A DNA stretch of 64,000 nucleotides from Gammaproteobacteria bacterium 53_120_T64 (GCA_002162815.1 MAAT01000075.1:1-64000), one strand, 5' to 3'; positions 1 to 64,000 are shown, counted from the stretch's first letter. Numbers and translations: made by a program. Notes: generated from the letters alone by a model not told the origin.

Positions 1-81
1 ACAATGCCAATTAGAAACTGGAAGCCCGCCCTCAATCGCTTTATGATCGAGTTCGAAGACCGCCTTACTGATTACATTTAA
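1..81 (+). CDS. IS256-family transposase, C-terminal fragment (cut by window edge)
   Basis: An open frame enters at base 1 and stops with TAA at 79-81, giving 26 residues. The tail contains RNWKPALNRFMIEFEDRL, the kind of C-terminus seen in IS256/mutator-type transposases (a tryptophan, then an aromatic/hydrophobic run, then FEDRL). The catalytic DDE core would lie outside the window, so integrity cannot be judged. It is followed at once by a candidate terminal repeat and, 226 bp on, by an unrelated IS200-like transposase. Family assignment rests on this short tail only. Confidence 0.65.
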   Translation, partial: TMPIRNWKPALNRFMIEFEDRLTDYI

Positions 82-113
82 CCCCGACAGTTACACAGAA
101 CTATTTACAGGCT
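1..113 (+). mobile_element. Right end of an IS256-type insertion sequence
   Basis: About 10 bp after the transposase stop lies ACACAGAACTATTTACAGG (93-111), which resembles the AT-rich terminal inverted repeats ending in ACAG/CAGG that are usual for IS256-family elements. The left end is outside the window, so the exact boundary and target duplication cannot be fixed. Confidence 0.5.
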
Positions 114-160
114 CAACAGCTGGGCATACACCCTTCTCAAATCTACCAGTGGCGATCTGC

Positions 161-190
161 AAGAACCGACTAGGAAAGAACCGACTAGGA
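161..190. repeat. Perfect 15-bp tandem duplication
   Basis: AAGAACCGACTAGGA occurs twice with no gap (161-175 and 176-190), between the IS256 end and the REP-type transposase gene. It looks like a recent slippage or repair duplication. No coding function is seen. Bases 114-306 otherwise hold no gene. Confidence 0.85.
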
Positions 191-306
191 CACCCATCCT
201 AAAACCACAACAAGCCCCATAGCCCTTACAAGCGGCCCTTAACTCGCAATATTCCCAGCCTTGGCCATACTAAAGCCATATCCCCATATTTCACGCTAGG
301 AATATT

Positions 307-1290
307 ATGACCAAGGCCAGAACCCAGCAGGTTTCACTTCAAGCAACCCCTTACTACCACTGTGTTTCACGTTGTGTACGCAGGGCCTTTCTGGGTGGTG
401 AGGGTTTTGAACACCGCTTTGGCTGGGTCGAAGATAAATTGCTCGCCTTGGCAGAAGTCTTTTGTATCGAGGTTGCAGCCTATGCGGTGATGCCCGACCA
501 CTATCACTTGGTATTACACATCAATACGCCACAGGCAGAGCAATTGAGCAAGCTGGCAGTAATAGAGCGTTGGCACCAGCTATTTAAGGGTAGTCTATTA
601 AGTCAGCGCTATTGCCGAGGAGAAAAACTACTGAAGGCCGAACAGCTTACTTTGGATGATCTTATCGTGACATGGCGTCAACGCCTGCAGGATATTAGTT
701 GGTTTCTACGCCTGCTGAATGAGGCTATTGCGCGCCAAGCCAATCAAGAAGATCAATGTAGAGGGCGTTTTTGGGAGGGTCGCTTCAAGTCCCAGGCTTT
801 ATTGGATGATCAGGCCCTACTCGCGTGCATGGCCTATGTCGACCTCAACCCGCTGCGCACGCAAACGGCAAAGAGCCCCGCTAACTCGCCCTACACCTCT
901 ATCAAAAAACGCATCGCCAAGGCAAAAACCGCCCACCAGGTTAACCACCCACGGCAACAAGAACAAAGCTTAATGCCCTTTGCCGGCAAGCCCCGCCAGA
1001 ATATGCCAGAAGGTATCCCCTGCCGTCTCAGCGACTACCTAGAGCTGGTCGATTGGACGGCACGTATCGTGCGCAAGAAAAAACAGGGTGCTATCGAGAA
1101 GCAGGTGCCGCCACTACTCGCCCAGCTAAGTATTGGCGCCAAGAACTGGCTTATTCTCAGCACCCAATTTGAACAGCGCTTTGGCCGAGTCATTGGCACA
1201 CCGAAACATCTCAGGCCAGCTTGCACCACCCTGGACTATCAACGCATACCGGGCATGACTAACAGCAAACTGCTGTTTGAAGACGCCTAA
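307..1290 (+). CDS. REP-associated tyrosine transposase (IS200-like, Y1/HUH)
   Basis: This 327-residue protein belongs to the Y1_Tnp/TnpA-REP (RAYT) group of single-strand HUH transposases. The N-terminus has YYHCVSRCVRRAF (16-28), the metal-binding HUH motif is H65-Y66-H67 in VMPDHYHLVL, and the conserved GRFWEGRFKSQALL (153-166) precedes AYVDLNPLR, where Y177 is the likely nucleophile. Family members bind and mobilise short REP hairpins and are usually domesticated single-copy genes, not autonomous elements. The gene stands alone, starts with ATG, and appears intact. A REP-like palindrome with GTAG heads lies at 42826-42887 in this window and could be a substrate (inference). Confidence 0.9.
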   Translation: MTKARTQQVSLQATPYYHCVSRCVRRAFLGGEGFEHRFGWVEDKLLALAEVFCIEVAAYAVMPDHYHLVLHINTPQAEQLSKLAVIERWHQLFKGSLLSQRYCRGEKLLKAEQLTLDDLIVTWRQRLQDISWFLRLLNEAIARQANQEDQCRGRFWEGRFKSQALLDDQALLACMAYVDLNPLRTQTAKSPANSPYTSIKKRIAKAKTAHQVNHPRQQEQSLMPFAGKPRQNMPEGIPCRLSDYLELVDWTARIVRKKKQGAIEKQVPPLLAQLSIGAKNWLILSTQFEQRFGRVIGTPKHLRPACTTLDYQRIPGMTNSKLLFEDA

Positions 1291-1711
1291 TCTCTCGGAT
1301 TCAGGGCGCCGAGTTATCGCCGCCAACCACGGCGCTGACAGGACAGCCAGTTCAACCCCCTTCCCGTAAATAAGTGCCACACACGCGGTATCAGGTAATG
1401 ATTTCACAAGCCTCAGTGGCGCCTTAGTTCTGAGGATTTAAGATTTTAAGCGCTAGAATACCCGTCGAAAGCTCGACATTATTACCGACCACTCTATAAT
1501 TGACGGCTCGCTGACAGGCCTGTGTCGATACCGGCCCCACCTGAGTATCCTTTTAAGCCACACAAACACCCTGCAGTATTGAGCCACAGCCCTCCCTTAG
1601 AAGCTGACACGCCTCTTCATCCACAAGTCAGCCGAGTATATTCCCCGGCTGACGTTAGCGATGCCCGAAACCCTAGTATTACCCCCCCACCCAGTAAGGA
1701 CCCAGAAAGTT
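1291..1711. other. Gene-less stretch between the transposase and the monooxygenase
   Basis: Frames here are short or antisense and lack a recognisable protein. The stretch holds a good sigma70-like promoter (1473-1500). The long leader after it (about 200 nt to the ATG at 1712) shows no riboswitch that I recognise. Confidence 0.6.
1473..1500 (+). promoter_or_regulatory. Candidate sigma70 promoter for the flavin monooxygenase
   Basis: TCGACA (1473-1478), 16-bp spacer, perfect TATAAT (1495-1500). The start codon of the next gene is about 210 bp downstream, so either the leader is long or a closer promoter exists. Confidence 0.45.
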
Positions 1712-3355
1712 ATGAGTGACGTAAAAAGTAAAACTCTCGATGCTGTGATTGTCGGCAGCGGCATGGCCGGTATGTATATGCTCCACCGCTTGCGCAAGCA
1801 GGGACTCAATGTCTTGGCCGTAGAAGCCGGCACAGGCGTCGGTGGCGCTTGGTATTGGAACCGCTACCCGGGCTGTCGCTGTGATGTACCGAGTATTGAA
1901 TACTCCTTTTCCTTTTCAAAGGAGTTGGAGCAAGAGTGGGACTGGACCGAGGCCATGGTCTCCCAGCCCGAGCTAGAGCGCTATCTCAACCATGTTGCCG
2001 ATCGCTTTGACCTGCGCAAAGATATTCAATTTGGCACGCGCGTCACCAGCGCCAACTATGATGAGAGCAGTGCTCGCTGGACAGTCACTACCGACCAGGG
2101 CGATGTCTTCGACACCAACTATTGCGTCATGGCCACCGGCTGCCTGACCATACCCAACTACCCCGATATTAATAACGCCGATGCCTTCCAGGGCGAGGTC
2201 TACCACACGGCCACCTGGCCCAAAGAAGAGGTCGACTTTACCGGCAAGCGTGTCGCGGTTATTGGCTGCGGCTCCTCGGGTGTACAGACGATTCCCATCA
2301 TCGCCGAAAAAGCCGAGCAACTGATTGCCTTCCAGCGCAGCCCGGTCTATACCTTTCCGGCCCGCAATGCGCCGATGAAGCCGGAGTTCCTCGCCCAAGC
2401 GAAAAAAGATTACCCTGAAATACGCGCCAAGCAGCGCAATTGCGCCTCGGGTATCGCCGGCTACACCGGCCCCGCTAAGGCCGAGGGCGAGGTAGAAAAG
2501 CCGAAGTCGAGCCGTAAAATTCTCGGTCTCACGGCCGAACAGCGCCAGGCCGAGCTGGAAGAGTTTGGCATGGGCGCTATTCCCAACTACGTCGACGCCT
2601 TCTTCAATGAAGACGCCAATGCCATTGTCCGCGACATGTTTGACCAGTCGTTAAAGGCGATCGTTAAAGATCCCCAAAAAGCCGACGCACTGTCACCGAA
2701 GGACTACCCGCTGCATTGCAAGCGCCCGGTCATCGACACCAACTACTACGAAGCGTTCAACAAAGACAGCGTCAGTATCGTCGACCTCAGAGAGAGCGCT
2801 ATTGAAGAGCTAACCGCCACCGGCCTGCGCACCAGCGATGGCAGCGAATATGAATTTGATATTCTCGTGTATGCCACCGGGTTTGACGCCATGACCGGCG
2901 GCCTGACAGCCATCGATATTCGCGGCATCGGCGGTGAATCCATTAAGGAAAAATGGGCCGACGGCCCCACGGCCTATCTCGGCTTACAGGTCAGCGGCTT
3001 CCCCAATCTGTTCACCATTACCGGCCCCGGTAGCCCCTCGATTTTGAGCAACGTGATCGTCTCTATCGAATATCATTGTGAGTGGATCGACCAGACCATT
3101 CAGTATCTACGCGACAATGACATCAAGGCCATGGAAGCCAAGCAGTCGGCCGCAGATGCTTGGGCCGACCACGTCAACGAGGCTGCTCAGGGCACCATGT
3201 ACGTTGCCCCCACCTGTAACTCTTGGTACCTAGGTTCGAACATTGACGGTAAAAAACGCATGTTTATGCCCTACCTAGGCGGTGTCGACAAGTACGACCA
3301 AAAGTGTAAAGACGTTATCGCCAAAGGCTACGAAGGTTTCGCTTTGAGCCGTTAA
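1712..3355 (+). CDS. Flavin-containing monooxygenase, Baeyer-Villiger type
   Basis: Class B flavoprotein monooxygenase of 547 residues, the usual length for cyclohexanone-monooxygenase-like enzymes, which insert oxygen next to a ketone using FAD, NADPH and O2. The FAD-binding GSGMAG is at 15-20. The BVMO fingerprint (F-x-G-x3-H-x3-W-P) is met by FQGEVYHTATWP at 159-170, followed by the NADPH-binding GCGSSGVQ. I chose the ATG at 1712 because AAGGA lies about 11 nt upstream and the protein then begins just before the first beta strand; an in-frame ATG at 1661 would add 17 unlikely proline-rich residues. The gene is monocistronic, with a terminator right behind it. The substrate cannot be read from sequence. 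Confidence 0.9.
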   Translation: MSDVKSKTLDAVIVGSGMAGMYMLHRLRKQGLNVLAVEAGTGVGGAWYWNRYPGCRCDVPSIEYSFSFSKELEQEWDWTEAMVSQPELERYLNHVADRFDLRKDIQFGTRVTSANYDESSARWTVTTDQGDVFDTNYCVMATGCLTIPNYPDINNADAFQGEVYHTATWPKEEVDFTGKRVAVIGCGSSGVQTIPIIAEKAEQLIAFQRSPVYTFPARNAPMKPEFLAQAKKDYPEIRAKQRNCASGIAGYTGPAKAEGEVEKPKSSRKILGLTAEQRQAELEEFGMGAIPNYVDAFFNEDANAIVRDMFDQSLKAIVKDPQKADALSPKDYPLHCKRPVIDTNYYEAFNKDSVSIVDLRESAIEELTATGLRTSDGSEYEFDILVYATGFDAMTGGLTAIDIRGIGGESIKEKWADGPTAYLGLQVSGFPNLFTITGPGSPSILSNVIVSIEYHCEWIDQTIQYLRDNDIKAMEAKQSAADAWADHVNEAAQGTMYVAPTCNSWYLGSNIDGKKRMFMPYLGGVDKYDQKCKDVIAKGYEGFALSR

Positions 3356-3376
3356 ACAAGGCCTCAGCGTAGACTA

Positions 3377-3413
3377 AGCGCGGCTCTCCTCTCGGGGGGG
3401 CCGCGCTTTTTTT
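3377..3413 (+). terminator. Rho-independent terminator after the monooxygenase
   Basis: Stem AGCGCGGC (3377-3384) pairs perfectly with GCCGCGCT (3400-3407), followed by a run of seven T (3407-3413). It ends just before the convergent FadL-type gene. Confidence 0.9.
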
Positions 3414-3417
3414 CGCC

Positions 3418-4839
3418 TCACAGTTGCCGACTCCAGGCGATATTGATGGCGTTGACATAGGGACGAGCCGACTCCCTCGCGCCCGCAAATATCGCGGAGG
3501 GGCCCGCATAGTTTGCGCCATCCATACGCGCGTAGGACATATGGAGACGACTACCTGCCCTTGTTTTCCAGCTAAAGCCAACACTCGCCGCGCGTATTGG
3601 GTTAATTGCCAGCACCCCAAAACTTGCTGCATCAAGGTTATTGTCATTGGCGCGCTTGCCGTAGGTATAGCCCCCCCGCAAGGTCAACCTTGCACTGGCG
3701 TTATAGATCATCCCAAGCTTGTAGTTGGTCTGATTGCGCTGCCAGCCAAACCCGCTGCCGGTCTTGCTACCAAGGGGGTTGGCCACCGGGTCTATCAATG
3801 AAGGCAGGATGCCATTGCTCAGCGCTCTAACATCGTTAAATTCGATGCCTTGCACGTCAAAGGCCAGCTTCCAGTGAGGGCTGAGATTAAGCGCAATACC
3901 AACACTGTAATTAGCCGGTATATCAAAGCTGCCGTCGACCAGCAGGCCTTTGTATTTATCAAAGTCCTGCATATATATCTTGCTAGAGTAGGCTGCCCCA
4001 AGGCTCACGCCGTGATCGAATTCGCCGAACCAGCCGATGCGCACGCCAGCACCAAAGGCGTAGTCCCAACCATTGTTCGAAACGTGGCTGGGGTAACGTG
4101 AGCTCGGCGCAAAAGTCTGCAAGCCGTACACCTTGAACATTTGCACAGCCAGCAGGGGTGAAATACCCACACTCTGGCCGGGAGCGAATTGCCACGCCAG
4201 CGTCGGCGCGACAATAAATTGCGCCATATCAAAACCCAGCTCGCCACAGCCGCCCATGAAATTTCCCGCCGCCGCGCCACAGGCAGCCGGGTTGAGGTTT
4301 GTCGCCCCCAACCCTGTCGTGTCACGATACTCAATATTCATGCCGCCATTGGCGTAGGCCGTGATACCTATCGACAGCCGCTCATTGACCTGGCGAGCAT
4401 AGGCGAACTCTGGCACCGCGAAGAGCGTGTTGTCACTGGTTGATGAAAAGTTATACACCGCCGCTGGCCCCGTGGCGCCAGTCCGTTTGATGTTACGATT
4501 TGGGTTCAGCAAGGTGAGACTTAAGTCGAGCTCGTTGCCGGCGGCAGTGAGTTTGGCGGGGTTAGAGGCCCCTGCAAACGCGTCCTCAGCAACAGCCGTA
4601 ACCGCGCCTGCGGTTTGCCATGCAACAGGGCCATAGCCCATGGGGAAGTAGCCTCCTCCGGCATTCACCGCTATAGATTGGACAACGACCAGCAGAAATA
4701 TAGAAAGGCCCAAAGCTAGGGATTTATAGACTACACATCGCTCGGCCCTAAGCAGAGCCGTCGCCACTAACCACCCGGCACCACGAGCTAAATCAGGCAT
4801 ATTCACCACGGGCAATGCTGCCTGCTCATGGGCCTCCAT
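3418..4839 (-). CDS. OmpP1/FadL-type outer membrane transport protein
   Basis: A FadL-like beta-barrel of up to 473 residues, a family that moves long-chain fatty acids or other hydrophobic compounds across the outer membrane. After a hydrophobic export segment (about residues 40-60, ending near AVNAGG) comes AFAGASNPAKLT, matching the conserved N-A-N-P-A hatch region of the family, then alternating barrel strands rich in Gly/Tyr. The start is uncertain: the first ATG places about 38 residues before the signal core, and an ATG 13 codons in (MPDLARG) is also possible. The C-terminus is WSRQL, lacking the terminal Phe/Trp typical of barrel insertion signals. It converges with the monooxygenase, so hydrophobic substrate uptake next to an oxygenase is a reasonable guess. 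Confidence 0.85.
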   Translation of the reverse strand: MEAHEQAALPVVNMPDLARGAGWLVATALLRAERCVVYKSLALGLSIFLLVVVQSIAVNAGGGYFPMGYGPVAWQTAGAVTAVAEDAFAGASNPAKLTAAGNELDLSLTLLNPNRNIKRTGATGPAAVYNFSSTSDNTLFAVPEFAYARQVNERLSIGITAYANGGMNIEYRDTTGLGATNLNPAACGAAAGNFMGGCGELGFDMAQFIVAPTLAWQFAPGQSVGISPLLAVQMFKVYGLQTFAPSSRYPSHVSNNGWDYAFGAGVRIGWFGEFDHGVSLGAAYSSKIYMQDFDKYKGLLVDGSFDIPANYSVGIALNLSPHWKLAFDVQGIEFNDVRALSNGILPSLIDPVANPLGSKTGSGFGWQRNQTNYKLGMIYNASARLTLRGGYTYGKRANDNNLDAASFGVLAINPIRAASVGFSWKTRAGSRLHMSYARMDGANYAGPSAIFAGARESARPYVNAINIAWSRQL

Positions 4840-5555
4840 CCTTAAACAACAAGGGTGAAGCCCTTAGACTGCCCTTCCTTTCACCCCTTTTAAGGGCAAA
4901 AAGCCGTAAACAGATTTCTGCCTTCGAGAGCAACAGTGGGATACCTCAGAGAATTCACTTACGCTATTTCAGCGTAGCCGAAGAACAAGACAATGCACGA
5001 TCGAGACAACTAGCGTCTCAGCTAGAAACCGCCTTGGGGTGCGAAACAGAGCCCGTTGTTATCGCCTGTAGAAAAGTAATATTCCACCTGCCACAGAGGT
5101 TTGTTCGCCGTGGCTCCGAGGCCGAGAGTGGCTTGATTCTCAATAGACCATTCGAGGGCTTTTTTGGCCGCGTAGTCGGCACTGTACAAGGCCAACTAGA
5201 AGGCGGTAAGGCCCGGCACGATCGGCGCAGAGTGGTGATGAAGCAGTCTATTTTCCAGAAGTGCAAGCAAGCTAGCTTGCTTGCCAATAGAATGGCGGGC
5301 AATAACCCGTGAGCCCTACTCTGCTGTATACGACCGAGCCAGTAAGCAGAGTCACAACTCAGCAGCCGCTTTCCACACGAGTATCCGCCTAGGTATTCAG
5401 CGCAAGTATTCAATACGGGAAACACGAAAGGCACTAGCTTGCGCTAGCGTGAAGCGTTTCCCCCAAGCCGACAGGCATCCTGCTGTCGACAAGTCACTTC
5501 ACTGTCGATATGTTGGCAGCGGCAAGCTATTTAGCCCTGCCGAGGAAAGCCCTTG
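4840..5555. other. Gene-poor, apparently decayed stretch
   Basis: No intact gene is convincing. On the minus strand one frame runs from 5315 to 5022 with protein-like composition (for example ADYAAKKALEWSIENQATLG and NKPLWQVEYYF) but carries an internal TAG at 5196-5198 and has another stop just upstream at 5316-5318. It may be a pseudogene remnant; I do not recognise its family. The overlapping plus-strand frame (4815-5312) and another minus frame (5018-5434) look like its shadows. A perfect 22-bp palindrome lies inside at 5263-5284. Confidence 0.4.
5263..5284. repeat. Perfect 22-bp palindrome
   Basis: Two 11-bp arms (GCAAGCAAGCT / AGCTTGCTTGC) meet with no spacer, centred on CTAG. It lacks a T-run, so it is not a terminator; it could be a protein-binding or recombination site, or a relic of the decayed frame. 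Confidence 0.7.
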
Positions 5556-5822
5556 TTACAAGTCAAGATTGCGCTTTAGTACCTTCGACGAGGTAATAAT
5601 ACGCGAGGTGCGATACAACTCAGGGTGTTTCTCGCTATCGCTGTAACGCATCGGCTCACCTGATGTCGGGCTAACAAACCACGATACCTCTGGGCGTGCC
5701 TCACCTAGAAATTTTTTAAACGCTTGCGGCGTAATACCAATCGCTTCAGCCGCAGCAGCATAGGTGCAGCGTGTTTTAACGCCGTTTATGTAATCAATAA
5801 CTAGGGTAATTTGTTCTTGCAC
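5556..5822 (-). CDS. Conserved small protein with an HTH-like segment
   Basis: An 88-residue protein starting at GTG (5822-5820) with AAGGA about 10 nt upstream. The middle reads TYAAAAEAIGITPQAFKKFL, which looks like a helix-turn-helix, followed by a basic/aromatic region (EVSWFVSPTSGEP) and HPELYRTSRII. I recall the pattern (tyrosine before a helical pair, then arg-pro-glu-x-ser-trp, then his-pro-x-leu) from unnamed proteobacterial small proteins, often encoded near DNA-repair or methyltransferase genes elsewhere. A role in DNA or RNA binding is inference. It stands alone. Confidence 0.7.
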   Translation of the reverse strand: MQEQITLVIDYINGVKTRCTYAAAAEAIGITPQAFKKFLGEARPEVSWFVSPTSGEPMRYSDSEKHPELYRTSRIITSSKVLKRNLDL

Positions 5823-6328
5823 TGCGAGGTAATCCTTATAAAGTTAATATTGGCAGGTTGTAGGCGACTGTTTGAGCGAACTTAACATTTAAGAAAATTC
5901 TCAACAAAAACCAGCAAGCCATTAATTTAAAACAAAAAATAAATCTACCAAGCGAGTATTTCGTACTTGGTGTCTATACGTGTCAAGTACCCAAGCCGGC
6001 TCGCCGCTCCATGGTCCCTTGAGTTATCGTCCATGGGTAGCATTACCTTTTTAAGCAGCAAGATAATAGCGCGCTCAAGGTCGAATAATAACACGGTATA
6101 TTTTCAGTAAAAAGTAAATAAACACTGGCCGAGCAGCCATCATCGCTTCAAAAGCCAATAGCAAGCCACAATTTAGTCAGGTAAAGGGCTCAACTAGCCG
6201 TTGTTGCACTAGCTGCGAAAGGTGTGGAACTACCGGCGATAAGCAGAAACAGACACCCATCTCAACGCGACCAAGGCAGTAAAAGTCAAAGCGACGGCAC
6301 CCCAAAACTCAGCGCGCCATCAGCTTGC
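5823..6328. other. AT-rich intergenic stretch upstream of the small HTH protein
   Basis: No open frame of note on either strand. The first about 130 bases are AT-rich and would carry the promoter of the minus-strand gene ending at 5556. A short inverted repeat ACCAAG/CTTGGT is seen near 5948-5973. No terminator with a T-run is visible after pyrD. Confidence 0.5.
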
Positions 6329-7336
6329 CTAGCCCATCGCCGCCACCGCGTCACGTATCAAGCTCGGGCCACGGTAGATAAAGCCAGTGTAGACCTGTAC
6401 TAAGCTGGCCCCGGCTTTGATTTTTTCGCTGGCATCGCCACCCTTGACGATGCCACCAACGCCGATAATCGGCAGTGCGCCATCGAGCTCCGCCGCCAAC
6501 TTGGCAACCACCTCCGTGGCCCGCTCGCGCACCGGCCAACCGCTTAAGCCGCCCTGTTCACCGGCCAGTGGTGAACGCTTTACCGGCTCTCGAGACAGGG
6601 TGGTATTGGTGGCAATAACACCATCGATACCGTGTTTCACCAGTTGCCGCGCCATATCGGCAATTTGCGTATCGTCCAAATCTGGGGCGATTTTCAGGGC
6701 CACCGGCACATAACGGCCCTGCTCATCGGCGAGGCGAGCCTGGGTTTGCTTCAGTACGGCCAATAGCTCACTGAGCTGCTCCGCGTGCTGTAAATCCCGT
6801 AGGCCCGGCGTATTGGGCGAGGAAATATTGACGGCAATATAGTCGGCATGGGCGTAGACCTTTTCCATGCAGAGGCGATAATCATGACTGGCCTTTTCGA
6901 CCGGGGTATCAAAATTTTTGCCGATATTAATCCCCAGTACGCCTTTAAACTGGCGTTCGCGAACCTGAGCCACCAGATGGTCAACACCCAAGTTGTTAAA
7001 ACCCATGCGATTAATAATCGCCTGATACTCGGGCAGACGGAATAAACGCGGCTGCGGGTTGCCCGCCTGAGGTCGCGGGGTGATGGTGCCAATTTCCACA
7101 AAACCAAAACCCAGCTCCGACAGGGCCTCAAAGTAATCGCCGTTCTTATCGAGGCCCGCTGCCAAGCCGACAGGGTTGGGAAACGTTAAACCCATCGCCG
7201 CAACGGGGTGGGCCGCAACCTTCGGTAGTAACTTCAACGCACCCAGCTGCGATGCTAAGGCAATAGCCTGTAAGGAGAGGTGATGAGAGGTCTCCGTGGG
7301 TAAAAGAAACAAAGCCCTGCGCGCTAGCTGATACAT
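6329..7336 (-). CDS. pyrD: Dihydroorotate dehydrogenase (quinone), class 2
   Basis: Fourth step of pyrimidine synthesis: oxidises dihydroorotate to orotate, passing electrons through FMN to quinone at the inner membrane. The 335 residues match E. coli PyrD in length and start ([12 protein letters not shown]). The N-terminal amphipathic helix marks class 2. Family motifs are [12 protein letters not shown] and IINRMGFNN near the FMN site, [11 protein letters not shown] with the class 2 catalytic serine, and GVGGI and [12 protein letters not shown] in the phosphate-binding end. I chose ATG 7336 (GAGG five bases upstream); an ATG five codons earlier (7351) is also well placed. Upstream codons to 7468 add an unlikely extension. 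Confidence 0.96.
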
Positions 7337-7527
7337 GATTGCCTCATACATTTTGCCCTCAAGAATATTTGTCGATTGATTCACACAGCCATTAACCGGT
7401 AGCGACAATACCGTGGTCGAGATGAAACGGGCGGCAAGGATAAGCCAAGGTCGCAGGCAAGTCATCAACAGTGGCCACTGAACCTATCGCCGCGCATCCT
7501 GTCCCAACGATGCTGGCCAGAAAAACT

Positions 7528-7555
7528 TTGCCCCAAGGCTGCGACACATTACAAT
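7528..7555 (+). promoter_or_regulatory. Candidate promoter of the moxR-bat operon
   Basis: TTGCCC (7528-7533), 16-bp spacer, TACAAT (7550-7555), 58 bp before the moxR start. It is the only reasonable sigma70-like pair in the divergent pyrD/moxR gap. Confidence 0.45.
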
Positions 7556-7612
7556 CGCCAGCATAACAACAGTTGTCATTCGATCTTTTAACAGAGCCCC
7601 TACAAGTTGCCC

Positions 7613-8572
7613 ATGAGTGTATCCGCGCAGATCCAGTCTTTACTTTCCTACCTCAATCAAACCATTATCGGCCAACAACACCTCGCCCATCGGCTAGTGA
7701 TGGCGCTACTGGCCGATGGCCACTTATTGGTAGAGGGTGCACCCGGGCTCGCCAAAACCAAGGCCATTAACACCCTGGCAAAGGGCGTTCACGCCGACTT
7801 TCACCGTATACAGTTCACCCCTGACCTATTGCCTGCCGATGTCACGGGCAGTGATATTTACCGCCCCGAAACCGCCAGCTTTGAATTTCAGTCCGGGCCC
7901 ATCTTTCACAACCTTGTGCTGGCCGACGAAATCAACCGCGCACCCGCCAAGGTGCAGTCGGCACTGCTCGAAGCCATGGCCGAGCGCCAGGTGAGTATCG
8001 GCAATGAAATCTACCCCCTGCCCGAGCTGTTTCTGGTGATGGCGACCCAAAATCCGATTGAGCAGGAGGGTACCTATCCCCTGCCCGAAGCTCAGCTCGA
8101 CCGATTTTTACTGCATGTTACCGTCGGCTACCCCAACGCCGCTGCCGAGCGACAGATACTCGCACTGGTCAGAGACGAGGCCATCGGCAGTACGCCGACC
8201 GCGCCGCCACAGGTCGATCAGGCCACCCTGTTTGCCGCCCGCAAAGAAGTGCTCGGCGTACATATGGCCGACAATGTTGAGGAGTATTTGATTCAGTTAA
8301 TTCAAGCCACCCGCCAGCCGCTGAGCTATGGCGAGCAGCTCGACAACTGGCTCGACTACGGCGCCAGTCCACGGGCGACCATTGCTCTGGACCGCTGTAG
8401 CCGTGCCAATGCCTGGCTCGACGGCCGCGACTTTGTCACGCCCGATGATATCCGCGCCGTGGCCCACGACATTCTGCGCCACCGTTTAATTCTCAGTTTT
8501 GAGGCCGAGGCCAACGGCATTACCACCGACCGCGTAATCGACACGCTGCTCACCAACGTCGCCTCCGCCTGA
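7613..8572 (+). CDS. moxR: MoxR-family AAA+ ATPase
   Basis: A 319-residue cytoplasmic ATPase, first gene of a moxR-DUF58-vWA operon. Walker A is GAPGLAKT (42-49), Walker B is LVLADEINR, and the MoxR-specific MATQNPIEQEGTYPLPEAQL follows (sensor 1 region). MoxR proteins act as chaperone-like ATPases working with the vWA proteins encoded beside them. The ATG at 7613 is preferred over a TTG two codons earlier; the ribosome site is weak (no clear purine run). The next gene begins 49 bp after the stop. Confidence 0.93.
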   Translation: MSVSAQIQSLLSYLNQTIIGQQHLAHRLVMALLADGHLLVEGAPGLAKTKAINTLAKGVHADFHRIQFTPDLLPADVTGSDIYRPETASFEFQSGPIFHNLVLADEINRAPAKVQSALLEAMAERQVSIGNEIYPLPELFLVMATQNPIEQEGTYPLPEAQLDRFLLHVTVGYPNAAAERQILALVRDEAIGSTPTAPPQVDQATLFAARKEVLGVHMADNVEEYLIQLIQATRQPLSYGEQLDNWLDYGASPRATIALDRCSRANAWLDGRDFVTPDDIRAVAHDILRHRLILSFEAEANGITTDRVIDTLLTNVASA

Positions 8573-8621
8573 GCCGCGAGTTCATTGAACGCTCCTGTGC
8601 CGATACTAGCTACCACCGATA

Positions 8622-9614
8622 TTGAGTGCCGCGCCCTTGCCTAGCCCCGCACCATTACCCAGCCCTCCCAGCAGTGTTGTCGCCTCCGTTGCCGATCTCG
8701 CCAAGCTGCGTTTTGCCGCTCGGGAGTTGGTGCTGTTTCCTCACCACGCCGTGAAAAGCGCCTTAGCCGGCACCCGCAGCTCGCGCTTTCGCGGTCGCGG
8801 TATGGACTTTGACGAGGTACGGCCCTATCAGCCCGGCGACGACATACGCTCCATCGACTGGCGTGTTACCGCCCGTACCACCAGCCCCCACACCAAGATT
8901 TTCCGCGAGGAGCGCGAGCGCCCACTAATGGTGGTTTGCGACCTGCGCCAAACGATGTTTTTCGGTTCGCGTCGCTTGAAGTCGGTCGCCGCCTGCGAGA
9001 TCGCCAGCCTACTGGCCTGGGCCGGCCTCAATGCCGGCGAGCGCATTGGGGCACTGGTGTTTGGCCCCAAGCAACAACGTGATATTCGCGCTCGCCGCAG
9101 CCAGCACAGCGTGCTGCAATTGATTCGAGCCCTGCACGACACCAGCATGGCCCTACTGCCGCAACCGCAAGCCGAGACCGGCACATTGCCCACTAGTAGA
9201 GAGCGCTACAAACTCAGTGAAATTCTCGAAGACACGCGCCGTGTCGCCCGCCCCGGCACCAGCCTGATGATCATTAGTGACTTTCACGACCTCGACGCAA
9301 CGTGCGAGCGCCACCTGTTTGAACTGAGTCGCCATTGTGAACTCAGCCTCTTTCAGGTCCATGACCCGCTTGAATGCCAACTGCCCCCGCCCGGGCAATA
9401 TCAGGTTTCCAAGGGTTCACAGCGGTTTTTATTGAATGCTGCCAAAGCCAGCCTGCGCAGTCGCTTTGAACAGCACTATCGAGACCAAGAACAACACTTA
9501 CAGCAGACCGCCCTGCGCCTTAAATTGCCACTGCTCAGTTGCTCGACCGAGGAGCCCGTACTCGACACCCTGCGTCTGGCCTTTGCCAAACAGGCCCGCC
9601 GGAGACGCTCGTGA
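8622..9614 (+). CDS. DUF58 domain protein
   Basis: A 330-residue protein of the DUF58 family, the standard partner of MoxR. The hallmark is RGMDFDEVRPYQPGDDIRSI followed by DWRVTARTT, about residues 58-86, with a vWA-like fold in the second half (SLMIISDFHDLD). The frame opens with TTG at 8622, and no ATG lies before the conserved part, so TTG is the likely start although its ribosome site is poor; the first about 20 residues are Pro/Ser-rich and may be disordered. Its TGA overlaps the GTG of the next gene (GTGA). It probably links MoxR to the membrane vWA proteins. Confidence 0.9.
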   Translation: MSAAPLPSPAPLPSPPSSVVASVADLAKLRFAARELVLFPHHAVKSALAGTRSSRFRGRGMDFDEVRPYQPGDDIRSIDWRVTARTTSPHTKIFREERERPLMVVCDLRQTMFFGSRRLKSVAACEIASLLAWAGLNAGERIGALVFGPKQQRDIRARRSQHSVLQLIRALHDTSMALLPQPQAETGTLPTSRERYKLSEILEDTRRVARPGTSLMIISDFHDLDATCERHLFELSRHCELSLFQVHDPLECQLPPPGQYQVSKGSQRFLLNAAKASLRSRFEQHYRDQEQHLQQTALRLKLPLLSCSTEEPVLDTLRLAFAKQARRRRS

Positions 9615-10195
9615 ATAACCCGATACTCGAACAACTCAGAGATATTCACCTGCCCCAAGCCGTGCACTGGTGGCCACCGGCCCCCGGCTGGTGGATCCTC
9701 GCCCTGGTTAGTCTGGCCCTGATCACCTGGCTGTATCGCAGTGGTCGGGCACGCTATCGACGCCAATACTTTCGCGGCGAAAGCCAAGACCTACTCGCGC
9801 AGCTCTGGGCCAACTATCAACAACAGCTCGAACACAGTGACAGCGCCGACCGTGAATTTATTGCAAGTACCCTTGCCCTGCTGCGGCGAGCGGGTAAAAC
9901 GGTGCAGCTATCGATGGCCGATGACAAGACACCAAACCCGAGTGAGCGGCCTCTCGACTTAACCCCCCTCGATGCCATACCCAGCCCCGCGCTGTTAGCG
10001 GCCCTCGATCAGCACAGTGCTGGCAAACTATCCGCCAGCATCGCCTTGGAAGAAATCAGTGCCCGCCTCTACAGTGATAAAAGCGCGGCGCTGAGCAGGG
10101 CGCAAATGAGTTGCTTGCAGGACGTGGTAAAAAGCTGGTTGAAATCAAAAGACTTTAAGCCCAGCGCTAAAAGCGCGGGGGCTCACCGATGTTGA
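9611..10195 (+). CDS. DUF4381 membrane protein
   Basis: A 194-residue protein with one transmembrane segment near residues 20-40 (GWWILALVSLALITWLY) and a cytoplasmic helical tail. The order after moxR and DUF58 and before the first vWA gene is typical of DUF4381. Start GTG at 9611 has GGAGA 5 nt upstream and overlaps the previous stop by 4 nt; the stop in turn overlaps the start of the vWA gene by 7 nt, so translation is probably coupled. No enzymatic motif is seen. Confidence 0.85.
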   Translation: MNNPILEQLRDIHLPQAVHWWPPAPGWWILALVSLALITWLYRSGRARYRRQYFRGESQDLLAQLWANYQQQLEHSDSADREFIASTLALLRRAGKTVQLSMADDKTPNPSERPLDLTPLDAIPSPALLAALDQHSAGKLSASIALEEISARLYSDKSAALSRAQMSCLQDVVKSWLKSKDFKPSAKSAGAHRC

Positions 10196-11172
10196 GCTTA
10201 CTCTGGCCTTGGATGCTGGCACTGGCCCCCCTACCCTGGCTGTATCGCTGGTGGCGCAGACCCGCAGACGACACACAAGCGGCATTGCTGGCACCGGTGT
10301 ACGCCCAGCTTGCCGCCGACAGCCCAAGTGGCCCCGCCGTGAGTCGTAATAACTGGCCCAGCCTGGCCCTGCTGACGCTCATTTGGCTCGCTTGCTTACT
10401 GGCCGCCAGCCGTCCCCAGTGGATCGGTGAACCCATTGCCCTACCCACCAGCGGCCGCGACCTGCTCTTGGCCGTCGATATCTCCGGCAGTATGGAGGTC
10501 GAGGATATGGAGGTGAAAGGCTCACTGATTGACCGTTTAAGCGTGGTTAAAGCGGTGGTCGGGGATTTTGTCGAACGGCGCAGCGGCGATAGGCTCGGGC
10601 TCATTCTGTTTGGCGACCATGCCTATCTACAAACCCCCTTAACCTTTGACCGACTGACTCTAAATACACTGTTGCAAGAGGCCCTCATCGGCTTTGCCGG
10701 TAAGGGCACGGCCATTGGCGACGCCATCGGGCTCGGGGTGAAGCGCCTAAAGGACAAACAGGAAAATAGCCGGGTCATTATTTTACTCACCGACGGTGCC
10801 AATACCGCCGGTGAAGTCGAACCCTTAAAAGCGGCCGAGCTAGCAGCCGCCTACGGAGTGAAAATTTACACCATTGGCGTCGGTGCCGATGAAATTTTGC
10901 GCCGCAGTTTATTCGGCGTGCGTCGGGTCAATCCCTCCGCCGATCTCGACGAAGGCACGCTGCGCGCCATTGCCGCGCAAACCGGCGGCCAATACTTTCG
11001 CGCTCGCAACCCTCAACAATTGGCGCAAATCTACGCCATCCTCGACCAACTCGAGCCGGTTAGCCAAGACGCCGAGACCTTCCGCCCCACCCGCGCATTG
11101 TTTTACTGGCCCTTAGGGGCCGCCTTGCTAGGCAGCGGCCTGTTACTACTGGCCAGGGGTAGTAAGCCATGA
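10189..11172 (+). CDS. batA: vWA-domain membrane protein, BatA-like
   Basis: 327 residues with two N-terminal membrane segments, a von Willebrand factor A domain and a C-terminal membrane helix (LFYWPLGAALLGSGLLLLA). The metal-ion-dependent adhesion site is DISGSMEVEDM (DxSxS), and the conserved ILLTDGANTAGE supplies the downstream Asp. In Bat/aerotolerance operons BatA and BatB form membrane complexes, proposed to sense or repair periplasmic damage. It overlaps both neighbours (ATGTTGA upstream, ATGA downstream). Confidence 0.92.
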   Translation: MLSLLWPWMLALAPLPWLYRWWRRPADDTQAALLAPVYAQLAADSPSGPAVSRNNWPSLALLTLIWLACLLAASRPQWIGEPIALPTSGRDLLLAVDISGSMEVEDMEVKGSLIDRLSVVKAVVGDFVERRSGDRLGLILFGDHAYLQTPLTFDRLTLNTLLQEALIGFAGKGTAIGDAIGLGVKRLKDKQENSRVIILLTDGANTAGEVEPLKAAELAAAYGVKIYTIGVGADEILRRSLFGVRRVNPSADLDEGTLRAIAAQTGGQYFRARNPQQLAQIYAILDQLEPVSQDAETFRPTRALFYWPLGAALLGSGLLLLARGSKP

Positions 11173-13106
11173 GCCTTTTCTCCGCCGAGCTAGCCACGGC
11201 CATTGCCGAATTTCACTGGCTGCGCCCCTGGTGGTTTGTCGCCCTGTTACCCGGTATTGCCCTGGCTCTACTACTGGCTCGACGCAGCGCCAGCAACAGT
11301 AACTGGCAGGGTGTTATCGCCCCAGAGCTACTGCCCTATCTGGTTGAGCAAGGTGGCGGTGCGCAGCGCCAGCGTCTGCACTGGTGGCTGCTCGTGCCCT
11401 GGCTCTGTGCCTGTCTCGCCCTCGCCGGGCCGAGCTGGCATAAAATCCCCCTGCCCATCCACAAGCAACAAACGCCGCTGGTGATCTTGCTCGACCTGTC
11501 GCCCTCCATGCTAGCGGAGGATCTGAAGCCCAACCGCCTGACCCGCGCTCGCCTCAAATTGATCGACCTCTTACACGCTCGGCAAGAGGGAACCACCGCC
11601 CTCGTCGCCTATGCCGGTGACGCCCACGTCGTGACACCCCTCACCGACGACACGGCAACAATTATCTCGCTGCTACCGGCCCTCAGCCCGGCAATTATGC
11701 CCCGGCAAGGCAATCAACCTCGGCAAGCGCTGGACCAAGGCATTGCGCTTATCGGCAGCAGCGGCTTGCAAAACGGGCACATTTTACTGGTCTCCGATGG
11801 TTTACCGAGTGCCGATTTAGCGCTAATGAATACGCAATTGGAAAACCACGGCGGCATTAAAGTCTCGGTATTGGCGCTGGGTACAAAAGGTGGCGCACCC
11901 ATTCCCTCCGTCGCGGCCAACAGCAACGCTGGTTTTATCAAAGATAAAGCAGGCAACATTGTACTGGCGCAATTACACAGCGGCCCCTTGCGCAGCTTGG
12001 CGCACAGCAACGGCGGCATTTACCGAAAACTGGCGCTCGACGATAGTGATATAGCAGCCCTCAATCTATTGTTCGACAGCGCCGATAGCGAGCAAAGCCA
12101 GCAATTACAACGCACCTTTGATACCTGGCGCGACAGCGGGTTTTGGCTGACCTTGCCCCTCTTGCCCTTTCTGCTCTTGGCCTTTCGCCGCAATGTCTTG
12201 GCCCTATTGGTTCTTGCCCCACTGGTTTTTGCCCCGGATAAAGCTTACGCCCTTGAATGGCAAGACCTCTGGCTGCGCAGCGACCAACAGGGCCAAAAGG
12301 CACTTGCCGACGGGGACGCCGAGGCCGCCGAAGCACTGTTTAAAAACCCCAGCTGGAAGGGCTCTGCGGCCTATCAAAACGGCAACTTTGGCGCTGCAGA
12401 AGAACACTTTAAAACCAGCAAACCCAGCGCTGACAGCCTCTACAATCTGGCCAATGCTCAGGCTAAAGCCGGTCAACTTGAAGAGGCTCTGAAACATTAT
12501 CAAGCCGCCCTCGAGCTGGAAGGCCAGCATCAGGACGCCACCTTTAATAAAGCATTGATTGAAGAAGCGCTGAAGCAACAGGAGCAACAAGACTCATCTC
12601 AGGACGATAAGGACCAGCAAGAGGGGCAAAAAGACGACGGCGATAATGACCCGTCCGAGAATGAACAGAGCCCATCCGATGCAGATCAAGAGGCTCAGAC
12701 TGGCGACAACAAAGCGGAGCATAGGGATAGTCAGCCCGAGGCTAACGCCGATGAGAGTGGCCAAGAGCCAACACCCGAGTCAGAGGCTAATGAAAATAAT
12801 GAAGAAAATCAGCCTGAAGACGGCAGTGAGGCCGAGGCCGAAGAAGCAGATGCAGAAAATACCGATCAGGACGAGGCCGACGCGGCCGAGCCTCAGGGTG
12901 CAGCGGGCAAACAACCCTCTGCCGCCGATACCATGCCCGACGAGCAGCGCCAGGCCCTCGAACAATGGTTGCGCCGCGTACCCGACGACCCCAGTGGATT
13001 AATGCGCAGAAAATTCGAATACGAAGCCTGGCAACACCAACAACAAACACAACACCGAGGCCGTTCGCAGCAAAGTCCGCCCCAGCAGGAGACAGAACGT
13101 TGGTAA
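11169..13106 (+). CDS. batB: vWA plus TPR protein, BatB/BatC fusion
   Basis: 645 residues that join two proteins often encoded apart. Residues 1-350 resemble BatB: paired N-terminal membrane helices, a vWA domain with DLSPSM, and two more helices near 320-355. Residues about 365-465 carry TPR-like repeats (AAYQNGNFGAAEEHF, SLYNLANAQAKAGQLEEALKHY), as in BatC. From about 475 to 585 follows a very acidic Glu/Asp/Gln/Ser linker, then a short conserved end (EQWLRRVPDDPSGLMRRKF), typical of this family's C-terminus. The TPR part should lie in the periplasm. Start ATG overlaps the batA stop. Confidence 0.92.
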   Translation: MSLFSAELATAIAEFHWLRPWWFVALLPGIALALLLARRSASNSNWQGVIAPELLPYLVEQGGGAQRQRLHWWLLVPWLCACLALAGPSWHKIPLPIHKQQTPLVILLDLSPSMLAEDLKPNRLTRARLKLIDLLHARQEGTTALVAYAGDAHVVTPLTDDTATIISLLPALSPAIMPRQGNQPRQALDQGIALIGSSGLQNGHILLVSDGLPSADLALMNTQLENHGGIKVSVLALGTKGGAPIPSVAANSNAGFIKDKAGNIVLAQLHSGPLRSLAHSNGGIYRKLALDDSDIAALNLLFDSADSEQSQQLQRTFDTWRDSGFWLTLPLLPFLLLAFRRNVLALLVLAPLVFAPDKAYALEWQDLWLRSDQQGQKALADGDAEAAEALFKNPSWKGSAAYQNGNFGAAEEHFKTSKPSADSLYNLANAQAKAGQLEEALKHYQAALELEGQHQDATFNKALIEEALKQQEQQDSSQDDKDQQEGQKDDGDNDPSENEQSPSDADQEAQTGDNKAEHRDSQPEANADESGQEPTPESEANENNEENQPEDGSEAEAEEADAENTDQDEADAAEPQGAAGKQPSAADTMPDEQRQALEQWLRRVPDDPSGLMRRKFEYEAWQHQQQTQHRGRSQQSPPQQETERW

Positions 13107-14863
13107 GTAGAAAGTCAAATACCCAGCTCCAACCCCAATATCAGCTCGGCAGATACTTGCTGGGCCTGTCTTTACTGGTAATGGCACTCAATGGCTACGC
13201 AGCAAGCCTGCTTAGCGAGGTTGATCGCCATGCCATCTACCTCGGCGAAAGCTTCGAGTTAAATGTTATTTTTAGCCAGCAGACGATGTTTGGCGAGCCC
13301 GATTTCAGCGCCCTAGAAAAAGACTTTACGATTTTAAGCCGCAATCGGCGCAGTCAATACTCCAATTATAACGGGCAAAGTATCGCCACCACGCGCTGGA
13401 TTTTAAATCTTTCACCGAAACGCCTGGGCGCCCTGTTAGTTCCCTCTTTTACCTTTAAGGGTGAGGTCAGCAACGCACTCGAAATAAAAGTCGACAAGGC
13501 CAAAGCCAGCACCCAGCAAGCGGGGGCCGCAGTTTTTACCGAAACCCTACTCGATAAAAATACGGTCTATGTACAAGAACAGGCCCTGCTCACCCTGCGC
13601 CTCTACACCTCGGTGCCGATGAGTAATTTCCTCGTCGGCGAACTCGCTGTAGCGGCGGCACAAGTACTGAAGGTCGCCGAGAGTCAGTATCAAAAAGAGG
13701 TCGATGGCAAGCAATACACGGTGGTCGAAACCCGCTACGCCATTTTTGCCGATAGCAGTTCGACACTGGAAATACCGGCCATTCAATACCGCGGGGTTAT
13801 CGCAGACCGGCGCTCGCGCCGTGGCGGTTCGCTGTTCCAGCAAAGTGGCAAGCAGGTTTTTTTCAATACCAAAAGCCAAGTATTGCAGGTCAACGCCATG
13901 CCCAGCAACGCAGCCCTGCGGCACTGGCTGCCCGGCGCGAATATCGATATAGCGGAGCGCTGGAGTCATACCTCCGCCGATATCACCCTCGGCGAGCCCC
14001 TGACACGCACCATCACCATTACCGGGCAGGGCTTGATGGGGAGCCAGTTGCCCCCCCTTCAAATACCCCGTAGTCAACGCTATAAACTCTATCCCGATCG
14101 GGCACAAATGGAAAATAGCTTGAGTGAGACCGGAGTGACTGGCCAGCGGGTGGAGTCGATTGCCATCGTACCGACACAGGTCGGCAGCATTACTCTGCCC
14201 GATATTACAGTGGACTGGTGGGATACGACAACACAGCGCCAGCGCCAGACGGTACTCAAGGGGCGAACCCTGAATGTGCTGCCCGCCAGTGGTACGGCAG
14301 CCCCGGATGTTGAAATCGCGGCGGCGCTAGATGCCAATCCGCCAGAAGCACCGTCATCCGAGGCGCCGCAGATTATCGCTAACCCGGTAACAGCAGGCTA
14401 TCTCTGGCTATTGGCCGCCAGTAATCTTGTACTACTTATTGTCGCCGCTATTTTTGCGCTTTTATGGTGGCGCAATCGCCCCGCCGCTGCTCAAACCTCA
14501 AAACAAAGTACCTTACCTATACCCGATAAGGAACTGTTTCGGCAGATCCGTATGGCCTCTGCCGTCGACAATTATCCAGCACTGCGCCAGGCCATTATCG
14601 ATTGGGCGAGAGTGCACTGGCAGCGAGACTCACTGCACAGTCTCGAGCAAGTCGCCGAATTGGCCGCCAACGAGGAGCTATCGGCAGAATTTAAGGCCCT
14701 GGATGCACGGCTCTACAGCAATAGCGAGGTACAGCAGCCGGTCAGTAGCGATAGCATTTTTCTGCAGCTAGAGCAGGTGAGAAAAAGCGGCCCGGCAAAT
14801 ACCAGCGCCGCTAACAAGGGTGGACGACAGCATCTGCAAGCCCTCTACCCGAAGGCCTCATAA
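13100..14863 (+). CDS. batD: BatD (oxygen-tolerance) family protein
   Basis: About 587 residues: a signal/anchor (YLLGLSLLVMALNGYAASLL), a large periplasmic beta-rich part with the family's opening pattern (VDRHAIYLGESFELNVIF), and a C-terminal transmembrane helix (YLWLLAASNLVLLIVAAIF) before a cytoplasmic tail. I chose TTG at 13100: CAGGAGA ends 7 nt upstream and the site overlaps the batB stop by 7 nt; the longer frame back to 12965 would run antisense-like through batB. Last gene of the moxR-bat operon; no T-run terminator follows. Confidence 0.9.
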   Translation: MVSRKSNTQLQPQYQLGRYLLGLSLLVMALNGYAASLLSEVDRHAIYLGESFELNVIFSQQTMFGEPDFSALEKDFTILSRNRRSQYSNYNGQSIATTRWILNLSPKRLGALLVPSFTFKGEVSNALEIKVDKAKASTQQAGAAVFTETLLDKNTVYVQEQALLTLRLYTSVPMSNFLVGELAVAAAQVLKVAESQYQKEVDGKQYTVVETRYAIFADSSSTLEIPAIQYRGVIADRRSRRGGSLFQQSGKQVFFNTKSQVLQVNAMPSNAALRHWLPGANIDIAERWSHTSADITLGEPLTRTITITGQGLMGSQLPPLQIPRSQRYKLYPDRAQMENSLSETGVTGQRVESIAIVPTQVGSITLPDITVDWWDTTTQRQRQTVLKGRTLNVLPASGTAAPDVEIAAALDANPPEAPSSEAPQIIANPVTAGYLWLLAASNLVLLIVAAIFALLWWRNRPAAAQTSKQSTLPIPDKELFRQIRMASAVDNYPALRQAIIDWARVHWQRDSLHSLEQVAELAANEELSAEFKALDARLYSNSEVQQPVSSDSIFLQLEQVRKSGPANTSAANKGGRQHLQALYPKAS

Positions 14864-14892
14864 ACCACTGACTACGGTCAAGGAAGGACAAA

Positions 14893-15330
14893 ATGTCGAA
14901 CTCGAACGCGCCCATCTGGCACAAGCCCCTATCACTCGATGTACTCAACAATGATTTTCCCGATGGAGCGGCGACAAACTCCGGTATCGAGTACACCGAC
15001 TTCGGCGCTGACTTTATAACCGCGCGTATGCCGGTCGACGAGCGCACTCGCCAGCCCTACGGTATCCTCCACGGTGGTGCCTCCTGCCTGCTGGCCGAAA
15101 CCGTCGGCAGCCATGCCTCCTCACTGTGTCTCGACATGACAAAGCAATATTGCGTGGGCCTAGAAATCAATGCCAACCATATTCGCTCGGTCACCGAGGG
15201 TTTTGTCTACGGTACGGCCAAGCCCCTGCACCTGGGGCGCTCCACCCACGTTTGGGACATTATGATTCGCACTGAGGCCGGGAAAACGGTGTGTATTTCA
15301 CGTTTAACGATGATGATTAAAGATCAGTAG
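14893..15330 (+). CDS. Hotdog acyl-CoA thioesterase (YdiI/MenI-like)
   Basis: A 145-residue PaaI-type hotdog thioesterase. HGGASCLLAETVGSHAS carries the family's His-Gly-Gly and downstream Glu (catalytic base), and GLEINANHIRS and KPLHLGRSTHVW match YdiI/MenI closely. E. coli MenI hydrolyses 1,4-dihydroxy-2-naphthoyl-CoA, but no menaquinone gene is seen here, so another acyl-CoA may be the substrate. AAGGA lies about 8 nt before the ATG. It is 29 bp behind batD and could be cotranscribed. Confidence 0.88.
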   Translation: MSNSNAPIWHKPLSLDVLNNDFPDGAATNSGIEYTDFGADFITARMPVDERTRQPYGILHGGASCLLAETVGSHASSLCLDMTKQYCVGLEINANHIRSVTEGFVYGTAKPLHLGRSTHVWDIMIRTEAGKTVCISRLTMMIKDQ

Positions 15331-15335
15331 GCCAG

Positions 15336-15364
15336 CTGTCACCAAACTAGGCAGTTGGCGACAG
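15336..15364 (+). terminator. Hairpin after the thioesterase, weak terminator candidate
   Basis: CTGTC/GACAG closes a stem of about 11 pairs with one mismatch and one bulge. It lacks a T-run directly behind it, so termination is only possible, between two convergent genes. Confidence 0.3.
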
Positions 15365-15442
15365 GGCTCATCAAAAAACGCCGCCGTGTTCCACAGCGCA
15401 AGCCTTTCGCCTCGCCGGCTTAAATCCACAGTTGCTTCATTA

Positions 15443-16489
15443 TTACGGCGCGGGGTTGCAGTAGCGCTGCTGTAAGGCCTCTATACCCTGCAGCACGTCC
15501 TGTGATAAGTCACAGTCAATACTCGCGATATTCGTCTGTAATTGCTGAAGGTTAGTGGCACCAATGATATTGCTGGTGACAAATTCTCGTCCGTTGACGT
15601 AGGCCAGGGCCATGGTCGAAGGATCTAGGTCGTGCTCTTGGGCCAGCAAAACATAGGCCTGCGAGGCCGCCACGGCCTGCGGGCTAGAATAGCGCTGGAA
15701 GCGATCAAACAGCGTCAAGCGCGCACCCGCTGGCTTCTGGCCAGACATGTATTTTCCCGACAACATCGCCATTGCCAGGGGTGAATAGGCCAGTAGGCCG
15801 ACGTCCTCGCGAATCGCCATTTCGGCAAGGCCGACCTCAAAACTACGATTCAGCAGGTTGTAGGGGTTTTGAATACTGACGATGCGCTCAAGCTCATCCT
15901 CTCTGGCGTGGCGTAAATACTCCATCACACCCCAGGGGGTTTCATTCGACAGGCCAATGTGGCGCACGAGCCCCTCTTTAACCAACTCGGATAATGCACT
16001 CAAGGTTTCTTCAATCGATGCTAAGTCATGCTGCGCTTTATGCCGATAGCCCAATTGTCCAAAAAAATTGGTGGTGCGCTCGGGCCAGTGCACCTGATAG
16101 AGGTCGATATAGTCAGTCTGTAAGCGCTTCAGGGAATCGCGTACCGCCTGGTGAATATGCTGGCGGTTTAAACGCGGGCCACCGCGCAGATGCTTCCAGT
16201 CGCCGCTGGCTTCAGAGCGGCCAGAGACCTTGGTCGCCAGTATCACCTCTTTGCGCTTGCCGCGGCGGGCAAACCACTCGCCAACATATTCTTCGGTGCG
16301 GCCCTGGGTTTCGGGCCGTGGCGGCACCGGGTACATCTCCGCTGTATCAAAAAAGTTAACGCCGTGGGCCAGGGCAAAATCCATTTGCTCGATGGCCTCA
16401 TCGAGGCTGTTTTGCTCACCCCAAGTCATGGTTCCCAGACAAATTGCGCTTACCTTAAGGTCGGTGCGACCTAATGTACGATATTTCAT
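15443..16489 (-). CDS. tas: Aldo/keto reductase, Tas-like
   Basis: NADPH-dependent reductase of 348 residues. The whole chain follows E. coli Tas: GTMTWGEQNS, FFDTAEMYPVPPRPETQGRT (catalytic Asp and Tyr of the AKR tetrad), LATKVSG (Lys) and YQVHWPERTTNFFGQLGY (His), then IQNPYNLLNRSFEVGLAE. Tas suppresses tyrosine auxotrophy in E. coli by an unclear reaction; the natural substrate is not known. ATG 16489 is chosen since the protein then starts MKYRTLGRTDL like its relatives; an in-frame ATG 7 codons upstream exists. Monocistronic. Confidence 0.92.
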   Translation of the reverse strand: MKYRTLGRTDLKVSAICLGTMTWGEQNSLDEAIEQMDFALAHGVNFFDTAEMYPVPPRPETQGRTEEYVGEWFARRGKRKEVILATKVSGRSEASGDWKHLRGGPRLNRQHIHQAVRDSLKRLQTDYIDLYQVHWPERTTNFFGQLGYRHKAQHDLASIEETLSALSELVKEGLVRHIGLSNETPWGVMEYLRHAREDELERIVSIQNPYNLLNRSFEVGLAEMAIREDVGLLAYSPLAMAMLSGKYMSGQKPAGARLTLFDRFQRYSSPQAVAASQAYVLLAQEHDLDPSTMALAYVNGREFVTSNIIGATNLQQLQTNIASIDCDLSQDVLQGIEALQQRYCNPAP

Positions 16490-16653
16490 AGTGACTATCC
16501 CTGCTGGCATGAAGCCTTAAGTTATAACATTTTGTTATTTTATACGTTTATTTAAATCTATCTACCAAGATAAAACACTGCTAAATCAGGCTATCTTTCT
16601 GGTGTCACCAAAGGCAAAGTAACTTTTCTACAACGATAAATGAGAGTAAAGCC

Positions 16654-17046
16654 ATGAAAATCAGCGCCAAACAGCTGGTCGACAATGCCCTACTAAAGAT
16701 CGAAACCCTCAGTATTGAGCAGGCTAACGCACTCCTCAACGATGACAGCACGGTGTTTGTCGATATCCGCGATATACGCGAGCTGCCCCGTGGCGGAAAA
16801 ATACCCGGCGCCCTGCATGCACCGCGCGGTATGTTGGAGTTCTGGGTCGATCCCGAGAGCGAATACCACCGCGATATTTTTTCGACGGGTAAAAGGTTTG
16901 TGCTCTACTGTGCCAAGAGTCATCGCTCTGCTCTCGCCACACTCGCCTTACAAGAAATGGGCTTAATGCCAGTCTGTCATATTAACGGCGGTTTTGAAGC
17001 CTGGACCAAGGCAGGTCTGGCGACGGAGACGGTTGAAAAGAAATAG
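16654..17046 (+). CDS. Rhodanese-like sulfurtransferase
   Basis: A single rhodanese domain of 130 residues, small and without signal peptide. VDIRDIRELPRGGKIPGALH is the typical entry, LYCAKSHRSALA holds the active-site Cys loop (C-x4-R-S), and HINGGFEAWTKAGL is the usual end. It would carry persulfide sulfur in the cytoplasm. A GAGAG stretch lies about 8 nt before the ATG. No operon partner is evident. Confidence 0.92.
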   Translation: MKISAKQLVDNALLKIETLSIEQANALLNDDSTVFVDIRDIRELPRGGKIPGALHAPRGMLEFWVDPESEYHRDIFSTGKRFVLYCAKSHRSALATLALQEMGLMPVCHINGGFEAWTKAGLATETVEKK

Positions 17047-17094
17047 GCGAGCACAGTGGTAAATGGGTAAGATTCAAGGAATGACCTGTATATG

Positions 17095-17122
17095 TTGACA
17101 TACCCATGAGGCCTTCTATTAT
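17095..17122 (+). promoter_or_regulatory. Strong sigma70-like promoter for the GGDEF-EAL gene
   Basis: Perfect TTGACA (17095-17100), 16-bp spacer, TATTAT (17117-17122), 37 bp before the start codon. Confidence 0.65.
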
Positions 17123-17158
17123 TATTACAGCCTTACCCTCGGTAAAGAGTACTCAAGG

Positions 17159-19495
17159 ATGAAAGTACTTAGTCATTTATGGCATATCTATTTATTCTTA
17201 CTGATCAGCTCAATAGGGGTTCTTATTGCGCTGTCGGTAAATCAGTGGCGTCAGATTAAGCAAGATGCCTATTCCGAGCTGCGTTATCTCAATGACGTTA
17301 GCTATAATTCAATGCGTTCTTTACTCGGCCACCAAAAAAGCACCTTCGATAGGCTTGGCGAAAAAATTCTAAGATTAGAACTTTTAGATAAGCCCGATAA
17401 GCTAAAAGAGCTCATTTCTATTGAAGTCAGAAGCAACGATGAAATCACCGCTTTTATGGTTAGAGATGCCAATGGCGAGCTGCTTGTTGCAGACGATGAA
17501 ATAAGCGCTATCAGCAACCTAAATACGATGCTTAACGACCCTCTCGGCCGGTACAATTTACAAAGGACATTGGCTCAAGAAAAGCCCGTCATCGGCAGCA
17601 CCCGCTATGTTCCATTGCTGAAAACCCAGGTCTTTGGCGTCCATTATGCGCTGCGTCACCAAGGCAAGGTTATTGCCGTACTCACCAGCGCCATCGGCCA
17701 CCATATAAACCACCATGCTTGGAACAACAGCAGCCTCACGCGCAATACCATCCTGCAAATCTTTCGGGATGACTACTACTTCATCTACAGCTCAAGGCCC
17801 CAGTTCAGTGACCCTGGCGAATACTACAAACCTATTCCTGACGGCCTGGTGGATTACTTTATTGGGCAAATGCAAGCTCAAGCAGGGGTCAGCGCCCAGG
17901 CACTTCATGATAGTGGCGACGTCATCTCTATCAACGCCCTGTTCGAGCCTGAGATGGATGCCCTATTTTCTATTCGCTACGAGCCCTACTACCAGTACTA
18001 CACCCTGACATCCATAGAAAGAAAGAGCCTTTTAAAGGTTTTTGTACCCACATTAATGTGGCAAATATTGGTACTGGTCACTTTCCACCTGTCACTGTTT
18101 TTAATGTTCCAATATTTTAACAAACAGCAAAAAAAGACACAGCAACACTTAGTTTTCCAGGCCAATCACGATCAGCTCACTGGCTTACCCAACCGCTACT
18201 ACTTGGCCAAACATTTCGACAGTTGGTCGCAATCCTGTGGCGGTAGCTTCGCACTGTTTTTTATTGATCTCGATAATTTTAAAATCATTAATGACCACTA
18301 CGGCCACTCGACTGGAGACAAAATATTGATCGAGGTGGCCAAACGTATCGAGGCGCAATTTAAAGATTTAAACATTCGCCATGGTGGTGACGAATTTATT
18401 ATTTTCACACCCGAGACCGACAGCCGCTATTTACTGCAACTGGCCAACAATTTTATAAACGACTTGATGCAACCCATTACCGCCGAAAATACTGAATTCT
18501 CGGTCACCTCCAGTATTGGCATCGTCCGGGCACCTGACAATGGCAGTGACATTGAATCTCTCCTCAGCAAGGCGGATATCGCCATGTATGAGGCTAAAAA
18601 ACACCGCAATGAAGCCTTTCTTTTCTCGCTCGACCTCGAAGAGCGCAGTGCCTATAACACCACAATTGAAAGGGAATTGCGCCATGCCATCGAACACAAT
18701 GAGTTGAGCCTAGTCTATCAACCCCAAGTCACCACGGGTTCAGAGCAAACGGTGGGCGTCGAAGCCCTGGTGCGCTGGCATAGTCACGAACTCGGCCCGG
18801 TGCCACCCAGTGACTTTATACCGATTGCCGAGAGCATGGGTTTTATGAATGAACTCGGGCAATTTATTACCTTTACCGCCATTAAGGAGATCGAAGAGCT
18901 CTGCCATAAAGTGGGGCCCCTGCGCCTGTCGATCAATGTCTCCGTGCAACAATTACTCACCAATGGCTTTTTTGAGTTTTTCCGGGGAGAGATAGAGCGC
19001 TATGACAATGATGATTTATCGTTCACGCTCGAAGTCACAGAGAGTATGTTTATTGAAGATTTACAACTAGCCATTCACGTGCTGCAACGCTTCCATGATA
19101 TTGGCGTAAAAGTGTCCCTCGACGATTTTGGCACCGGCTTTTCATCCCTGAGTCTACTGGCCAGCCTGCCCATCCATGAACTTAAAATCGACAAAAGCTT
19201 TATTGACAAAATAGCCTCTGACGTTAAAGCAAAGCGTCTGGTACAGAGCATCATCAGCATCGGCAAGGACCTCAAACTATCAACCATTGCCGAGGGTGTC
19301 GAAGACCAAGAGCAGCTGACAATATTACAAATTTTTGGTTGCGACATCATTCAGGGTTACTTCTATTCCAAGCCACTCAATAAAGTCGACCTTCTATCCT
19401 TCTTACTGCCAGCCAATAAGCATACGAGCACAGGTAATGTATCCTCTCTTACGCCAACAAAGCCTCAACTTGCCAAGCTGAAACAGTTGCGCTGA
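17159..19495 (+). CDS. Membrane GGDEF-EAL protein (cyclic-di-GMP turnover)
   Basis: 778 residues. An N-terminal membrane helix (8-26), a periplasmic sensor of about 260 residues with a Cache-like layout, and a second helix near 300-325 lead to cytoplasmic GGDEF and EAL domains. GGDEF is intact (HGGDEF, 408-413), but the usual inhibitory RxxD site reads QFKD. The EAL domain keeps EAL (535-537), NVSVQQL, EVTES, DDFGTGFSS, KIDKSF and the late glutamate of EGVE, so phosphodiesterase activity is expected. Whether the cyclase half is active or regulatory cannot be told. No partner gene; a good promoter lies just upstream. Confidence 0.93.
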   Translation: MKVLSHLWHIYLFLLISSIGVLIALSVNQWRQIKQDAYSELRYLNDVSYNSMRSLLGHQKSTFDRLGEKILRLELLDKPDKLKELISIEVRSNDEITAFMVRDANGELLVADDEISAISNLNTMLNDPLGRYNLQRTLAQEKPVIGSTRYVPLLKTQVFGVHYALRHQGKVIAVLTSAIGHHINHHAWNNSSLTRNTILQIFRDDYYFIYSSRPQFSDPGEYYKPIPDGLVDYFIGQMQAQAGVSAQALHDSGDVISINALFEPEMDALFSIRYEPYYQYYTLTSIERKSLLKVFVPTLMWQILVLVTFHLSLFLMFQYFNKQQKKTQQHLVFQANHDQLTGLPNRYYLAKHFDSWSQSCGGSFALFFIDLDNFKIINDHYGHSTGDKILIEVAKRIEAQFKDLNIRHGGDEFIIFTPETDSRYLLQLANNFINDLMQPITAENTEFSVTSSIGIVRAPDNGSDIESLLSKADIAMYEAKKHRNEAFLFSLDLEERSAYNTTIERELRHAIEHNELSLVYQPQVTTGSEQTVGVEALVRWHSHELGPVPPSDFIPIAESMGFMNELGQFITFTAIKEIEELCHKVGPLRLSINVSVQQLLTNGFFEFFRGEIERYDNDDLSFTLEVTESMFIEDLQLAIHVLQRFHDIGVKVSLDDFGTGFSSLSLLASLPIHELKIDKSFIDKIASDVKAKRLVQSIISIGKDLKLSTIAEGVEDQEQLTILQIFGCDIIQGYFYSKPLNKVDLLSFLLPANKHTSTGNVSSLTPTKPQLAKLKQLR

Positions 19496-19546
19496 ATACC
19501 ACCGATTCTGGCATCTACAAATTCATTTACCCTGCCAGATAAAGGC

Positions 19547-19552
19547 TATAAT
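19547..19552 (+). promoter_or_regulatory. Candidate -10 box for the SpoU methyltransferase gene
   Basis: Perfect TATAAT 32 bp before the start codon; the -35 (TCATTT/CATTTA near 19523-19529) is weak. Confidence 0.35.
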
Positions 19553-19584
19553 CCCAGCTCTCTTTCCCGCCGTGAAATCACTGT

Positions 19585-20352
19585 ATGAGTTATGCCGAAC
19601 GTCAACAATTTTTCAAACAGTTACTCACCGTCTTCGGACGTAAAACAGTATTAGAAGCCTTACAGGAAACCGCCATCCCCGCCTATCGTCTACACTTAGC
19701 CAGTAGCAATCGCAGCGACGCCAATATCAAAAAAATCATCGCGTTAGCCGAGGCGCGAGACATTGAAATACAACACCACAGCCGCCAGGAGCTATCCCGA
19801 ATATCACGCAGTCAGCGTCAAGATCAAGGGGTTGCCCTTGACCTACAGTGTCCTCACTACGGGGATTATCAAAGCTTAATCAAACAGCGGCCTAAACAAC
19901 TGTGTTTAATCGCCCTCGATCGCATCACCAATCCACAAAACCTCGGTATGGTCATTCGCTCCATTTGCGCCAGCCCCATCGACGGTTTATTACTGCCTAG
20001 TAAAGGCTGCGCGCCACTGTCGCCGCTAGTCATTAAAGCCAGTGCCGGCACCCTCTTCCGCTGTCCCATTTATCGCTGTGATAGCCTGCCCACAGCCCTT
20101 GGTGAATTCGCCGCGCAGGGTACCAGCATTTGCACCTTAAACGCCGCACAGGGAACTGACCTAGGGGCCCACCAGGCTCAAGCACGAACAATTTATGTTC
20201 TCGGCAATGAGACCAACGGCGTTTCTAAAGAGGTGAATAGCCTAGCTACCGAGCAACTGAATATCCCTATGGCTAACGGTGTTGAATCCCTCAATGTTGC
20301 GGTTACTGCGGCTCTATTGGCTTTTCGCTCGGTGATCGCCAGAGCTGGCTAA
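19585..20352 (+). CDS. SpoU/TrmH-family RNA 2'-O-methyltransferase
   Basis: 255 residues: an N-terminal substrate-binding domain (GRKTVLEAL, typical of the RlmB/TrmH group) and a SPOUT knot domain with the three family motifs: DRITNPQNLGMVIRS (motif 1), VLGNETNGVS (motif 2) and IPMANGVESLNVAVTAALLA (motif 3). It methylates a ribose in rRNA or tRNA with SAM; the target base is unknown. The 3' end overlaps the convergent MFS gene by 50 bp. Confidence 0.93.
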   Translation: MSYAERQQFFKQLLTVFGRKTVLEALQETAIPAYRLHLASSNRSDANIKKIIALAEARDIEIQHHSRQELSRISRSQRQDQGVALDLQCPHYGDYQSLIKQRPKQLCLIALDRITNPQNLGMVIRSICASPIDGLLLPSKGCAPLSPLVIKASAGTLFRCPIYRCDSLPTALGEFAAQGTSICTLNAAQGTDLGAHQAQARTIYVLGNETNGVSKEVNSLATEQLNIPMANGVESLNVAVTAALLAFRSVIARAG

Positions 20353-21529
20353 AGATACCCAGGGAGGCAACCAACAGAGTCAGAGTGCCGAGGCCGGCAA
20401 AGGTTTCGAGCACACCCCAAGTACTGATTAATTGCCCGGTCATCCAGGCGCCAATCGGCGCCGTACCAAAAAATGCCAACTGGTAAATTGACACCACACG
20501 CGAGCGATAGACCTCCGGGGCCTCGGTATGGGTCATCATTCGGCCTAGGCTAATGGAGATCCCGGAAAACATACCCCACACCAGTACCACCGGGAACAAC
20601 AGGCTCACCGACAAATGCGTGGCAATTAATAACATAATCAAACCTCGGCAAAACAGGCTGATGACCAGTACGCGACCGGGCTGGCGAAAGCCTCCACGCA
20701 TGCGCAAATAAAGAACGTTAGCCAGCAGTACGCCCGCCGTAAAACTGAGCTGTAAGCCAGCATAAAAGACCGCACTCTGGCCATAGATCTCTCGCGTCAT
20801 CAGCGGCATCGCCACTAAATACACGCCAAAGCCCAGGAAACCCGTCGCGCCGACCAAGAGCATCAAGGCTCGCAGGCGGGCGTGCTGCCACACAGTCTGC
20901 AAGCCGGCAACAATGCCCGGACTCTGCTGCTCGTGCGACTTTTTCAAGCCCACTTTCTGCGGATCACTGGCGCGAAGTAGTAAACCCGCCGCCACAAACA
21001 TCAACATTTGGAAGCCCAGCAAGATACTCAAGCCAATACGGTCAAATAGGCCTGCCGATAAATAACCGAGGCTTTGTGCCGCAAATTGCACCAGGGTGGT
21101 ACGCACCACGGAACCTTGTAAATCATCGCCGCCAACCTGCGACAGCAGGCTTTCGCGAGCCGGCTGAATAAAAGCCGTGATGACACCGTAACTGGCGCCA
21201 AAGATGATTAACAATTGATAACTGAGAAAGCCATTAATCACGGCGACGAACATCATGCCAAAGGGCAATAAATACAGTAGATAAAGCCGAAATAGATAGC
21301 TGCCGAGGTGGCGGTTATCGGAGAGTGCCCCGCCCCATAAAATCAATAGCAGGTTAGGCAACATCACCGCCATTTGCGCCAACCCTACGCGGTCGGCTGG
21401 CTCATGGAGTACGCCGACCACCAGCCAGGGGAAAATAACCACCTGCAGGCCCATCGCCACGGCACTGCTACCGAGGCCGCCCAGATAATATTGGAAACGG
21501 CTGAATCCCGGGGCATCACGCACGAGCAC
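20303..21529 (-). CDS. MFS exporter, EntS-like
   Basis: 408 residues with about 12 hydrophobic segments, in the major facilitator subgroup that includes EntS and other exporters. An R-x-D-S/N type loop (GGALSDNRHLG) lies between helices 2 and 3. The cargo is unknown, and no siderophore genes are near. Start ATG at 21529. It converges with the SpoU gene, and the last 17 codons overlap that gene's end in antisense. Confidence 0.9.
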   Translation of the reverse strand: MLVRDAPGFSRFQYYLGGLGSSAVAMGLQVVIFPWLVVGVLHEPADRVGLAQMAVMLPNLLLILWGGALSDNRHLGSYLFRLYLLYLLPFGMMFVAVINGFLSYQLLIIFGASYGVITAFIQPARESLLSQVGGDDLQGSVVRTTLVQFAAQSLGYLSAGLFDRIGLSILLGFQMLMFVAAGLLLRASDPQKVGLKKSHEQQSPGIVAGLQTVWQHARLRALMLLVGATGFLGFGVYLVAMPLMTREIYGQSAVFYAGLQLSFTAGVLLANVLYLRMRGGFRQPGRVLVISLFCRGLIMLLIATHLSVSLLFPVVLVWGMFSGISISLGRMMTHTEAPEVYRSRVVSIYQLAFFGTAPIGAWMTGQLISTWGVLETFAGLGTLTLLVASLGIFSQLWRSPSEKPIEPQ

Positions 21530-21592
21530 TAGGCAGCCATCGCGATTTCAAAGTGTAAAACCAGAAACATAAAATACCGGGCCTTCGCTGTA

Positions 21593-22012
21593 TCAAATGG
21601 CTTCTTTCACCCACTCACAGCGCAGGTGAATATCATCACTACCGGGGCTGTGAAAATCCGCATTGATACTCTCCCAAGTAAAAGAGTGCACCCCGGATAA
21701 TTCGGTCTCAAGATGCACATAGGCACTAACCCAGTACATTTTTCGCAGCAGTGTTTCAAATTGCTCAATCCACATTGGCCACTCGTATTCTATGCCCTGA
21801 TAGGGTGCGCCAAAGTGCACGATTTCCGTGTGCTGAGTAATATCACCGGCGAGCTGGCTCGACGAGGTAAACATTTCACGGCTCAGCAGCGGCCAGCTAT
21901 CGGCACTGGGCAATGAGGCCATCGCCGCATGGTTTATCGCAATGCGATCCACGCCATCGGCACGATAGACTGTATCTTTAATACATCCGTAAACCACGGA
22001 CTCTTCTTGCAT
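21593..22012 (-). CDS. Conserved hypothetical protein
   Basis: 139 residues from ATG 22012, which has GGGG 7 nt upstream; a longer frame to 22042 adds ten residues without a ribosome site. Soluble, acidic, with many aromatic residues (EYEWPMWIEQFETLLRKMYW). I do not recognise a domain. It lies between the MFS gene and ligA, in the same direction as both, with 63 and 182 bp gaps. Confidence 0.7.
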   Translation of the reverse strand: MQEESVVYGCIKDTVYRADGVDRIAINHAAMASLPSADSWPLLSREMFTSSSQLAGDITQHTEIVHFGAPYQGIEYEWPMWIEQFETLLRKMYWVSAYVHLETELSGVHSFTWESINADFHSPGSDDIHLRCEWVKEAI

Positions 22013-22194
22013 GATCAACCCCAGATAATCTAAAAACCGCAATGCGCGCCGGTATTATATTCGAGCCCACGACACTGAACTAGCACAGTGCCGGACTACC
22101 ACTGTACTTAACTAAAAATTGCAGCGACAAAAACTGGTCTCGGTAACACCTTATTATCGGCAAGATAAAAGCCAGCCACTATACAATCAAATCG

Positions 22195-24279
<2,085 letters not shown>

Positions 24280-24296
24280 TCAGCCCCAACCAGGGA

Positions 24297-25394
24297 CTAA
24301 ACGCTTGCGGTTAAACGTCGACGATTAAAGTCCATAATTTGCTGTCGGTAGTGTTCTGCCGTTTGGCGGCTCAAGGCACTGCGCTGCTGATCTTGCAACA
24401 GCCCACCAAGCGCCGAATTGACACCGTGAATACAGCCCAGCATCAGATCAAAAGTAACCAGCGGATCTTCACTATCATCGAGTACCATCATAAAGGTCAC
24501 TCCCGGTGTGGAGAACTCACCCATGGTGAGCAGCTCAAAGGTCCCAGGGTTAACCGCATTCGCCATGCTGAAAAGCACGTCCCCGGAGCCATCCTCCCGC
24601 ACATGGCGATGAAAGATTTTCAAGGAACCGTAGCGCAAGCCATTCTCGACCACCGCCTTGAGTAAGGCCTCACCGTCAAATTCCCGACCCGGTTCCGCCA
24701 TTAAATGAAGGATGACGACATCTTCACCGCTCTTCGCAGCCGCTTGAGGCGATGACCGACCCGGCCTCCCCTTATTCCCACGCGACTTACAGGCGCTGTC
24801 TTTACCCACCTTGTCCCTATTTTTTTGCTGTGCGGCAATGCTTGGTACGGCAATGAGTTTGTCGCTTGGTTTTTGACCCTGCAGGTCATCAGTGAGACCC
24901 AGCACTGCATCGTCAGCGCTTGCATCGTTCTTAAACAGGGGCGTTTGTGTCTGGTTTGCCACCTCGGCGGGAGCTTCTAGCTCGGGGGCAAGCTCACTAC
25001 TGCATCCGCTCTCACTCTCAGCCCTCTCTAGAACCGGCTCAATAACCGCGCCGCTGGCGTCGACATTGAGGGCTTCTGACGCAACCGACTCTGCATCCAT
25101 CTGGCGAAAGGGCGAGGTCAGTCGACTGGCATCAGACTCACGGTTTGACTTAATGGTCTGACTCAACTCCGCCGCACAACCCTGACCTCGAACACTGACC
25201 ACACGCGCCTTGCCACTGGGCAGCTCACTGCCGTATTCATCGAAATCATCATCGTCAAAAATGGGCTGGCGGCGACGCTTAACGCGCAACTTGCCACGCC
25301 CGGCGCTGCGCACGCGACGCAGACCATCGAGCAGGATGGCCACAATCAGCAGTCCGCCAAGCGCAAGTAAAATTTCTCGGCTACCTAGCTCCAT
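24297..25394 (-). CDS. zipA: Cell division protein ZipA
   Basis: 365 residues with the ZipA plan: a short periplasmic start, one transmembrane helix (ILLALGGLLIVAILLDGL, 8-25), a basic stretch, a long charged linker of about 190 residues, and the globular FtsZ-binding domain from about 225 (DVVILHLMAEPGREFDGEAL ... GVTFMMVLDD). It tethers FtsZ to the inner membrane early in divisome assembly. Between smc and ligA, as in Pseudomonas. The linker varies between species, so it is no evidence against the call. Confidence 0.95.
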   Translation of the reverse strand: MELGSREILLALGGLLIVAILLDGLRRVRSAGRGKLRVKRRRQPIFDDDDFDEYGSELPSGKARVVSVRGQGCAAELSQTIKSNRESDASRLTSPFRQMDAESVASEALNVDASGAVIEPVLERAESESGCSSELAPELEAPAEVANQTQTPLFKNDASADDAVLGLTDDLQGQKPSDKLIAVPSIAAQQKNRDKVGKDSACKSRGNKGRPGRSSPQAAAKSGEDVVILHLMAEPGREFDGEALLKAVVENGLRYGSLKIFHRHVREDGSGDVLFSMANAVNPGTFELLTMGEFSTPGVTFMMVLDDSEDPLVTFDLMLGCIHGVNSALGGLLQDQQRSALSRQTAEHYRQQIMDFNRRRLTASV

Positions 25395-25496
25395 GGGATG
25401 TTCACCTTTGTAAGTTTGCTGATGCCGGCGGCAAAAGGCTGATGGGATTTCATGTAATTCACTTTACAAAGCATATCTAGGTACTTGTTTTAGTTA

Positions 25497-28400
25497 TTAT
25501 TGTGCCAGTTCTACGGCTTTGTCAACATCGACCGACACCAGTCGAGAAACCCCCGGTTCATTCATTGTCACCCCCATCAGCTGGTGCGCCATCTCCATCG
25601 CAATTTTATTGTGTGTAATGTAGATAAATTGCACCGTTTCAGACATTTCTTTAACCATCCCGGCATAGCGCCCGACATTGGCATCATCGAGGGGAGCATC
25701 AACCTCATCGAGCATACAAAAGGGTGCTGGATTGAGTTTGAAAATAGAAAACACCAGGGCAATCGCCGTCAGCGCTTTTTCACCCCCGGACAATAGGTGA
25801 ATAGTGGCGTTTTTCTTGCCTGGCGGTTGCGCCATAATGGTCACTCCCGTATCGAGCAAATCATCGCCAGTCAGGGCCAAATAGGCATGGCCACCTCCGA
25901 ACAACTTCGGGAATAGCGCCTGTAACGACGTGTTGATCGCATCAAAAGTTTCCCGAAAACGGGTGCGGGTCTCGCGATCAATTTTTCGAATAGCACTCTC
26001 TAGGGTTTCCAAGGCTTCATTCAGCTCGCCGTCTTGGGCATCGAGATAGGTTTTTCGTTCCGACTCAATTTTAAACTCTTCAACGGCCGCGAGATTAATC
26101 GCACCGAGGCGTTGCACACGGCTCTCCACCTGCTGTAAACGGTGCTGCCACGCCACCTCTCCGGCGTCCTCTGGCAAGCCGGCAATCACCTCGTCGAGCA
26201 CATGGTCGGTCTCTACCACCTGCTCGGCAATGGTTTGTGCTCGCGTTTCCAGTTCTTGGGTGGCGAGTCGCTGTTGCTCAAGGGCACCGCGCTGTTTCTC
26301 CAACGCCGCCTCGAGACGACTGCGCTCGGCTTCACATTCGCGCATGCTGTGCTCAGCTTCCTGTACTTTGGCGCGCACCGTACTCAGCTCTTTTTCAACC
26401 AGCAGGCGCTGCTCTAAGCGGGCCTCGAGATCACGTTTGAGGTCATCGCCCGGATCTTGCTCACCCTCGGCACTGTTGAGCAGAGTTTGCTGACGTTCTT
26501 GCAGACGCGCCACCTGTACTTCCAAGCGGGCGATACCCTCCTTGATCGAGGTTAATTGGGTGCTGACCGACTGTTCACGCAGCGCCAGCTCGTGAACCTT
26601 GTCGCGGTCGTGACGCGCCCGCTGCCGGTCGTCATCCAAGGTTTTACGCAGCTGGTCGCGCTGTGTCGACAATTGTTCGCGGCGCAGGTTATCCCCGGTC
26701 ATCGACTCAATGCCCTCTTCCAGTATCTGGCGACAGTCGCGCAGGTGCTCCTGATCCTGTTCCAGCTGCATCCGCGCCTCTTCAAGCTCATCTGCAATAC
26801 GGGTTTTCTGCTGGGCAATCTGGCCAATGCGCTCCCTACTGACATTCAATTTCGATTGCAGCTCTGCAGTTTGCTGCTGTAGTGCATTGCGGCCGGCATC
26901 CAGTGCCGCACGCTGAGCTTCGCTGGCCTTTAAAATTTGCTGCTTGCTCTCCTGTTGCTCGAGTAAAGTCTCTACTTCGTCGCGCAGGGCCGCTAATTGA
27001 TCATGGGTTGCATCGAGATCGCGCTTGCGCAGTAGCACCCCGGCCGAGGCATCAACCTCGCGAGCGATCCGCACCCAGTTGGGACCAAACCAGAGGCCGT
27101 CCCGACTGATCACCGACTGGTGGGGCGCGAGACTAGCCCGTAGTGCCAAGGCCCCATCGAGATCTTCAGCCGTCAAGACACCGGCCAACACCGCCGCTGC
27201 ACGCTGGTCGGCACCCATGACTTTCGCCAGTAATTGATCGCTAGCAGCACTGCCATCGACGGCGGTCATCGCGGTGTCATCAAGGAGTAGCACGCTACCG
27301 GCATTAATAGCGGCAATGGACTGCGCGTAAGTATCGATATCATCGACGCACACCGCCTGTAGAAAATCACCAAGCACCGTCTCGACGGCCGTTTCCCAAC
27401 CGCTGTCGACGTGTAGTTCGTCTGCCAAGCGCGCAGCCGACGCCAGCTGATTACTCTGCAACCAGTTGCGCTGACTATCATCGTCACCCAGCGAGGCCTG
27501 TTGTAGGGCTTCCAGGGAGGATGCTCTGCCACTCAAGGTTTGCACCTGCTCGCGAGCGCTGCTCAGGGCATTGGCTAGTACCACTCCCTCATTGCGACTC
27601 TGCTCTATTTGATCGCGCACCTCGTCGATCTGACAATCATGGGCCGCCAGCTCCTCTGTGCACTCATCAATATTGAGCGCCAGCAGCTCGATATCTTCGC
27701 CATCCGCGCTTTGATCGAGATTGGCGCGCTCGCTGTTAAAACGCTGGATGCGCTGCCCCAGCTTATCGACAGAGGTGTCGAGGTGCTGAATACGCGACTG
27801 CTGTACTTCGACCTCACGCTGAACGGTCGAGGCCGTTTTGTTAAATTCATCCCACTGGCCCTGCCAGCCCTGCATGCCCTGTTCAGACTGTTTCAGAGCC
27901 TCGCCAGAGAGTACTTCGGCCTCACGCATGGCGCTCAACTGCTGGCTTATCTCGGCCAACTCCGCCTGCCAGCCGGTAGCCTTATTTTGATCGGCATGAA
28001 GATGCTGCTCGGACTCGGCAAAATTGCGCCGGGTCTGCTCCAGGTCCTCGCGCAATTCACGAGCTCTATCTTCTGCATGTTTGATCGACTGTTCGATACG
28101 CGCAACTTCGGCGCCCGCGGCATAGTAGCGGCTCTGAATTTCGTTGAATTTATCATTGCTTTCACCGTGCTCGAGGCGAAACCTCTCCAACTCCGCACCT
28201 TGGTGAGCCCTATCGACGAGGTAGGCTTCAATTTGCAGGCTTTGCTCGGTAATGATTTCGCGCTTAATTTGCGCCTGCTGGTCGAGATCACTCCAGCGCA
28301 GGGCTTGTAGCTGAGCTCGCAACAGGCGCTCTTCCTGCTTCAGGAGGGTGTATTTACCTGCCGCTTCGGCTTGACGCTCGAGGCGAGATAATTGACGCCC

Positions 28401-29003
28401 GAGTTCATCGCGAATATCGCTGAGACGCTCGAGATTTTCCCGGGTGCGACGAATGCGGCTCTCGGTGTCCTTGCGACGCTCCTTGTACTTCGATATACCG
28501 GCAGCTTCCTCGATAAAGACGCGCAGTTCTGCGGGTTTCGACTCGATCAGATTGGAAATCATGCCCTGTTCGATAATCGAATAGCTGCGCGGTCCCAGGC
28601 CGGTGCCGAGAAACACATCGGTAACATCGCGTCGCCGGCACTTACTGCCGTTCAGGTAGTAATTTGACTGGCCTTCACGGGAGACCATGCGCCGTACAGA
28701 CACCTCACTATAGCCGGCGTATTCACCACTGAGGGTGCCGTCGCTATTGTCGAAGACCAGCTCTATCGAGGCCTGACCCACCGGCTTGCGGCCACCGGAG
28801 CCATTAAAAATAACATCCGTCATCGACTCGCCGCGCAAATGCTTGGCCGAGCTCTCACCCATCACCCAGCGCACGGCATCGATAATATTCGACTTACCAC
28901 AGCCATTGGGGCCAACCACAGCACAGAGCTTACTGGGAAAAGACACAGTCGTGGGGTCAACGAAGGACTTAAAGCCCGCCAGCTTGATACATTTCAGGTG
29001 CAT
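25497..29003 (-). CDS. smc: Chromosome segregation ATPase SMC
   Basis: 1168 residues. Walker A GPNGCGKSN (31-39), two long coiled coils (about 170-500 and 670-1000), a central hinge (about 510-640), and the C-terminal ABC signature LLSGGEKALTAIAL with Walker B (FCMLDEVDAPLDD). It forms the ring condensin that compacts and separates chromosomes, with ScpA/ScpB encoded elsewhere. First gene of the smc-zipA-ligA row, divergent from trmL with a 189-bp gap. Large antisense frames inside (for example 27609-28310) are shadows of the coiled coil. Confidence 0.97.
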   Translation of the reverse strand: MHLKCIKLAGFKSFVDPTTVSFPSKLCAVVGPNGCGKSNIIDAVRWVMGESSAKHLRGESMTDVIFNGSGGRKPVGQASIELVFDNSDGTLSGEYAGYSEVSVRRMVSREGQSNYYLNGSKCRRRDVTDVFLGTGLGPRSYSIIEQGMISNLIESKPAELRVFIEEAAGISKYKERRKDTESRIRRTRENLERLSDIRDELGRQLSRLERQAEAAGKYTLLKQEERLLRAQLQALRWSDLDQQAQIKREIITEQSLQIEAYLVDRAHQGAELERFRLEHGESNDKFNEIQSRYYAAGAEVARIEQSIKHAEDRARELREDLEQTRRNFAESEQHLHADQNKATGWQAELAEISQQLSAMREAEVLSGEALKQSEQGMQGWQGQWDEFNKTASTVQREVEVQQSRIQHLDTSVDKLGQRIQRFNSERANLDQSADGEDIELLALNIDECTEELAAHDCQIDEVRDQIEQSRNEGVVLANALSSAREQVQTLSGRASSLEALQQASLGDDDSQRNWLQSNQLASAARLADELHVDSGWETAVETVLGDFLQAVCVDDIDTYAQSIAAINAGSVLLLDDTAMTAVDGSAASDQLLAKVMGADQRAAAVLAGVLTAEDLDGALALRASLAPHQSVISRDGLWFGPNWVRIAREVDASAGVLLRKRDLDATHDQLAALRDEVETLLEQQESKQQILKASEAQRAALDAGRNALQQQTAELQSKLNVSRERIGQIAQQKTRIADELEEARMQLEQDQEHLRDCRQILEEGIESMTGDNLRREQLSTQRDQLRKTLDDDRQRARHDRDKVHELALREQSVSTQLTSIKEGIARLEVQVARLQERQQTLLNSAEGEQDPGDDLKRDLEARLEQRLLVEKELSTVRAKVQEAEHSMRECEAERSRLEAALEKQRGALEQQRLATQELETRAQTIAEQVVETDHVLDEVIAGLPEDAGEVAWQHRLQQVESRVQRLGAINLAAVEEFKIESERKTYLDAQDGELNEALETLESAIRKIDRETRTRFRETFDAINTSLQALFPKLFGGGHAYLALTGDDLLDTGVTIMAQPPGKKNATIHLLSGGEKALTAIALVFSIFKLNPAPFCMLDEVDAPLDDANVGRYAGMVKEMSETVQFIYITHNKIAMEMAHQLMGVTMNEPGVSRLVSVDVDKAVELAQ

Positions 29004-29192
29004 CGATTACTCGTCAATAAAAGTTTAAGAGCACCCCTTGTCAGCCGACATAGCGCACATCAACCGGGGATTTTACACACAGTCTGATCAGGTACAAGCG
29101 ACGATCTCGTCTTGGCACCGCGATCAAAAAACAGCACTTGTAATGAGCCCGTTAATACAGCGAAAATTGCGTTTTTTCTCGACAAGGTACCC

Positions 29193-29732
29193 ATGCCCAA
29201 TATCGTGCTATTTGAGCCGGAAATCCCCCCTAACACCGGCAATATTATCCGCCTCTGCGCCAATACCGGCTTTCACCTGCACCTGATAGAGCCTCTGGGT
29301 TTTGCCATGGATGACAAAAAACTGCGCCGCGCCGGGCTCGACTACGGTGAGTGGCAGGCGGTTAAAACCCATCAAAGTTGGCAGCATTTTCTAGAAGATC
29401 AAGCGCTAGATTTTCAACAACGAGAGTATCAAGAGCCGGAAGATCAAGCGCTAGAGCGCCCTAAACCCCACGAGAACAAGCCGCCGCGAATTTTTGCGAT
29501 TAGCACCAAGGGCTCAAACAACCACTGCCAGCCCAGCTTCGAGGCCGGCGACACCTTCGTGTTTGGCCCGGAAACCCGAGGCTTGAGTCGCGAGTTTATA
29601 GCCGCATTACCCAAAGAGAATATCTTGCGTATTCCCATGCAGGCCGACAGCCGCAGTATGAACCTCTCCAACGCAGCCGCAGTGATCGTCTATGAAGTGT
29701 GGCGCCAACTCGACTTCCAGGGCGGCCACTAA
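29193..29732 (+). CDS. trmL: tRNA (cytidine(34)-2'-O)-methyltransferase
   Basis: SPOUT methyltransferase that modifies the wobble base of leucine tRNAs. Motifs [30 protein letters not shown] and [19 protein letters not shown] are all present. ATG 29193 is chosen because proteins of this family start [12 protein letters not shown]; codons back to 29112 are not conserved-looking. The chain is 179 residues, about 20 longer than E. coli TrmL, owing to an internal Glu/Gln-rich insert that carries a short duplication (29394-29455). The stop overlaps the flavodoxin start by one base. Confidence 0.94.
29394..29455. repeat. In-frame 17-bp direct repeat inside trmL
   Basis: GAAGATCAAGCGCTAGA at 29394-29410 and again at 29439-29455, exactly 45 bp (15 codons) apart. 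Both encode EDQAL. It is best explained as a diverged 15-codon tandem duplication that lengthened a surface loop. Confidence 0.8.
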
Positions 29733-30283
29733 TGCCCGAAGGCAATGCGGGGCATCAGCAGCCGAGTAGGCGCATCGCTTTATTTTACGGCTCCTCTACC
29801 TGCTATACGGAAATCGCCGCCGAAAAAATTGCCGCCACACTCAAGCCGCCATTGCAGGTCGATATCTATAATATCGCCACAACGCCGATTACCCGCGCGG
29901 CAGACTACCAGCATATTATTCTAGGGATTCCCACCTGGGATTACGGCGAACTGCAAGAGGACTGGGAAAATAGTTGGGACAGCATCGAGGCAATCGACTG
30001 GCTCGGAAAAACCGTGGCCATTTACGGCCTCGGTGACCAGGAGGGTTACCCCGAATGGTTTCAGGATGCCCTGGGTTATCTCTGGACTAAGATCGACAGC
30101 CTCGGCGCGAGGACGATTGGCCTAACCGGTATTGCCGGCTACCGCTTCAGCGCCTCCAAAGCCCTCAGCCCCGACGGCCAACACTTCCTCGGCCTGGCGC
30201 TGGACGAAGACAGTCAGTTTGAACTCAGCGACCAGCGTATCGCCGACTGGTGCCGGCAGATAGCGGAAGAGTTTAATCTGTAG
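29732..30283 (+). CDS. Long-chain flavodoxin
   Basis: 183 residues, in the range of long-chain flavodoxins. FMN phosphate loop is LFYGSSTCYTE; the aromatic loops are IPTWDYGELQEDW and YGLGDQEGYPEWF, which pack around the flavin. It carries low-potential electrons, for example to FPR-type partners, and often replaces ferredoxin under iron limitation. ATG overlaps the trmL stop (TAATG), so translation is likely coupled. It converges with the acyl-CoA dehydrogenase gene 6 bp away. Confidence 0.93.
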   Translation: MPEGNAGHQQPSRRIALFYGSSTCYTEIAAEKIAATLKPPLQVDIYNIATTPITRAADYQHIILGIPTWDYGELQEDWENSWDSIEAIDWLGKTVAIYGLGDQEGYPEWFQDALGYLWTKIDSLGARTIGLTGIAGYRFSASKALSPDGQHFLGLALDEDSQFELSDQRIADWCRQIAEEFNL

Positions 30284-30289
30284 CGAGGC

Positions 30290-32071
30290 TTAAAAGGCCT
30301 CGACAGCCACCGCCATGGTCGAAGCGTGGCCAACTTTAAGGGAACGAAAATAGGCCTCCGTTCGCGGCAGTACATGGTCAATGTAAAACTGCACCGTTGC
30401 CAACTTGGTGTTGTAAAACAAGGCCTGATCGCTATTGGCATTCAAATTTTGCTGAGCGGCGATAGCACTTTTCACCATCAATGCCGCCGCGACGCTGTTA
30501 CTGATCAACGACAATAAATCGAAGGCCACTGCGCCGGCAAAATGGGCATCACTACTACGCGCTTGCTCGAAGACAAAGGCAATCGCCTGTTCGCAGAGCT
30601 CGAAACTGTTGAATACCGGCTCAGCCAAGTGCTCTAAACCCAGTGCCTTGGCGCACTCTAAGTCTTGTTTCAAATCGGCTAATAGTTCACTGGCCGCGGC
30701 ACCTTGGTCGCGCAGTAACTTACGACCGATCAAATCCAGCGCCTGAATGCCGTTGGTGCCCTCATAGATAGGTAGAATGCGCGCATCGCGCATATATTGC
30801 GCGGCACCGGTCTCTTCGATAAAGCCCATGCCTCCGTGTACTTGCACACCAATATAGGCCACCTCGTTGCCAACCTCAGTGCTCAAGGCCTTCACCATGG
30901 GTGTGAGAATATCGACCCGACGCTGGTGGTAGGCGCGGGTTTCAGCGTCGGGGCTGTGGCTGAGGTAATCCCAGTGGGCGAAGGCCGAATAACTGAGGAC
31001 GCGGGCCGCCTCGGTCTGGGACTTCATCATCATTAACATCCGACGCACATCGGCGTGATGAATAATGGCCACTCGTTCGGACTGCCCAGGCGCATTGCCC
31101 TGCACCCGGTCGCGGGCGTAGCTCACCGCTTGCTGGTAGGCCCGCTCCGCAATGGCGACACCCTGCAGGCCAACGGCCAGGCGGGCATGGTTCATCATCG
31201 CAAACATATAGCTCAGGCCTTCGTTTTCATTGCCGATCAAATAACCCTCGGCACCGCCGTTGTCTCCGAAGCTGAGCACACAGGTCGGACTGGCGTGAAT
31301 GCCCATCTTGTGCTCGACGCTAACCGGATAGACATCGTTGCGCTGACCCGGCTTGCCATCGGCATCGAGAATAAACTTGGGCACGATAAACAGTGAAATT
31401 CCCTTCACACCCTCGGGGGCACCGGGCGTACGCGCCAGCACCAAATGAACAATATTGTCGGTATAGCTGTGATCACCCCAGGTGATAAATATTTTCTGCC
31501 CCGAGATCAGGTAGTAATCATCGACGGGCACGGCCTTAGCACGCACGGCCGCCAAGTCAGTGCCGGCTTGGGATTCGGTCAAATTCATGGTGCCGGTCCA
31601 CTCACCGCTAATCAACTGCGGTAAATACGTGGCCTTTTGCTCATCACTGGCAAAGCGCTCGATGGCGGTAATCACACCCTTGGTGAGCAGGGGCAAGAGA
31701 GAAAAGCTTAAATTCGCGCTTTGGCACATTTCCTCAACGCCAACACCGACCAGATGGGGCATGCCCTGACCATCATATTGCGGGTCTCCGCTGAGTGCCG
31801 GCCAACCCGCTGCAACAAAACCCTGATATAAACCATCGAGACTCTGGGCACTGATCACCGCGCCATCTTCAACGCGACAGCCCTCAGCATCGGCACTTTG
31901 ATTGGTCGGTGCAATCAGCTCTGAAAAATAGCGCCCGGCCTCGCTATAAATAGCTTCTACCAGTTCTGAGGAGCACTCTTCATAACCCGGCAAGGTCGCT
32001 ATATCGGCGATACCCAGCACATCATTAACTAGGAAGTTCATCTCATCGAGAGGGGCGGTGTAATCGGTCAT
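30290..32071 (-). CDS. Acyl-CoA dehydrogenase, large DmdC-like type
   Basis: 593 residues, matching the longer acyl-CoA dehydrogenases that carry an extra C-terminal domain (DmdC, 3-methylmercaptopropionyl-CoA dehydrogenase, and relatives). TMNLTESQAGTDLAAVRAK and KIFITWGDH are FAD contacts; the catalytic Glu is in LPIYEGTNGIQALDL; QVHGGMGFIEETGAAQYMRD is the ADP-binding end. Membership in DmdC proper (DMSP breakdown) is not shown; many paralogues act on other acyl-CoAs. A palindrome sits about 75 bp upstream. Confidence 0.9.
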   Translation of the reverse strand: MTDYTAPLDEMNFLVNDVLGIADIATLPGYEECSSELVEAIYSEAGRYFSELIAPTNQSADAEGCRVEDGAVISAQSLDGLYQGFVAAGWPALSGDPQYDGQGMPHLVGVGVEEMCQSANLSFSLLPLLTKGVITAIERFASDEQKATYLPQLISGEWTGTMNLTESQAGTDLAAVRAKAVPVDDYYLISGQKIFITWGDHSYTDNIVHLVLARTPGAPEGVKGISLFIVPKFILDADGKPGQRNDVYPVSVEHKMGIHASPTCVLSFGDNGGAEGYLIGNENEGLSYMFAMMNHARLAVGLQGVAIAERAYQQAVSYARDRVQGNAPGQSERVAIIHHADVRRMLMMMKSQTEAARVLSYSAFAHWDYLSHSPDAETRAYHQRRVDILTPMVKALSTEVGNEVAYIGVQVHGGMGFIEETGAAQYMRDARILPIYEGTNGIQALDLIGRKLLRDQGAAASELLADLKQDLECAKALGLEHLAEPVFNSFELCEQAIAFVFEQARSSDAHFAGAVAFDLLSLISNSVAAALMVKSAIAAQQNLNANSDQALFYNTKLATVQFYIDHVLPRTEAYFRSLKVGHASTMAVAVEAF

Positions 32072-32145
32072 CGTTTGTTTTCCGTCGAATTACTAGGCTT
32101 GCAAGGCAGCAATGAAAGCGCTGAGCGCGCTATTTTGGCGCAGAG

Positions 32146-32166
32146 TTTAGTGCTAGAGTCACTAAA
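32146..32166. promoter_or_regulatory. Palindromic operator candidate upstream of the acyl-CoA dehydrogenase
   Basis: TTTAGTG (32146-32152) and CACTAAA (32160-32166) form a perfect 7-bp inverted repeat with a 7-base spacer, 75 bp before the gene start. The size suits a TetR-type repressor dimer. The rest of the 211-bp gap (32072-32282) holds no gene. Confidence 0.45.
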
Positions 32167-32282
32167 TTACCCGCTATTTTGTGACCTATGAGTATTCTGT
32201 TTGGACAATACACATTAGCAAAGGGCTCACCCCCGACACCGTGCCAGCCATGGGCGATGTGATAGCAGCTCTTACCCTTCGC

Positions 32283-34529
32283 CTAACAGTCGGCAGGAAC
32301 CAGCGACTGATTTAAGCGCGAAGGCGGGCTGGCCGCCAATTGCTGATAGGCCTTACCAAAATATTCGGCACTCATCGGCTTACCGTAGAGAAAGCCCTGG
32401 GCAAAATGACAGCCGATCTCTGCCAACACCTCCTCTTGGCGCACCCGCTCAACACCAACAGCAATCACCGTTTTATCGAGAATATCGCCAATGCCGGTGA
32501 GCGCCTGAATCAGGTCGATATGCTGGCGTGTACCATTGACCCGCATCAGCAGCCTGTGGTCGAGCTTGAGCGCTTCGACGGGCAGGTTTTTCAGGTAGTT
32601 TGCGTTTTTACCAGAAGAGCCAAACGCATCGACACAAAAGCGAATACCCATTTGCTGCAGGGTGCGAACAAACTGGGTGACTTCGGTAAGGTTGGCGAGC
32701 ACCAAGGGCTCACTAATTTCAAACATCAAGTTTGAGGCTTCAAGCTTATGCTGGTGTAGGGCATCGAGAATCAGCTCAGGATAGGCCGGGTCGGCGATCT
32801 GGGACATTTCAATATTGATGGAGGCATAGGCCACATCCATACCCTGTAAATGCCAACTGCGCAATTGACGACACACCTCGTGCAGAGTCCACGCCCCGAT
32901 CGCCGAGGTGATTCCGGCCTCCTCGGACACCAGCATAAAATCACCGGGCTTGATTGAGCCCCGAGCGTGGTGATTCCAGCGCAACAGGCATTCACAGCCC
33001 ACCACCCGGCGCTGCTGAATATCAAACAGGGGTTGATAGGCCAGCGACATCTGCTGGCGTTTCAAGGCCAAACGCAATTCTGATGGGTAAAACTGACGCG
33101 CCGATACGCGACTACTCTCGTCATCATGCAGGCTGTAATAGCCATTTCTACCGGCCGCCTTCGCCTTGTACATGGCCGCATCGGCCTGTCTCATCAAGCT
33201 GTCGAGATCCGCGCCATCATCGGGATAGACCGCAATACCAACGCTTGCCGTGGCCTCTAGGTGCTGCTCGCTGAACACAAAGGGCTTTTCAAAGCAGCTG
33301 AGGATTTTCTCTGCTATCGCCCGCACTTCACCCAAATCACTGATGTTCTCGGCAATCACCGTAAACTCGTCCCCGGCTAGGCGGGCCACGGTATCGCTTT
33401 GTCGGACCACGGTGAGCAAGCGCCGGGCAATTTCCTTCAGTAAATCATCACCAAAATGATGGCCGAGGGTATCGTTGATCAGCTTGAAGTTATCCAGGTC
33501 GATGAAGAAAACCGCAAGCTGACGGTGGCTGCGCTTGGCGCGCTGAATACCCTGCCCCAACCGATCGAGCAAGAGGCGCCGGTTGGGTAGGTCCGTCAAG
33601 TTATCGTGGGTCGCCAAATAGCGCAGCTCCTCATGGCTGCGCTTCATATAACTCAAATCGGAAAAAAACACCGCGTAATGGGTCAAGCTACCCCCATTCC
33701 CCCGAATCGTACTCAAGGACACATTGGCGGCAAATTGCTCACCGGATTGGCGCCGCAGAGCCACCTCTCCCGTCCATTGACCGTGCTGTTTGAGAGCCTG
33801 AAAAACACGCCTAAAAAATGCCCTATCGGGGTAGGCTATCAGCCCGGAATGCTTGCCATCGCGAGTGGCCTGAGCGAGTAAGTCTTGGCGAGAAAAACCC
33901 GTCATCCGCGTAAAGGCCTGATTGACACTCAGTAACTCGCGATCGCGGTTAAAGATAACCACCGCCTTCGCGGAGGTGGCAATAAGTTGTTCGGTGAACG
34001 CGAGACGATTATAGAGCCGCTGATCTTCACCGACATCAAGAGAGATACACTGAAAACCATCCACCTGCCCATCTACACCGACAAGACTCGAGCAGCTGTG
34101 CTGGTAGGGCTGCATCGCAAAATCGCTATAAGCGACGAATTCCTCACCCGCCTGAGCACGCAATAACAGAGCGTAAAACTCGGGGTAGTCATCCTTGAGC
34201 ACCGCTATATCCCGGCCGAGCAAATCCGCCGTGGCGATTTCCTGGTTGATATCCTGCCAGCCAATCAGCTGTGTCAACAGACCCTTGCTATCGGCCTGCC
34301 AAACCACCACCTTACAAATATTGGCAATGTCCTCCAGGGAGCGTTCGATTCCACCGGGCTCGACAATGGCAATGCTCGGTCGAGCGCGTGCCAATAGCAC
34401 GAAGTAGCCCAGTACAAACGATAGTGCCAGTAAAAGGTAGAGCAGGATATTGTCAGCAAGGGGCGTGAGCGCCAAAAAATGCAGGCCCAAGGCCACTGAG
34501 ACAAAGGCCGGAGCCATTAATAAAGGCAT
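32283..34529 (-). CDS. Membrane PAS-GGDEF-EAL protein with degenerate EAL domain
   Basis: About 748 residues from ATG 34529. Two membrane helices at the start, a PAS-like region (around 80-180), a clear PAS domain (AVVIFNRDRELLSVNQAF ... GFSRQDLLA), then GGDEF and EAL. The cyclase site is RLAGDEF with an RxxD inhibitory site (RQSD) five residues before it; AGDEF variants can be active. The EAL domain departs from active ones: ECL for EAL (about residue 513), DAFGSSG for DDFGTG, and VGVE for EGVE. So diguanylate cyclase is likelier than phosphodiesterase. The start is unsure: the frame opens back to a TTG at 34655. Confidence 0.88.
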   Translation of the reverse strand: MPLLMAPAFVSVALGLHFLALTPLADNILLYLLLALSFVLGYFVLLARARPSIAIVEPGGIERSLEDIANICKVVVWQADSKGLLTQLIGWQDINQEIATADLLGRDIAVLKDDYPEFYALLLRAQAGEEFVAYSDFAMQPYQHSCSSLVGVDGQVDGFQCISLDVGEDQRLYNRLAFTEQLIATSAKAVVIFNRDRELLSVNQAFTRMTGFSRQDLLAQATRDGKHSGLIAYPDRAFFRRVFQALKQHGQWTGEVALRRQSGEQFAANVSLSTIRGNGGSLTHYAVFFSDLSYMKRSHEELRYLATHDNLTDLPNRRLLLDRLGQGIQRAKRSHRQLAVFFIDLDNFKLINDTLGHHFGDDLLKEIARRLLTVVRQSDTVARLAGDEFTVIAENISDLGEVRAIAEKILSCFEKPFVFSEQHLEATASVGIAVYPDDGADLDSLMRQADAAMYKAKAAGRNGYYSLHDDESSRVSARQFYPSELRLALKRQQMSLAYQPLFDIQQRRVVGCECLLRWNHHARGSIKPGDFMLVSEEAGITSAIGAWTLHEVCRQLRSWHLQGMDVAYASINIEMSQIADPAYPELILDALHQHKLEASNLMFEISEPLVLANLTEVTQFVRTLQQMGIRFCVDAFGSSGKNANYLKNLPVEALKLDHRLLMRVNGTRQHIDLIQALTGIGDILDKTVIAVGVERVRQEEVLAEIGCHFAQGFLYGKPMSAEYFGKAYQQLAASPPSRLNQSLVPADC

Positions 34530-34537
34530 TTTACGTT

Positions 34538-34636
34538 TCAACGACCAGCCCAACCAGAAAGGTAGCGCTGTATAACTTGAACAGTTCGACGATGAAGAGA
34601 GAGCTCGACACACTCTAACTCGCGAACAGTATTCAT
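34538..34636 (-). other. Short leader frame or frameshifted N-terminus before the PAS-GGDEF-EAL gene
   Basis: ATG 34636 has a strong GGGGAG two bases upstream and opens 32 codons (MNTVRELECVELSLHRR...), ending with TGA 8 bases before the ATG at 34529. It lies one frame off from the main gene. Either it is a small leader peptide coupled to the gene, or the true N-terminus is split by a frameshift. Confidence 0.3.
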
Positions 34637-34818
34637 GACTCCCCTCGCTCGGCAACTGGCCAAAACCCCAAAGGGCGAAGTATAGGAAGAGTCTTCACCA
34701 GCCAACAGGGTTGAGGGGTGCCCACTGGCTCAAAGGTTAAATACTCTCCCAAACGGCCATCTCTCACGCTTCTGGCGGGGGTTTACGTCCTCCTTTCATA
34801 AACCCACGCTCAATTTTG

Positions 34819-34843
34819 CAACGGCGGCTTCCGAGCGCCGTTG
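34819..34843 (-). terminator. Hairpin behind the second acyl-CoA dehydrogenase
   Basis: CAACGGCG and CGCCGTTG (8 pairs, 9-base loop) lie 43 bp past the stop of the gene that ends at 34886. No T-run follows on either strand, so terminator function is weakly supported. The rest of 34656-34885 has no gene. Confidence 0.35.
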
Positions 34844-34885
34844 ACTGTAATCATCACCGCCCACTGTGTCAGAATTAGCGACAAC

Positions 34886-36031
34886 TCACAAACTGCGCGC
34901 CACAACCTCCAGCATAATTTCACTGGTGCCGGCGTAGATTCGCGCAACACGGCTATCGGCGTACATGCGACAAATCAAGTATTCATCCATATAGCCGTAG
35001 CCTCCGTGCAACTGCAGGCACTCATCGACTATTTTCTGTTGTAGCTCTGAAATCCACCATTTCGACATCGATGCAGTGGCATTGTCGAGCTCTCCCGACA
35101 CCATTTTCTCGACGCAACTATCGATAAAGATTCGTGCCGCCCGTGTTAAAGACGCTACTTCGGCCAATTTAAAGCGGGTGTTTTGCATATCCATCAAGGG
35201 CTTGCCGAAGACATGTCGCTGTTTCACGTATTTCAGTGTTTCAGCAATCGCCCCCTCCATTAACGCCACACCCTGGATACCCACGGTGCTGCGCTCATAG
35301 GGCAGATCGCTCATCAACTGATAAAAGCCCTTACCCTCTTCACCACCGAGTAGCTGACTTTGATGAACGCGCACATCTTCAAAAAACAGCTCAACCGTGT
35401 CCTGGGCTTTCTGTCCCATTTTTTTAAGCTTTTTACCGACCCGGTAACCGGGTAAATCCGCCGTCTCCAACAGCAACAGCGACACGCCTTTACCGCCCGC
35501 ATTGGTATCGGTCTTAACGATCAGCACCAATAGCTCGCAGAGATAACCGTTGGTAATAAAAATCTTAGAACCGTTAATTACGTAGTGCTCGCCATCTTTC
35601 ACCGCTTTGGTGGTGATCGCCTGTAGGTCCGAGCCCGTGCCCGGCTCTGTCATGGCAATGGCTCCAATCATCTCGCCACTGGCCATTTTCGGTAGGTATT
35701 GATGTTTTTGAGCCTCGGTACCGTGGTTGAGAATGTAGTGGGCACTGATGCTGTGTACGCCCTGCCCCATACCGGTTAAACCGCGACGCCATTGCTCCTC
35801 ATAAAAAATGGCTTCATAGCGAAAGTCGGCGCCACCACCACCGTACTCAGTGGGGATATCACTGCAGAGAAAACCCTGGGCACCGGCCTTGCGCCAAACC
35901 TCTTTATCGACATGGCCCTGCTCACGCCATTTTTCATCGCAGGGCTGCATTTCGTTTTCCACGAAACGACTGACGGAATTGCGGTAAATATCGAGGTTTT
36001 CATCCATCCACGAAGGTCGGTAGTCACTCAT
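34886..36031 (-). CDS. Acyl-CoA dehydrogenase (LCAD/IVD-like catalytic site)
   Basis: 381 residues, standard length. AIAMTEPGTGSDLQAITTKA and KIFITNGYLCELLVL bind FAD, and LHGGYGYMDEYLICRMYAD is the C-terminal signature. At the position of the usual catalytic Glu the chain reads IYAGTSEIM, with Ala; instead Glu in LPYERSTVG fits the alternative base position found in isovaleryl- and long-chain acyl-CoA dehydrogenases. It is the last gene of a row with two MaoC-type hydratases, so a full dehydrogenation-hydration pair is encoded together. Substrate unknown. Confidence 0.92.
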   Translation of the reverse strand: MSDYRPSWMDENLDIYRNSVSRFVENEMQPCDEKWREQGHVDKEVWRKAGAQGFLCSDIPTEYGGGGADFRYEAIFYEEQWRRGLTGMGQGVHSISAHYILNHGTEAQKHQYLPKMASGEMIGAIAMTEPGTGSDLQAITTKAVKDGEHYVINGSKIFITNGYLCELLVLIVKTDTNAGGKGVSLLLLETADLPGYRVGKKLKKMGQKAQDTVELFFEDVRVHQSQLLGGEEGKGFYQLMSDLPYERSTVGIQGVALMEGAIAETLKYVKQRHVFGKPLMDMQNTRFKLAEVASLTRAARIFIDSCVEKMVSGELDNATASMSKWWISELQQKIVDECLQLHGGYGYMDEYLICRMYADSRVARIYAGTSEIMLEVVARSL

Positions 36032-36127
36032 CTCTGCATTCTCCTATACAGCCCCGGCCATGGTAGCGGGGTCATTTTTATTGATTGAGTTGTCGCTTAA
36101 GTCACTGCGATTTTTTATTGCTTAACA

Positions 36128-36565
36128 CTACGCCGCTGCCGAGGTTGCCCCAACCCTCACTTGCGCCTCACCAGACAACTTAAGGCCGCCGTGTTGATCG
36201 ACGGCGCGAAGCTTTAACTTTACGACATACACGCCATCGCTCTCGAACTTATCCACCACCTCACCGCGACAGGTGATGGTGTCGCCGACATACACGATGG
36301 CGCCAAACTTGACACCGAAACTGAGGATATCGCGCTGGGGCACCCAGCCGGTCAATAACTGACCCATATAGGCCATATCCAGCATGCCGTGAACAAACAC
36401 ATCGTCGGCACCTGCGGCGCGGGCAAAATCACTGTCGACATGAACCGGATTGTGGTCATTCGAAGCCCCACAGAAGTAGGCCAATGTGGTGCGGGTGATC
36501 GGCGGCTTGGTCAAACTCGGCAGTGCATCACCGAGGGCTATTTGATCAAAAAAAATGTCTTTCAT
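36128..36565 (-). CDS. MaoC-like hydratase (catalytic subunit)
   Basis: 145 residues from ATG 36565. Hotdog fold with the R-hydratase motif ASNDHNPVHVD, giving D37 and H42 as catalytic pair. It lies 46 bp after a companion MaoC-N protein that lacks this motif, an arrangement known for heterodimeric hydratases such as HadA/HadB and ChsH1/ChsH2. It would hydrate a 2-enoyl-CoA or dehydrate a 3-hydroxyacyl thioester. The upstream codons to 36601 are an unlikely extension. Confidence 0.88.
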   Translation of the reverse strand: MKDIFFDQIALGDALPSLTKPPITRTTLAYFCGASNDHNPVHVDSDFARAAGADDVFVHGMLDMAYMGQLLTGWVPQRDILSFGVKFGAIVYVGDTITCRGEVVDKFESDGVYVVKLKLRAVDQHGGLKLSGEAQVRVGATSAAA

Positions 36566-36611
36566 ATTTTTTCTAGGGGTCCTTATTTCGCGTGCCGCCA
36601 CTAACTAAGAA

Positions 36612-37052
36612 CTAAGCTCGCTCGACCACGGTTTGACGAAAACGGGTGGTTAGCTGGCCCAATTGATTGGTGGCCACGGTTTCTTCGATCATAAATTTAA
36701 AGGCACCACCGCGCTTTTCAAAGACATCGGTAATGGTCGCCACCAGGGTGATTTGGTCACCACCACAAATCGGCTCAAAGTATTCAAAGCTCTGTGCGGT
36801 ATGCAAAATCTTGGTCGCATCGAGGCCCACCGCCTTGGCACGGGCAAAGGGATCGGGTACCGCGCAACCTAGGGTAACGCCGTAGGTAGGTGGCGCCAGT
36901 ATCGAGCGATAGCCCTCGGCGATGGCCGCTTGCTCATCAAAATAAATCGGATTTTCTTCGTTCACTGCCTTCGCAAAAAACTTTAGCTGCCACTTATCGA
37001 CATCCACTAACAGCGGTGGAAAACTCTTGCCGATCAAGGTCTTATCTAACAT
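36612..37052 (-). CDS. MaoC N-terminal-type hydratase subunit
   Basis: 146 residues from ATG 37052. Matches the MaoC_dehydrat_N / FAS1-like dehydratase group: opens with LIGKSFPPLLVDVDKWQLKF, has NEENPIYFDE where catalytic members have D-x-N-P-x-H, and ILAPPTYGVTLG. It probably binds the acyl tail and pairs with the next gene's product. The frame is open to 37181, but that part is Cys- and Arg-rich with no family likeness. First gene of the MaoC-MaoC-acyl-CoA dehydrogenase row; divergent from the TonB receptor. Confidence 0.85.
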   Translation of the reverse strand: MLDKTLIGKSFPPLLVDVDKWQLKFFAKAVNEENPIYFDEQAAIAEGYRSILAPPTYGVTLGCAVPDPFARAKAVGLDATKILHTAQSFEYFEPICGGDQITLVATITDVFEKRGGAFKFMIEETVATNQLGQLTTRFRQTVVERA

Positions 37053-37220
37053 GCCAATACCGTTGTTTTTTTCAGCACGCAATGTATCGGTATCGCCCCA
37101 GCAATACAAGTACCAGCCTTTAACATAAAGTTGCAGAAAACAGGTGCGACAACGTGTCGCATCCGTGTCACGCACCACCATAGGTAAAATGCCGGCACTC
37201 CATTTGCCGTCGGTTTACAG

Positions 37221-39335
37221 ATGAACAAAGCGCTATCGCTACCCCTTATTGCTATCGCCCTACAGGCACCCGCTATTTATGCCCAAAACGAAACCTCGCC
37301 AAATCATAGCGGAGCCACCACAGCGCAATCAACTCACCCTGTGGAAGAGGTCATTGTCACCGCCAAGACGGCCACTGATACCGGAACATTACGAGTAAAG
37401 CCCAGCGCCAGTGCCGAGGTCGATAGTGCTGCCCTCCTCAAAGCGCTGCCCGGTGCCACTGTTAATAGCAACGGCCCCATTACCGGCATTGCCCAGTACC
37501 GCGGTTTGTTCGGTGCGCGCGTAGCGGTCAATATGGAAAACGAAGCCGTGCTCAGCGGTGGCCCCAACGGTATGGATAGCCCCCTGTCCTACGCGCCACC
37601 GCTACTGTTGAAAGCACTGGCGATGAGCCCCGGCATTGCCTCGGTTGCCGATAGCCAGGAAGCCATCGGCGGCCTGATCGTCGCCAAACTGGACCGTGGA
37701 GAGTTTGCCGATAGCAGCACAGCGAGTATTTCCGGTGCCATTGCCAGCCGCTACGGCTCGGTCGACAACGCGAGTAACAGTGCAGCAAAAGTCGTCGCCG
37801 CCAACGATCGGCATAAGCTCGCCATTCTCGCCGCCTTTGATGAAGGCGGCGACGCCGAAACCGGCGGCGGCAAAACGCTGCGCAACAGCGGCTACCAGCG
37901 CGAGCGCTACGACCTCAGTTACGGCTGGAAAAAGGATGGCAGCGAGGCGGAGCTTGCCCTCGGAAAATTGGAAACCAGCAACACCGGCACGCCCGCCCTG
38001 CCGATGGACATTATTGCCGTCGACACCGATATCGCCAATTTCAACGGATCAACGCAGTACCAGGGACTCACCCTGCGCGCGCGTCTGGGCTATCGTCACG
38101 TCTACCATTTAATGGACAACTTTTCCCTGCGCGACAACGCCAATGCCATGGGCTACCGGCAGAACGCCGCCATCGGGCAACAATTCACCTGGGGCGCCAG
38201 CGTTGAGATCCCCTTCGACGATGACACCTTGATACTCGGTATAGACAGCGCCGAAACCCTTCACGACGCCTTGATCACCAATCCCAATATGGCTATGTTT
38301 CGGGTCAAGAATTTTGCCGATGCCGAGCGTGATATCTACGGCTTCTTTACCCAATGGCGTGGCTTGCGTGGTGCCTGGGAGCTAGAAGCCGGCCTGCGCT
38401 ATAACCGCGTTGAGATGAACAGCGATGAGGTTTTCGCCAGCGGTATGATGCCAATGATGCAAATGCCGGCCGCGCAACTCGCCAGCGATTTCAACAATGC
38501 GACACGCGATCAAAATTTTGACAATATCGATATCGTCTTTAAAGCCAGCCGGCCCATTAACGACACCACCGCTATCAATATTGGCCTGGGCCGAAAAACC
38601 CGAGCGCCCTCCTACCAAGAACTCTATCTATGGCTGCCACTGGAAGCCACCGGCGGTCTCGCCGACGGGCGCACCTACATCGGCAACCTCGACCTCCACA
38701 GCGAGACCAACTATGAGCTGACCCTCGGTCTCGATTGGAATGCCGGCGATTTCTACGCCGAGGGGCAGGTCTTTTACCGCAAGGTTGACGATTTTATTCA
38801 GGGCACGCCCTCAAGCAATATGACGGCCAATATGTTGTCGACCATGATGAGCGGCCAGGCACCCCTACAGTTCAATAATATCGATGCCGAGCTGTACGGC
38901 CTCGATGGTCGCTACGGCATGGTTCTGGACGCCAACTGGCGCCTCGACGGTGTACTGAGCTATGTGCGCGGCCGCGATACCGACAACCACGACAACCTCT
39001 ATCGTCTAGCCCCCATGAACAACAGTCTGACACTGACCTGGCAGCAGGACGCGCTCAGCGCCAAGTTAGAATCTGTGCTCTACGCCCGTCAGTCGAAAAC
39101 CGCGTCCCACAATAACGAACAAAAAACGGCGGGCTATGGCTTGCTCAAGCTCTTCGGCCAATACCAAGTGAGCACCGAGCTGCGTATTAACGCCGGTATC
39201 GAAAACCTGCTCGACAAGGATTACAGCGACCACCTCAGCGGCTACAACCGCAACGGTGATAGCGACATTGCCGTGGGTGATCGCCTGCCGGGACGTGGCC
39301 GCAACGTCTTTGTCAGTGTCGCCCTATCCCTGTAA
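37221..39335 (+). CDS. TonB-dependent receptor with Met-rich segments (copper-receptor-like)
   Basis: 704 residues: signal peptide (cleaved after IYAQ), a TonB box (PVEEVIVTAK), plug domain (about 60-165), and a barrel ending in VFVSVALSL. Two stretches are packed with methionine: FASGMMPMMQMPAAQ (about 404-418) and SSNMTANMLSTMMSGQ (about 532-547). Met clusters of this kind bind Cu(I), and the overall length and look recall OprC/NosA copper receptors, so copper uptake is a fair inference. The next genes encode RegB/RegA, which controls copper-containing respiratory enzymes elsewhere. A 7-bp hairpin follows at 39346-39368 without T-run. Confidence 0.85.
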   Translation: MNKALSLPLIAIALQAPAIYAQNETSPNHSGATTAQSTHPVEEVIVTAKTATDTGTLRVKPSASAEVDSAALLKALPGATVNSNGPITGIAQYRGLFGARVAVNMENEAVLSGGPNGMDSPLSYAPPLLLKALAMSPGIASVADSQEAIGGLIVAKLDRGEFADSSTASISGAIASRYGSVDNASNSAAKVVAANDRHKLAILAAFDEGGDAETGGGKTLRNSGYQRERYDLSYGWKKDGSEAELALGKLETSNTGTPALPMDIIAVDTDIANFNGSTQYQGLTLRARLGYRHVYHLMDNFSLRDNANAMGYRQNAAIGQQFTWGASVEIPFDDDTLILGIDSAETLHDALITNPNMAMFRVKNFADAERDIYGFFTQWRGLRGAWELEAGLRYNRVEMNSDEVFASGMMPMMQMPAAQLASDFNNATRDQNFDNIDIVFKASRPINDTTAINIGLGRKTRAPSYQELYLWLPLEATGGLADGRTYIGNLDLHSETNYELTLGLDWNAGDFYAEGQVFYRKVDDFIQGTPSSNMTANMLSTMMSGQAPLQFNNIDAELYGLDGRYGMVLDANWRLDGVLSYVRGRDTDNHDNLYRLAPMNNSLTLTWQQDALSAKLESVLYARQSKTASHNNEQKTAGYGLLKLFGQYQVSTELRINAGIENLLDKDYSDHLSGYNRNGDSDIAVGDRLPGRGRNVFVSVALSL

Positions 39336-39428
39336 ACATTACGCCGCGCTGTTAAAACTCGACAGCGCAAGCCCACCATGCCTGTTAATACGGCTAACGA
39401 CAGGCCCTCTGTACCCAACGCTGGGGGC

Positions 39429-39445
39429 TGCGCTGTCGCGGCGCA
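39429..39445. promoter_or_regulatory. Inverted repeat in the regB upstream region
   Basis: TGCGC-N7-GCGCA lies 58 bp before regB. The same GCGCTGT core also occurs at 39346-39352 and inverted at 39362-39368. Autoregulation by RegA is possible, but the spacing does not fit the published RegA consensus well. Confidence 0.25.
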
Positions 39446-39503
39446 ATTTGTTAGCATGGGTCAATAGTGACTACCGATACCCCATGGCAATGAGTAGACA
39501 GTC

Positions 39504-40766
39504 TTGAGCAAGTCCAGCGCCTCCATTTCCGCCGCTCGGCAAAACCTGCGCCGCCTCGCGAATATCCGCTACATCGCCCTCGTCGGGCAAATACTCGCGC
39601 TCTACTATTTCACATGGGTCTACCCTCTGGGTTTACCTATCGGGGTAATCAGCGGGTTAGTGATCGCCTTTGCCATCATCAACGTACTCACCCAATGGCG
39701 CAGCCATTGGTCTAAAGCCATTTCTGAGAAGGAGTTTGGCGCCCACCTCTTAGTCGATATCAGCTCCCTCACCGTGCTGCTGTATTTTAGCGGCGGCGCC
39801 ACCAACCCCTTTATTTCTTATTATCTCGTTCCCATCAGCATTGCAGCCATAAGCCTGCCGATGGCAATGACCTGGGGTATTACCGGCCTCTCCGTCCTCG
39901 CCTACAGTATTCTTCTTATCTACTACCAACCGTTACAGCTCACACCTCACCATGGCAACACCGTCTTTAATCTACACATTATTGGTATGTGGATTAACTT
40001 CGCTCTCAGCGCCGGGCTGATTACCTATTTTGTGGTAAGAATGGCCGCCGCTCTGCGTGCCCAAGAGCGCGAATTAAGTACTCAAAAAGAGGAGCAACTG
40101 CAGGACGAACAGTTACTCGCCATCGCCACCCTCGCCGCCGGCGCCGCCCACGAGCTGGGAACACCGCTGAACACCATGAAACTTATCATCGACAACCTGG
40201 CTGAAGAAGTCAGCGACCCGCAACAACAGCGAGATGTCGCCACTCTCAACCAGCAAATCGCGCGCTGCCGAAAGACCCTACAAAGTTTGGTCAATGCCGC
40301 CAGTATTGTCGAAGAGGGCTCCAGCCCGACACCCGTCAGCGCTTATGTAGAGGGCCTGCTCGACAACTGGATGTTGATCCGCCCCGACGTTAAGCCCGAG
40401 ATCAAGACTGTCAATAACAACCCCTCGATTAGCGCCTGCTTTCACCCAGTCATTCAGCAATCCTTGCTCAACCTGCTCAATAACGCCGCCGACGCCAGCC
40501 CTCAACAACTTGAAATCAGTATCCACTGGGATGAAACCAGTCTCTACATCGACATTCGCGACCACGGCCCCGGCCTCAGCCTCGAACAAATCGAAAAAAT
40601 GGGCAAACCCATACCCAGTGACAAACCTGGCGGTCTCGGCCTCGGCCTGTTCCTGACCCACAGTAGTCTCAATCGCCACGGCGGCCGGGTGAGCCTGTTA
40701 AATGCCGATGGCGGTGGCCTCCTCACCGCTGTCGTGTTGCCACTCGAGATGACATATAGCCCATGA
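39504..40766 (+). CDS. regB: Redox-sensing histidine kinase RegB/PrrB/RoxS
   Basis: 420 residues with about six membrane helices (to about 180), then HisKA and HATPase. The quinone-sensing heptapeptide GGATNPF sits between helices 3 and 4. The H-box AGAAHELGTPLNT gives His216, and Cys255 (IARCRKTLQ) is where RegB carries its redox-active cysteine. ATP-lid motifs NLLNNAADAS, DHGPGLS and GGLGLGLFL follow. It senses the quinone pool or oxidase flux and sets respiratory gene expression through RegA. The frame starts with TTG at 39504; the ribosome site is poor. Stop overlaps regA (ATGA). Confidence 0.93.
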   Translation: MSKSSASISAARQNLRRLANIRYIALVGQILALYYFTWVYPLGLPIGVISGLVIAFAIINVLTQWRSHWSKAISEKEFGAHLLVDISSLTVLLYFSGGATNPFISYYLVPISIAAISLPMAMTWGITGLSVLAYSILLIYYQPLQLTPHHGNTVFNLHIIGMWINFALSAGLITYFVVRMAAALRAQERELSTQKEEQLQDEQLLAIATLAAGAAHELGTPLNTMKLIIDNLAEEVSDPQQQRDVATLNQQIARCRKTLQSLVNAASIVEEGSSPTPVSAYVEGLLDNWMLIRPDVKPEIKTVNNNPSISACFHPVIQQSLLNLLNNAADASPQQLEISIHWDETSLYIDIRDHGPGLSLEQIEKMGKPIPSDKPGGLGLGLFLTHSSLNRHGGRVSLLNADGGGLLTAVVLPLEMTYSP

Positions 40767-41314
40767 ATAATCCACCCGACACTGATGGTGAACGTTATTT
40801 AATCGTCGATGACGACGAAATTTTTGCCGACACCCTAGCCCGTAGCCTGCAACGCCGCGGACCGACCTGTTATGTCGCCAACGACGAAGTGCGCGCCCTG
40901 GAACTCTGCCGATTACATCGCCCCAGTCGTGCCATCCTCGATTTAAAACTGCTGAACTACTCAGGCCTGCATTTAATCGAACAGCTAAAGGCGATTGATA
41001 ACACCATCGCGATTGTCATTTTAACCGGCTATTCGAGTATTCCCACCGCCGTTGAAGCCATTAAACTCGGTGCCAAAAATTACCTCTGCAAGCCCGCCGG
41101 ACTGGGTGATATTTTATCCGCATTTGATGCCAATGCAGGCAATGCCGACTCACCTCTCGCCGAGCAGCCACCCTCCGTCAACCGACTGGAATGGGAGCAT
41201 ATACAACGCATACTGCAAGAGAACGATGGTAATATTTCCGCCACCGCCCGCGCCCTCGGTATGCACCGGCGCACCCTGCAAAGAAAATTACAAAAGCGTC
41301 CCATGCAGCAGTAA
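40763..41314 (+). CDS. regA: Response regulator RegA/PrrA/RoxR
   Basis: 183 residues, the usual RegA size. Receiver domain with acidic pair VDDDE, phospho-acceptor Asp60 (AILDLKL), Thr (ILTGYSS) and Lys (YLCKPAG); a proline-containing linker; and a Fis-type HTH (ISATARALGMHRRTLQRKLQ), nearly invariant in RegA/ActR/RoxR. Partner of the kinase just upstream, with a 4-nt overlap. Likely targets are terminal oxidases and other redox genes, none in this window except possibly the adjacent TonB receptor. Confidence 0.95.
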   Translation: MNNPPDTDGERYLIVDDDEIFADTLARSLQRRGPTCYVANDEVRALELCRLHRPSRAILDLKLLNYSGLHLIEQLKAIDNTIAIVILTGYSSIPTAVEAIKLGAKNYLCKPAGLGDILSAFDANAGNADSPLAEQPPSVNRLEWEHIQRILQENDGNISATARALGMHRRTLQRKLQKRPMQQ

Positions 41315-41477
41315 GCCTCAACTGACGATTTTAAAACAGCCTATGCACAACCCGGATGAGAGTGTTAATGTCGAAGACCGGCGCTGTTAAAAATAAAACC
41401 CGTCAATACAATAAAAACAAACCCAAAAGAAGCTGAGCTTAACCCACAATAAAAACCCATAAAAAAGGGAGACAAAG

Positions 41478-42683
41478 ATGCCAAAACGAATGCTGGAAGG
41501 CTTTAAAGTTATCGACTTCACCCACGTTGTCGCCGGCCCCCACGCCACCAAAATCATGGCCGAGCACGGCGCCGAAGTGATAAAAATTGAGCCCCTCAAA
41601 GGCGAACTGGCGCGCACCTTACCGATGCAACGCGAAGGTCGCAGTGGCTATTTTATTCAGCACAACATTGGCAAAAAAACCATGGCGATCGATATTTCGA
41701 CCCCACAAGGTCAGAAAATTTGCCATCAGCTCATCAAAGACGCCGATGTCGTGATCGAGAATTTTTCTCCGGGCGTGATGAAGCAACACAACATGGACTG
41801 GCAGACCCTAAAAACCATCAATCCCGGCCTGGTAATGTGCTCCATCTCCTGCTTTGGCCAGGACGGCCCCCTCTCCCACCTACCGGGCTTCGACTGGATC
41901 GGCCAGTCCTATGCCGGCATCATCGACCTGCTCGGCAAAAAAGATGACACCCCCATCTTCGGTGACTTCGCCTTCGGCGATATCGCCACCGGCGCCCACG
42001 CCTACGGCGCTATCGTTACCGCATTAATGCATCGCCTGCGCGGTGGCCAGGGCCAATATATCGATATTTCACTGATTGAGGTGCTGTTCAGCTTTCACGA
42101 ATTAAGCGTCCAGCTGTATGACTCCACAGACGGGCAAATAGTCGCTACGCGAGCCGGCGCCGACCACCACCTCTTAGCACCTGCCGGCATCTTCAAGTGT
42201 AAAGGGCGCTATTTATTCCTCGTCGGCCTCAACCAATGGGCCGGCTTATGTAAGGCCATTGGCCGCGACGAATGGATTCTTGATGAGCGTTTTAAAAACC
42301 CCGGGGATACCGGTAAATACCGAGAAGAAATCAATGCCGCCATTCAAGGTTGGCTCGACAGTCAAGCCAATGTCGAAAAAGCCATCGAAATCCTCGAGGC
42401 ACACCGCGTAGCCTGTGCACCCATCCTGACGATTGCCGAGTTTATGGATCATCCCCACGTCAAACAAAGGGGCTGTGTCAGAACCATTAGCGATGAGGTA
42501 TTTGGTGATATCCGCGTGCCCCGAACGCCGCTGCGATTTTCTGAATTCCCTGAACCACCCGACCTGCGCGCAGGGACATTAGGGCAATACAACCACGAGG
42601 TTCTGCGCGAACAATTACATTACAGCCCACAGCAAATAGCCGATCTCGAAAGTGCTGGCGTCATCGCTGAAAAGAACTTTTAA
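41478..42683 (+). CDS. Family III CoA-transferase (CaiB/BaiF)
   Basis: 401 residues. N-terminal Rossmann-like part (VIDFTHVVAGPHATKIMAEHGAEV), catalytic Asp in FGDIATGAHAYGA, and the knot-forming C-terminal end. Transfers CoA between carboxylic acids through an aspartyl-CoA intermediate. GGGAGA lies 5-10 nt before the ATG. The donor and acceptor are not known; glutaryl-CoA dehydrogenase is encoded 2.2 kb away, but a glutarate role is only a guess because the alanine racemase gene lies between, on the other strand. Confidence 0.92.
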   Translation: MPKRMLEGFKVIDFTHVVAGPHATKIMAEHGAEVIKIEPLKGELARTLPMQREGRSGYFIQHNIGKKTMAIDISTPQGQKICHQLIKDADVVIENFSPGVMKQHNMDWQTLKTINPGLVMCSISCFGQDGPLSHLPGFDWIGQSYAGIIDLLGKKDDTPIFGDFAFGDIATGAHAYGAIVTALMHRLRGGQGQYIDISLIEVLFSFHELSVQLYDSTDGQIVATRAGADHHLLAPAGIFKCKGRYLFLVGLNQWAGLCKAIGRDEWILDERFKNPGDTGKYREEINAAIQGWLDSQANVEKAIEILEAHRVACAPILTIAEFMDHPHVKQRGCVRTISDEVFGDIRVPRTPLRFSEFPEPPDLRAGTLGQYNHEVLREQLHYSPQQIADLESAGVIAEKNF

Positions 42684-42825
42684 AGCGCCAATGGTCTGAG
42701 CAGAGCGATGCTCAAAACAAGGTGACGTGGGCTGCGTGCACCTACCGCGCGGAATACGCGTTTAAGTCGTAATCAGGGCTGCCTTTACTGCGCTGTGGTA
42801 CACCTAAGCCTACTCAAATAGCAGC

Positions 42826-42887
42826 GGTAGGGCGCATATTATTACGGCTGTGCGAAGCCTTCGCTACACAGCGAATTGGCTCCTACC
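42826..42887. repeat. REP-like palindromic element (62 bp)
   Basis: The outer arms GGTAGG (42826-42831) and CCTACC (42882-42887) are exact inverted repeats, each carrying a GTAG head, and enclose a hairpin GCTGTG-CGAA / TTCG-(CTA)-CACAGC (42847-42872). GTAG heads before a hairpin are the hallmark of REP elements moved by RAYT transposases, one of which is encoded at 307-1290. No second copy was spotted in this window. Remaining bases of 42684-42964 show no gene. Confidence 0.5.
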
Positions 42888-42964
42888 TGGCTCCTAGCAT
42901 AGGGCAGTAAATGCGAGCCTCATATTTATGGCAATACATGCTGGGGCCACATACCTTTATACCT

Positions 42965-43240
42965 TTAAGCCACTGGGTAACACTTAATTCGCCCGTGACG
43001 ACTAGCATGAGCCACCTTAAAGCCGAGTACTTTTAATCGGTCACGCAGTTTTCGAAATTGACAGGTCTCCTTGAGGCCTTCAACCAATAGGAGTTCAGCA
43101 TCGCGGCACAGGTAGTGCGCTTGAACCACCACCAGCGAAGACTGCCAGGGGTCACCAAAACTAGAGCCCTGAAGCTCGCGCAACAACCAAACCTTGCGGC
43201 CGGTAAACCAATTAAAGCTAATACACTGAGCGTGATACAT
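42965..43240 (-). CDS. Small hypothetical protein
   Basis: 91 residues from ATG 43240, with GGATGAGG ending 7-8 nt upstream; the frame is open to 43342. Basic C-terminus (RKLRDRLKVLGFKVAHAS, then RHGRIKCYPVA) and aromatic N-terminus (NWFTGRKVWLLREL). The composition looks protein-like, but I do not recognise a family, and the reading frame is short. Bases 43241-43522 hold nothing else convincing. Confidence 0.45.
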   Translation of the reverse strand: MYHAQCISFNWFTGRKVWLLRELQGSSFGDPWQSSLVVVQAHYLCRDAELLLVEGLKETCQFRKLRDRLKVLGFKVAHASRHGRIKCYPVA

Positions 43241-43522
43241 GGCGGTGACCTCATCCTTTAAATGCGAGGGCTCAGTCCCTTGAAAGTTTATCCCTGTGTT
43301 TTGCTGAGCACAAATAGGCCTAACAGTTATGCCTATTGCCAAAAAACGCTGGGCCAGTGCTCATTATTTCATGATGGCACTTCATCATAGGCCAGAATTG
43401 TGAAAAAGCGCCGGACTCAGCATGCCGCTCAGATAAAAAACAAACCGTTGGTACTACCGATAAACAATGACCAAAAAACCTAATTAAGCTTTGCGCCGAA
43501 CGCGCTCTTCCGGCACCGCGAT

Positions 43523-44617
43523 TTATACATAAGTAAACTTAACCCGCTGGTTAAGCCCGGTCAGCAATTCGTAGGCGATGGTTTCGCTGTACCGGGCGAT
43601 GGTTTCGACGGGCAGGCCCTCGCCCCATAACGTCACAACATCACCAACCGTGGCGTCGGGAATAGCACTAATATCGACACTCAACAGATCCATGGAAACA
43701 CGACCGGCCAACGGCGCGAGCTGGCCGTTAATCAACACCGGGCAGCCATTGACGGCGTGGCGAGGGTAGCCATCACCGTAGCCCGCTGCTACGACGGCGA
43801 TGCGCGAGTTCTCAGCTGCTCGCCAAGTTTCGCCATAGCCAACACCCTCACCCGCGGATACCGTTTGAATCGAGATAATACGCGAGCGCAGGGTCATCAC
43901 CGGGCGCAACGCCGGCGCTGCCGCCAGCGGTTCACGATCAATCAGCGGATTGACCCCGTAGAGCATCACGCCAGGGCGCACCCAGTCAAAGTGCATATCG
44001 GGGCGGGTTAACAAGGCGGCGGAGTTAGCCAGACTGAGGGCTTCGTCGTTGCGCACATTCAATTGCTCGAGGCTGCGGCGAAAAGTTGCCAATTGCGTGG
44101 CATTGAGGCTTTGTGCTGGCTGATCGGCACAAGCCAGGTGAGAGATAAACACCAGTTTAGCGACCTGCTTCGCTGCGCGTAAACGCTGAGCGGCCCGGCA
44201 AAACTCACTGGCCTGGAAGCCGAGGCGGTGCATGCCGGAATCGAGCTTGAGCCACACGTCAAGGGGCCGGCGCAGCGGTGTATCGAGTAAGAGCTGCAAT
44301 TGCTCGGCACTGTGAATCACCGTGGCCAAGTCGTAGCGTGCCACCTCGTGTATTTGCTCACGACCAAAAACCCCACTGAGCAGCACAATGGGGCTGGCAA
44401 TGCCCGCCTCACGCAACTCCACGGCCTCTTCGAGGCTGGCCACGCCAAAAGCATCCGCTAATGGCGTCAAGGCTCCGGCAACGTGAATGGCACCGTGGCC
44501 ATAGGCATTCGCCTTCACCACCGCCATGATTTTCGCAGCCGGGCTAAGGTCTCGAGCCTGAGCAAAATTGTGACGTAAATTGGCCAGTGAAATAAGCGCT
44601 TCGATCGGTCGCGTCAT
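43523..44617 (-). CDS. alr: Alanine racemase
   Basis: Makes D-alanine for peptidoglycan. 364 residues: PLP lysine K35 in VVKANAYGHG, substrate-side Tyr in GEGVGYGETW, and AGRVSMDLLSVDIS near the end. The TIM-barrel half and the C-terminal beta domain (VVAAGYGDGYPRHAVNG) are complete. Stand-alone gene, divergent from gcdH. Confidence 0.96.
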   Translation of the reverse strand: MTRPIEALISLANLRHNFAQARDLSPAAKIMAVVKANAYGHGAIHVAGALTPLADAFGVASLEEAVELREAGIASPIVLLSGVFGREQIHEVARYDLATVIHSAEQLQLLLDTPLRRPLDVWLKLDSGMHRLGFQASEFCRAAQRLRAAKQVAKLVFISHLACADQPAQSLNATQLATFRRSLEQLNVRNDEALSLANSAALLTRPDMHFDWVRPGVMLYGVNPLIDREPLAAAPALRPVMTLRSRIISIQTVSAGEGVGYGETWRAAENSRIAVVAAGYGDGYPRHAVNGCPVLINGQLAPLAGRVSMDLLSVDISAIPDATVGDVVTLWGEGLPVETIARYSETIAYELLTGLNQRVKFTYV

Positions 44618-44756
44618 AAAATCCTTTGTACAAAGACTATTAATACCGGCTCAGCAAGGTAGCCCCTACAGCCAAGCCCGTGTAGTTTCACAGGGCAAGT
44701 CGGTAGAAGCAAGCCACAGTCTTGGCGAGACTTGCGGAGTACGCTACCGGCAGGTT

Positions 44757-44785
44757 TTGTTTCAACCGAAAGGCAGGCGTATACT
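44757..44785 (+). promoter_or_regulatory. Candidate promoter of gcdH
   Basis: TTGTTT (44757-44762), 17-bp spacer, TATACT (44780-44785), 56 bp before the gcdH start in the alr/gcdH divergent gap. Confidence 0.5.
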
Positions 44786-44841
44786 CTGCGGCCAAAATCC
44801 ACACCCTTTCCTCGATTTATCGACCACTTAGGAGACTGACT

Positions 44842-46023
44842 ATGGCCGCCGACTGGGCTAGTTTTAACTGGGAAGACCCCTTCCTTATCGAAGAACAACT
44901 GAGTGAAGACGAGCGCATGATTATGCACAGCGCCCGACAATATTCTCAGGACAAGCTGCTACCCCGCGTACAAATGGCCTTTCGCGATGAGCGTATGGAT
45001 CGGGAAATTTTTAATGAAATGGGTGAGCTGGGCCTGCTCGGTTCGACCATTGAGGGCTATGGCTGCCCCGGCGTTAACTATGTGAGCTATGGCCTCATTG
45101 CCCGCGAGGTTGAGCGCATCGACTCCGGCTACCGCTCGATGATGAGCGTGCAGTCGAGCCTGGTCATGCACCCCATTTACACCTACGGCACCGAGGCACA
45201 ACGGGAGAAATACTTGCCCAGGCTGGCCAGCGGTGAATGGGTCGGTTGCTTCGGTCTCACCGAACCCGACCACGGCTCCGACCCCGGCGGCATGAAAAGC
45301 CGCGCTAAATCCGTCGACGGCGGTTACAGCCTGACCGGCAATAAAATGTGGATCACCAACTCACCCATCGCCGATGTATTTGTGGTGTGGGCCAAAACTG
45401 ACGACGGCATTATTCGCGGCTTTGTGCTGGAAAAAGGCATGAAGGGTCTGTCGGCACCCAAGATCGAGGGCAAACTCGCCCTGCGCGCTTCGGTCACCGG
45501 TGAGATTGTGATGGATGAGGTCTTTGTCTCCGAAGACCACCTGCTACCGAATGTCAAAGGCTTGAAAGGCCCCTTCGGCTGCCTCAACAGCGCACGCCTG
45601 GGTATCTCCTGGGGCGCACTGGGCGCCGCTGAAACCTGCTGGCAAACGGCGCGCCAGTACGTGCTCGATCGCAAGCAGTTTGATCGCCCCCTGGCCGCCA
45701 ATCAGCTAATACAAATGAAATTGGCGAATATGCAAACCGAGATCCACCTCGGCTTACTGGGCTCTTTGAACGCGACACGCTTGAAAGATAAGGGCCAACT
45801 CGCGCCCGAATTAATTTCGATGATGAAGCGCAATAACTGCTCGAAGTCATTGGATATCGCCCGCGTCGCCCGCGACATGCTCGGCGGCAATGGCATCTCC
45901 GACGAATTCCCCATTATGCGCCATATGATGAATCTCGAAGTGGTCAACACTTACGAGGGAACCGCAGATATTCATGCGCTAATTTTGGGTCGTGCACAGA
46001 CGGGCATTCAGGCGTTTTTCTAA
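44842..46023 (+). CDS. gcdH: Glutaryl-CoA dehydrogenase
   Basis: Oxidises and decarboxylates glutaryl-CoA to crotonyl-CoA in lysine/tryptophan-type catabolism. 393 residues; opening [38 protein letters not shown] and [18 protein letters not shown] are characteristic of GcdH, and Glu372 in [18 protein letters not shown] is the catalytic base. ATG 44842 has GGAGA at a good distance; the frame extends upstream to 44722 without family likeness. A strong hairpin follows. Confidence 0.95.
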
Positions 46024-46033
46024 AACGACAAAG

Positions 46034-46061
46034 GGGGCGTGGCGCAGTTGCGCCACGCCCC
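46034..46061. terminator. Strong GC hairpin between convergent genes
   Basis: A perfect 12-bp stem (GGGGCGTGGCGC / GCGCCACGCCCC) with loop AGTT, 10 bp after gcdH. Its T-run is imperfect on both strands, but its place and strength suggest a bidirectional terminator. Confidence 0.7.
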
Positions 46062-46086
46062 ACTCAAAAAATACAGCAGTACCTCG

Positions 46087-46494
46087 CTAGATATTTTTCA
46101 ATAATCTCAAGCGATATAAAATATAGATGGCAACGGCGATATCAAACGAGACACAGGCCAGTGAGTACCACGCCGGAACCCCGTGACCTGCTGGACCGTT
46201 CAAATGCAAAACCACATCCCAAAGAGGGTGGAGCAACCAGCCTACTGATAGCCAAATGCCTGTATATTTACAGGACAAATAATAAAAAACACCATAAATA
46301 GCTAGGCCTATTATTTCCACCGCAAGCCAGCTCGTACTGCCCCCGATAACAGCAAAGCCGATATAAAGAAGCGCTGCCACAATCAGGCTCAGGCCCAATA
46401 CCTGCTGCATTGCCTTAATGCTCAGCTTATCAACAAACCATAACAGCGGGAATACGGCGATCAAACCCAGTATCAAGCACAACACGTAGAACAC
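46087..46494 (-). CDS. DUF6010-like small membrane protein
   Basis: 135 residues with about four membrane helices. LHPLWDVVLHLNGPAGHGVP followed by AWYSLACVSFDIAVA near the end recalls the DUF6010 family, whose function is unknown. It forms a loose group with another small membrane protein gene (frameshifted) on the same strand. Confidence 0.75.
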   Translation of the reverse strand: MFYVLCLILGLIAVFPLLWFVDKLSIKAMQQVLGLSLIVAALLYIGFAVIGGSTSWLAVEIIGLAIYGVFYYLSCKYTGIWLSVGWLLHPLWDVVLHLNGPAGHGVPAWYSLACVSFDIAVAIYILYRLRLLKNI

Positions 46495-46555
46495 TGACTA
46501 AGCCCTCAACGATCAAACTACAAAGCGACATAGACCAATAGTGCCAAAGCCGCAC

Positions 46556-47186
46556 TCAAGCGGAATTATCTACTAAGCACACTGTCGGAGCACGTAATAA
46601 AACAACGGCAAACACCATCACCCACAAAATCTGAGCCGCATAATTTAAGCGTTGATACAAGCCAAAACCCTGACCCGATTCGACAGCGGCGGCCATTAAG
46701 GGCAGCAGTGCTATCGCGACCAAAACACAGCTTAGTGAGAACCCCGAAAACCACTTAACTGCTAACAAATACTTGGCGATAAAGGCCCAGATTAAACTTG
46801 AAAAAAGCAGACTAAAAAACATCAACACGCCCGACAGATTATGGATATTTTGAGTCAGAGATGGCGAGTCTAGATCACAAGCGAGATCACAGGAAAAAAA
46901 GCCCGTGAACTACAACCAGCAAACCCGACAGGACAGCCGCTTTACTGTCGGCAAAGGTTTTGATAATCCCGTAGCCAAAGAGCATCAATAAAGCCGCCAA
47001 GGGGTAATTATTTAGTAGCGGCGATAGCGCGTGCACAGGTGAACCGACTGCGCCAAGCTCGCTCATTGCCTGATGGTAGTGACTATAGCCAGGATAGAGA
47101 CTAGCGGCTAACGACACCCCAACCAACAAGCAAATGGGGGCCACGATTCCCGCCCCCTGTAAAAGCCTATTTGAATTATCCCTCAC
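46556..47186 (-). pseudogene. DUF998-family membrane protein, split by a frameshift
   Basis: Two frames make one protein. The first (47186-46887, 99 residues) has a membrane helix and YSHYHQAMSELGAVGSPVHA, the DUF998 signature, and stops at HGLFFL. The second (to 46556) continues in another frame; reading it upstream gives CDLACDLDSPSLTQNIHNLS before its first ATG, as expected right after HGLFF in this family. The switch lies at a run of seven A on the plus strand (46894-46900). A one-base indel, real or from sequencing, restores a protein of about 208 residues. Confidence 0.75.
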
Positions 47187-47216
47187 ACCTCCCTATAAAA
47201 CTAACAGCCAGTTAAA

Positions 47217-47645
47217 CTATTCAAGCCTGTCGAATTGTTCAGCCCCCGGGCCCAGGGGCTGGCCATAACTAAACTCGACAAAGTTGCCGTTGGGGTCGCG
47301 TAAACCGCAATAGTAACCCACCGGAAAACCTTCATCGCGCGGTGGCCACACCAGGCAATCGCGCGCACGGCCCTGCTCGGCGATGGCATCGACGGCGGCC
47401 CGGCTATCCAGTGCAAAACCGAAGTGGCGGTAGTCGGTATCGAGTAATTGCAGATTTTGTCCGCCATTCATCAGTACGAAAATAAAATCACTCTCACGCC
47501 CCGGCTCCGCCATCCAGACAATCCGCTGCTCTCCCGCCGTGCGCGAATGCACAATTGCCATGCCGCAGCACTGCTGATAAAAATCAATGCATGCATCGAT
47601 ATCGACAACGTGCAGGGCAATGTGGGTAAGGCGTGGGGTGTGCAT
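47217..47645 (-). CDS. VOC/glyoxalase-family protein
   Basis: 142 residues, two beta-alpha-beta-beta-beta units of the vicinal oxygen chelate fold. LTHIALHVVDIDACIDFYQ and the end GLRDPNGNFVEFSYGQPL are typical; H in THIAL, H in RHFGF and E in FVEFS are candidate metal ligands. It may be a lyase or dioxygenase-like enzyme; the reaction is unknown. ATG 47645 is preferred over one five codons upstream. Confidence 0.85.
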   Translation of the reverse strand: MHTPRLTHIALHVVDIDACIDFYQQCCGMAIVHSRTAGEQRIVWMAEPGRESDFIFVLMNGGQNLQLLDTDYRHFGFALDSRAAVDAIAEQGRARDCLVWPPRDEGFPVGYYCGLRDPNGNFVEFSYGQPLGPGAEQFDRLE

Positions 47646-47666
47646 GGCGAGGGCCCTCAATTGGCT

Positions 47667-47696
47667 GTCTACGCTGATATTGTCTACGCTGATATT
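47667..47696. repeat. Perfect 15-bp tandem duplication
   Basis: GTCTACGCTGATATT twice without gap (47667-47681, 47682-47696), just upstream of the VOC gene and so within its promoter/leader region. Same unit length as the duplication at 161-190, but unrelated in sequence. Confidence 0.85.
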
Positions 47697-47804
47697 TATA
47701 GCGCCCAGAATTCAAAGAATAGCCTTGCAACGGAATGAAAGATACCGCTGCGGCCAGCCCCTCGACGATCAAAACGGATCACCAAGGACACGGCGCCGTA
47801 TTGA

Positions 47805-48995
47805 TTAGCGGGTAAGAATACTCAGTGTCATCGCGGCAGTATCGTCTTCTATCCAACCACCGCCATTCTGGGCAAGGGCAACTTTAGCCCCCTCAACCTG
47901 ACGCTTGCCACAACGGCCACGTAGCTGATTCGTCAATTCAACCAACTGCGCACAGCCAGTGGCGCCGACAGGATGCCCCTTGGCCACCAAACCGCCGCTG
48001 GTATTAACGGGGACGCGACCACCAAGATCGGTCTGGCCATCGCGAATCATCTGCACACCTTCACCGGGCTTGCAGAGACCCAGCTCTTCGATATACATCA
48101 ATTCTGCCGGTGAAGCCGCATCGTGTAGCTCAACCACATCGACATCTTCCGGACCAAGCCCGGCCATGGCGTAGGCTTTCTCACTGGCTCTGTCGTTGCA
48201 GCTGCGCCCGCCGGGCTGGCCGGAGACCAGCGTTATGGTTTCGGCGGTAACGGCATCACAGCCGTGTTTGCGGGCAAAGTCTTCGGAGGTAAACACCAGT
48301 ACTGCCGAGCCGTCACCAATCGGGGAGCACATCGCCAAGGTCAGTGGGTCGACAATTAAACGGGTGGCGAGAATTTCTTCAACGCTTAACGCTTTCTGAA
48401 ATTGGGCCTTGGGGTTGAGAGAGCCAAACTTGTGGGACTTGGCGGCAACACGGGCGAAATCTTCCATCGTCGCACCGGTTCTCTCCATGTATTTACGGGC
48501 TTTACCGGCGTAGACATCCATAAAACCAGAGCGACCCGGCTCACTGCCAGCGGTTAGTGGGTCGTCAGAGCCGGTCTCAGCCTTAATTTCTTCAAGATCC
48601 ATGGCGGCAATTAACGCCTTAAAAGGTATTGCTTTATCTTTGTGGGTCATCTTCTCTGAGCCGATGGCAAGGGCCACTTCACTCTGCCCGGAGGCCACCG
48701 ACAACCAGGCCAAATGAGCAGCCGTAGAGGCCGATGCACAAGCATTTTCAACATTGATAATCGGCTTGCCCATCAGTCCCGACTCACGTAAGGCAATTTG
48801 CCCGGGAATCATCTCCTGCCCCGTGATTAGGCCACCCACAGCATTGCCGAAAAAGGTGGTGTCGACCTGGTCGGCGCTGATAGCCGCATCGAGCATCGCC
48901 TCGTTAAGGGCCTCAGTGGTGAGGCTGCGTAGCGTGGCATCCATACGCTTGCCAAAATGGGTCATACCGGTGCCGGCTATTTTTACTTTGCGCAT
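47805..48995 (-). CDS. Thiolase (SCP-x type acetyl-CoA acyltransferase)
   Basis: 396 residues from ATG 48995 (GGGA 7-10 nt upstream). Active-site Cys in NVENACASASTAAH and His in GGLVAKGHPVGATG are present; the second usual Cys region reads LAQNGGGWIED, the form seen in the SCP-x/lipid-transfer branch of thiolases. Likely cleaves 3-ketoacyl-CoA of a branched or cyclic substrate, which would fit the MaoC and acyl-CoA dehydrogenase genes in the window. Stand-alone. Confidence 0.9.
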   Translation of the reverse strand: MRKVKIAGTGMTHFGKRMDATLRSLTTEALNEAMLDAAISADQVDTTFFGNAVGGLITGQEMIPGQIALRESGLMGKPIINVENACASASTAAHLAWLSVASGQSEVALAIGSEKMTHKDKAIPFKALIAAMDLEEIKAETGSDDPLTAGSEPGRSGFMDVYAGKARKYMERTGATMEDFARVAAKSHKFGSLNPKAQFQKALSVEEILATRLIVDPLTLAMCSPIGDGSAVLVFTSEDFARKHGCDAVTAETITLVSGQPGGRSCNDRASEKAYAMAGLGPEDVDVVELHDAASPAELMYIEELGLCKPGEGVQMIRDGQTDLGGRVPVNTSGGLVAKGHPVGATGCAQLVELTNQLRGRCGKRQVEGAKVALAQNGGGWIEDDTAAMTLSILTR

Positions 48996-49574
48996 TATTC
49001 GTCCCTTATTACTCAAGTGTTAGTACGCGGCTCTGCTTAACTATCCCCGCTTTAAATCACAACCTAGCAGAACAGCTCTGAAACTGCACTATAGACTCTG
49101 TGAGGTGTTGAGCAAACATTGATGTTCCGACAGTGTACGCTCGACACGTGCCCTGCCCCCGTCAATACATTCCCCGACGCAATAAAACACCAGCAAGCCG
49201 ATATCGACCAGCTGATCTGATAAGTAGGGAAGCCACCGTCATCAACAATACATCACCCCGGTATCTTTTAAAATCGCCTTAGTGATCAGGCCGTTGAGAC
49301 TTTTGTACAGACGGCAAAAACGAGCGATTTAATGCAGGCTCAAGCCCGAATAGAACCGCTACCCAGAGCCAAAGTAATTTTTATTTTTTAGCAGAACCTA
49401 CAGAGCAAGACAGAATAAACAGGTGGACACCGACTTATCACTACCAGCGTGTTTTTTCAAAACCCCAGCTTAGGAAATAAAAAACGGCGCATCGCTGCGC
49501 CGTGATTAAAGGGTGGGTATGAAATTATACTGTTCTATTTTTTAAGGATAAGCTTAGAAAATAGTTACTAAATA
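48996..49574. other. Gene-less stretch of about 580 bp
   Basis: No frame with a protein-like composition. It holds the terminator of the methyltransferase gene (49479-49503) and would hold the promoter of the thiolase gene. Nothing else recognised. Confidence 0.6.
49479..49503 (-). terminator. Rho-independent terminator of the SAM methyltransferase gene
   Basis: ACGGCGCA / TGCGCCGT (8 pairs, loop TCGC), followed on the minus strand by six T (plus-strand A-run 49479-49484). About 70 bp past the stop. Confidence 0.85.
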
Positions 49575-50255
49575 CTATTCTGGCTTTTGTGCCGATAGTA
49601 CCAGGGCATCCACCTTCAAGGTTTTTCCCTCTAACTCAATATCCGCTTCTTCAAAGTATTCACTACCGGCCAGTCGCCAGCCTACGGCTGTCATTGCCGC
49701 TTCAATTTCTTCTTTTTCTCGCAATTTAAAACCGTGTTGGGTGAAACCTTGAGCTTTCATGGTATCTGAGGTGCGCATACCCAGAGCCACACGACCACCG
49801 GGCTTCAGCCAACGATCAAACAGGGTAAAGAGTTCAGTCATATCCTCAATAAAATAAATCACATTGACACCAAAAATACCGTCGACAGAGGCATCGTCAA
49901 TAGGCGCGTCAAAACAGTCTTCATTGTGTACCGTCATTTGACATTCGGCATATTCTGCTAGGTTGTCACGGACCTGCTGTGCCATATCCGCAGAGCGTTC
50001 GATGGCCTGATAATGGCCGTCACTTTCGAGGGTATAAGTAAGACTAAAGGACAACATGCCGTTGCCGGGGCCAATTTCTACAACATTCTGCCCCGCTTCG
50101 GGAATAAGACAATCTATGGTACACGCGGTGACAAGAGCGTTTGCTCTATTCATATCGGACGCTAATTCCTTACCGCGCTCACCCTCCGGATTGGAAAGTT
50201 GAGCAGCCATTGTGCGATCGCTGTCATTAACGCCTTTATCATCTGTACTCATCAT
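49575..50255 (-). CDS. Class I SAM-dependent methyltransferase
   Basis: 226 residues. SAM-binding motif I is VVEIGPGNGMLSF; the acidic end of strand 2 is QAIERSAD, and motif III-IV reads GIFGVNVIYFIEDM and LKPGGRVALGM. A small-molecule methyltransferase is likely, substrate unknown. Start ATGATG at 50255 with GGGATGG upstream; the second ATG is equally possible. It lies downstream of the sortase arm (157-bp gap) on the same strand, but nothing links it to that system. Confidence 0.88.
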   Translation of the reverse strand: MMSTDDKGVNDSDRTMAAQLSNPEGERGKELASDMNRANALVTACTIDCLIPEAGQNVVEIGPGNGMLSFSLTYTLESDGHYQAIERSADMAQQVRDNLAEYAECQMTVHNEDCFDAPIDDASVDGIFGVNVIYFIEDMTELFTLFDRWLKPGGRVALGMRTSDTMKAQGFTQHGFKLREKEEIEAAMTAVGWRLAGSEYFEEADIELEGKTLKVDALVLSAQKPE

Positions 50256-50412
50256 TCACCATCCCTAAAATATAAAGCTGTATTTGATTGCACCCAGAAA
50301 TCGAACGCTGTCGAGCAACTTGCCAAACAAAATTCAACTACTGTCGTACCTTTTACTTTCTGAGTCTTTGCAAATAAATGCCAATAACAATTCAACGGCC
50401 TTGTCGGGATCA

Positions 50413-51030
50413 CTAGTACGAATCAATCGCCTGAGCATGGACAATAAAACGCTGCGCTGAGTTCGGCTCGAAACTATCAAATGGCCAGCATGTAACCAGA
50501 ACCAAGCTTCGCGTATTGTTATTGGCCTCTATCAAAGCATCTTCACTCACCACCTGCATACCGCTAACACGATAAACTGTGTGCTGCCTCTCCCAGTTTT
50601 GTAAAATTATGTTATCCCCCACCTGTAAATACTGCAAAAACCGAAAGTGGGTGTCTCTATGCCCAGAGATAATCACCACTCCCTTTGCTCCCGGTTGCGC
50701 ACTGCCCGAGGTGTGCCCCGGAGCAAAAGCCAGAGCTTGACCACTATCGCCGGCCAGCACCGTTAGCGAAACACCTTGCGTGGGAACGCGTAGACGAACA
50801 AGGGGCCAAGTATCCGCCCAAAACCACGGCTTACTGAGTTCAGTGTTTTCTAGGCTCTGCTGCCAAGCTCGAGCTATTAAATATTGGCCAAGTTCGGCCT
50901 TAACAAAAATATAAGCGCCCTTGATCCAGAAACTGATGGCGATGAGAACCAAGGCCATCGCAAGATGCTTTACGTAGCTACGGTATCGATCCCGCACCTT
51001 CGCTTGCCCACTTTCTTTAACTATTAGCAT
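50413..51030 (-). CDS. Sortase, marine proteobacterial type
   Basis: About 205 residues. One N-terminal membrane helix (HLAMALVLIAISFWIKGAYI) and a sortase catalytic domain with His124 (ISGHRDTHF), Cys181 (VLVTCWPF) and Arg194 (AQRFIVHA). This is the class found in Gram-negative dedicated sortase loci, where one sortase serves one substrate, encoded next door. ATG 51030 lies 8 bases past the substrate's stop; a TTG at 51045 that overlaps the stop is an alternative. Neither has a good ribosome site, so translational coupling is likely. Acts on the periplasmic face of the inner membrane. Confidence 0.95.
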   Translation of the reverse strand: MLIVKESGQAKVRDRYRSYVKHLAMALVLIAISFWIKGAYIFVKAELGQYLIARAWQQSLENTELSKPWFWADTWPLVRLRVPTQGVSLTVLAGDSGQALAFAPGHTSGSAQPGAKGVVIISGHRDTHFRFLQYLQVGDNIILQNWERQHTVYRVSGMQVVSEDALIEANNNTRSLVLVTCWPFDSFEPNSAQRFIVHAQAIDSY

Positions 51031-51038
51031 AGGTGAAG

Positions 51039-53114
51039 TCAGCAACTTTGCGAGCGCTGCCTAGAGAGCCAAAAAAAACATACCGCCAGCAGTAACAAGC
51101 CGTTGCCAAGCCCGATAAAATAACTCAAACCCGTCGCTGTGCGTGCCAAGGAAAATCGCCGGCCCTTGGCGGCATTATTTTTAATGATATGCTTTTCAAG
51201 CTCTTCGACTACGGGTCTGAGCGGCGTTTTGTCCACGGCCACCAGACTGGTAAATGGCGTCACTAGGTGGTGCTGCAAGGCAATATCAAGCACCTCACTG
51301 CGCAGCGCGAGTCGGGTATCGACATCACTCTGCAAGGCCCTTTCATCCAACAGTGAGGCCAATTTTTTTCGCGCCCATGCGATGTGAATACCACTACCCT
51401 CTGCAGCAACGTCCAGCGCTACCCGCTGTTGCCACACATCGCCCTGTCGCCGGCCTCCCAAGATAATAGACTCTGGCAAGTTATCGGCTTTGATGGCCAC
51501 GACAAGTGGCTCACTGGCATAGAGATCGGGTATAAACGCAGTGCTGATGTCAATATGATCAGCATTTATTTGCAATTCGATATCACTCATCACCGGCACA
51601 TCGATACGCTCAAACAACTCGGTTATTTTTCCCTCCACCTCACTGACTTTACCGATATTGACGAAACTCCCCCGCCCCATTTTTGCCGCCTTGCGCATAA
51701 AATAGCGGTTCGGAGCCGAACCAATGCCCACCGTAAACAATCGACTATTACCGAGCTGGCGGCTTATTGCCGACAATAATTCCGCCTCGTTGCTAATGGC
51801 GCCATCGGTGAGAAACAAAACCTGTCGCAAGCGCCCACTATTATCGTTATTAGCACAAGCACCACAAAGAGCGATGTCCAGGGCCTTACGCATTTCCGTG
51901 CCGCCACGGGCCTCAAGGTTCTGCACAAAACGTCGAGCCTTAGCGATATTGGTCGCGCTAGTCTGGCGTTCGGTGTCGAACAAGGACCAGGCCTCGGAGT
52001 TAAATTCAATAATATTAAAACGGTCCCGGTCGTCCAGCCTGCCGATGGCCCATAGCAACGCACGCTTGGCTTGGCGTAGCGATTCACCGCCCATCGAACC
52101 CGAAGTATCGATCACATACACGATGTCCCTGGGCTGGCGATACTGTTCAAGTTCAATCTGTGGCGGCATCACCTGTAGCAGGGCATATTCGTGACCAGAG
52201 AAGTCCTGGGTAAAAACATGAACCTGGGGCACGGCCAATTCACGTCCCTGCCATTCAATAACAAAATCTGCATTGGCGCGATGTGTTTGGGGATCAAGGC
52301 GCAATTGCCAATGACTGTCATCCAGACGATGTTTACTCACCGGGTGGTAGCGACTTTCAATCTCGTCGAGTTCAAAACCCGCCTGTAAATCCACCCAAAT
52401 TTCCGTGGCATTATGAGTCTCATCCAGCAGCGCCGTCGCCAGCTGAGACGCGGTTCCTGCATCCGCGCCGGCGAGTCGGTTCTCCGGGGCATAGCGCGGG
52501 GTAATACTCATCGGGTAGTGCAAACTAAAGCGCGAACCCCGGCGCATCACTTGCTGTTGGTATTCCAGCACCACTGTCAGCTCTTCGCCCGGGGCCACAT
52601 TGGCAATGTGAGTACGGAATATATTCGGCCGCTGTCGTTCGACGAGGGCGGCCTGTTGACCCGCCTGCCGGGCCTGTTGATAGATCTGTTGAGCCGTCTC
52701 GCGCTCCTGTATCTCGCCTTCGATAATGCGCTCGCCAATACGCATTTGCAGGTGGTCGACGGCGCTATCCGGGGGCAGCGGGAAGGTATAGACCGCTTCG
52801 GCCCAGGCATCGGAGGGATTACTAAAGGTCTGTGCCAGCCTCACCCGGGCAATCGGCCCAGTAATATGGATGTCCACCCGACTGCTTAGCTGCGGAGCCA
52901 TAACTTCGGCCCCGCCATCACTAAAGTGTAGAGCCAGCACAGCACTACCCAGCAGGCCTATTTCATCGTCATCACCACCGACCTCGGCACTGGCACTGGC
53001 ACTGGCACTGATACAAACGGAAAATAGCAGCAGCGCCAATAAAAAACATTGGTGTGTACTGACACGACGCTGTAAACGATGGCTTATTCCGCTACAAGCC
53101 AAACCAGCGTTCAT
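51039..53114 (-). CDS. Sortase substrate with VIT and vWA domains
   Basis: 691 residues, the dedicated target of the neighbouring sortase. Signal peptide (cut near ASASASAE), VIT domain (about 60-190, with QTFSNPSDAWAEAVYTFPLP), vWA domain with DTSGSMGG from Asp336, a beta-rich part, and a C-terminal sorting region: motif LARTATG (656-662), hydrophobic helix (YFIGLGNGLLLLAVCFFW) and a basic tail. The expected L-P-x-T-G/A has Ala in place of Pro. The start overlaps the pdsO stop (ATGA). VIT/vWA proteins suggest adhesion or matrix binding. Confidence 0.94.
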   Translation of the reverse strand: MNAGLACSGISHRLQRRVSTHQCFLLALLLFSVCISASASASAEVGGDDDEIGLLGSAVLALHFSDGGAEVMAPQLSSRVDIHITGPIARVRLAQTFSNPSDAWAEAVYTFPLPPDSAVDHLQMRIGERIIEGEIQERETAQQIYQQARQAGQQAALVERQRPNIFRTHIANVAPGEELTVVLEYQQQVMRRGSRFSLHYPMSITPRYAPENRLAGADAGTASQLATALLDETHNATEIWVDLQAGFELDEIESRYHPVSKHRLDDSHWQLRLDPQTHRANADFVIEWQGRELAVPQVHVFTQDFSGHEYALLQVMPPQIELEQYRQPRDIVYVIDTSGSMGGESLRQAKRALLWAIGRLDDRDRFNIIEFNSEAWSLFDTERQTSATNIAKARRFVQNLEARGGTEMRKALDIALCGACANNDNSGRLRQVLFLTDGAISNEAELLSAISRQLGNSRLFTVGIGSAPNRYFMRKAAKMGRGSFVNIGKVSEVEGKITELFERIDVPVMSDIELQINADHIDISTAFIPDLYASEPLVVAIKADNLPESIILGGRRQGDVWQQRVALDVAAEGSGIHIAWARKKLASLLDERALQSDVDTRLALRSEVLDIALQHHLVTPFTSLVAVDKTPLRPVVEELEKHIIKNNAAKGRRFSLARTATGLSYFIGLGNGLLLLAVCFFWLSRQRSQSC

Positions 53115-53761
53115 GGTCCCTCACCCTGAGAAAGCAAGACACCGTCTCCCACGCCAAGGCCCACCGCCACCCCCGGATGACCCTTCAAGACAACTTCAAT
53201 ACGGCGGTTGGCGATACGTCCATCCAAGGTCGTGTTATCGGCGATGGCCTGGCTTTCACCGTGCGCTTCAACCAACAGCAAACCCGCTTCCACCCCTAAC
53301 TCTTCAAAGCGCTCGGCAACTAAATTGGCGCGACGAAGGGATAACAGCATATTGCTTAACGCCGAACCCTCGCTGTCGGTATGTCCGTGGACCTGTAGCT
53401 CGGCCACAGAATCCCACTGGCGCGATTGTTCGATGATACTCAGCACATAGTCATCCAGCTGCGCTGGAGCAAAGTCACCACTGCGGGCGACGGGAATAAT
53501 AAAGCGCTTCTCATCCATCTTCAGCGCTGCTACCGCCTGTCGAACGGCTAAAACAGCCCCCTCCTCGACAGCCGTTTTAATAGCTATGGGGACTCTCTCA
53601 ACCTTGCTCGGAGCATCGGCATTCAATATCTGCGCGCCACGCTCTGTGGCTATTGGCACCGTTTGCTGACAGGCCTCGATGGACAAAATGCCAACCAGCA
53701 ACAACACGGACAAGCTCGCTCCCCTCAACCTCCTCATTCCACCCAGCTCATTGTTGTTCAT
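53111..53761 (-). CDS. pdsO: PdsO, OmpA-family lipoprotein of the sortase system
   Basis: 216 residues. Lipoprotein signal with lipobox LSIEAC (Cys31), a variable middle, and an OmpA-like peptidoglycan-binding domain (LQVHGHTDSEGSALSN, then LSLRRANLVAERFEELGV and GRIANRRIEVVLKG). The family of OmpA-like proteins restricted to proteobacterial sortase loci is named PdsO. It would sit in the outer membrane or at the wall and may be where the substrate is displayed (inference). Starts at ATG 53761; an ATG 8 codons on is possible. Confidence 0.9.
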   Translation of the reverse strand: MNNNELGGMRRLRGASLSVLLLVGILSIEACQQTVPIATERGAQILNADAPSKVERVPIAIKTAVEEGAVLAVRQAVAALKMDEKRFIIPVARSGDFAPAQLDDYVLSIIEQSRQWDSVAELQVHGHTDSEGSALSNMLLSLRRANLVAERFEELGVEAGLLLVEAHGESQAIADNTTLDGRIANRRIEVVLKGHPGVAVGLGVGDGVLLSQGEGP

Positions 53762-53942
53762 GGCGTTTATCCTCGTGCTGTAGATCCAGGGTTCTTTCGC
53801 TGGCTGCCAAGTCCTGCAATGGCTCTAGAGGCTGGCGATATAAATGCTGGCAGGGGTAGTCGCAGTGGTAGGGCACCAGTCGAGCCAATACCTGGGGCTG
53901 GCTATCGAGTAGATCATCGCTAAGCGCTACAAATTTTTTCAT
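53748..53942 (-). CDS. Small unrecognised protein at the head of the sortase arm
   Basis: 64 residues from ATG 53942, with AGGAG 10 nt upstream (an ATG at 53960 is in frame too). Starts MKKFVALSDDLLDSQPQVLA and contains YHCDYPCQHLY, a Cys-x3-Cys with flanking His, then a charged, Gln-rich tail. No signal peptide or membrane helix, so probably cytoplasmic. It is first in the operon and its end overlaps the pdsO start by 14 bp, which argues for a real, translated gene. I do not recognise a family. Confidence 0.65.
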   Translation of the reverse strand: MKKFVALSDDLLDSQPQVLARLVPYHCDYPCQHLYRQPLEPLQDLAASERTLDLQHEDKRHEQQ

Positions 53943-54097
53943 CACATCAACACTCCTCATCGGTTTACACCTATTGAAGCTAAAAAGACTGCAGGATTAA
54001 TGGTGAGAAAATGGAGATCTAATGGATTTATTACCGGCTAAACGGATCTCACGAAAACGAACAGGTATGCTGTGCTCACCCCCTAGAATGATGAGCA
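53943..54097. promoter_or_regulatory. Divergent control region of the two sortase-system arms
   Basis: About 155 bp must hold promoters for both arms. Inverted repeats are present: GTGAGA (54003-54008) with TCTCAC (54047-54052), and GAGATC (54014-54019) with GATCTC (54045-54050). They are candidate sites for PdsR, but no clear -35/-10 pair stands out. Confidence 0.35.
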
Positions 54098-54805
54098 GTG
54101 CACTTGAGCTATCAGATCGCCATTGTCGAGGATGACCCCGACCAGCGACATAACTACGCCATGGCCCTTGAAAAGCAAGGCTATACGGTCAGCGCTTATG
54201 CCGACAGGGGCAGTGCTCGCGAGGCAATGAGTTCGGCGATGCCCGACTTGGTCGTACTCGACATTATTCTCGGTCACGAAATCGACGCCGGGTTTCAGTT
54301 GTGCCGGGAATTGCTCGCCATTGACCCCAGCCTACCGGTATTATTTTTAACGGAGCGGGTCGATGAGATCGATAAAATATCGGGCCTGCGCCTCGGTGCC
54401 TGGGACTATCAACCCAAACCCGTTAGTCTGGCGTTTTTGGTTGAGCGCATCGCCTCCCTGCTGCGTTTAAGAGCCCTGCGAGACGAGCCGATTCCCGCCA
54501 CTCGCCCCGCCCAGGCAACCGGCCATTTATCGATAGACGCAGACGCCATGCAGGTTCACTGGCGCCAGCAATTACTGGAACTGACCATTACCGAGTTCCG
54601 CCTGATCGCGGCACTGGTGCGCCGGCCGGGCTACCCAGTGGCCTACGAGGCGTTAATGCAGGCCACCATTCAGCAGTATGTCACCCGCAATACCATCAAT
54701 ACCCATATGCGCAATATTCGCCGCAAATTCTGCGCCCTCGATAGCGCCTTTGCCTGTATTGGCAATGAATATGGCCACGGCTACCGCTGGCTTAAAGAAA
54801 GCTAG
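54098..54805 (+). CDS. pdsR: PdsR, OmpR-type response regulator of the sortase system
   Basis: 235 residues from GTG 54098. Receiver domain with IVEDDPDQ, phospho-acceptor Asp55 (LVVLDIILG), Thr (LFLTERVDE) and Lys (YQPKPVSL); winged-helix DNA-binding domain ending RRKFCALDSAFACIGNEYGHG, as in OmpR-family regulators. Followed 14 bp later by its kinase, and divergent from the sortase arm, so that arm is the natural target. A TTG two codons downstream is an alternative start. Confidence 0.93.
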   Translation: MHLSYQIAIVEDDPDQRHNYAMALEKQGYTVSAYADRGSAREAMSSAMPDLVVLDIILGHEIDAGFQLCRELLAIDPSLPVLFLTERVDEIDKISGLRLGAWDYQPKPVSLAFLVERIASLLRLRALRDEPIPATRPAQATGHLSIDADAMQVHWRQQLLELTITEFRLIAALVRRPGYPVAYEALMQATIQQYVTRNTINTHMRNIRRKFCALDSAFACIGNEYGHGYRWLKES

Positions 54806-54819
54806 GCGGCGCTCAAAGA

Positions 54820-56967
54820 ATGAAAATTGGCTCGCGTATTATCGGCCCCCGGCTGGGCAGTAAATTACTGCTCGCCGGTTGCGTGTTGCTACTGATTCCC
54901 TGGCTCGGCTTTCAATCCCTGCGCGCCATGCAACAATTTTTAACCGAGGGTCAAGCGGCAGCGCAACTGCTCACCGCCAGTGGTATCGCCGCGCTGCTGC
55001 ACGGGCGCAGGGAGCTGTTTGCTGAGCAATTTGATGACCATGCCGCCAGCACTCAGCTCGCCACGCTGCCCCTCTACCCACTGCCCGGACGCATCCTCCT
55101 CGATGGCTTTGCCGAGGACTGGCAGGGCCTAGAGCAACGCAGTAAAGACTATGGTGGAGCACCCGGGCCACAGTTTTCGCTGCTGCTCGGGGAAAACAAA
55201 CAGCGTCTTTACGGCCTGCTACAGGTCCGCGATACCTCACCCATTTATCGCCATCCCGCCTATTTAAGACTCGACCACAGCGACCATGTGCGGATCTATT
55301 TCAAGGACACCAACAATCAACAGGGACGCTTGCTGATGACCTTTGAGGGCAGCGGTAAAGTCACCGTTTATGCCGTGGATAGTGACTGGCGTATCGCGAC
55401 ACCGGGCAGCCCCGACTACCGCCTGCAGGGCTATGTCGATATCGATGCCAATGGCTACAGTATTGAATTTAGCCTGCCGTTGGCGATGCTCGGTGAGCAG
55501 CGCCAACTGGGGCTGGCCGTGGCCGATGTCGACGACCCCCACCAGCGCACCGTGGCTCATATTAGCTCGACCTTCCCCGATATTCATCGCGACCATTACA
55601 ATCGAGTGTCAATGCGCTCCGTCGCCACAGAGGCCATTCTTCAAGGCTTACAACAGCAAGATGCACAAATCTGGGTTCTTGATCGCGCCCTCAATGTTCG
55701 CGCCAGCACCGGTGGCCTCGGTGCTCAAGTGGAAGACTATCTCAACACCGAGCAACAGCGCGCAAAGCCACTTTGGCAAAGCCTCAGCGATGCTGTTTTG
55801 GGCCAACTGATTGGTCTCACCAGCCAGCCCTTGGAAGACTTTGACCCCCTGCAAACCCTCCGTCGCGACGATGCGCTATTACATGCGGCCATGACCGGCC
55901 TTGGCGGTACGCAGCAGCGCCCCTCGCTCGATGGCCGCCATCAAATTATTGCCGCCGCTCAGCCCATTCGCGACGGCGCCAGCATTATAGGTGTGGTGCT
56001 CATTGAACAAAGCACCGGTACAATTTTGAGCCTGCAGCGTCACTCCCTACAACATATCGCCCTGCTATCGTTACTGAGTTTAAGTGCTATCGTCATCGTC
56101 TTATTGTTGTTCTCCGCTCGCCTCACCTGGCGCATTACACGACTCGGCCGCGATACCGACAGGGCCAGCGATGAATGGGGGCGCATGCAGCACAGGCCCA
56201 ACATCCGAGGCACCCGAGCGGCTGACGAAATTGGCGATCTGAGCCGTAACATCGAACAGCTACTGGCCCGCTTAAATCGCTATCAGCAATTCCTCAGCAC
56301 CATCCCTCGCACCCTGCGCCATGAAATCAACAACCCCCTCAATACCGCAGCCACCTCACTCGAGCACCTGCAAGCACAGGGCGGCGACAGGGTTTATGTC
56401 GAGAGTGCACAGCGCGGTTTACAACGTATTAGTGCCATCGTCGACAATCTGGCCGAGGCCGCCAGTCTTGAAGATGCGCTGCATAGCGATGAGATATCAG
56501 TCCTCAGCATAAGCGCCCTGCTCAGCGTCTATATCAAGCATCTGCGCGAGCGCTGCCGACATGACATCGCGCTGAGCCTACCCGAAAATGATATTTGGAT
56601 AGAGGGCTCGGACATCCATATAGAACAATTACTCGACAAGCTACTCGACAACGCCTGCGACTTCGCCACGCCCGGCACGAGCATAGCCGTAGGCCTCAAC
56701 TGCACAAAAACCCATTGTTTGATTCGCATTAAAAATTATGGGCCAACGATCAACGAAGCAGAATTGGCGGTGCTGTTCCAACTTTTTCACAGCCGCCGAG
56801 ATCCAGAGCACAGCAATAGCACTGAGCAGCATATTGGCCTGGGGCTCTATATCGCACGACTGATTTGCGAGCGTCATGGCGGTGATTTATCCGTGGTAAA
56901 CCTACCAAGCGCCGATGGCGTAGAGTTTACCGCCACTCTGGCCTTGACCACTATTGATCAGGAGTAA
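54820..56967 (+). CDS. pdsS: PdsS, histidine kinase of the sortase system
   Basis: 715 residues, the usual length for this kinase family. Helix 1 (LLLAGCVLLLIPWLGF), a periplasmic sensor of about 380 residues whose first half (about 85-235; ILLDGFAEDWQG, DHVRIYFKD, YSIEFSLPLAML) looks like a CBM9/DOMON-type beta sandwich, helix 2 near 410-430, a HAMP-like linker, HisKA with His501 in LRHEINNPLNTAA, and an ATPase domain (LLDNACDFA, HIGLGLYIARLICERHGG). It may sense a sugar or wall-derived ligand. Transcribed with pdsR. Confidence 0.93.
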   Translation: MKIGSRIIGPRLGSKLLLAGCVLLLIPWLGFQSLRAMQQFLTEGQAAAQLLTASGIAALLHGRRELFAEQFDDHAASTQLATLPLYPLPGRILLDGFAEDWQGLEQRSKDYGGAPGPQFSLLLGENKQRLYGLLQVRDTSPIYRHPAYLRLDHSDHVRIYFKDTNNQQGRLLMTFEGSGKVTVYAVDSDWRIATPGSPDYRLQGYVDIDANGYSIEFSLPLAMLGEQRQLGLAVADVDDPHQRTVAHISSTFPDIHRDHYNRVSMRSVATEAILQGLQQQDAQIWVLDRALNVRASTGGLGAQVEDYLNTEQQRAKPLWQSLSDAVLGQLIGLTSQPLEDFDPLQTLRRDDALLHAAMTGLGGTQQRPSLDGRHQIIAAAQPIRDGASIIGVVLIEQSTGTILSLQRHSLQHIALLSLLSLSAIVIVLLLFSARLTWRITRLGRDTDRASDEWGRMQHRPNIRGTRAADEIGDLSRNIEQLLARLNRYQQFLSTIPRTLRHEINNPLNTAATSLEHLQAQGGDRVYVESAQRGLQRISAIVDNLAEAASLEDALHSDEISVLSISALLSVYIKHLRERCRHDIALSLPENDIWIEGSDIHIEQLLDKLLDNACDFATPGTSIAVGLNCTKTHCLIRIKNYGPTINEAELAVLFQLFHSRRDPEHSNSTEQHIGLGLYIARLICERHGGDLSVVNLPSADGVEFTATLALTTIDQE

Positions 56968-57088
56968 GTCCTTGTCCCCACTATCGTCTATAATCGTCGC
57001 CGCTATCAGCAAGCGTCCAACACCCTGCTAGCCCGACAGATTCAACCTACAGACTCAACCTTGAAGCCATAGTGGCCCCGGTGCAAAA

Positions 57089-57688
57089 ATGATTTTACTG
57101 AACGCCTCTCATTTCGTCGGCAAGGGATTGCACCGCGAGTGTTATATCCACCCCGATAACGATCAACTCTGCGTCAAGGTCGTCGTCGCCGGGGATTTAT
57201 CGGAGAGTAAGCGCGAACAAAGCTACTATAAACGGCTGCAAAAAAGGGGCATTAGCTGGGACATACTGCCTCGTTTCCACGGCCAAATAGAAACCAATAT
57301 GGGCGCGGGCGCCGTCTTTGACCTGATCAGAGATGTCGATGGCGAGGTCTCAAAAACGCTGGAGTATTATCTTTCCTGTGAGCACTTAGAGAGCACAGAA
57401 AACCCTGGCATAAGCCAGGCTATAAGTATTTTCAAACAAGCGCTTTATCGACAGTCGATTATCACCATGACCCTGTCGCCAAAAAATATTATGTATAAAA
57501 AAACCGGCCCCCACGAGGGCCGTCTGATTCTTATTGATAATATTGGCAATTCAGACTTTATTCCTATTTGCAGTTATATTGATTCTTTGGCAAAAAAGAA
57601 AATCACTCGAAAGCTGCTGCGCTTTGAGAAAACCGTATTAAAAATGTGCGCTCACAATAAAGCACTACTTATTGAGCTGGGCACCTGA
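57089..57688 (+). CDS. YrbL-family protein (kinase-like)
   Basis: 199 residues, matching the PhoP-regulated YrbL family, which has a reduced kinase-like fold. GKGLHRECYIHPDNDQLCVK fits a P-loop and ATP lysine, and SPKNIMYKK with LILIDNIGNSDF fits the catalytic and metal-binding loops, though the usual Asp of the HRD motif is replaced by the weak TLSPKN. Cytoplasmic; substrate unknown. It follows pdsS by 121 bp on the same strand, but is known elsewhere without sortases. Confidence 0.85.
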   Translation: MILLNASHFVGKGLHRECYIHPDNDQLCVKVVVAGDLSESKREQSYYKRLQKRGISWDILPRFHGQIETNMGAGAVFDLIRDVDGEVSKTLEYYLSCEHLESTENPGISQAISIFKQALYRQSIITMTLSPKNIMYKKTGPHEGRLILIDNIGNSDFIPICSYIDSLAKKKITRKLLRFEKTVLKMCAHNKALLIELGT

Positions 57689-57720
57689 CAAGCCCGTATC
57701 AATCAATAGACACTTCGGCC

Positions 57721-57983
57721 ATGTTGCGAACCCCGCTCACACATTTGTTAATCTTCGCCCTGCTGTTCATTAGCAGCGAAGGCGCCATGGATTCTGTCGA
57801 CTCAGAACACCCTCATGGTGTTGCCAGCACTACTGCCACGGCCACACCAGTAGTATTACGGCCCCTATCAGTACTGTCAGCAGCCATCCCGGCCACGCTT
57901 TATTTTCTTGCTTTCAGCCCCAGTTCGCCAGCCTGGCTTTGGCACCGCCCATTCGCCCTCCCTGTCTGACCCGCGTTCTTTAA
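57721..57983 (+). pseudogene. Small exported metal-operon protein, frameshifted
   Basis: The ATG frame gives a signal peptide (THLLIFALLFISSEGAMDSV) and SEHPHG, then drifts. Shifting frame at about 57821-57835 yields YCHGHTSSITAP ... FASLALAPPIRPP and a stop at 57981, the Cys/His core and Pro-Pro end that I recall in small proteins encoded ahead of czc/cus efflux genes. So this is likely the broken first gene of the decayed metal-efflux locus. Confidence 0.55.
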
Positions 57984-58068
57984 ATTTAAGCACTGTTACA
58001 GTGTCTTTCGCTGGCGCTCTTTTTAGCGCACTGGCGAAGCTAGTTTTATTTAATTAGGAATTAAAACC

Positions 58069-58799
58069 ATGGGCACACGTCTTACGGTTTCAGCCTTACT
58101 GCTTGTCTGCTTGCAAATGACCCGTCTCTCCAGTTACGCCGCGACATCAAGGCCGCTCGTGCTACCTTAAATACCCGCGAAAAATTTGAGACCGCAGCGG
58201 CACAAGCGCTCTACAATCCTGAGTTTGAGGGGGAAAACACTGAGGTCAACACTTTCACTGTAGGCATCAGCCAAACCCTCGACTGCTCTGCTAAGCGCTC
58301 AGCCCGCACCACTGTTTCGACAGTAGAGCGATTACCCATAGAGCCTCAGTACCACCTAGCACGCCAAGAACTGAGCATTGGCGCGCTCAACGCACTCGCC
58401 ATCTATCAACGCGGTATTGAACGCAAGGCCTTAGGCCTGGAGCGTGTGGCTTTAATGGCTAAATTTTCGGTGTTATCGACACAAGGTTTTGCCAGCGGGG
58501 ACATTGCCCGCGTTGAATTAAACCTCGCCACCCTGCTCGCAGCCGAAGCGAACATCGCCCACGCCAATGCTGGGCTCATTGCCGTCCGGCAAACACTGAA
58601 TAGGTTTTTGGCAAATGCAGACGGTACACCCTTGCCACAGCTAAACAGCCAACCACCCAGGCTAGCAACACGTCCCATGCCCCAGCCTCTGTAATTGGCT
58701 CTGCCCGATGTACAAATGGCCCAACGCCGTGTCGATGCTGCCAGTGCCCGGGTAAATTTACGCAAGCGCGAACAGGTCGCGATCCCAGCCGTGGCCTGA
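58069..58799 (+). pseudogene. Decayed CzcC/CusC-type outer membrane efflux protein
   Basis: A signal peptide (MGTRLTVSALLLVC) begins at ATG 58069, but the conserved part follows in another frame from about 58110: ANDPSLQLRRDIKAARA, then LYNPEFEGENTEVNTFTVGI and SQTLDCSAKRSAR, as in TolC-family metal efflux channels. A TAA at 58692-58694 interrupts the later frame, and the reading ends in TGA at 58797. The chain is about half the usual 420 residues: the second repeat is mostly missing. The lesions (frameshift or small deletion, stop, truncation) make a working channel impossible. Confidence 0.8.
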
Positions 58800-58825
58800 G
58801 CGCCGGTGTAGAAGATGGCTACCGC

Positions 58826-59347
58826 TTGTCTTGGTTGTCGTACCCATCACATTAGCGCCTATCTTTGTACTGCTGTATTTCGCCTTTGGCTCACGGGGTC
58901 AGGCCGCCTTGATGATGCTCAACGTACCCCTGGCCTTAATTGGCGGCATTATTGCCCCATGGCTATCGGGACAATATTTATCGGTGCCCGGCGCCAGCGG
59001 TTTTATTGCTTTATTTGGTGTCGCGGTACTCAACGGCGTAGTGATGCTGGGGGGCCGCGATGAATCAACGCATTGGCCAGCAAGAAAGTAGCTCTGGCAA
59101 TTTTGAAGGGGCCATTAAAGCCGGTGCTCATTCACGCTTGCGCCCGGTATTAATGACAGCATTAATTACCGCTCCGGGGCTGTTTCCACTGTTATTATCG
59201 AACGCTGTCGGCTCGGAAATTCAACGCCCACTGGCAGGCCTTGTCATCGGCGGGTTGATTTCCAGCACTTCATTAACCCTATTGGTCATTTCCGTTTTGG
59301 ACAGCGGATATTCTCGGCGCTGGCTGGAAAGTAAGTTCCGGCCATAA
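58826..59347 (+). pseudogene. Remnant of a CzcA/CusA-type heavy-metal RND pump (C-terminal end)
   Basis: Only the last about 170 of some 1040 residues remain. VVPITLAPIFVLLYFAFGS, LNVPLALIGGIIAPWLSG and GFIALFGVAVLNGVVML match the last transmembrane block; then the frame shifts within a run of six G (59049-59054) into MNQRIGQQE ... SRLRPVLMTALITAPGLFPL and EIQRPLAGLVIGG. The membrane-fusion gene (czcB) and the first four fifths of czcA are missing between 58799 and 58826, so one or more deletions joined the ends. Confidence 0.85.
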
Positions 59348-59449
59348 TCACCTATGAAAAAATATACGCCGAGTACATTAAAGGTCATGCCTTATTACGC
59401 TACCCCCCCCTGTAGAAAGACCTTTGCTATTCTCGGTAATGAATCTGGA

Positions 59450-60706
59450 CTAAGAAGGAGTGATCTCAGCCACTTCAACTCTATTGCGGCCCTTACTTTT
59501 AGCCGCATACACAGCTTCATCGGCACGATTTAAGACACCGATAAAGTCTTCACCATGGGCTAATTGCGCGAGGCCAAAACTGGCCGTGATGGCCAAACCC
59601 TGGACACAAGAATTTTCAAGGCTTAGGCGCACATTCTCGGCTTTATTGACACCCGCCTGTAGATCGCAACCATCGAGTAAAAAAACAAATTCCTCACCAC
59701 CAAAACGCGCAACGACGTCTTCATTTCTACTCTGTGCAACAAAAATTTTAGCCACATCCCGCAGCACATCATCGCCGATACTATGACCGTGCTGATCATT
59801 CACCGCTTTAAAGAAATCGATATCGATCATAATTAAACACAGTGGCTGCTGGTGGCGATGAGCATGGCTGATTCTTTTCGTGGCGACATCGATTAGAAAG
59901 TGTCGGTTATATAGGCCTGTCAACTGGTCACGCATGGCCAAATTTCGCAGGGCATCATTTTGCTGTTTAAGTGTAATGTGGGTGGCAATGCGCGCTTCAA
60001 CAATGGCCGGAGAAAAGGGCTTGGTAATGTAGTCGACGGCGCCAATACTCAGACCTAGCTCCTCCTCTTCCACCTGGTCTTTTCCGGTAACAAAAATAAC
60101 CGGGATATTCTCTGTAATTTCAGACTGTTTCAGGCGCTGGCAAACTTCGTAACCATCCATATCCGGCATTTGAATATCGAGCAAGATCAGGTCAGGACGA
60201 GGCTCCGCCTCGGCCAACTCTAAGCAACGCAGCCCCCCGGTGGCGACTTTTATTTGGTAGCTACTATTAAGTAGGCCCGCAAGAAGCTGGATGTTGGATG
60301 GCGCATCGTCAACAATCAATACTAGGGGCTTTGTTTCCATATTTTTCCCACCGTTGCGTTCGTCTACTCGAGCTTGTAGACGCAATCTTGAAGGCTCGCC
60401 CAGTTTTTCAACACTGACCACTGCCGCTTCAAAATCAAATTGGCCCAACTCCTCGCGCAATCTATCCAATAGTGAACCCTCGGGCTCTTGTCGGCAATAA
60501 GGTCGCAAACTGATCAGGTCGGCACTGTCGAGGAAATCTCCTCGCGCCAGCTTCGACCGCAACTGATCAATAAGAAAAACAAATTCCTCGAGCTCTCCCA
60601 ATACCGAATGATGTTGTAAAATCGAGGAAACACCCTTCCCCAAGACCTGGAGTTCGCTGTATTCCGCCGGGTAATCTAAGGCTAAAACCCCAATTATTGT
60701 GTCCAT
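59450..60706 (-). CDS. Response regulator-diguanylate cyclase (REC-GGDEF)
   Basis: 418 residues. A receiver domain starts at Met123 (METKPLVLIVDDAPSN; phospho-Asp in LILLDIQMPDMDG; Lys in YITKPF), then GGDEF with the active FGGEEF and an RxxD inhibitory site (RNED) five residues before it. So it makes cyclic-di-GMP when phosphorylated, probably by the hybrid kinase 23 bp upstream. The first 122 residues are unusual: positions 41-103 resemble the end of that kinase. Translation could also begin at Met123; ATG 60706 is used since the long frame starts right behind the kinase stop. Confidence 0.9.
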   Translation of the reverse strand: MDTIIGVLALDYPAEYSELQVLGKGVSSILQHHSVLGELEEFVFLIDQLRSKLARGDFLDSADLISLRPYCRQEPEGSLLDRLREELGQFDFEAAVVSVEKLGEPSRLRLQARVDERNGGKNMETKPLVLIVDDAPSNIQLLAGLLNSSYQIKVATGGLRCLELAEAEPRPDLILLDIQMPDMDGYEVCQRLKQSEITENIPVIFVTGKDQVEEEELGLSIGAVDYITKPFSPAIVEARIATHITLKQQNDALRNLAMRDQLTGLYNRHFLIDVATKRISHAHRHQQPLCLIMIDIDFFKAVNDQHGHSIGDDVLRDVAKIFVAQSRNEDVVARFGGEEFVFLLDGCDLQAGVNKAENVRLSLENSCVQGLAITASFGLAQLAHGEDFIGVLNRADEAVYAAKSKGRNRVEVAEITPS

Positions 60707-60729
60707 ACTGCGTTTACAACTCCCTGTAT

Positions 60730-63700
60730 TTAGGTTTTAACATCCCCGACAAGCAATACTTCTAACTCATTAACAGAGGCCACTGCGCTCGACATATCAA
60801 ACTGATTCAGCTGTGCGCTGAGCTTTTCCAGGGCCTGTTTTTCCTGACCCTGTTGACAATGGGGCTTGAAAAAATGGATATCTGCCAACTCCACATAAGC
60901 ACCCTGCTCTAGCTTAGTACGCAGTTGCCTCATCAACACCACCAACGCCTCCCCCTTCACGGTTGGGGGTCGCGACAAGCCACCATCTGAAGATGCCTGC
61001 TCCTGAGCCTGTAAATACTCATCTAAGCATAGATACAATTGTTGATATTGCTCAAAAAAATTGGCCCATTGACCCTGTATCACAGCGCCCGCACCCGACA
61101 GAGCCGCCACCTCAAAAGTGACGGACAAAGCCTGTAGACGCGTAGCACTCATATTCCCGGCGATGCCTTTAATGGTATGAATCAGACTCGCTATGCGAGG
61201 CCAGTCTTCAGCGGCCACCGCTTCGCCAAGTAGCTCCATGTCCCCCGGCACATCGGAGACAAATTGTTTCACTAGGGTTAACAACAGCGTCTGATTACCC
61301 CTGACCCGCTTGAGTAGCCCCTCCTGATCCCATATCGGCTGTTGCTCGCGGCTATCATCTGCTAAGCCTTGGCCACTATCGGCTACAGCCACAAGTTGAG
61401 CCGCGGCTGGTGGCGCTTTATCGGCTGGGGGGGTATCCGTCGACAGTTTATTGGCTCGAGGCTGATCCTCTACAGTCTCTTCTCGCGACCGCTCACCGAC
61501 GCTGGATCGAGACAAATGACGCTGTAGGCTAGCCTCCAGCAGGTCAGGGTCTATCGGCTTGGCAATGTAATCATTCATTCCTGCACGCAAGCACTTGGCC
61601 CTGTCCCCGGCCATCGCATTGGCCGTCATGGCAATAATATTGATATCGGTGTAGCGCTCACCGGCCCCACCATCACGAATTTCGGCGGTAGTTTCATAGC
61701 CATCGAGCACCGGCATCTGGCAATCCATTAATATCAGTTGATAGGGCTTCTCTTCAGAGGCCTGCTGCAGCATCTCTAGCGCTACCGCGCCATTGTCAGC
61801 AATATCGGCGAAGTAACCCATATCTTCCAATATGCCGATGGCGACCTGTTGATTGATAAGGTTATCTTCCACCAGCAGTAAGCCCGACTCACCACACTGA
61901 AGCCCACCATTCGCACTTGGCGGCGACGGCTCATGACTCAGGCTCTGCAGGTAGTTGTGCGTCACTAGGGGCTTGGCAGCCAGTAGCGCCTCACCACCAC
62001 CCAGTACCACGGCCAGTGCGTCGAATAGATCCGAGGTCGTGGTTGGTTTCGGGAAGTAAGCCGCAAAGCCCAAGTTGGCAAAAAACTGGGCATCCCCGGG
62101 CTCACTCATCGAGGTCATCATCACCAGCTGGGTGGCCTTAAAGCGGGCATCGGCGCGAATCGCCCGCCCCAGGGCGGCTCCGTCCATCTCCGGCATTTGC
62201 ATATCGACAATAGCCACCGGAAAGGGCTCTGCCACCTGTTCATCAAGAATACGGAGTGCACTCGCCGCGCTATCGGCCTCGGTGACATAGGCACCCCAGA
62301 GACTGAGCTGTTGCTCGAGTACTTCGCGGTTCGTTTCATTATCGTCAATAATAAGAATTCGCACCCCGTGCAGATCGACTGTCGGCCTCACTAACGCCGC
62401 CTGATCACTCACCCCCAGCCGCAGGGTAAAGGCAAAGCAACTACCCTTGCCAAACTCACTGGTGACACTAATCTCGCCGTTCATTAATTCACACAGTCTT
62501 TTGACAATGGATAAACCCAAACCCGTACCGCCAAATTTCCGCGTGGTCGACGAGTCAACCTGTGAAAAAGAATCAAATAATTGATGGATTCGCTCCGCTG
62601 CAATCCCCATCCCCGTGTCGGAAACCGAGGCCGACAGCAGCATCTCGCCTTCATCGCCCTCGTGCAGGGCGGCACGAATAACGATCTCGCCTTCGGCGGT
62701 GAATTTCAGCGCATTGCCCACCAGGTTGGTAAAGAGTTGCCGTACCCGCGTCGGGTCGCCCTTAACCCGGGAGTACTTGATCTGAGCCAGGTCGAGCACT
62801 ATCTCTAGGCCCTTAGCCTGAGCCTGTAAAGCCATGCTTTCCGCCAGTTCGCCCAGCAGCTGACGCAAGTCGAAATCAATCGATTCCATCTCCAGCTTGC
62901 CCGCTTCAATCTTGGAAAAATCCAGAATGTCGTTGATCAGCGTCAGCAGGGCCTCGCCACTGGAGCGCGCCAGACGCACCTGGTGGCGCTGCTTACTATT
63001 TAATTCGGAGCTCGATAACAAATTGAGCATGCCCAACACGCCATTCATCGGGGTGCGAATTTCATGGCTCATATTCGCCAAAAAGTCACCCTTGGCGCGG
63101 GTCGCCTCCACCGCCTCGTTTTTGGCGCGGGTCAATTCAGCGGCCACCAAGGTCTCCGCTGTAATATCGCCAAAGCTCCACACCTGCCCCACCGAATTAT
63201 TGGGCAACACCAGCTCTCGTGAGTTGTATTCAAAAATACGACCATCCTTAAAATGAATAGAGCCCGCTGTAAATAGGCCACCAGTGTGCTGTAGCCCCTC
63301 GACGATACGAGTAAAGGCCTCAGCATCCAGTAGGTCATCGGCTATATTGCTGAGCAATGACTTGACGTCACCAAAAACCACATTCTCGCTAGATAGATCA
63401 AACATGTCGAGTAGGCGCTGGTTGTAGTGCAAAGCCTTGTGGTGTTCATTAATAACCACAATACCTTTATCGGTAGCTTCAAGTGTCGCCTCGACAATGG
63501 CTAAGGAGTTATCACTATTGAACTCCGCCAGCTTGCGCGCCGTGATGTCTGTGCGAATGGCAATATAGCTTTTTGTCTTACCCCCACTATCCACAAAGGG
63601 CATGATGGTGCTATCCAGCCAATACAAATCCCCGCTTTTCGTCCTGTTACAAATCTCGTCGCGCCACACCTCACCCCTATCCAGCGTCGCATAAAGGTCC

Positions 63701-64000
63701 TCAAAGAAAGCCGCAGGGTGGTGACCGGAGTTGAGAAGACGATGGTTTTGACCGATTAACTCCGCTTCGCTATAACCGCTGATAGCGGTAAACTTTTCGT
63801 TAACAAAAGTAATCGTCCCCGCTGGGTCGGTGATAGCAACAATGGAGTGCTGGTCAAGGGCGAAGCGCTGCTCCTCAAGCTCCGTCAGGGTTTGCTGAAT
63901 TGCAAGCGCGCTAGCTTTTAATTCATTTTCGAAGGCCTGACGCGCCACAATCATAAAATTAAAGGCCTTCGCCAACTGGCCAATTTCATCGTTGGAGCTC
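60730..64000 (-). CDS. Hybrid sensor histidine kinase, 5' end beyond the window
   Basis: The frame is open to the window edge. From the N-side: end of a HAMP domain ([12 protein letters not shown]), a PAS domain ([20 protein letters not shown]), a second PAS, HisKA ([20 protein letters not shown]), HATPase ([16 protein letters not shown]), two receiver domains ([25 protein letters not shown]), an Hpt domain ([17 protein letters not shown]) and a C-terminal tail of about 70 residues. A BarA-like phosphorelay; the missing front should hold membrane helices and a sensor. The next gene, 23 bp on, is a REC-GGDEF protein, its probable output. Confidence 0.93.
   Translation of the reverse strand, partial: [1089 protein letters not shown]

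Follow-up and report, generated by a model that had tools for sequence, protein, structure and literature searches.

A sortase encoded in a Gram-negative genome raises two questions: to what in the envelope is its substrate attached, and what signal calls the system into use? Both are posed by a locus within a 64,000-nucleotide stretch of DNA from Gammaproteobacteria bacterium 53_120_T64 (MAAT01000075.1:1-64000), referred to here as the window. The original prediction described a complete proteobacterial dedicated sortase (Pds) locus of five genes in two divergent arms, and considered acceptor and signal to be unsettled. The latter assessment agrees with a 2023 paper in which the role of class GN sortases is given as unknown (PMC10581121), and a search of the full-text literature found no experimental study of any class GN sortase.

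Gene content and relationship to known Pds loci

The genes of the locus, and the sorting motif within one of them, are as follows.

50413-51045, minus strand: class GN sortase (TIGR03784), 210 aa, with an N-terminal membrane segment
51039-53114, minus strand: VIT/vWA sortase target, 691 aa, with signal peptide, VIT domain, vWA domain and C-terminal sorting signal
51132-51149, minus strand: sorting motif LARTAT of the target, ahead of a membrane helix and a basic tail with Arg (RQR)
53111-53761, minus strand: OmpA-like lipoprotein (Pfam OmpA), occupying the place of PdsO
53748-53942, minus strand: unannotated ORF for a 64-aa protein, first gene of the minus arm
54098-54805, plus strand: PdsR-like response regulator, type II (WDYQPKP), with TIGR03787 as best family and its type taken from the tree
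54820-56967, plus strand: PdsS-like sensor kinase, type II (H-box RHEINNPLN), with TIGR03785 as best family and HisKA and HATPase_c domains

The five genes originally described are intact and adjacent, and the ORF positions give the minus arm a transcription order of small gene, OmpA-like lipoprotein, VIT/vWA protein and sortase. The small gene had been overlooked, and the five-gene locus was to that extent incomplete. Overlapping starts and stops are present in the minus arm, where the sortase and VIT/vWA ORFs share 7 nt, the VIT/vWA and lipoprotein ORFs share 4 nt (ATGA), and the small ORF overlaps the lipoprotein start by 14 nt, but not in the plus arm, where a 14-nt gap lies between response regulator and kinase. 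The true start of the regulator is probably the TTG at 54104; aligned regulators of the relatives begin M-S-Y-x-I-A-I-V-E-D-D. The divergence of the two arms is a general property, since the regulator-kinase pair diverges from target and sortase in 53 of the 54 relatives' loci that allow each of the four core genes to be placed. The lone exception to this layout, L087, looks like a case of over-extended ORF starts.

A search with the five Pds models separates these genes into two groups. Sortase (204.2 bits against TIGR03784, curated cut-off 158.25) and target (677.4 bits against TIGR03788, cut-off 551.65, with Pfam VIT and VWA also matched) score above their cut-offs and identify this as a Pds locus. 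The other three genes score below theirs, and to that extent the original prediction falls short of the model check set for it: the regulator has 236.5 bits against TIGR03787 (cut-off 335.7, a shortfall of 99), the kinase 438 bits against TIGR03785 (cut-off 612, a shortfall of 174), and the lipoprotein 33.8 bits against TIGR03789 (cut-off 152.2), over its OmpA domain only. These shortfalls are genuine and do not stem from the way the search was run, because positive controls pass, with 390 bits for the regulator and 753 bits for the kinase of locus L057, and with the PdsO proteins of both L057 and L065 above cut-off. The labels PdsR and PdsS can be kept in the sense that TIGR03787 and TIGR03785 are each the best family, yet the name PdsO must be withdrawn from the lipoprotein, for which generic OmpA lipoprotein models score higher. 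A true PdsO encoded elsewhere in the genome was considered and rejected, no TIGR03789 match over the cut-off being found there.

The host genome (2.95 Mb in 76 contigs, 93.6% complete) contains one sortase by TIGR03784 and Pfam Sortase and one protein over the TIGR03788 cut-off, and has the single sortase with a single adjoining target that defines a dedicated system. Two flanking genes, encoding YrbL (57089-57688) and a methyltransferase (49575-50255), were examined as candidate components and excluded because they are confined to genus-level loci. No relatives were found among viral contigs.

Systems of this kind are already known from genome surveys, and the copy in the window is a variant on a distinct branch. 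It shares with the described Pds system (TIGR03784, 03785, 03787, 03788 and 03789) a sortase and a VIT/vWA target over cut-off, a divergent regulator-kinase arm, and an OmpA-like gene adjoining the target. It differs in that regulator and kinase belong to a separate branch below cut-off, the OmpA-like gene is not PdsO, an extra small gene is present, and the sorting motif has LA rather than LP. What is new in the variant is a predicted operator, a regulator branch of its own and the overlooked small gene.

Sortases that exceed the cut-off extend well beyond marine proteobacteria, to Bradyrhizobium isolates and to records labelled Nitrospira, Acidobacteria, Myxococcota, Binatia and Desulfobulbaceae, although the 2023 paper confines class GN sortases to halotolerant proteobacteria (PMC10581121); because many of these records are metagenome-assembled genomes, single cases among them could be mis-binned, whereas Bradyrhizobium is represented by isolates. 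Class GN sortases are widespread, and stand in print without an assigned role.

A second branch of regulators and kinases

Typing by motif covered 81 regulator genes, which comprise 39 of type I, 28 of type II (including that of the window) and 14 others. Type I regulators have DDYLxKD and are accompanied by an HELRTPL-type H-box, and type II regulators have WDYxxKP with an HExxNPLN-type H-box. A maximum-likelihood tree of 65 regulators supports this division at 100/99. A few divergent, unclassified regulators fall on the type II side of the tree; their placement is unsure because L087, L142 and L103 have long end branches. The low scores of the window's regulator and kinase are explained by their membership of the separate, well-supported type II branch. 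A whole branch escapes the curated models for regulator, kinase and PdsO, and surveys that depend on them consequently under-count these systems. The atypical H-box and G1 box of the kinase also raised the possibility of a dead enzyme, which was rejected as the phospho-acceptor His, the N-box and GxGL are intact; the G1 Asp is variable throughout the family.

The small gene

The protein encoded at the head of the minus arm carries the motif MKxFVxISDDxL...P...LVPYxxDYPC, and among 14 copies residues M1, F4, D9, P16, L22, V23 and P24 are invariant and C31 nearly so; neither a signal peptide nor a membrane segment was seen by eye. Differences among six genus-level copies are distributed over the codon positions as 209/114/380, and pairwise dN/dS values for the same copies are mostly 0.1-0.3, reaching 0.4. 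By these two measures, codon-position bias and low dN/dS, the ORF is a real protein gene under purifying selection. It matches no family in Pfam, NCBIfam or PHROGs and no solved structural relative was found for it; an AlphaFold2 model built from three rows has a mean pLDDT of 56 and is not usable. The gene is therefore an addition that current family libraries leave unnamed. An ORF so short, lacking a known family and overlapping the next start in genus-level loci, could instead serve to couple the operon as a translated leader and make no functional protein. We regard this as very unlikely, given the strong purifying selection on its amino acids and the conservation of the motif across families, including in loci where the gene does not adjoin the lipoprotein.

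Within the window's family the small gene is present in 13 of 14 genomes with a sortase and in one (G096) of 98 without, and in a class-wide sample it occurs in 13 of 369 genomes, with 12 of these copies adjoining Pds genes. By regulator type, 24 of 28 type II loci have it and all 53 others lack it, counts in which related genomes are not independent. Exclusive association with the type II regulator was nevertheless rejected, as G195, G319 and G478 pair the small gene with a type I regulator, either elsewhere in the genome or beside the target; two of these three matches are weak (E about 3e-4), yet lie directly upstream of the target. The tie between the small protein and PdsRS is thus not a strict one, because type I regulators co-occur with it too.

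A tentative reading, possible rather than probable in our estimation, is that there is a second, unrecognised branch of Pds control, which combines type II PdsRS with, in most loci, an undescribed small cytoplasmic protein acting as its switch, and which is separable from the sorting chemistry. The control genes are retained where no sortase remains, and one relative has a PEP-CTERM/exosortase pair for its VIT/vWA protein in place of the sortase; being separable from sorting, such a module would govern the delivery of VIT/vWA wall proteins, and not sortase as such.

A predicted operator between the two arms

Three elements were located in the region between the arms.

53973-53978, minus strand: -10 element of the minus-arm promoter, TTCAAT, within a conserved TTNAAT
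53989-54029, plus strand: predicted PdsR binding array of CTGC, ATGG, ATGG and ATGG, a conserved footprint
54066-54071, plus strand: probable -10 element of the plus arm (pdsR), TATGCT

The repeats of the array start at 53989, 54000, 54011 and 54022, and are direct repeats at an exact 11-bp spacing. In the regions upstream of type II pdsR genes, TGG-TGG pairs at a spacing of 11 number 37 in the forward direction and 0 in reverse, whereas every other spacing from 7 to 16 is represented at most three times in the forward direction; type I loci show a less pronounced repeat, with a spacing of 10-11. A profile of the array was built on 16 regions, and in regions outside that set its forward scores exceed its reverse scores (Wilcoxon p = 4e-8). 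The array is the top-scoring site of the window (36.8, with the runner-up at 14.1) and the only perfect match in the genome. Since the perfect site stands alone and all six one-mismatch sites lie within ORFs, a wider PdsR regulon was rejected and no further targets are claimed.

The position of the array is fixed with respect to the promoter that faces the minus arm. Between TTNAAT and the TCCA half-site the distance is exactly 37 bp in 13 of 14 relatives and 36 bp in the remaining one, whereas the interval from TTNAAT to the start codon can be anything between 30 and 77. The nearest repeat ends about 20 bp before the -10 if only ATGG is counted, or about 10 bp if CTGC is included, and no TTGACA-like -35 was seen ahead of the minus-arm -10. 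Eleven-bp direct repeats held at a fixed distance from a -10 are a mark of PhoB-type promoters, PhoB being known to bind tandem direct repeats (PMC3348028), and the anatomy of the minus-arm promoter, as read from sequence, is that expected of activation by an OmpR/PhoB-family regulator. The likeness lies in tandem one-turn direct repeats that precede a -10 without a clear -35; the differences are that the half-site here is RTGGA and that the binding of PdsR is predicted. Because this layout of a PhoB-type activated promoter faces the minus arm, the sequence supports the proposal that the arm is driven by PdsR, the presumed binder of the array.

The array lies between both arms, however, and might serve mainly for autoregulation of pdsR, or for another OmpR-family regulator, with the minus arm constitutive or controlled elsewhere. 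A AGGTATGCT-like sequence at the pdsR -10 is likewise conserved in most relatives, and the repeats upstream of pdsR are present in type I loci too, in their weaker form. We think this unlikely: the -10 at the fixed 37-bp distance is the one directed at the minus arm, array-like sequence is retained upstream of the small gene in genomes that lack a sortase (L206, L207 and L212), and the genome has no second perfect site. The defined operator provides a handle for examining control by PdsR.

The PdsS sensor

PdsS has two membrane segments and a periplasmic part of about 375 aa, which was modelled with AlphaFold2 from 25 sequences (that of the window and those of related loci; mean pLDDT 81.5, pTM 0.67). 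The model contains two domains.

55060-55623, plus strand: CBM9-like beta-sandwich, PdsS residues ~81-268 (model residues 51-238)
55657-56019, plus strand: PAS/Cache-like domain, PdsS residues ~280-400

The first domain has the CBM9 fold in the predicted model, aligning with CBM9 module 7nwn over 162 residues (Z 16.9, rmsd 2.6 A) and matching 1i82 by Foldseek (E 1.3e-6), and the remainder is similar to extracytoplasmic PAS/Cache sensors, among them WalK, with 4ywz aligned over 137 residues (Z 12.5, rmsd 3.2). Sequence searches are consistent with both assignments, as 10 of 25 relatives match Pfam CBM9_1 and 9 of 25 match Cache_WalK at E <= 0.1, with the best E among them near 1e-4; the window's own PdsS has no match to CBM9_1. 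We predict a sensor that combines a CBM9-like beta-sandwich with a Cache domain of the WalK kind, a fold that narrows the candidate signals. A glycan is the leading guess for the cue. The pair of Trp residues that clamps the sugar in CBM9 appears by eye to be absent from PdsS, and the fold does not fix the ligand, because a haem-binding enzyme subunit (2ivf) has the same beta-sandwich.

Sorting chemistry and the acceptor

His129, Cys186 and Arg199 are invariant across 23 aligned sortases. The closest solved match of the window's enzyme is 2ln7, a class D sortase of Bacillus anthracis (PMC4498605), although the enzyme scores below the class D models themselves (76 of 165 bits for NF033746 and 82 of 140 bits for NF058671). 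The target has an intact vWA metal site (DxSxS...T...D) with conserved residues, and ends in the sorting signal, helix and basic tail that characterise members of its kind. Of 121 targets, 112 carry a recognisable (L/F/M/Y)-(P/A)-x-T-A-T motif, with each position somewhat variable, and the motif here is of the xTA type and not xTG. The lipoprotein has a lipobox-like IEAC and retains the peptidoglycan-binding Asp and Arg (D...R motif), the residues with which OmpA domains bind DAP.

These features can be assembled into an account that we favour with moderate confidence, in which a type II Pds variant switches its minus arm through PdsRS and joins its target to meso-DAP of peptidoglycan, with the small protein as an accessory. 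The CBM9-like and Cache sensor of PdsS would detect a soluble or glycan-like envelope cue and phosphorylate PdsR; PdsR, predicted to bind the repeats at 53989-54029 in place of a -35, would activate the minus-arm promoter, whose architecture is evident, and the activated arm would supply all four of its products, from the small protein through the lipoprotein and the VIT/vWA protein to the sortase. After export of the VIT/vWA protein, its C-terminal helix would keep it at the inner membrane, where the sortase would cleave LART-AT between Thr and Ala and join the new C-terminus most probably to meso-diaminopimelate of lipid II or of peptidoglycan, through the side-chain amine. The periplasmic wall would then carry a fixed, metal-binding vWA protein, next to a lipoprotein linking that wall to the outer membrane. 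Our guess for the small cytoplasmic protein is an accessory role in this circuit, with feedback on PdsRS or a connector function as the likeliest form.

Meso-DAP is the best hypothesis for the acceptor, since the nearest solved sortase is the class D enzyme of B. anthracis and since Gram-negative peptidoglycan contains meso-DAP; the xTA motif and the nearest enzyme together name this one candidate. The B. anthracis enzyme cuts LPNTA between Thr and Ala, the nucleophile being m-Dpm of peptidoglycan; a single operon holds its gene together with those for its substrate and for a two-component system of its own (PMC3297441). The likeness thus extends from the xTA motif and the match to 2ln7 to the gathering of a dedicated substrate, a sortase and a two-component system in one locus (basI-srtC-sctR-sctS). 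The B. anthracis system differs in being Gram-positive, arranged as a single operon, with a role in sporulation and a substrate that is not a VIT/vWA protein, and because the window's sortase fails the class D models the m-DAP step is one of analogy.

A sortase with a single substrate need not have a specialised acceptor, and the locus shows no evident gene for one. The enzyme might then act chiefly as a protease or housekeeping releaser, the freed periplasmic VIT/vWA protein being held by the lipoprotein or by metal binding. This seems quite improbable, as the catalytic His, Cys and Arg and the residues around them are invariant, as in transpeptidases, and hydrolysis alone is slow in studied sortases, which runs counter to a protease.

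A further alternative comes from related systems, in which homologous VIT/vWA proteins are handled by rhombosortase or exosortase and their tails are interchangeable among sortase motif, GlyGly-CTERM and PEP-CTERM (PMC3237569; also seen in L265, L266 and L268). The exosortase K/PEP-CTERM and rhombosortase/GlyGly-CTERM systems resemble the Pds locus in that a VIT/vWA protein of the same family is processed by a C-terminal sorting enzyme, and differ in that the enzymes are unrelated, membrane-embedded and specific for other motifs. With rhombosortase, VesB becomes attached to a moiety that contains glycerophosphoethanolamine (PMC6219818). Given such tails on the homologues and the phosphoethanolamine moiety on the rhombosortase product, the sortase could join its target to a phosphoethanolamine lipid, with the protein reaching the surface lipid-anchored, as seems to happen with rhombosortase. 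This merits some weight but is on the whole unlikely, as different enzymes acting on homologous substrates need not have a common acceptor and the nearest solved sortase takes m-Dpm; attachment to meso-DAP is the reading that we prefer. The substitution of one enzyme for another is illustrated by G096, which has no sortase and retains the regulator, kinase, small gene and lipoprotein together with a PEP-CTERM VIT/vWA protein followed by an exosortase K (66 bits, cut-off 55). We note that G096 shares its genus code with two sortase-bearing genomes.

Apparent exchange of the sorting enzyme, and regulator modules without a sortase

In one relative, genome G096, the sorting enzyme has apparently been exchanged, with exosortase K in the place of the sortase. 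At locus L270 (5881-8692) of this genome, exosortase K comes after a VIT/vWA protein whose tail is of the PEP-CTERM type, and the Pds regulator module, comprising the PdsR-like regulator, PdsS-like kinase and small gene, is present without a sortase on a separate contig (L212). G096 shares its genus code with two sortase-bearing genomes. Modules of regulator, kinase and small gene with no adjoining sortase are also seen at loci L203, L205, L206 and L207, and genomes G168, G305 and G367 contain neither a match to the class GN sortase model TIGR03784 nor a strong match to the sortase target model TIGR03788 anywhere in the genome.

Class GN sortases have been described as limited to halotolerant proteobacteria (PMC10581121). 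The sortases of loci L101, L109, L112, L119, L122, L124 and L150 speak against this limit: they score over the curated cut-off, and they derive from Bradyrhizobium and from records that bear the names Nitrospira, Acidobacteria, Binatia and Myxococcota in their titles.

In the window's family, the target has an extra Cys pair (LCxxC) within its vWA domain, at approximately residues 413-424 (window 51800-51900, minus strand); sequence comparison of the targets shows that the pair is missing in other families.

Genes flanking the Pds locus

Beyond pdsS, the window contains:

57089-57688, plus strand: YrbL, PhoP regulatory network protein (passes the Pfam cut-off; 200 bits against 227 for the NCBIfam model)
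58045-59350, plus strand: RND efflux operon remnant, two short ORFs matching AcrB/AcrD/AcrF
59450-63975, minus strand: two proteins encoded next to the Pds locus, one a hybrid histidine kinase that includes Hpt (1081 aa), the other a response regulator-GGDEF protein (418 aa)

The YrbL gene is the immediate downstream neighbour of pdsS, a position that comparison of the relatives' loci shows to be conserved only in those of the genus-level relatives. The RND efflux remnant is a decayed locus: its two ORFs lie in different frames, match only the C-terminal end of the profile (positions 866-938 and 949-1016) and are preceded by interrupted sequence. Some genus-level relatives have regulator-like genes on the same side of the Pds locus as the kinase and GGDEF pair.
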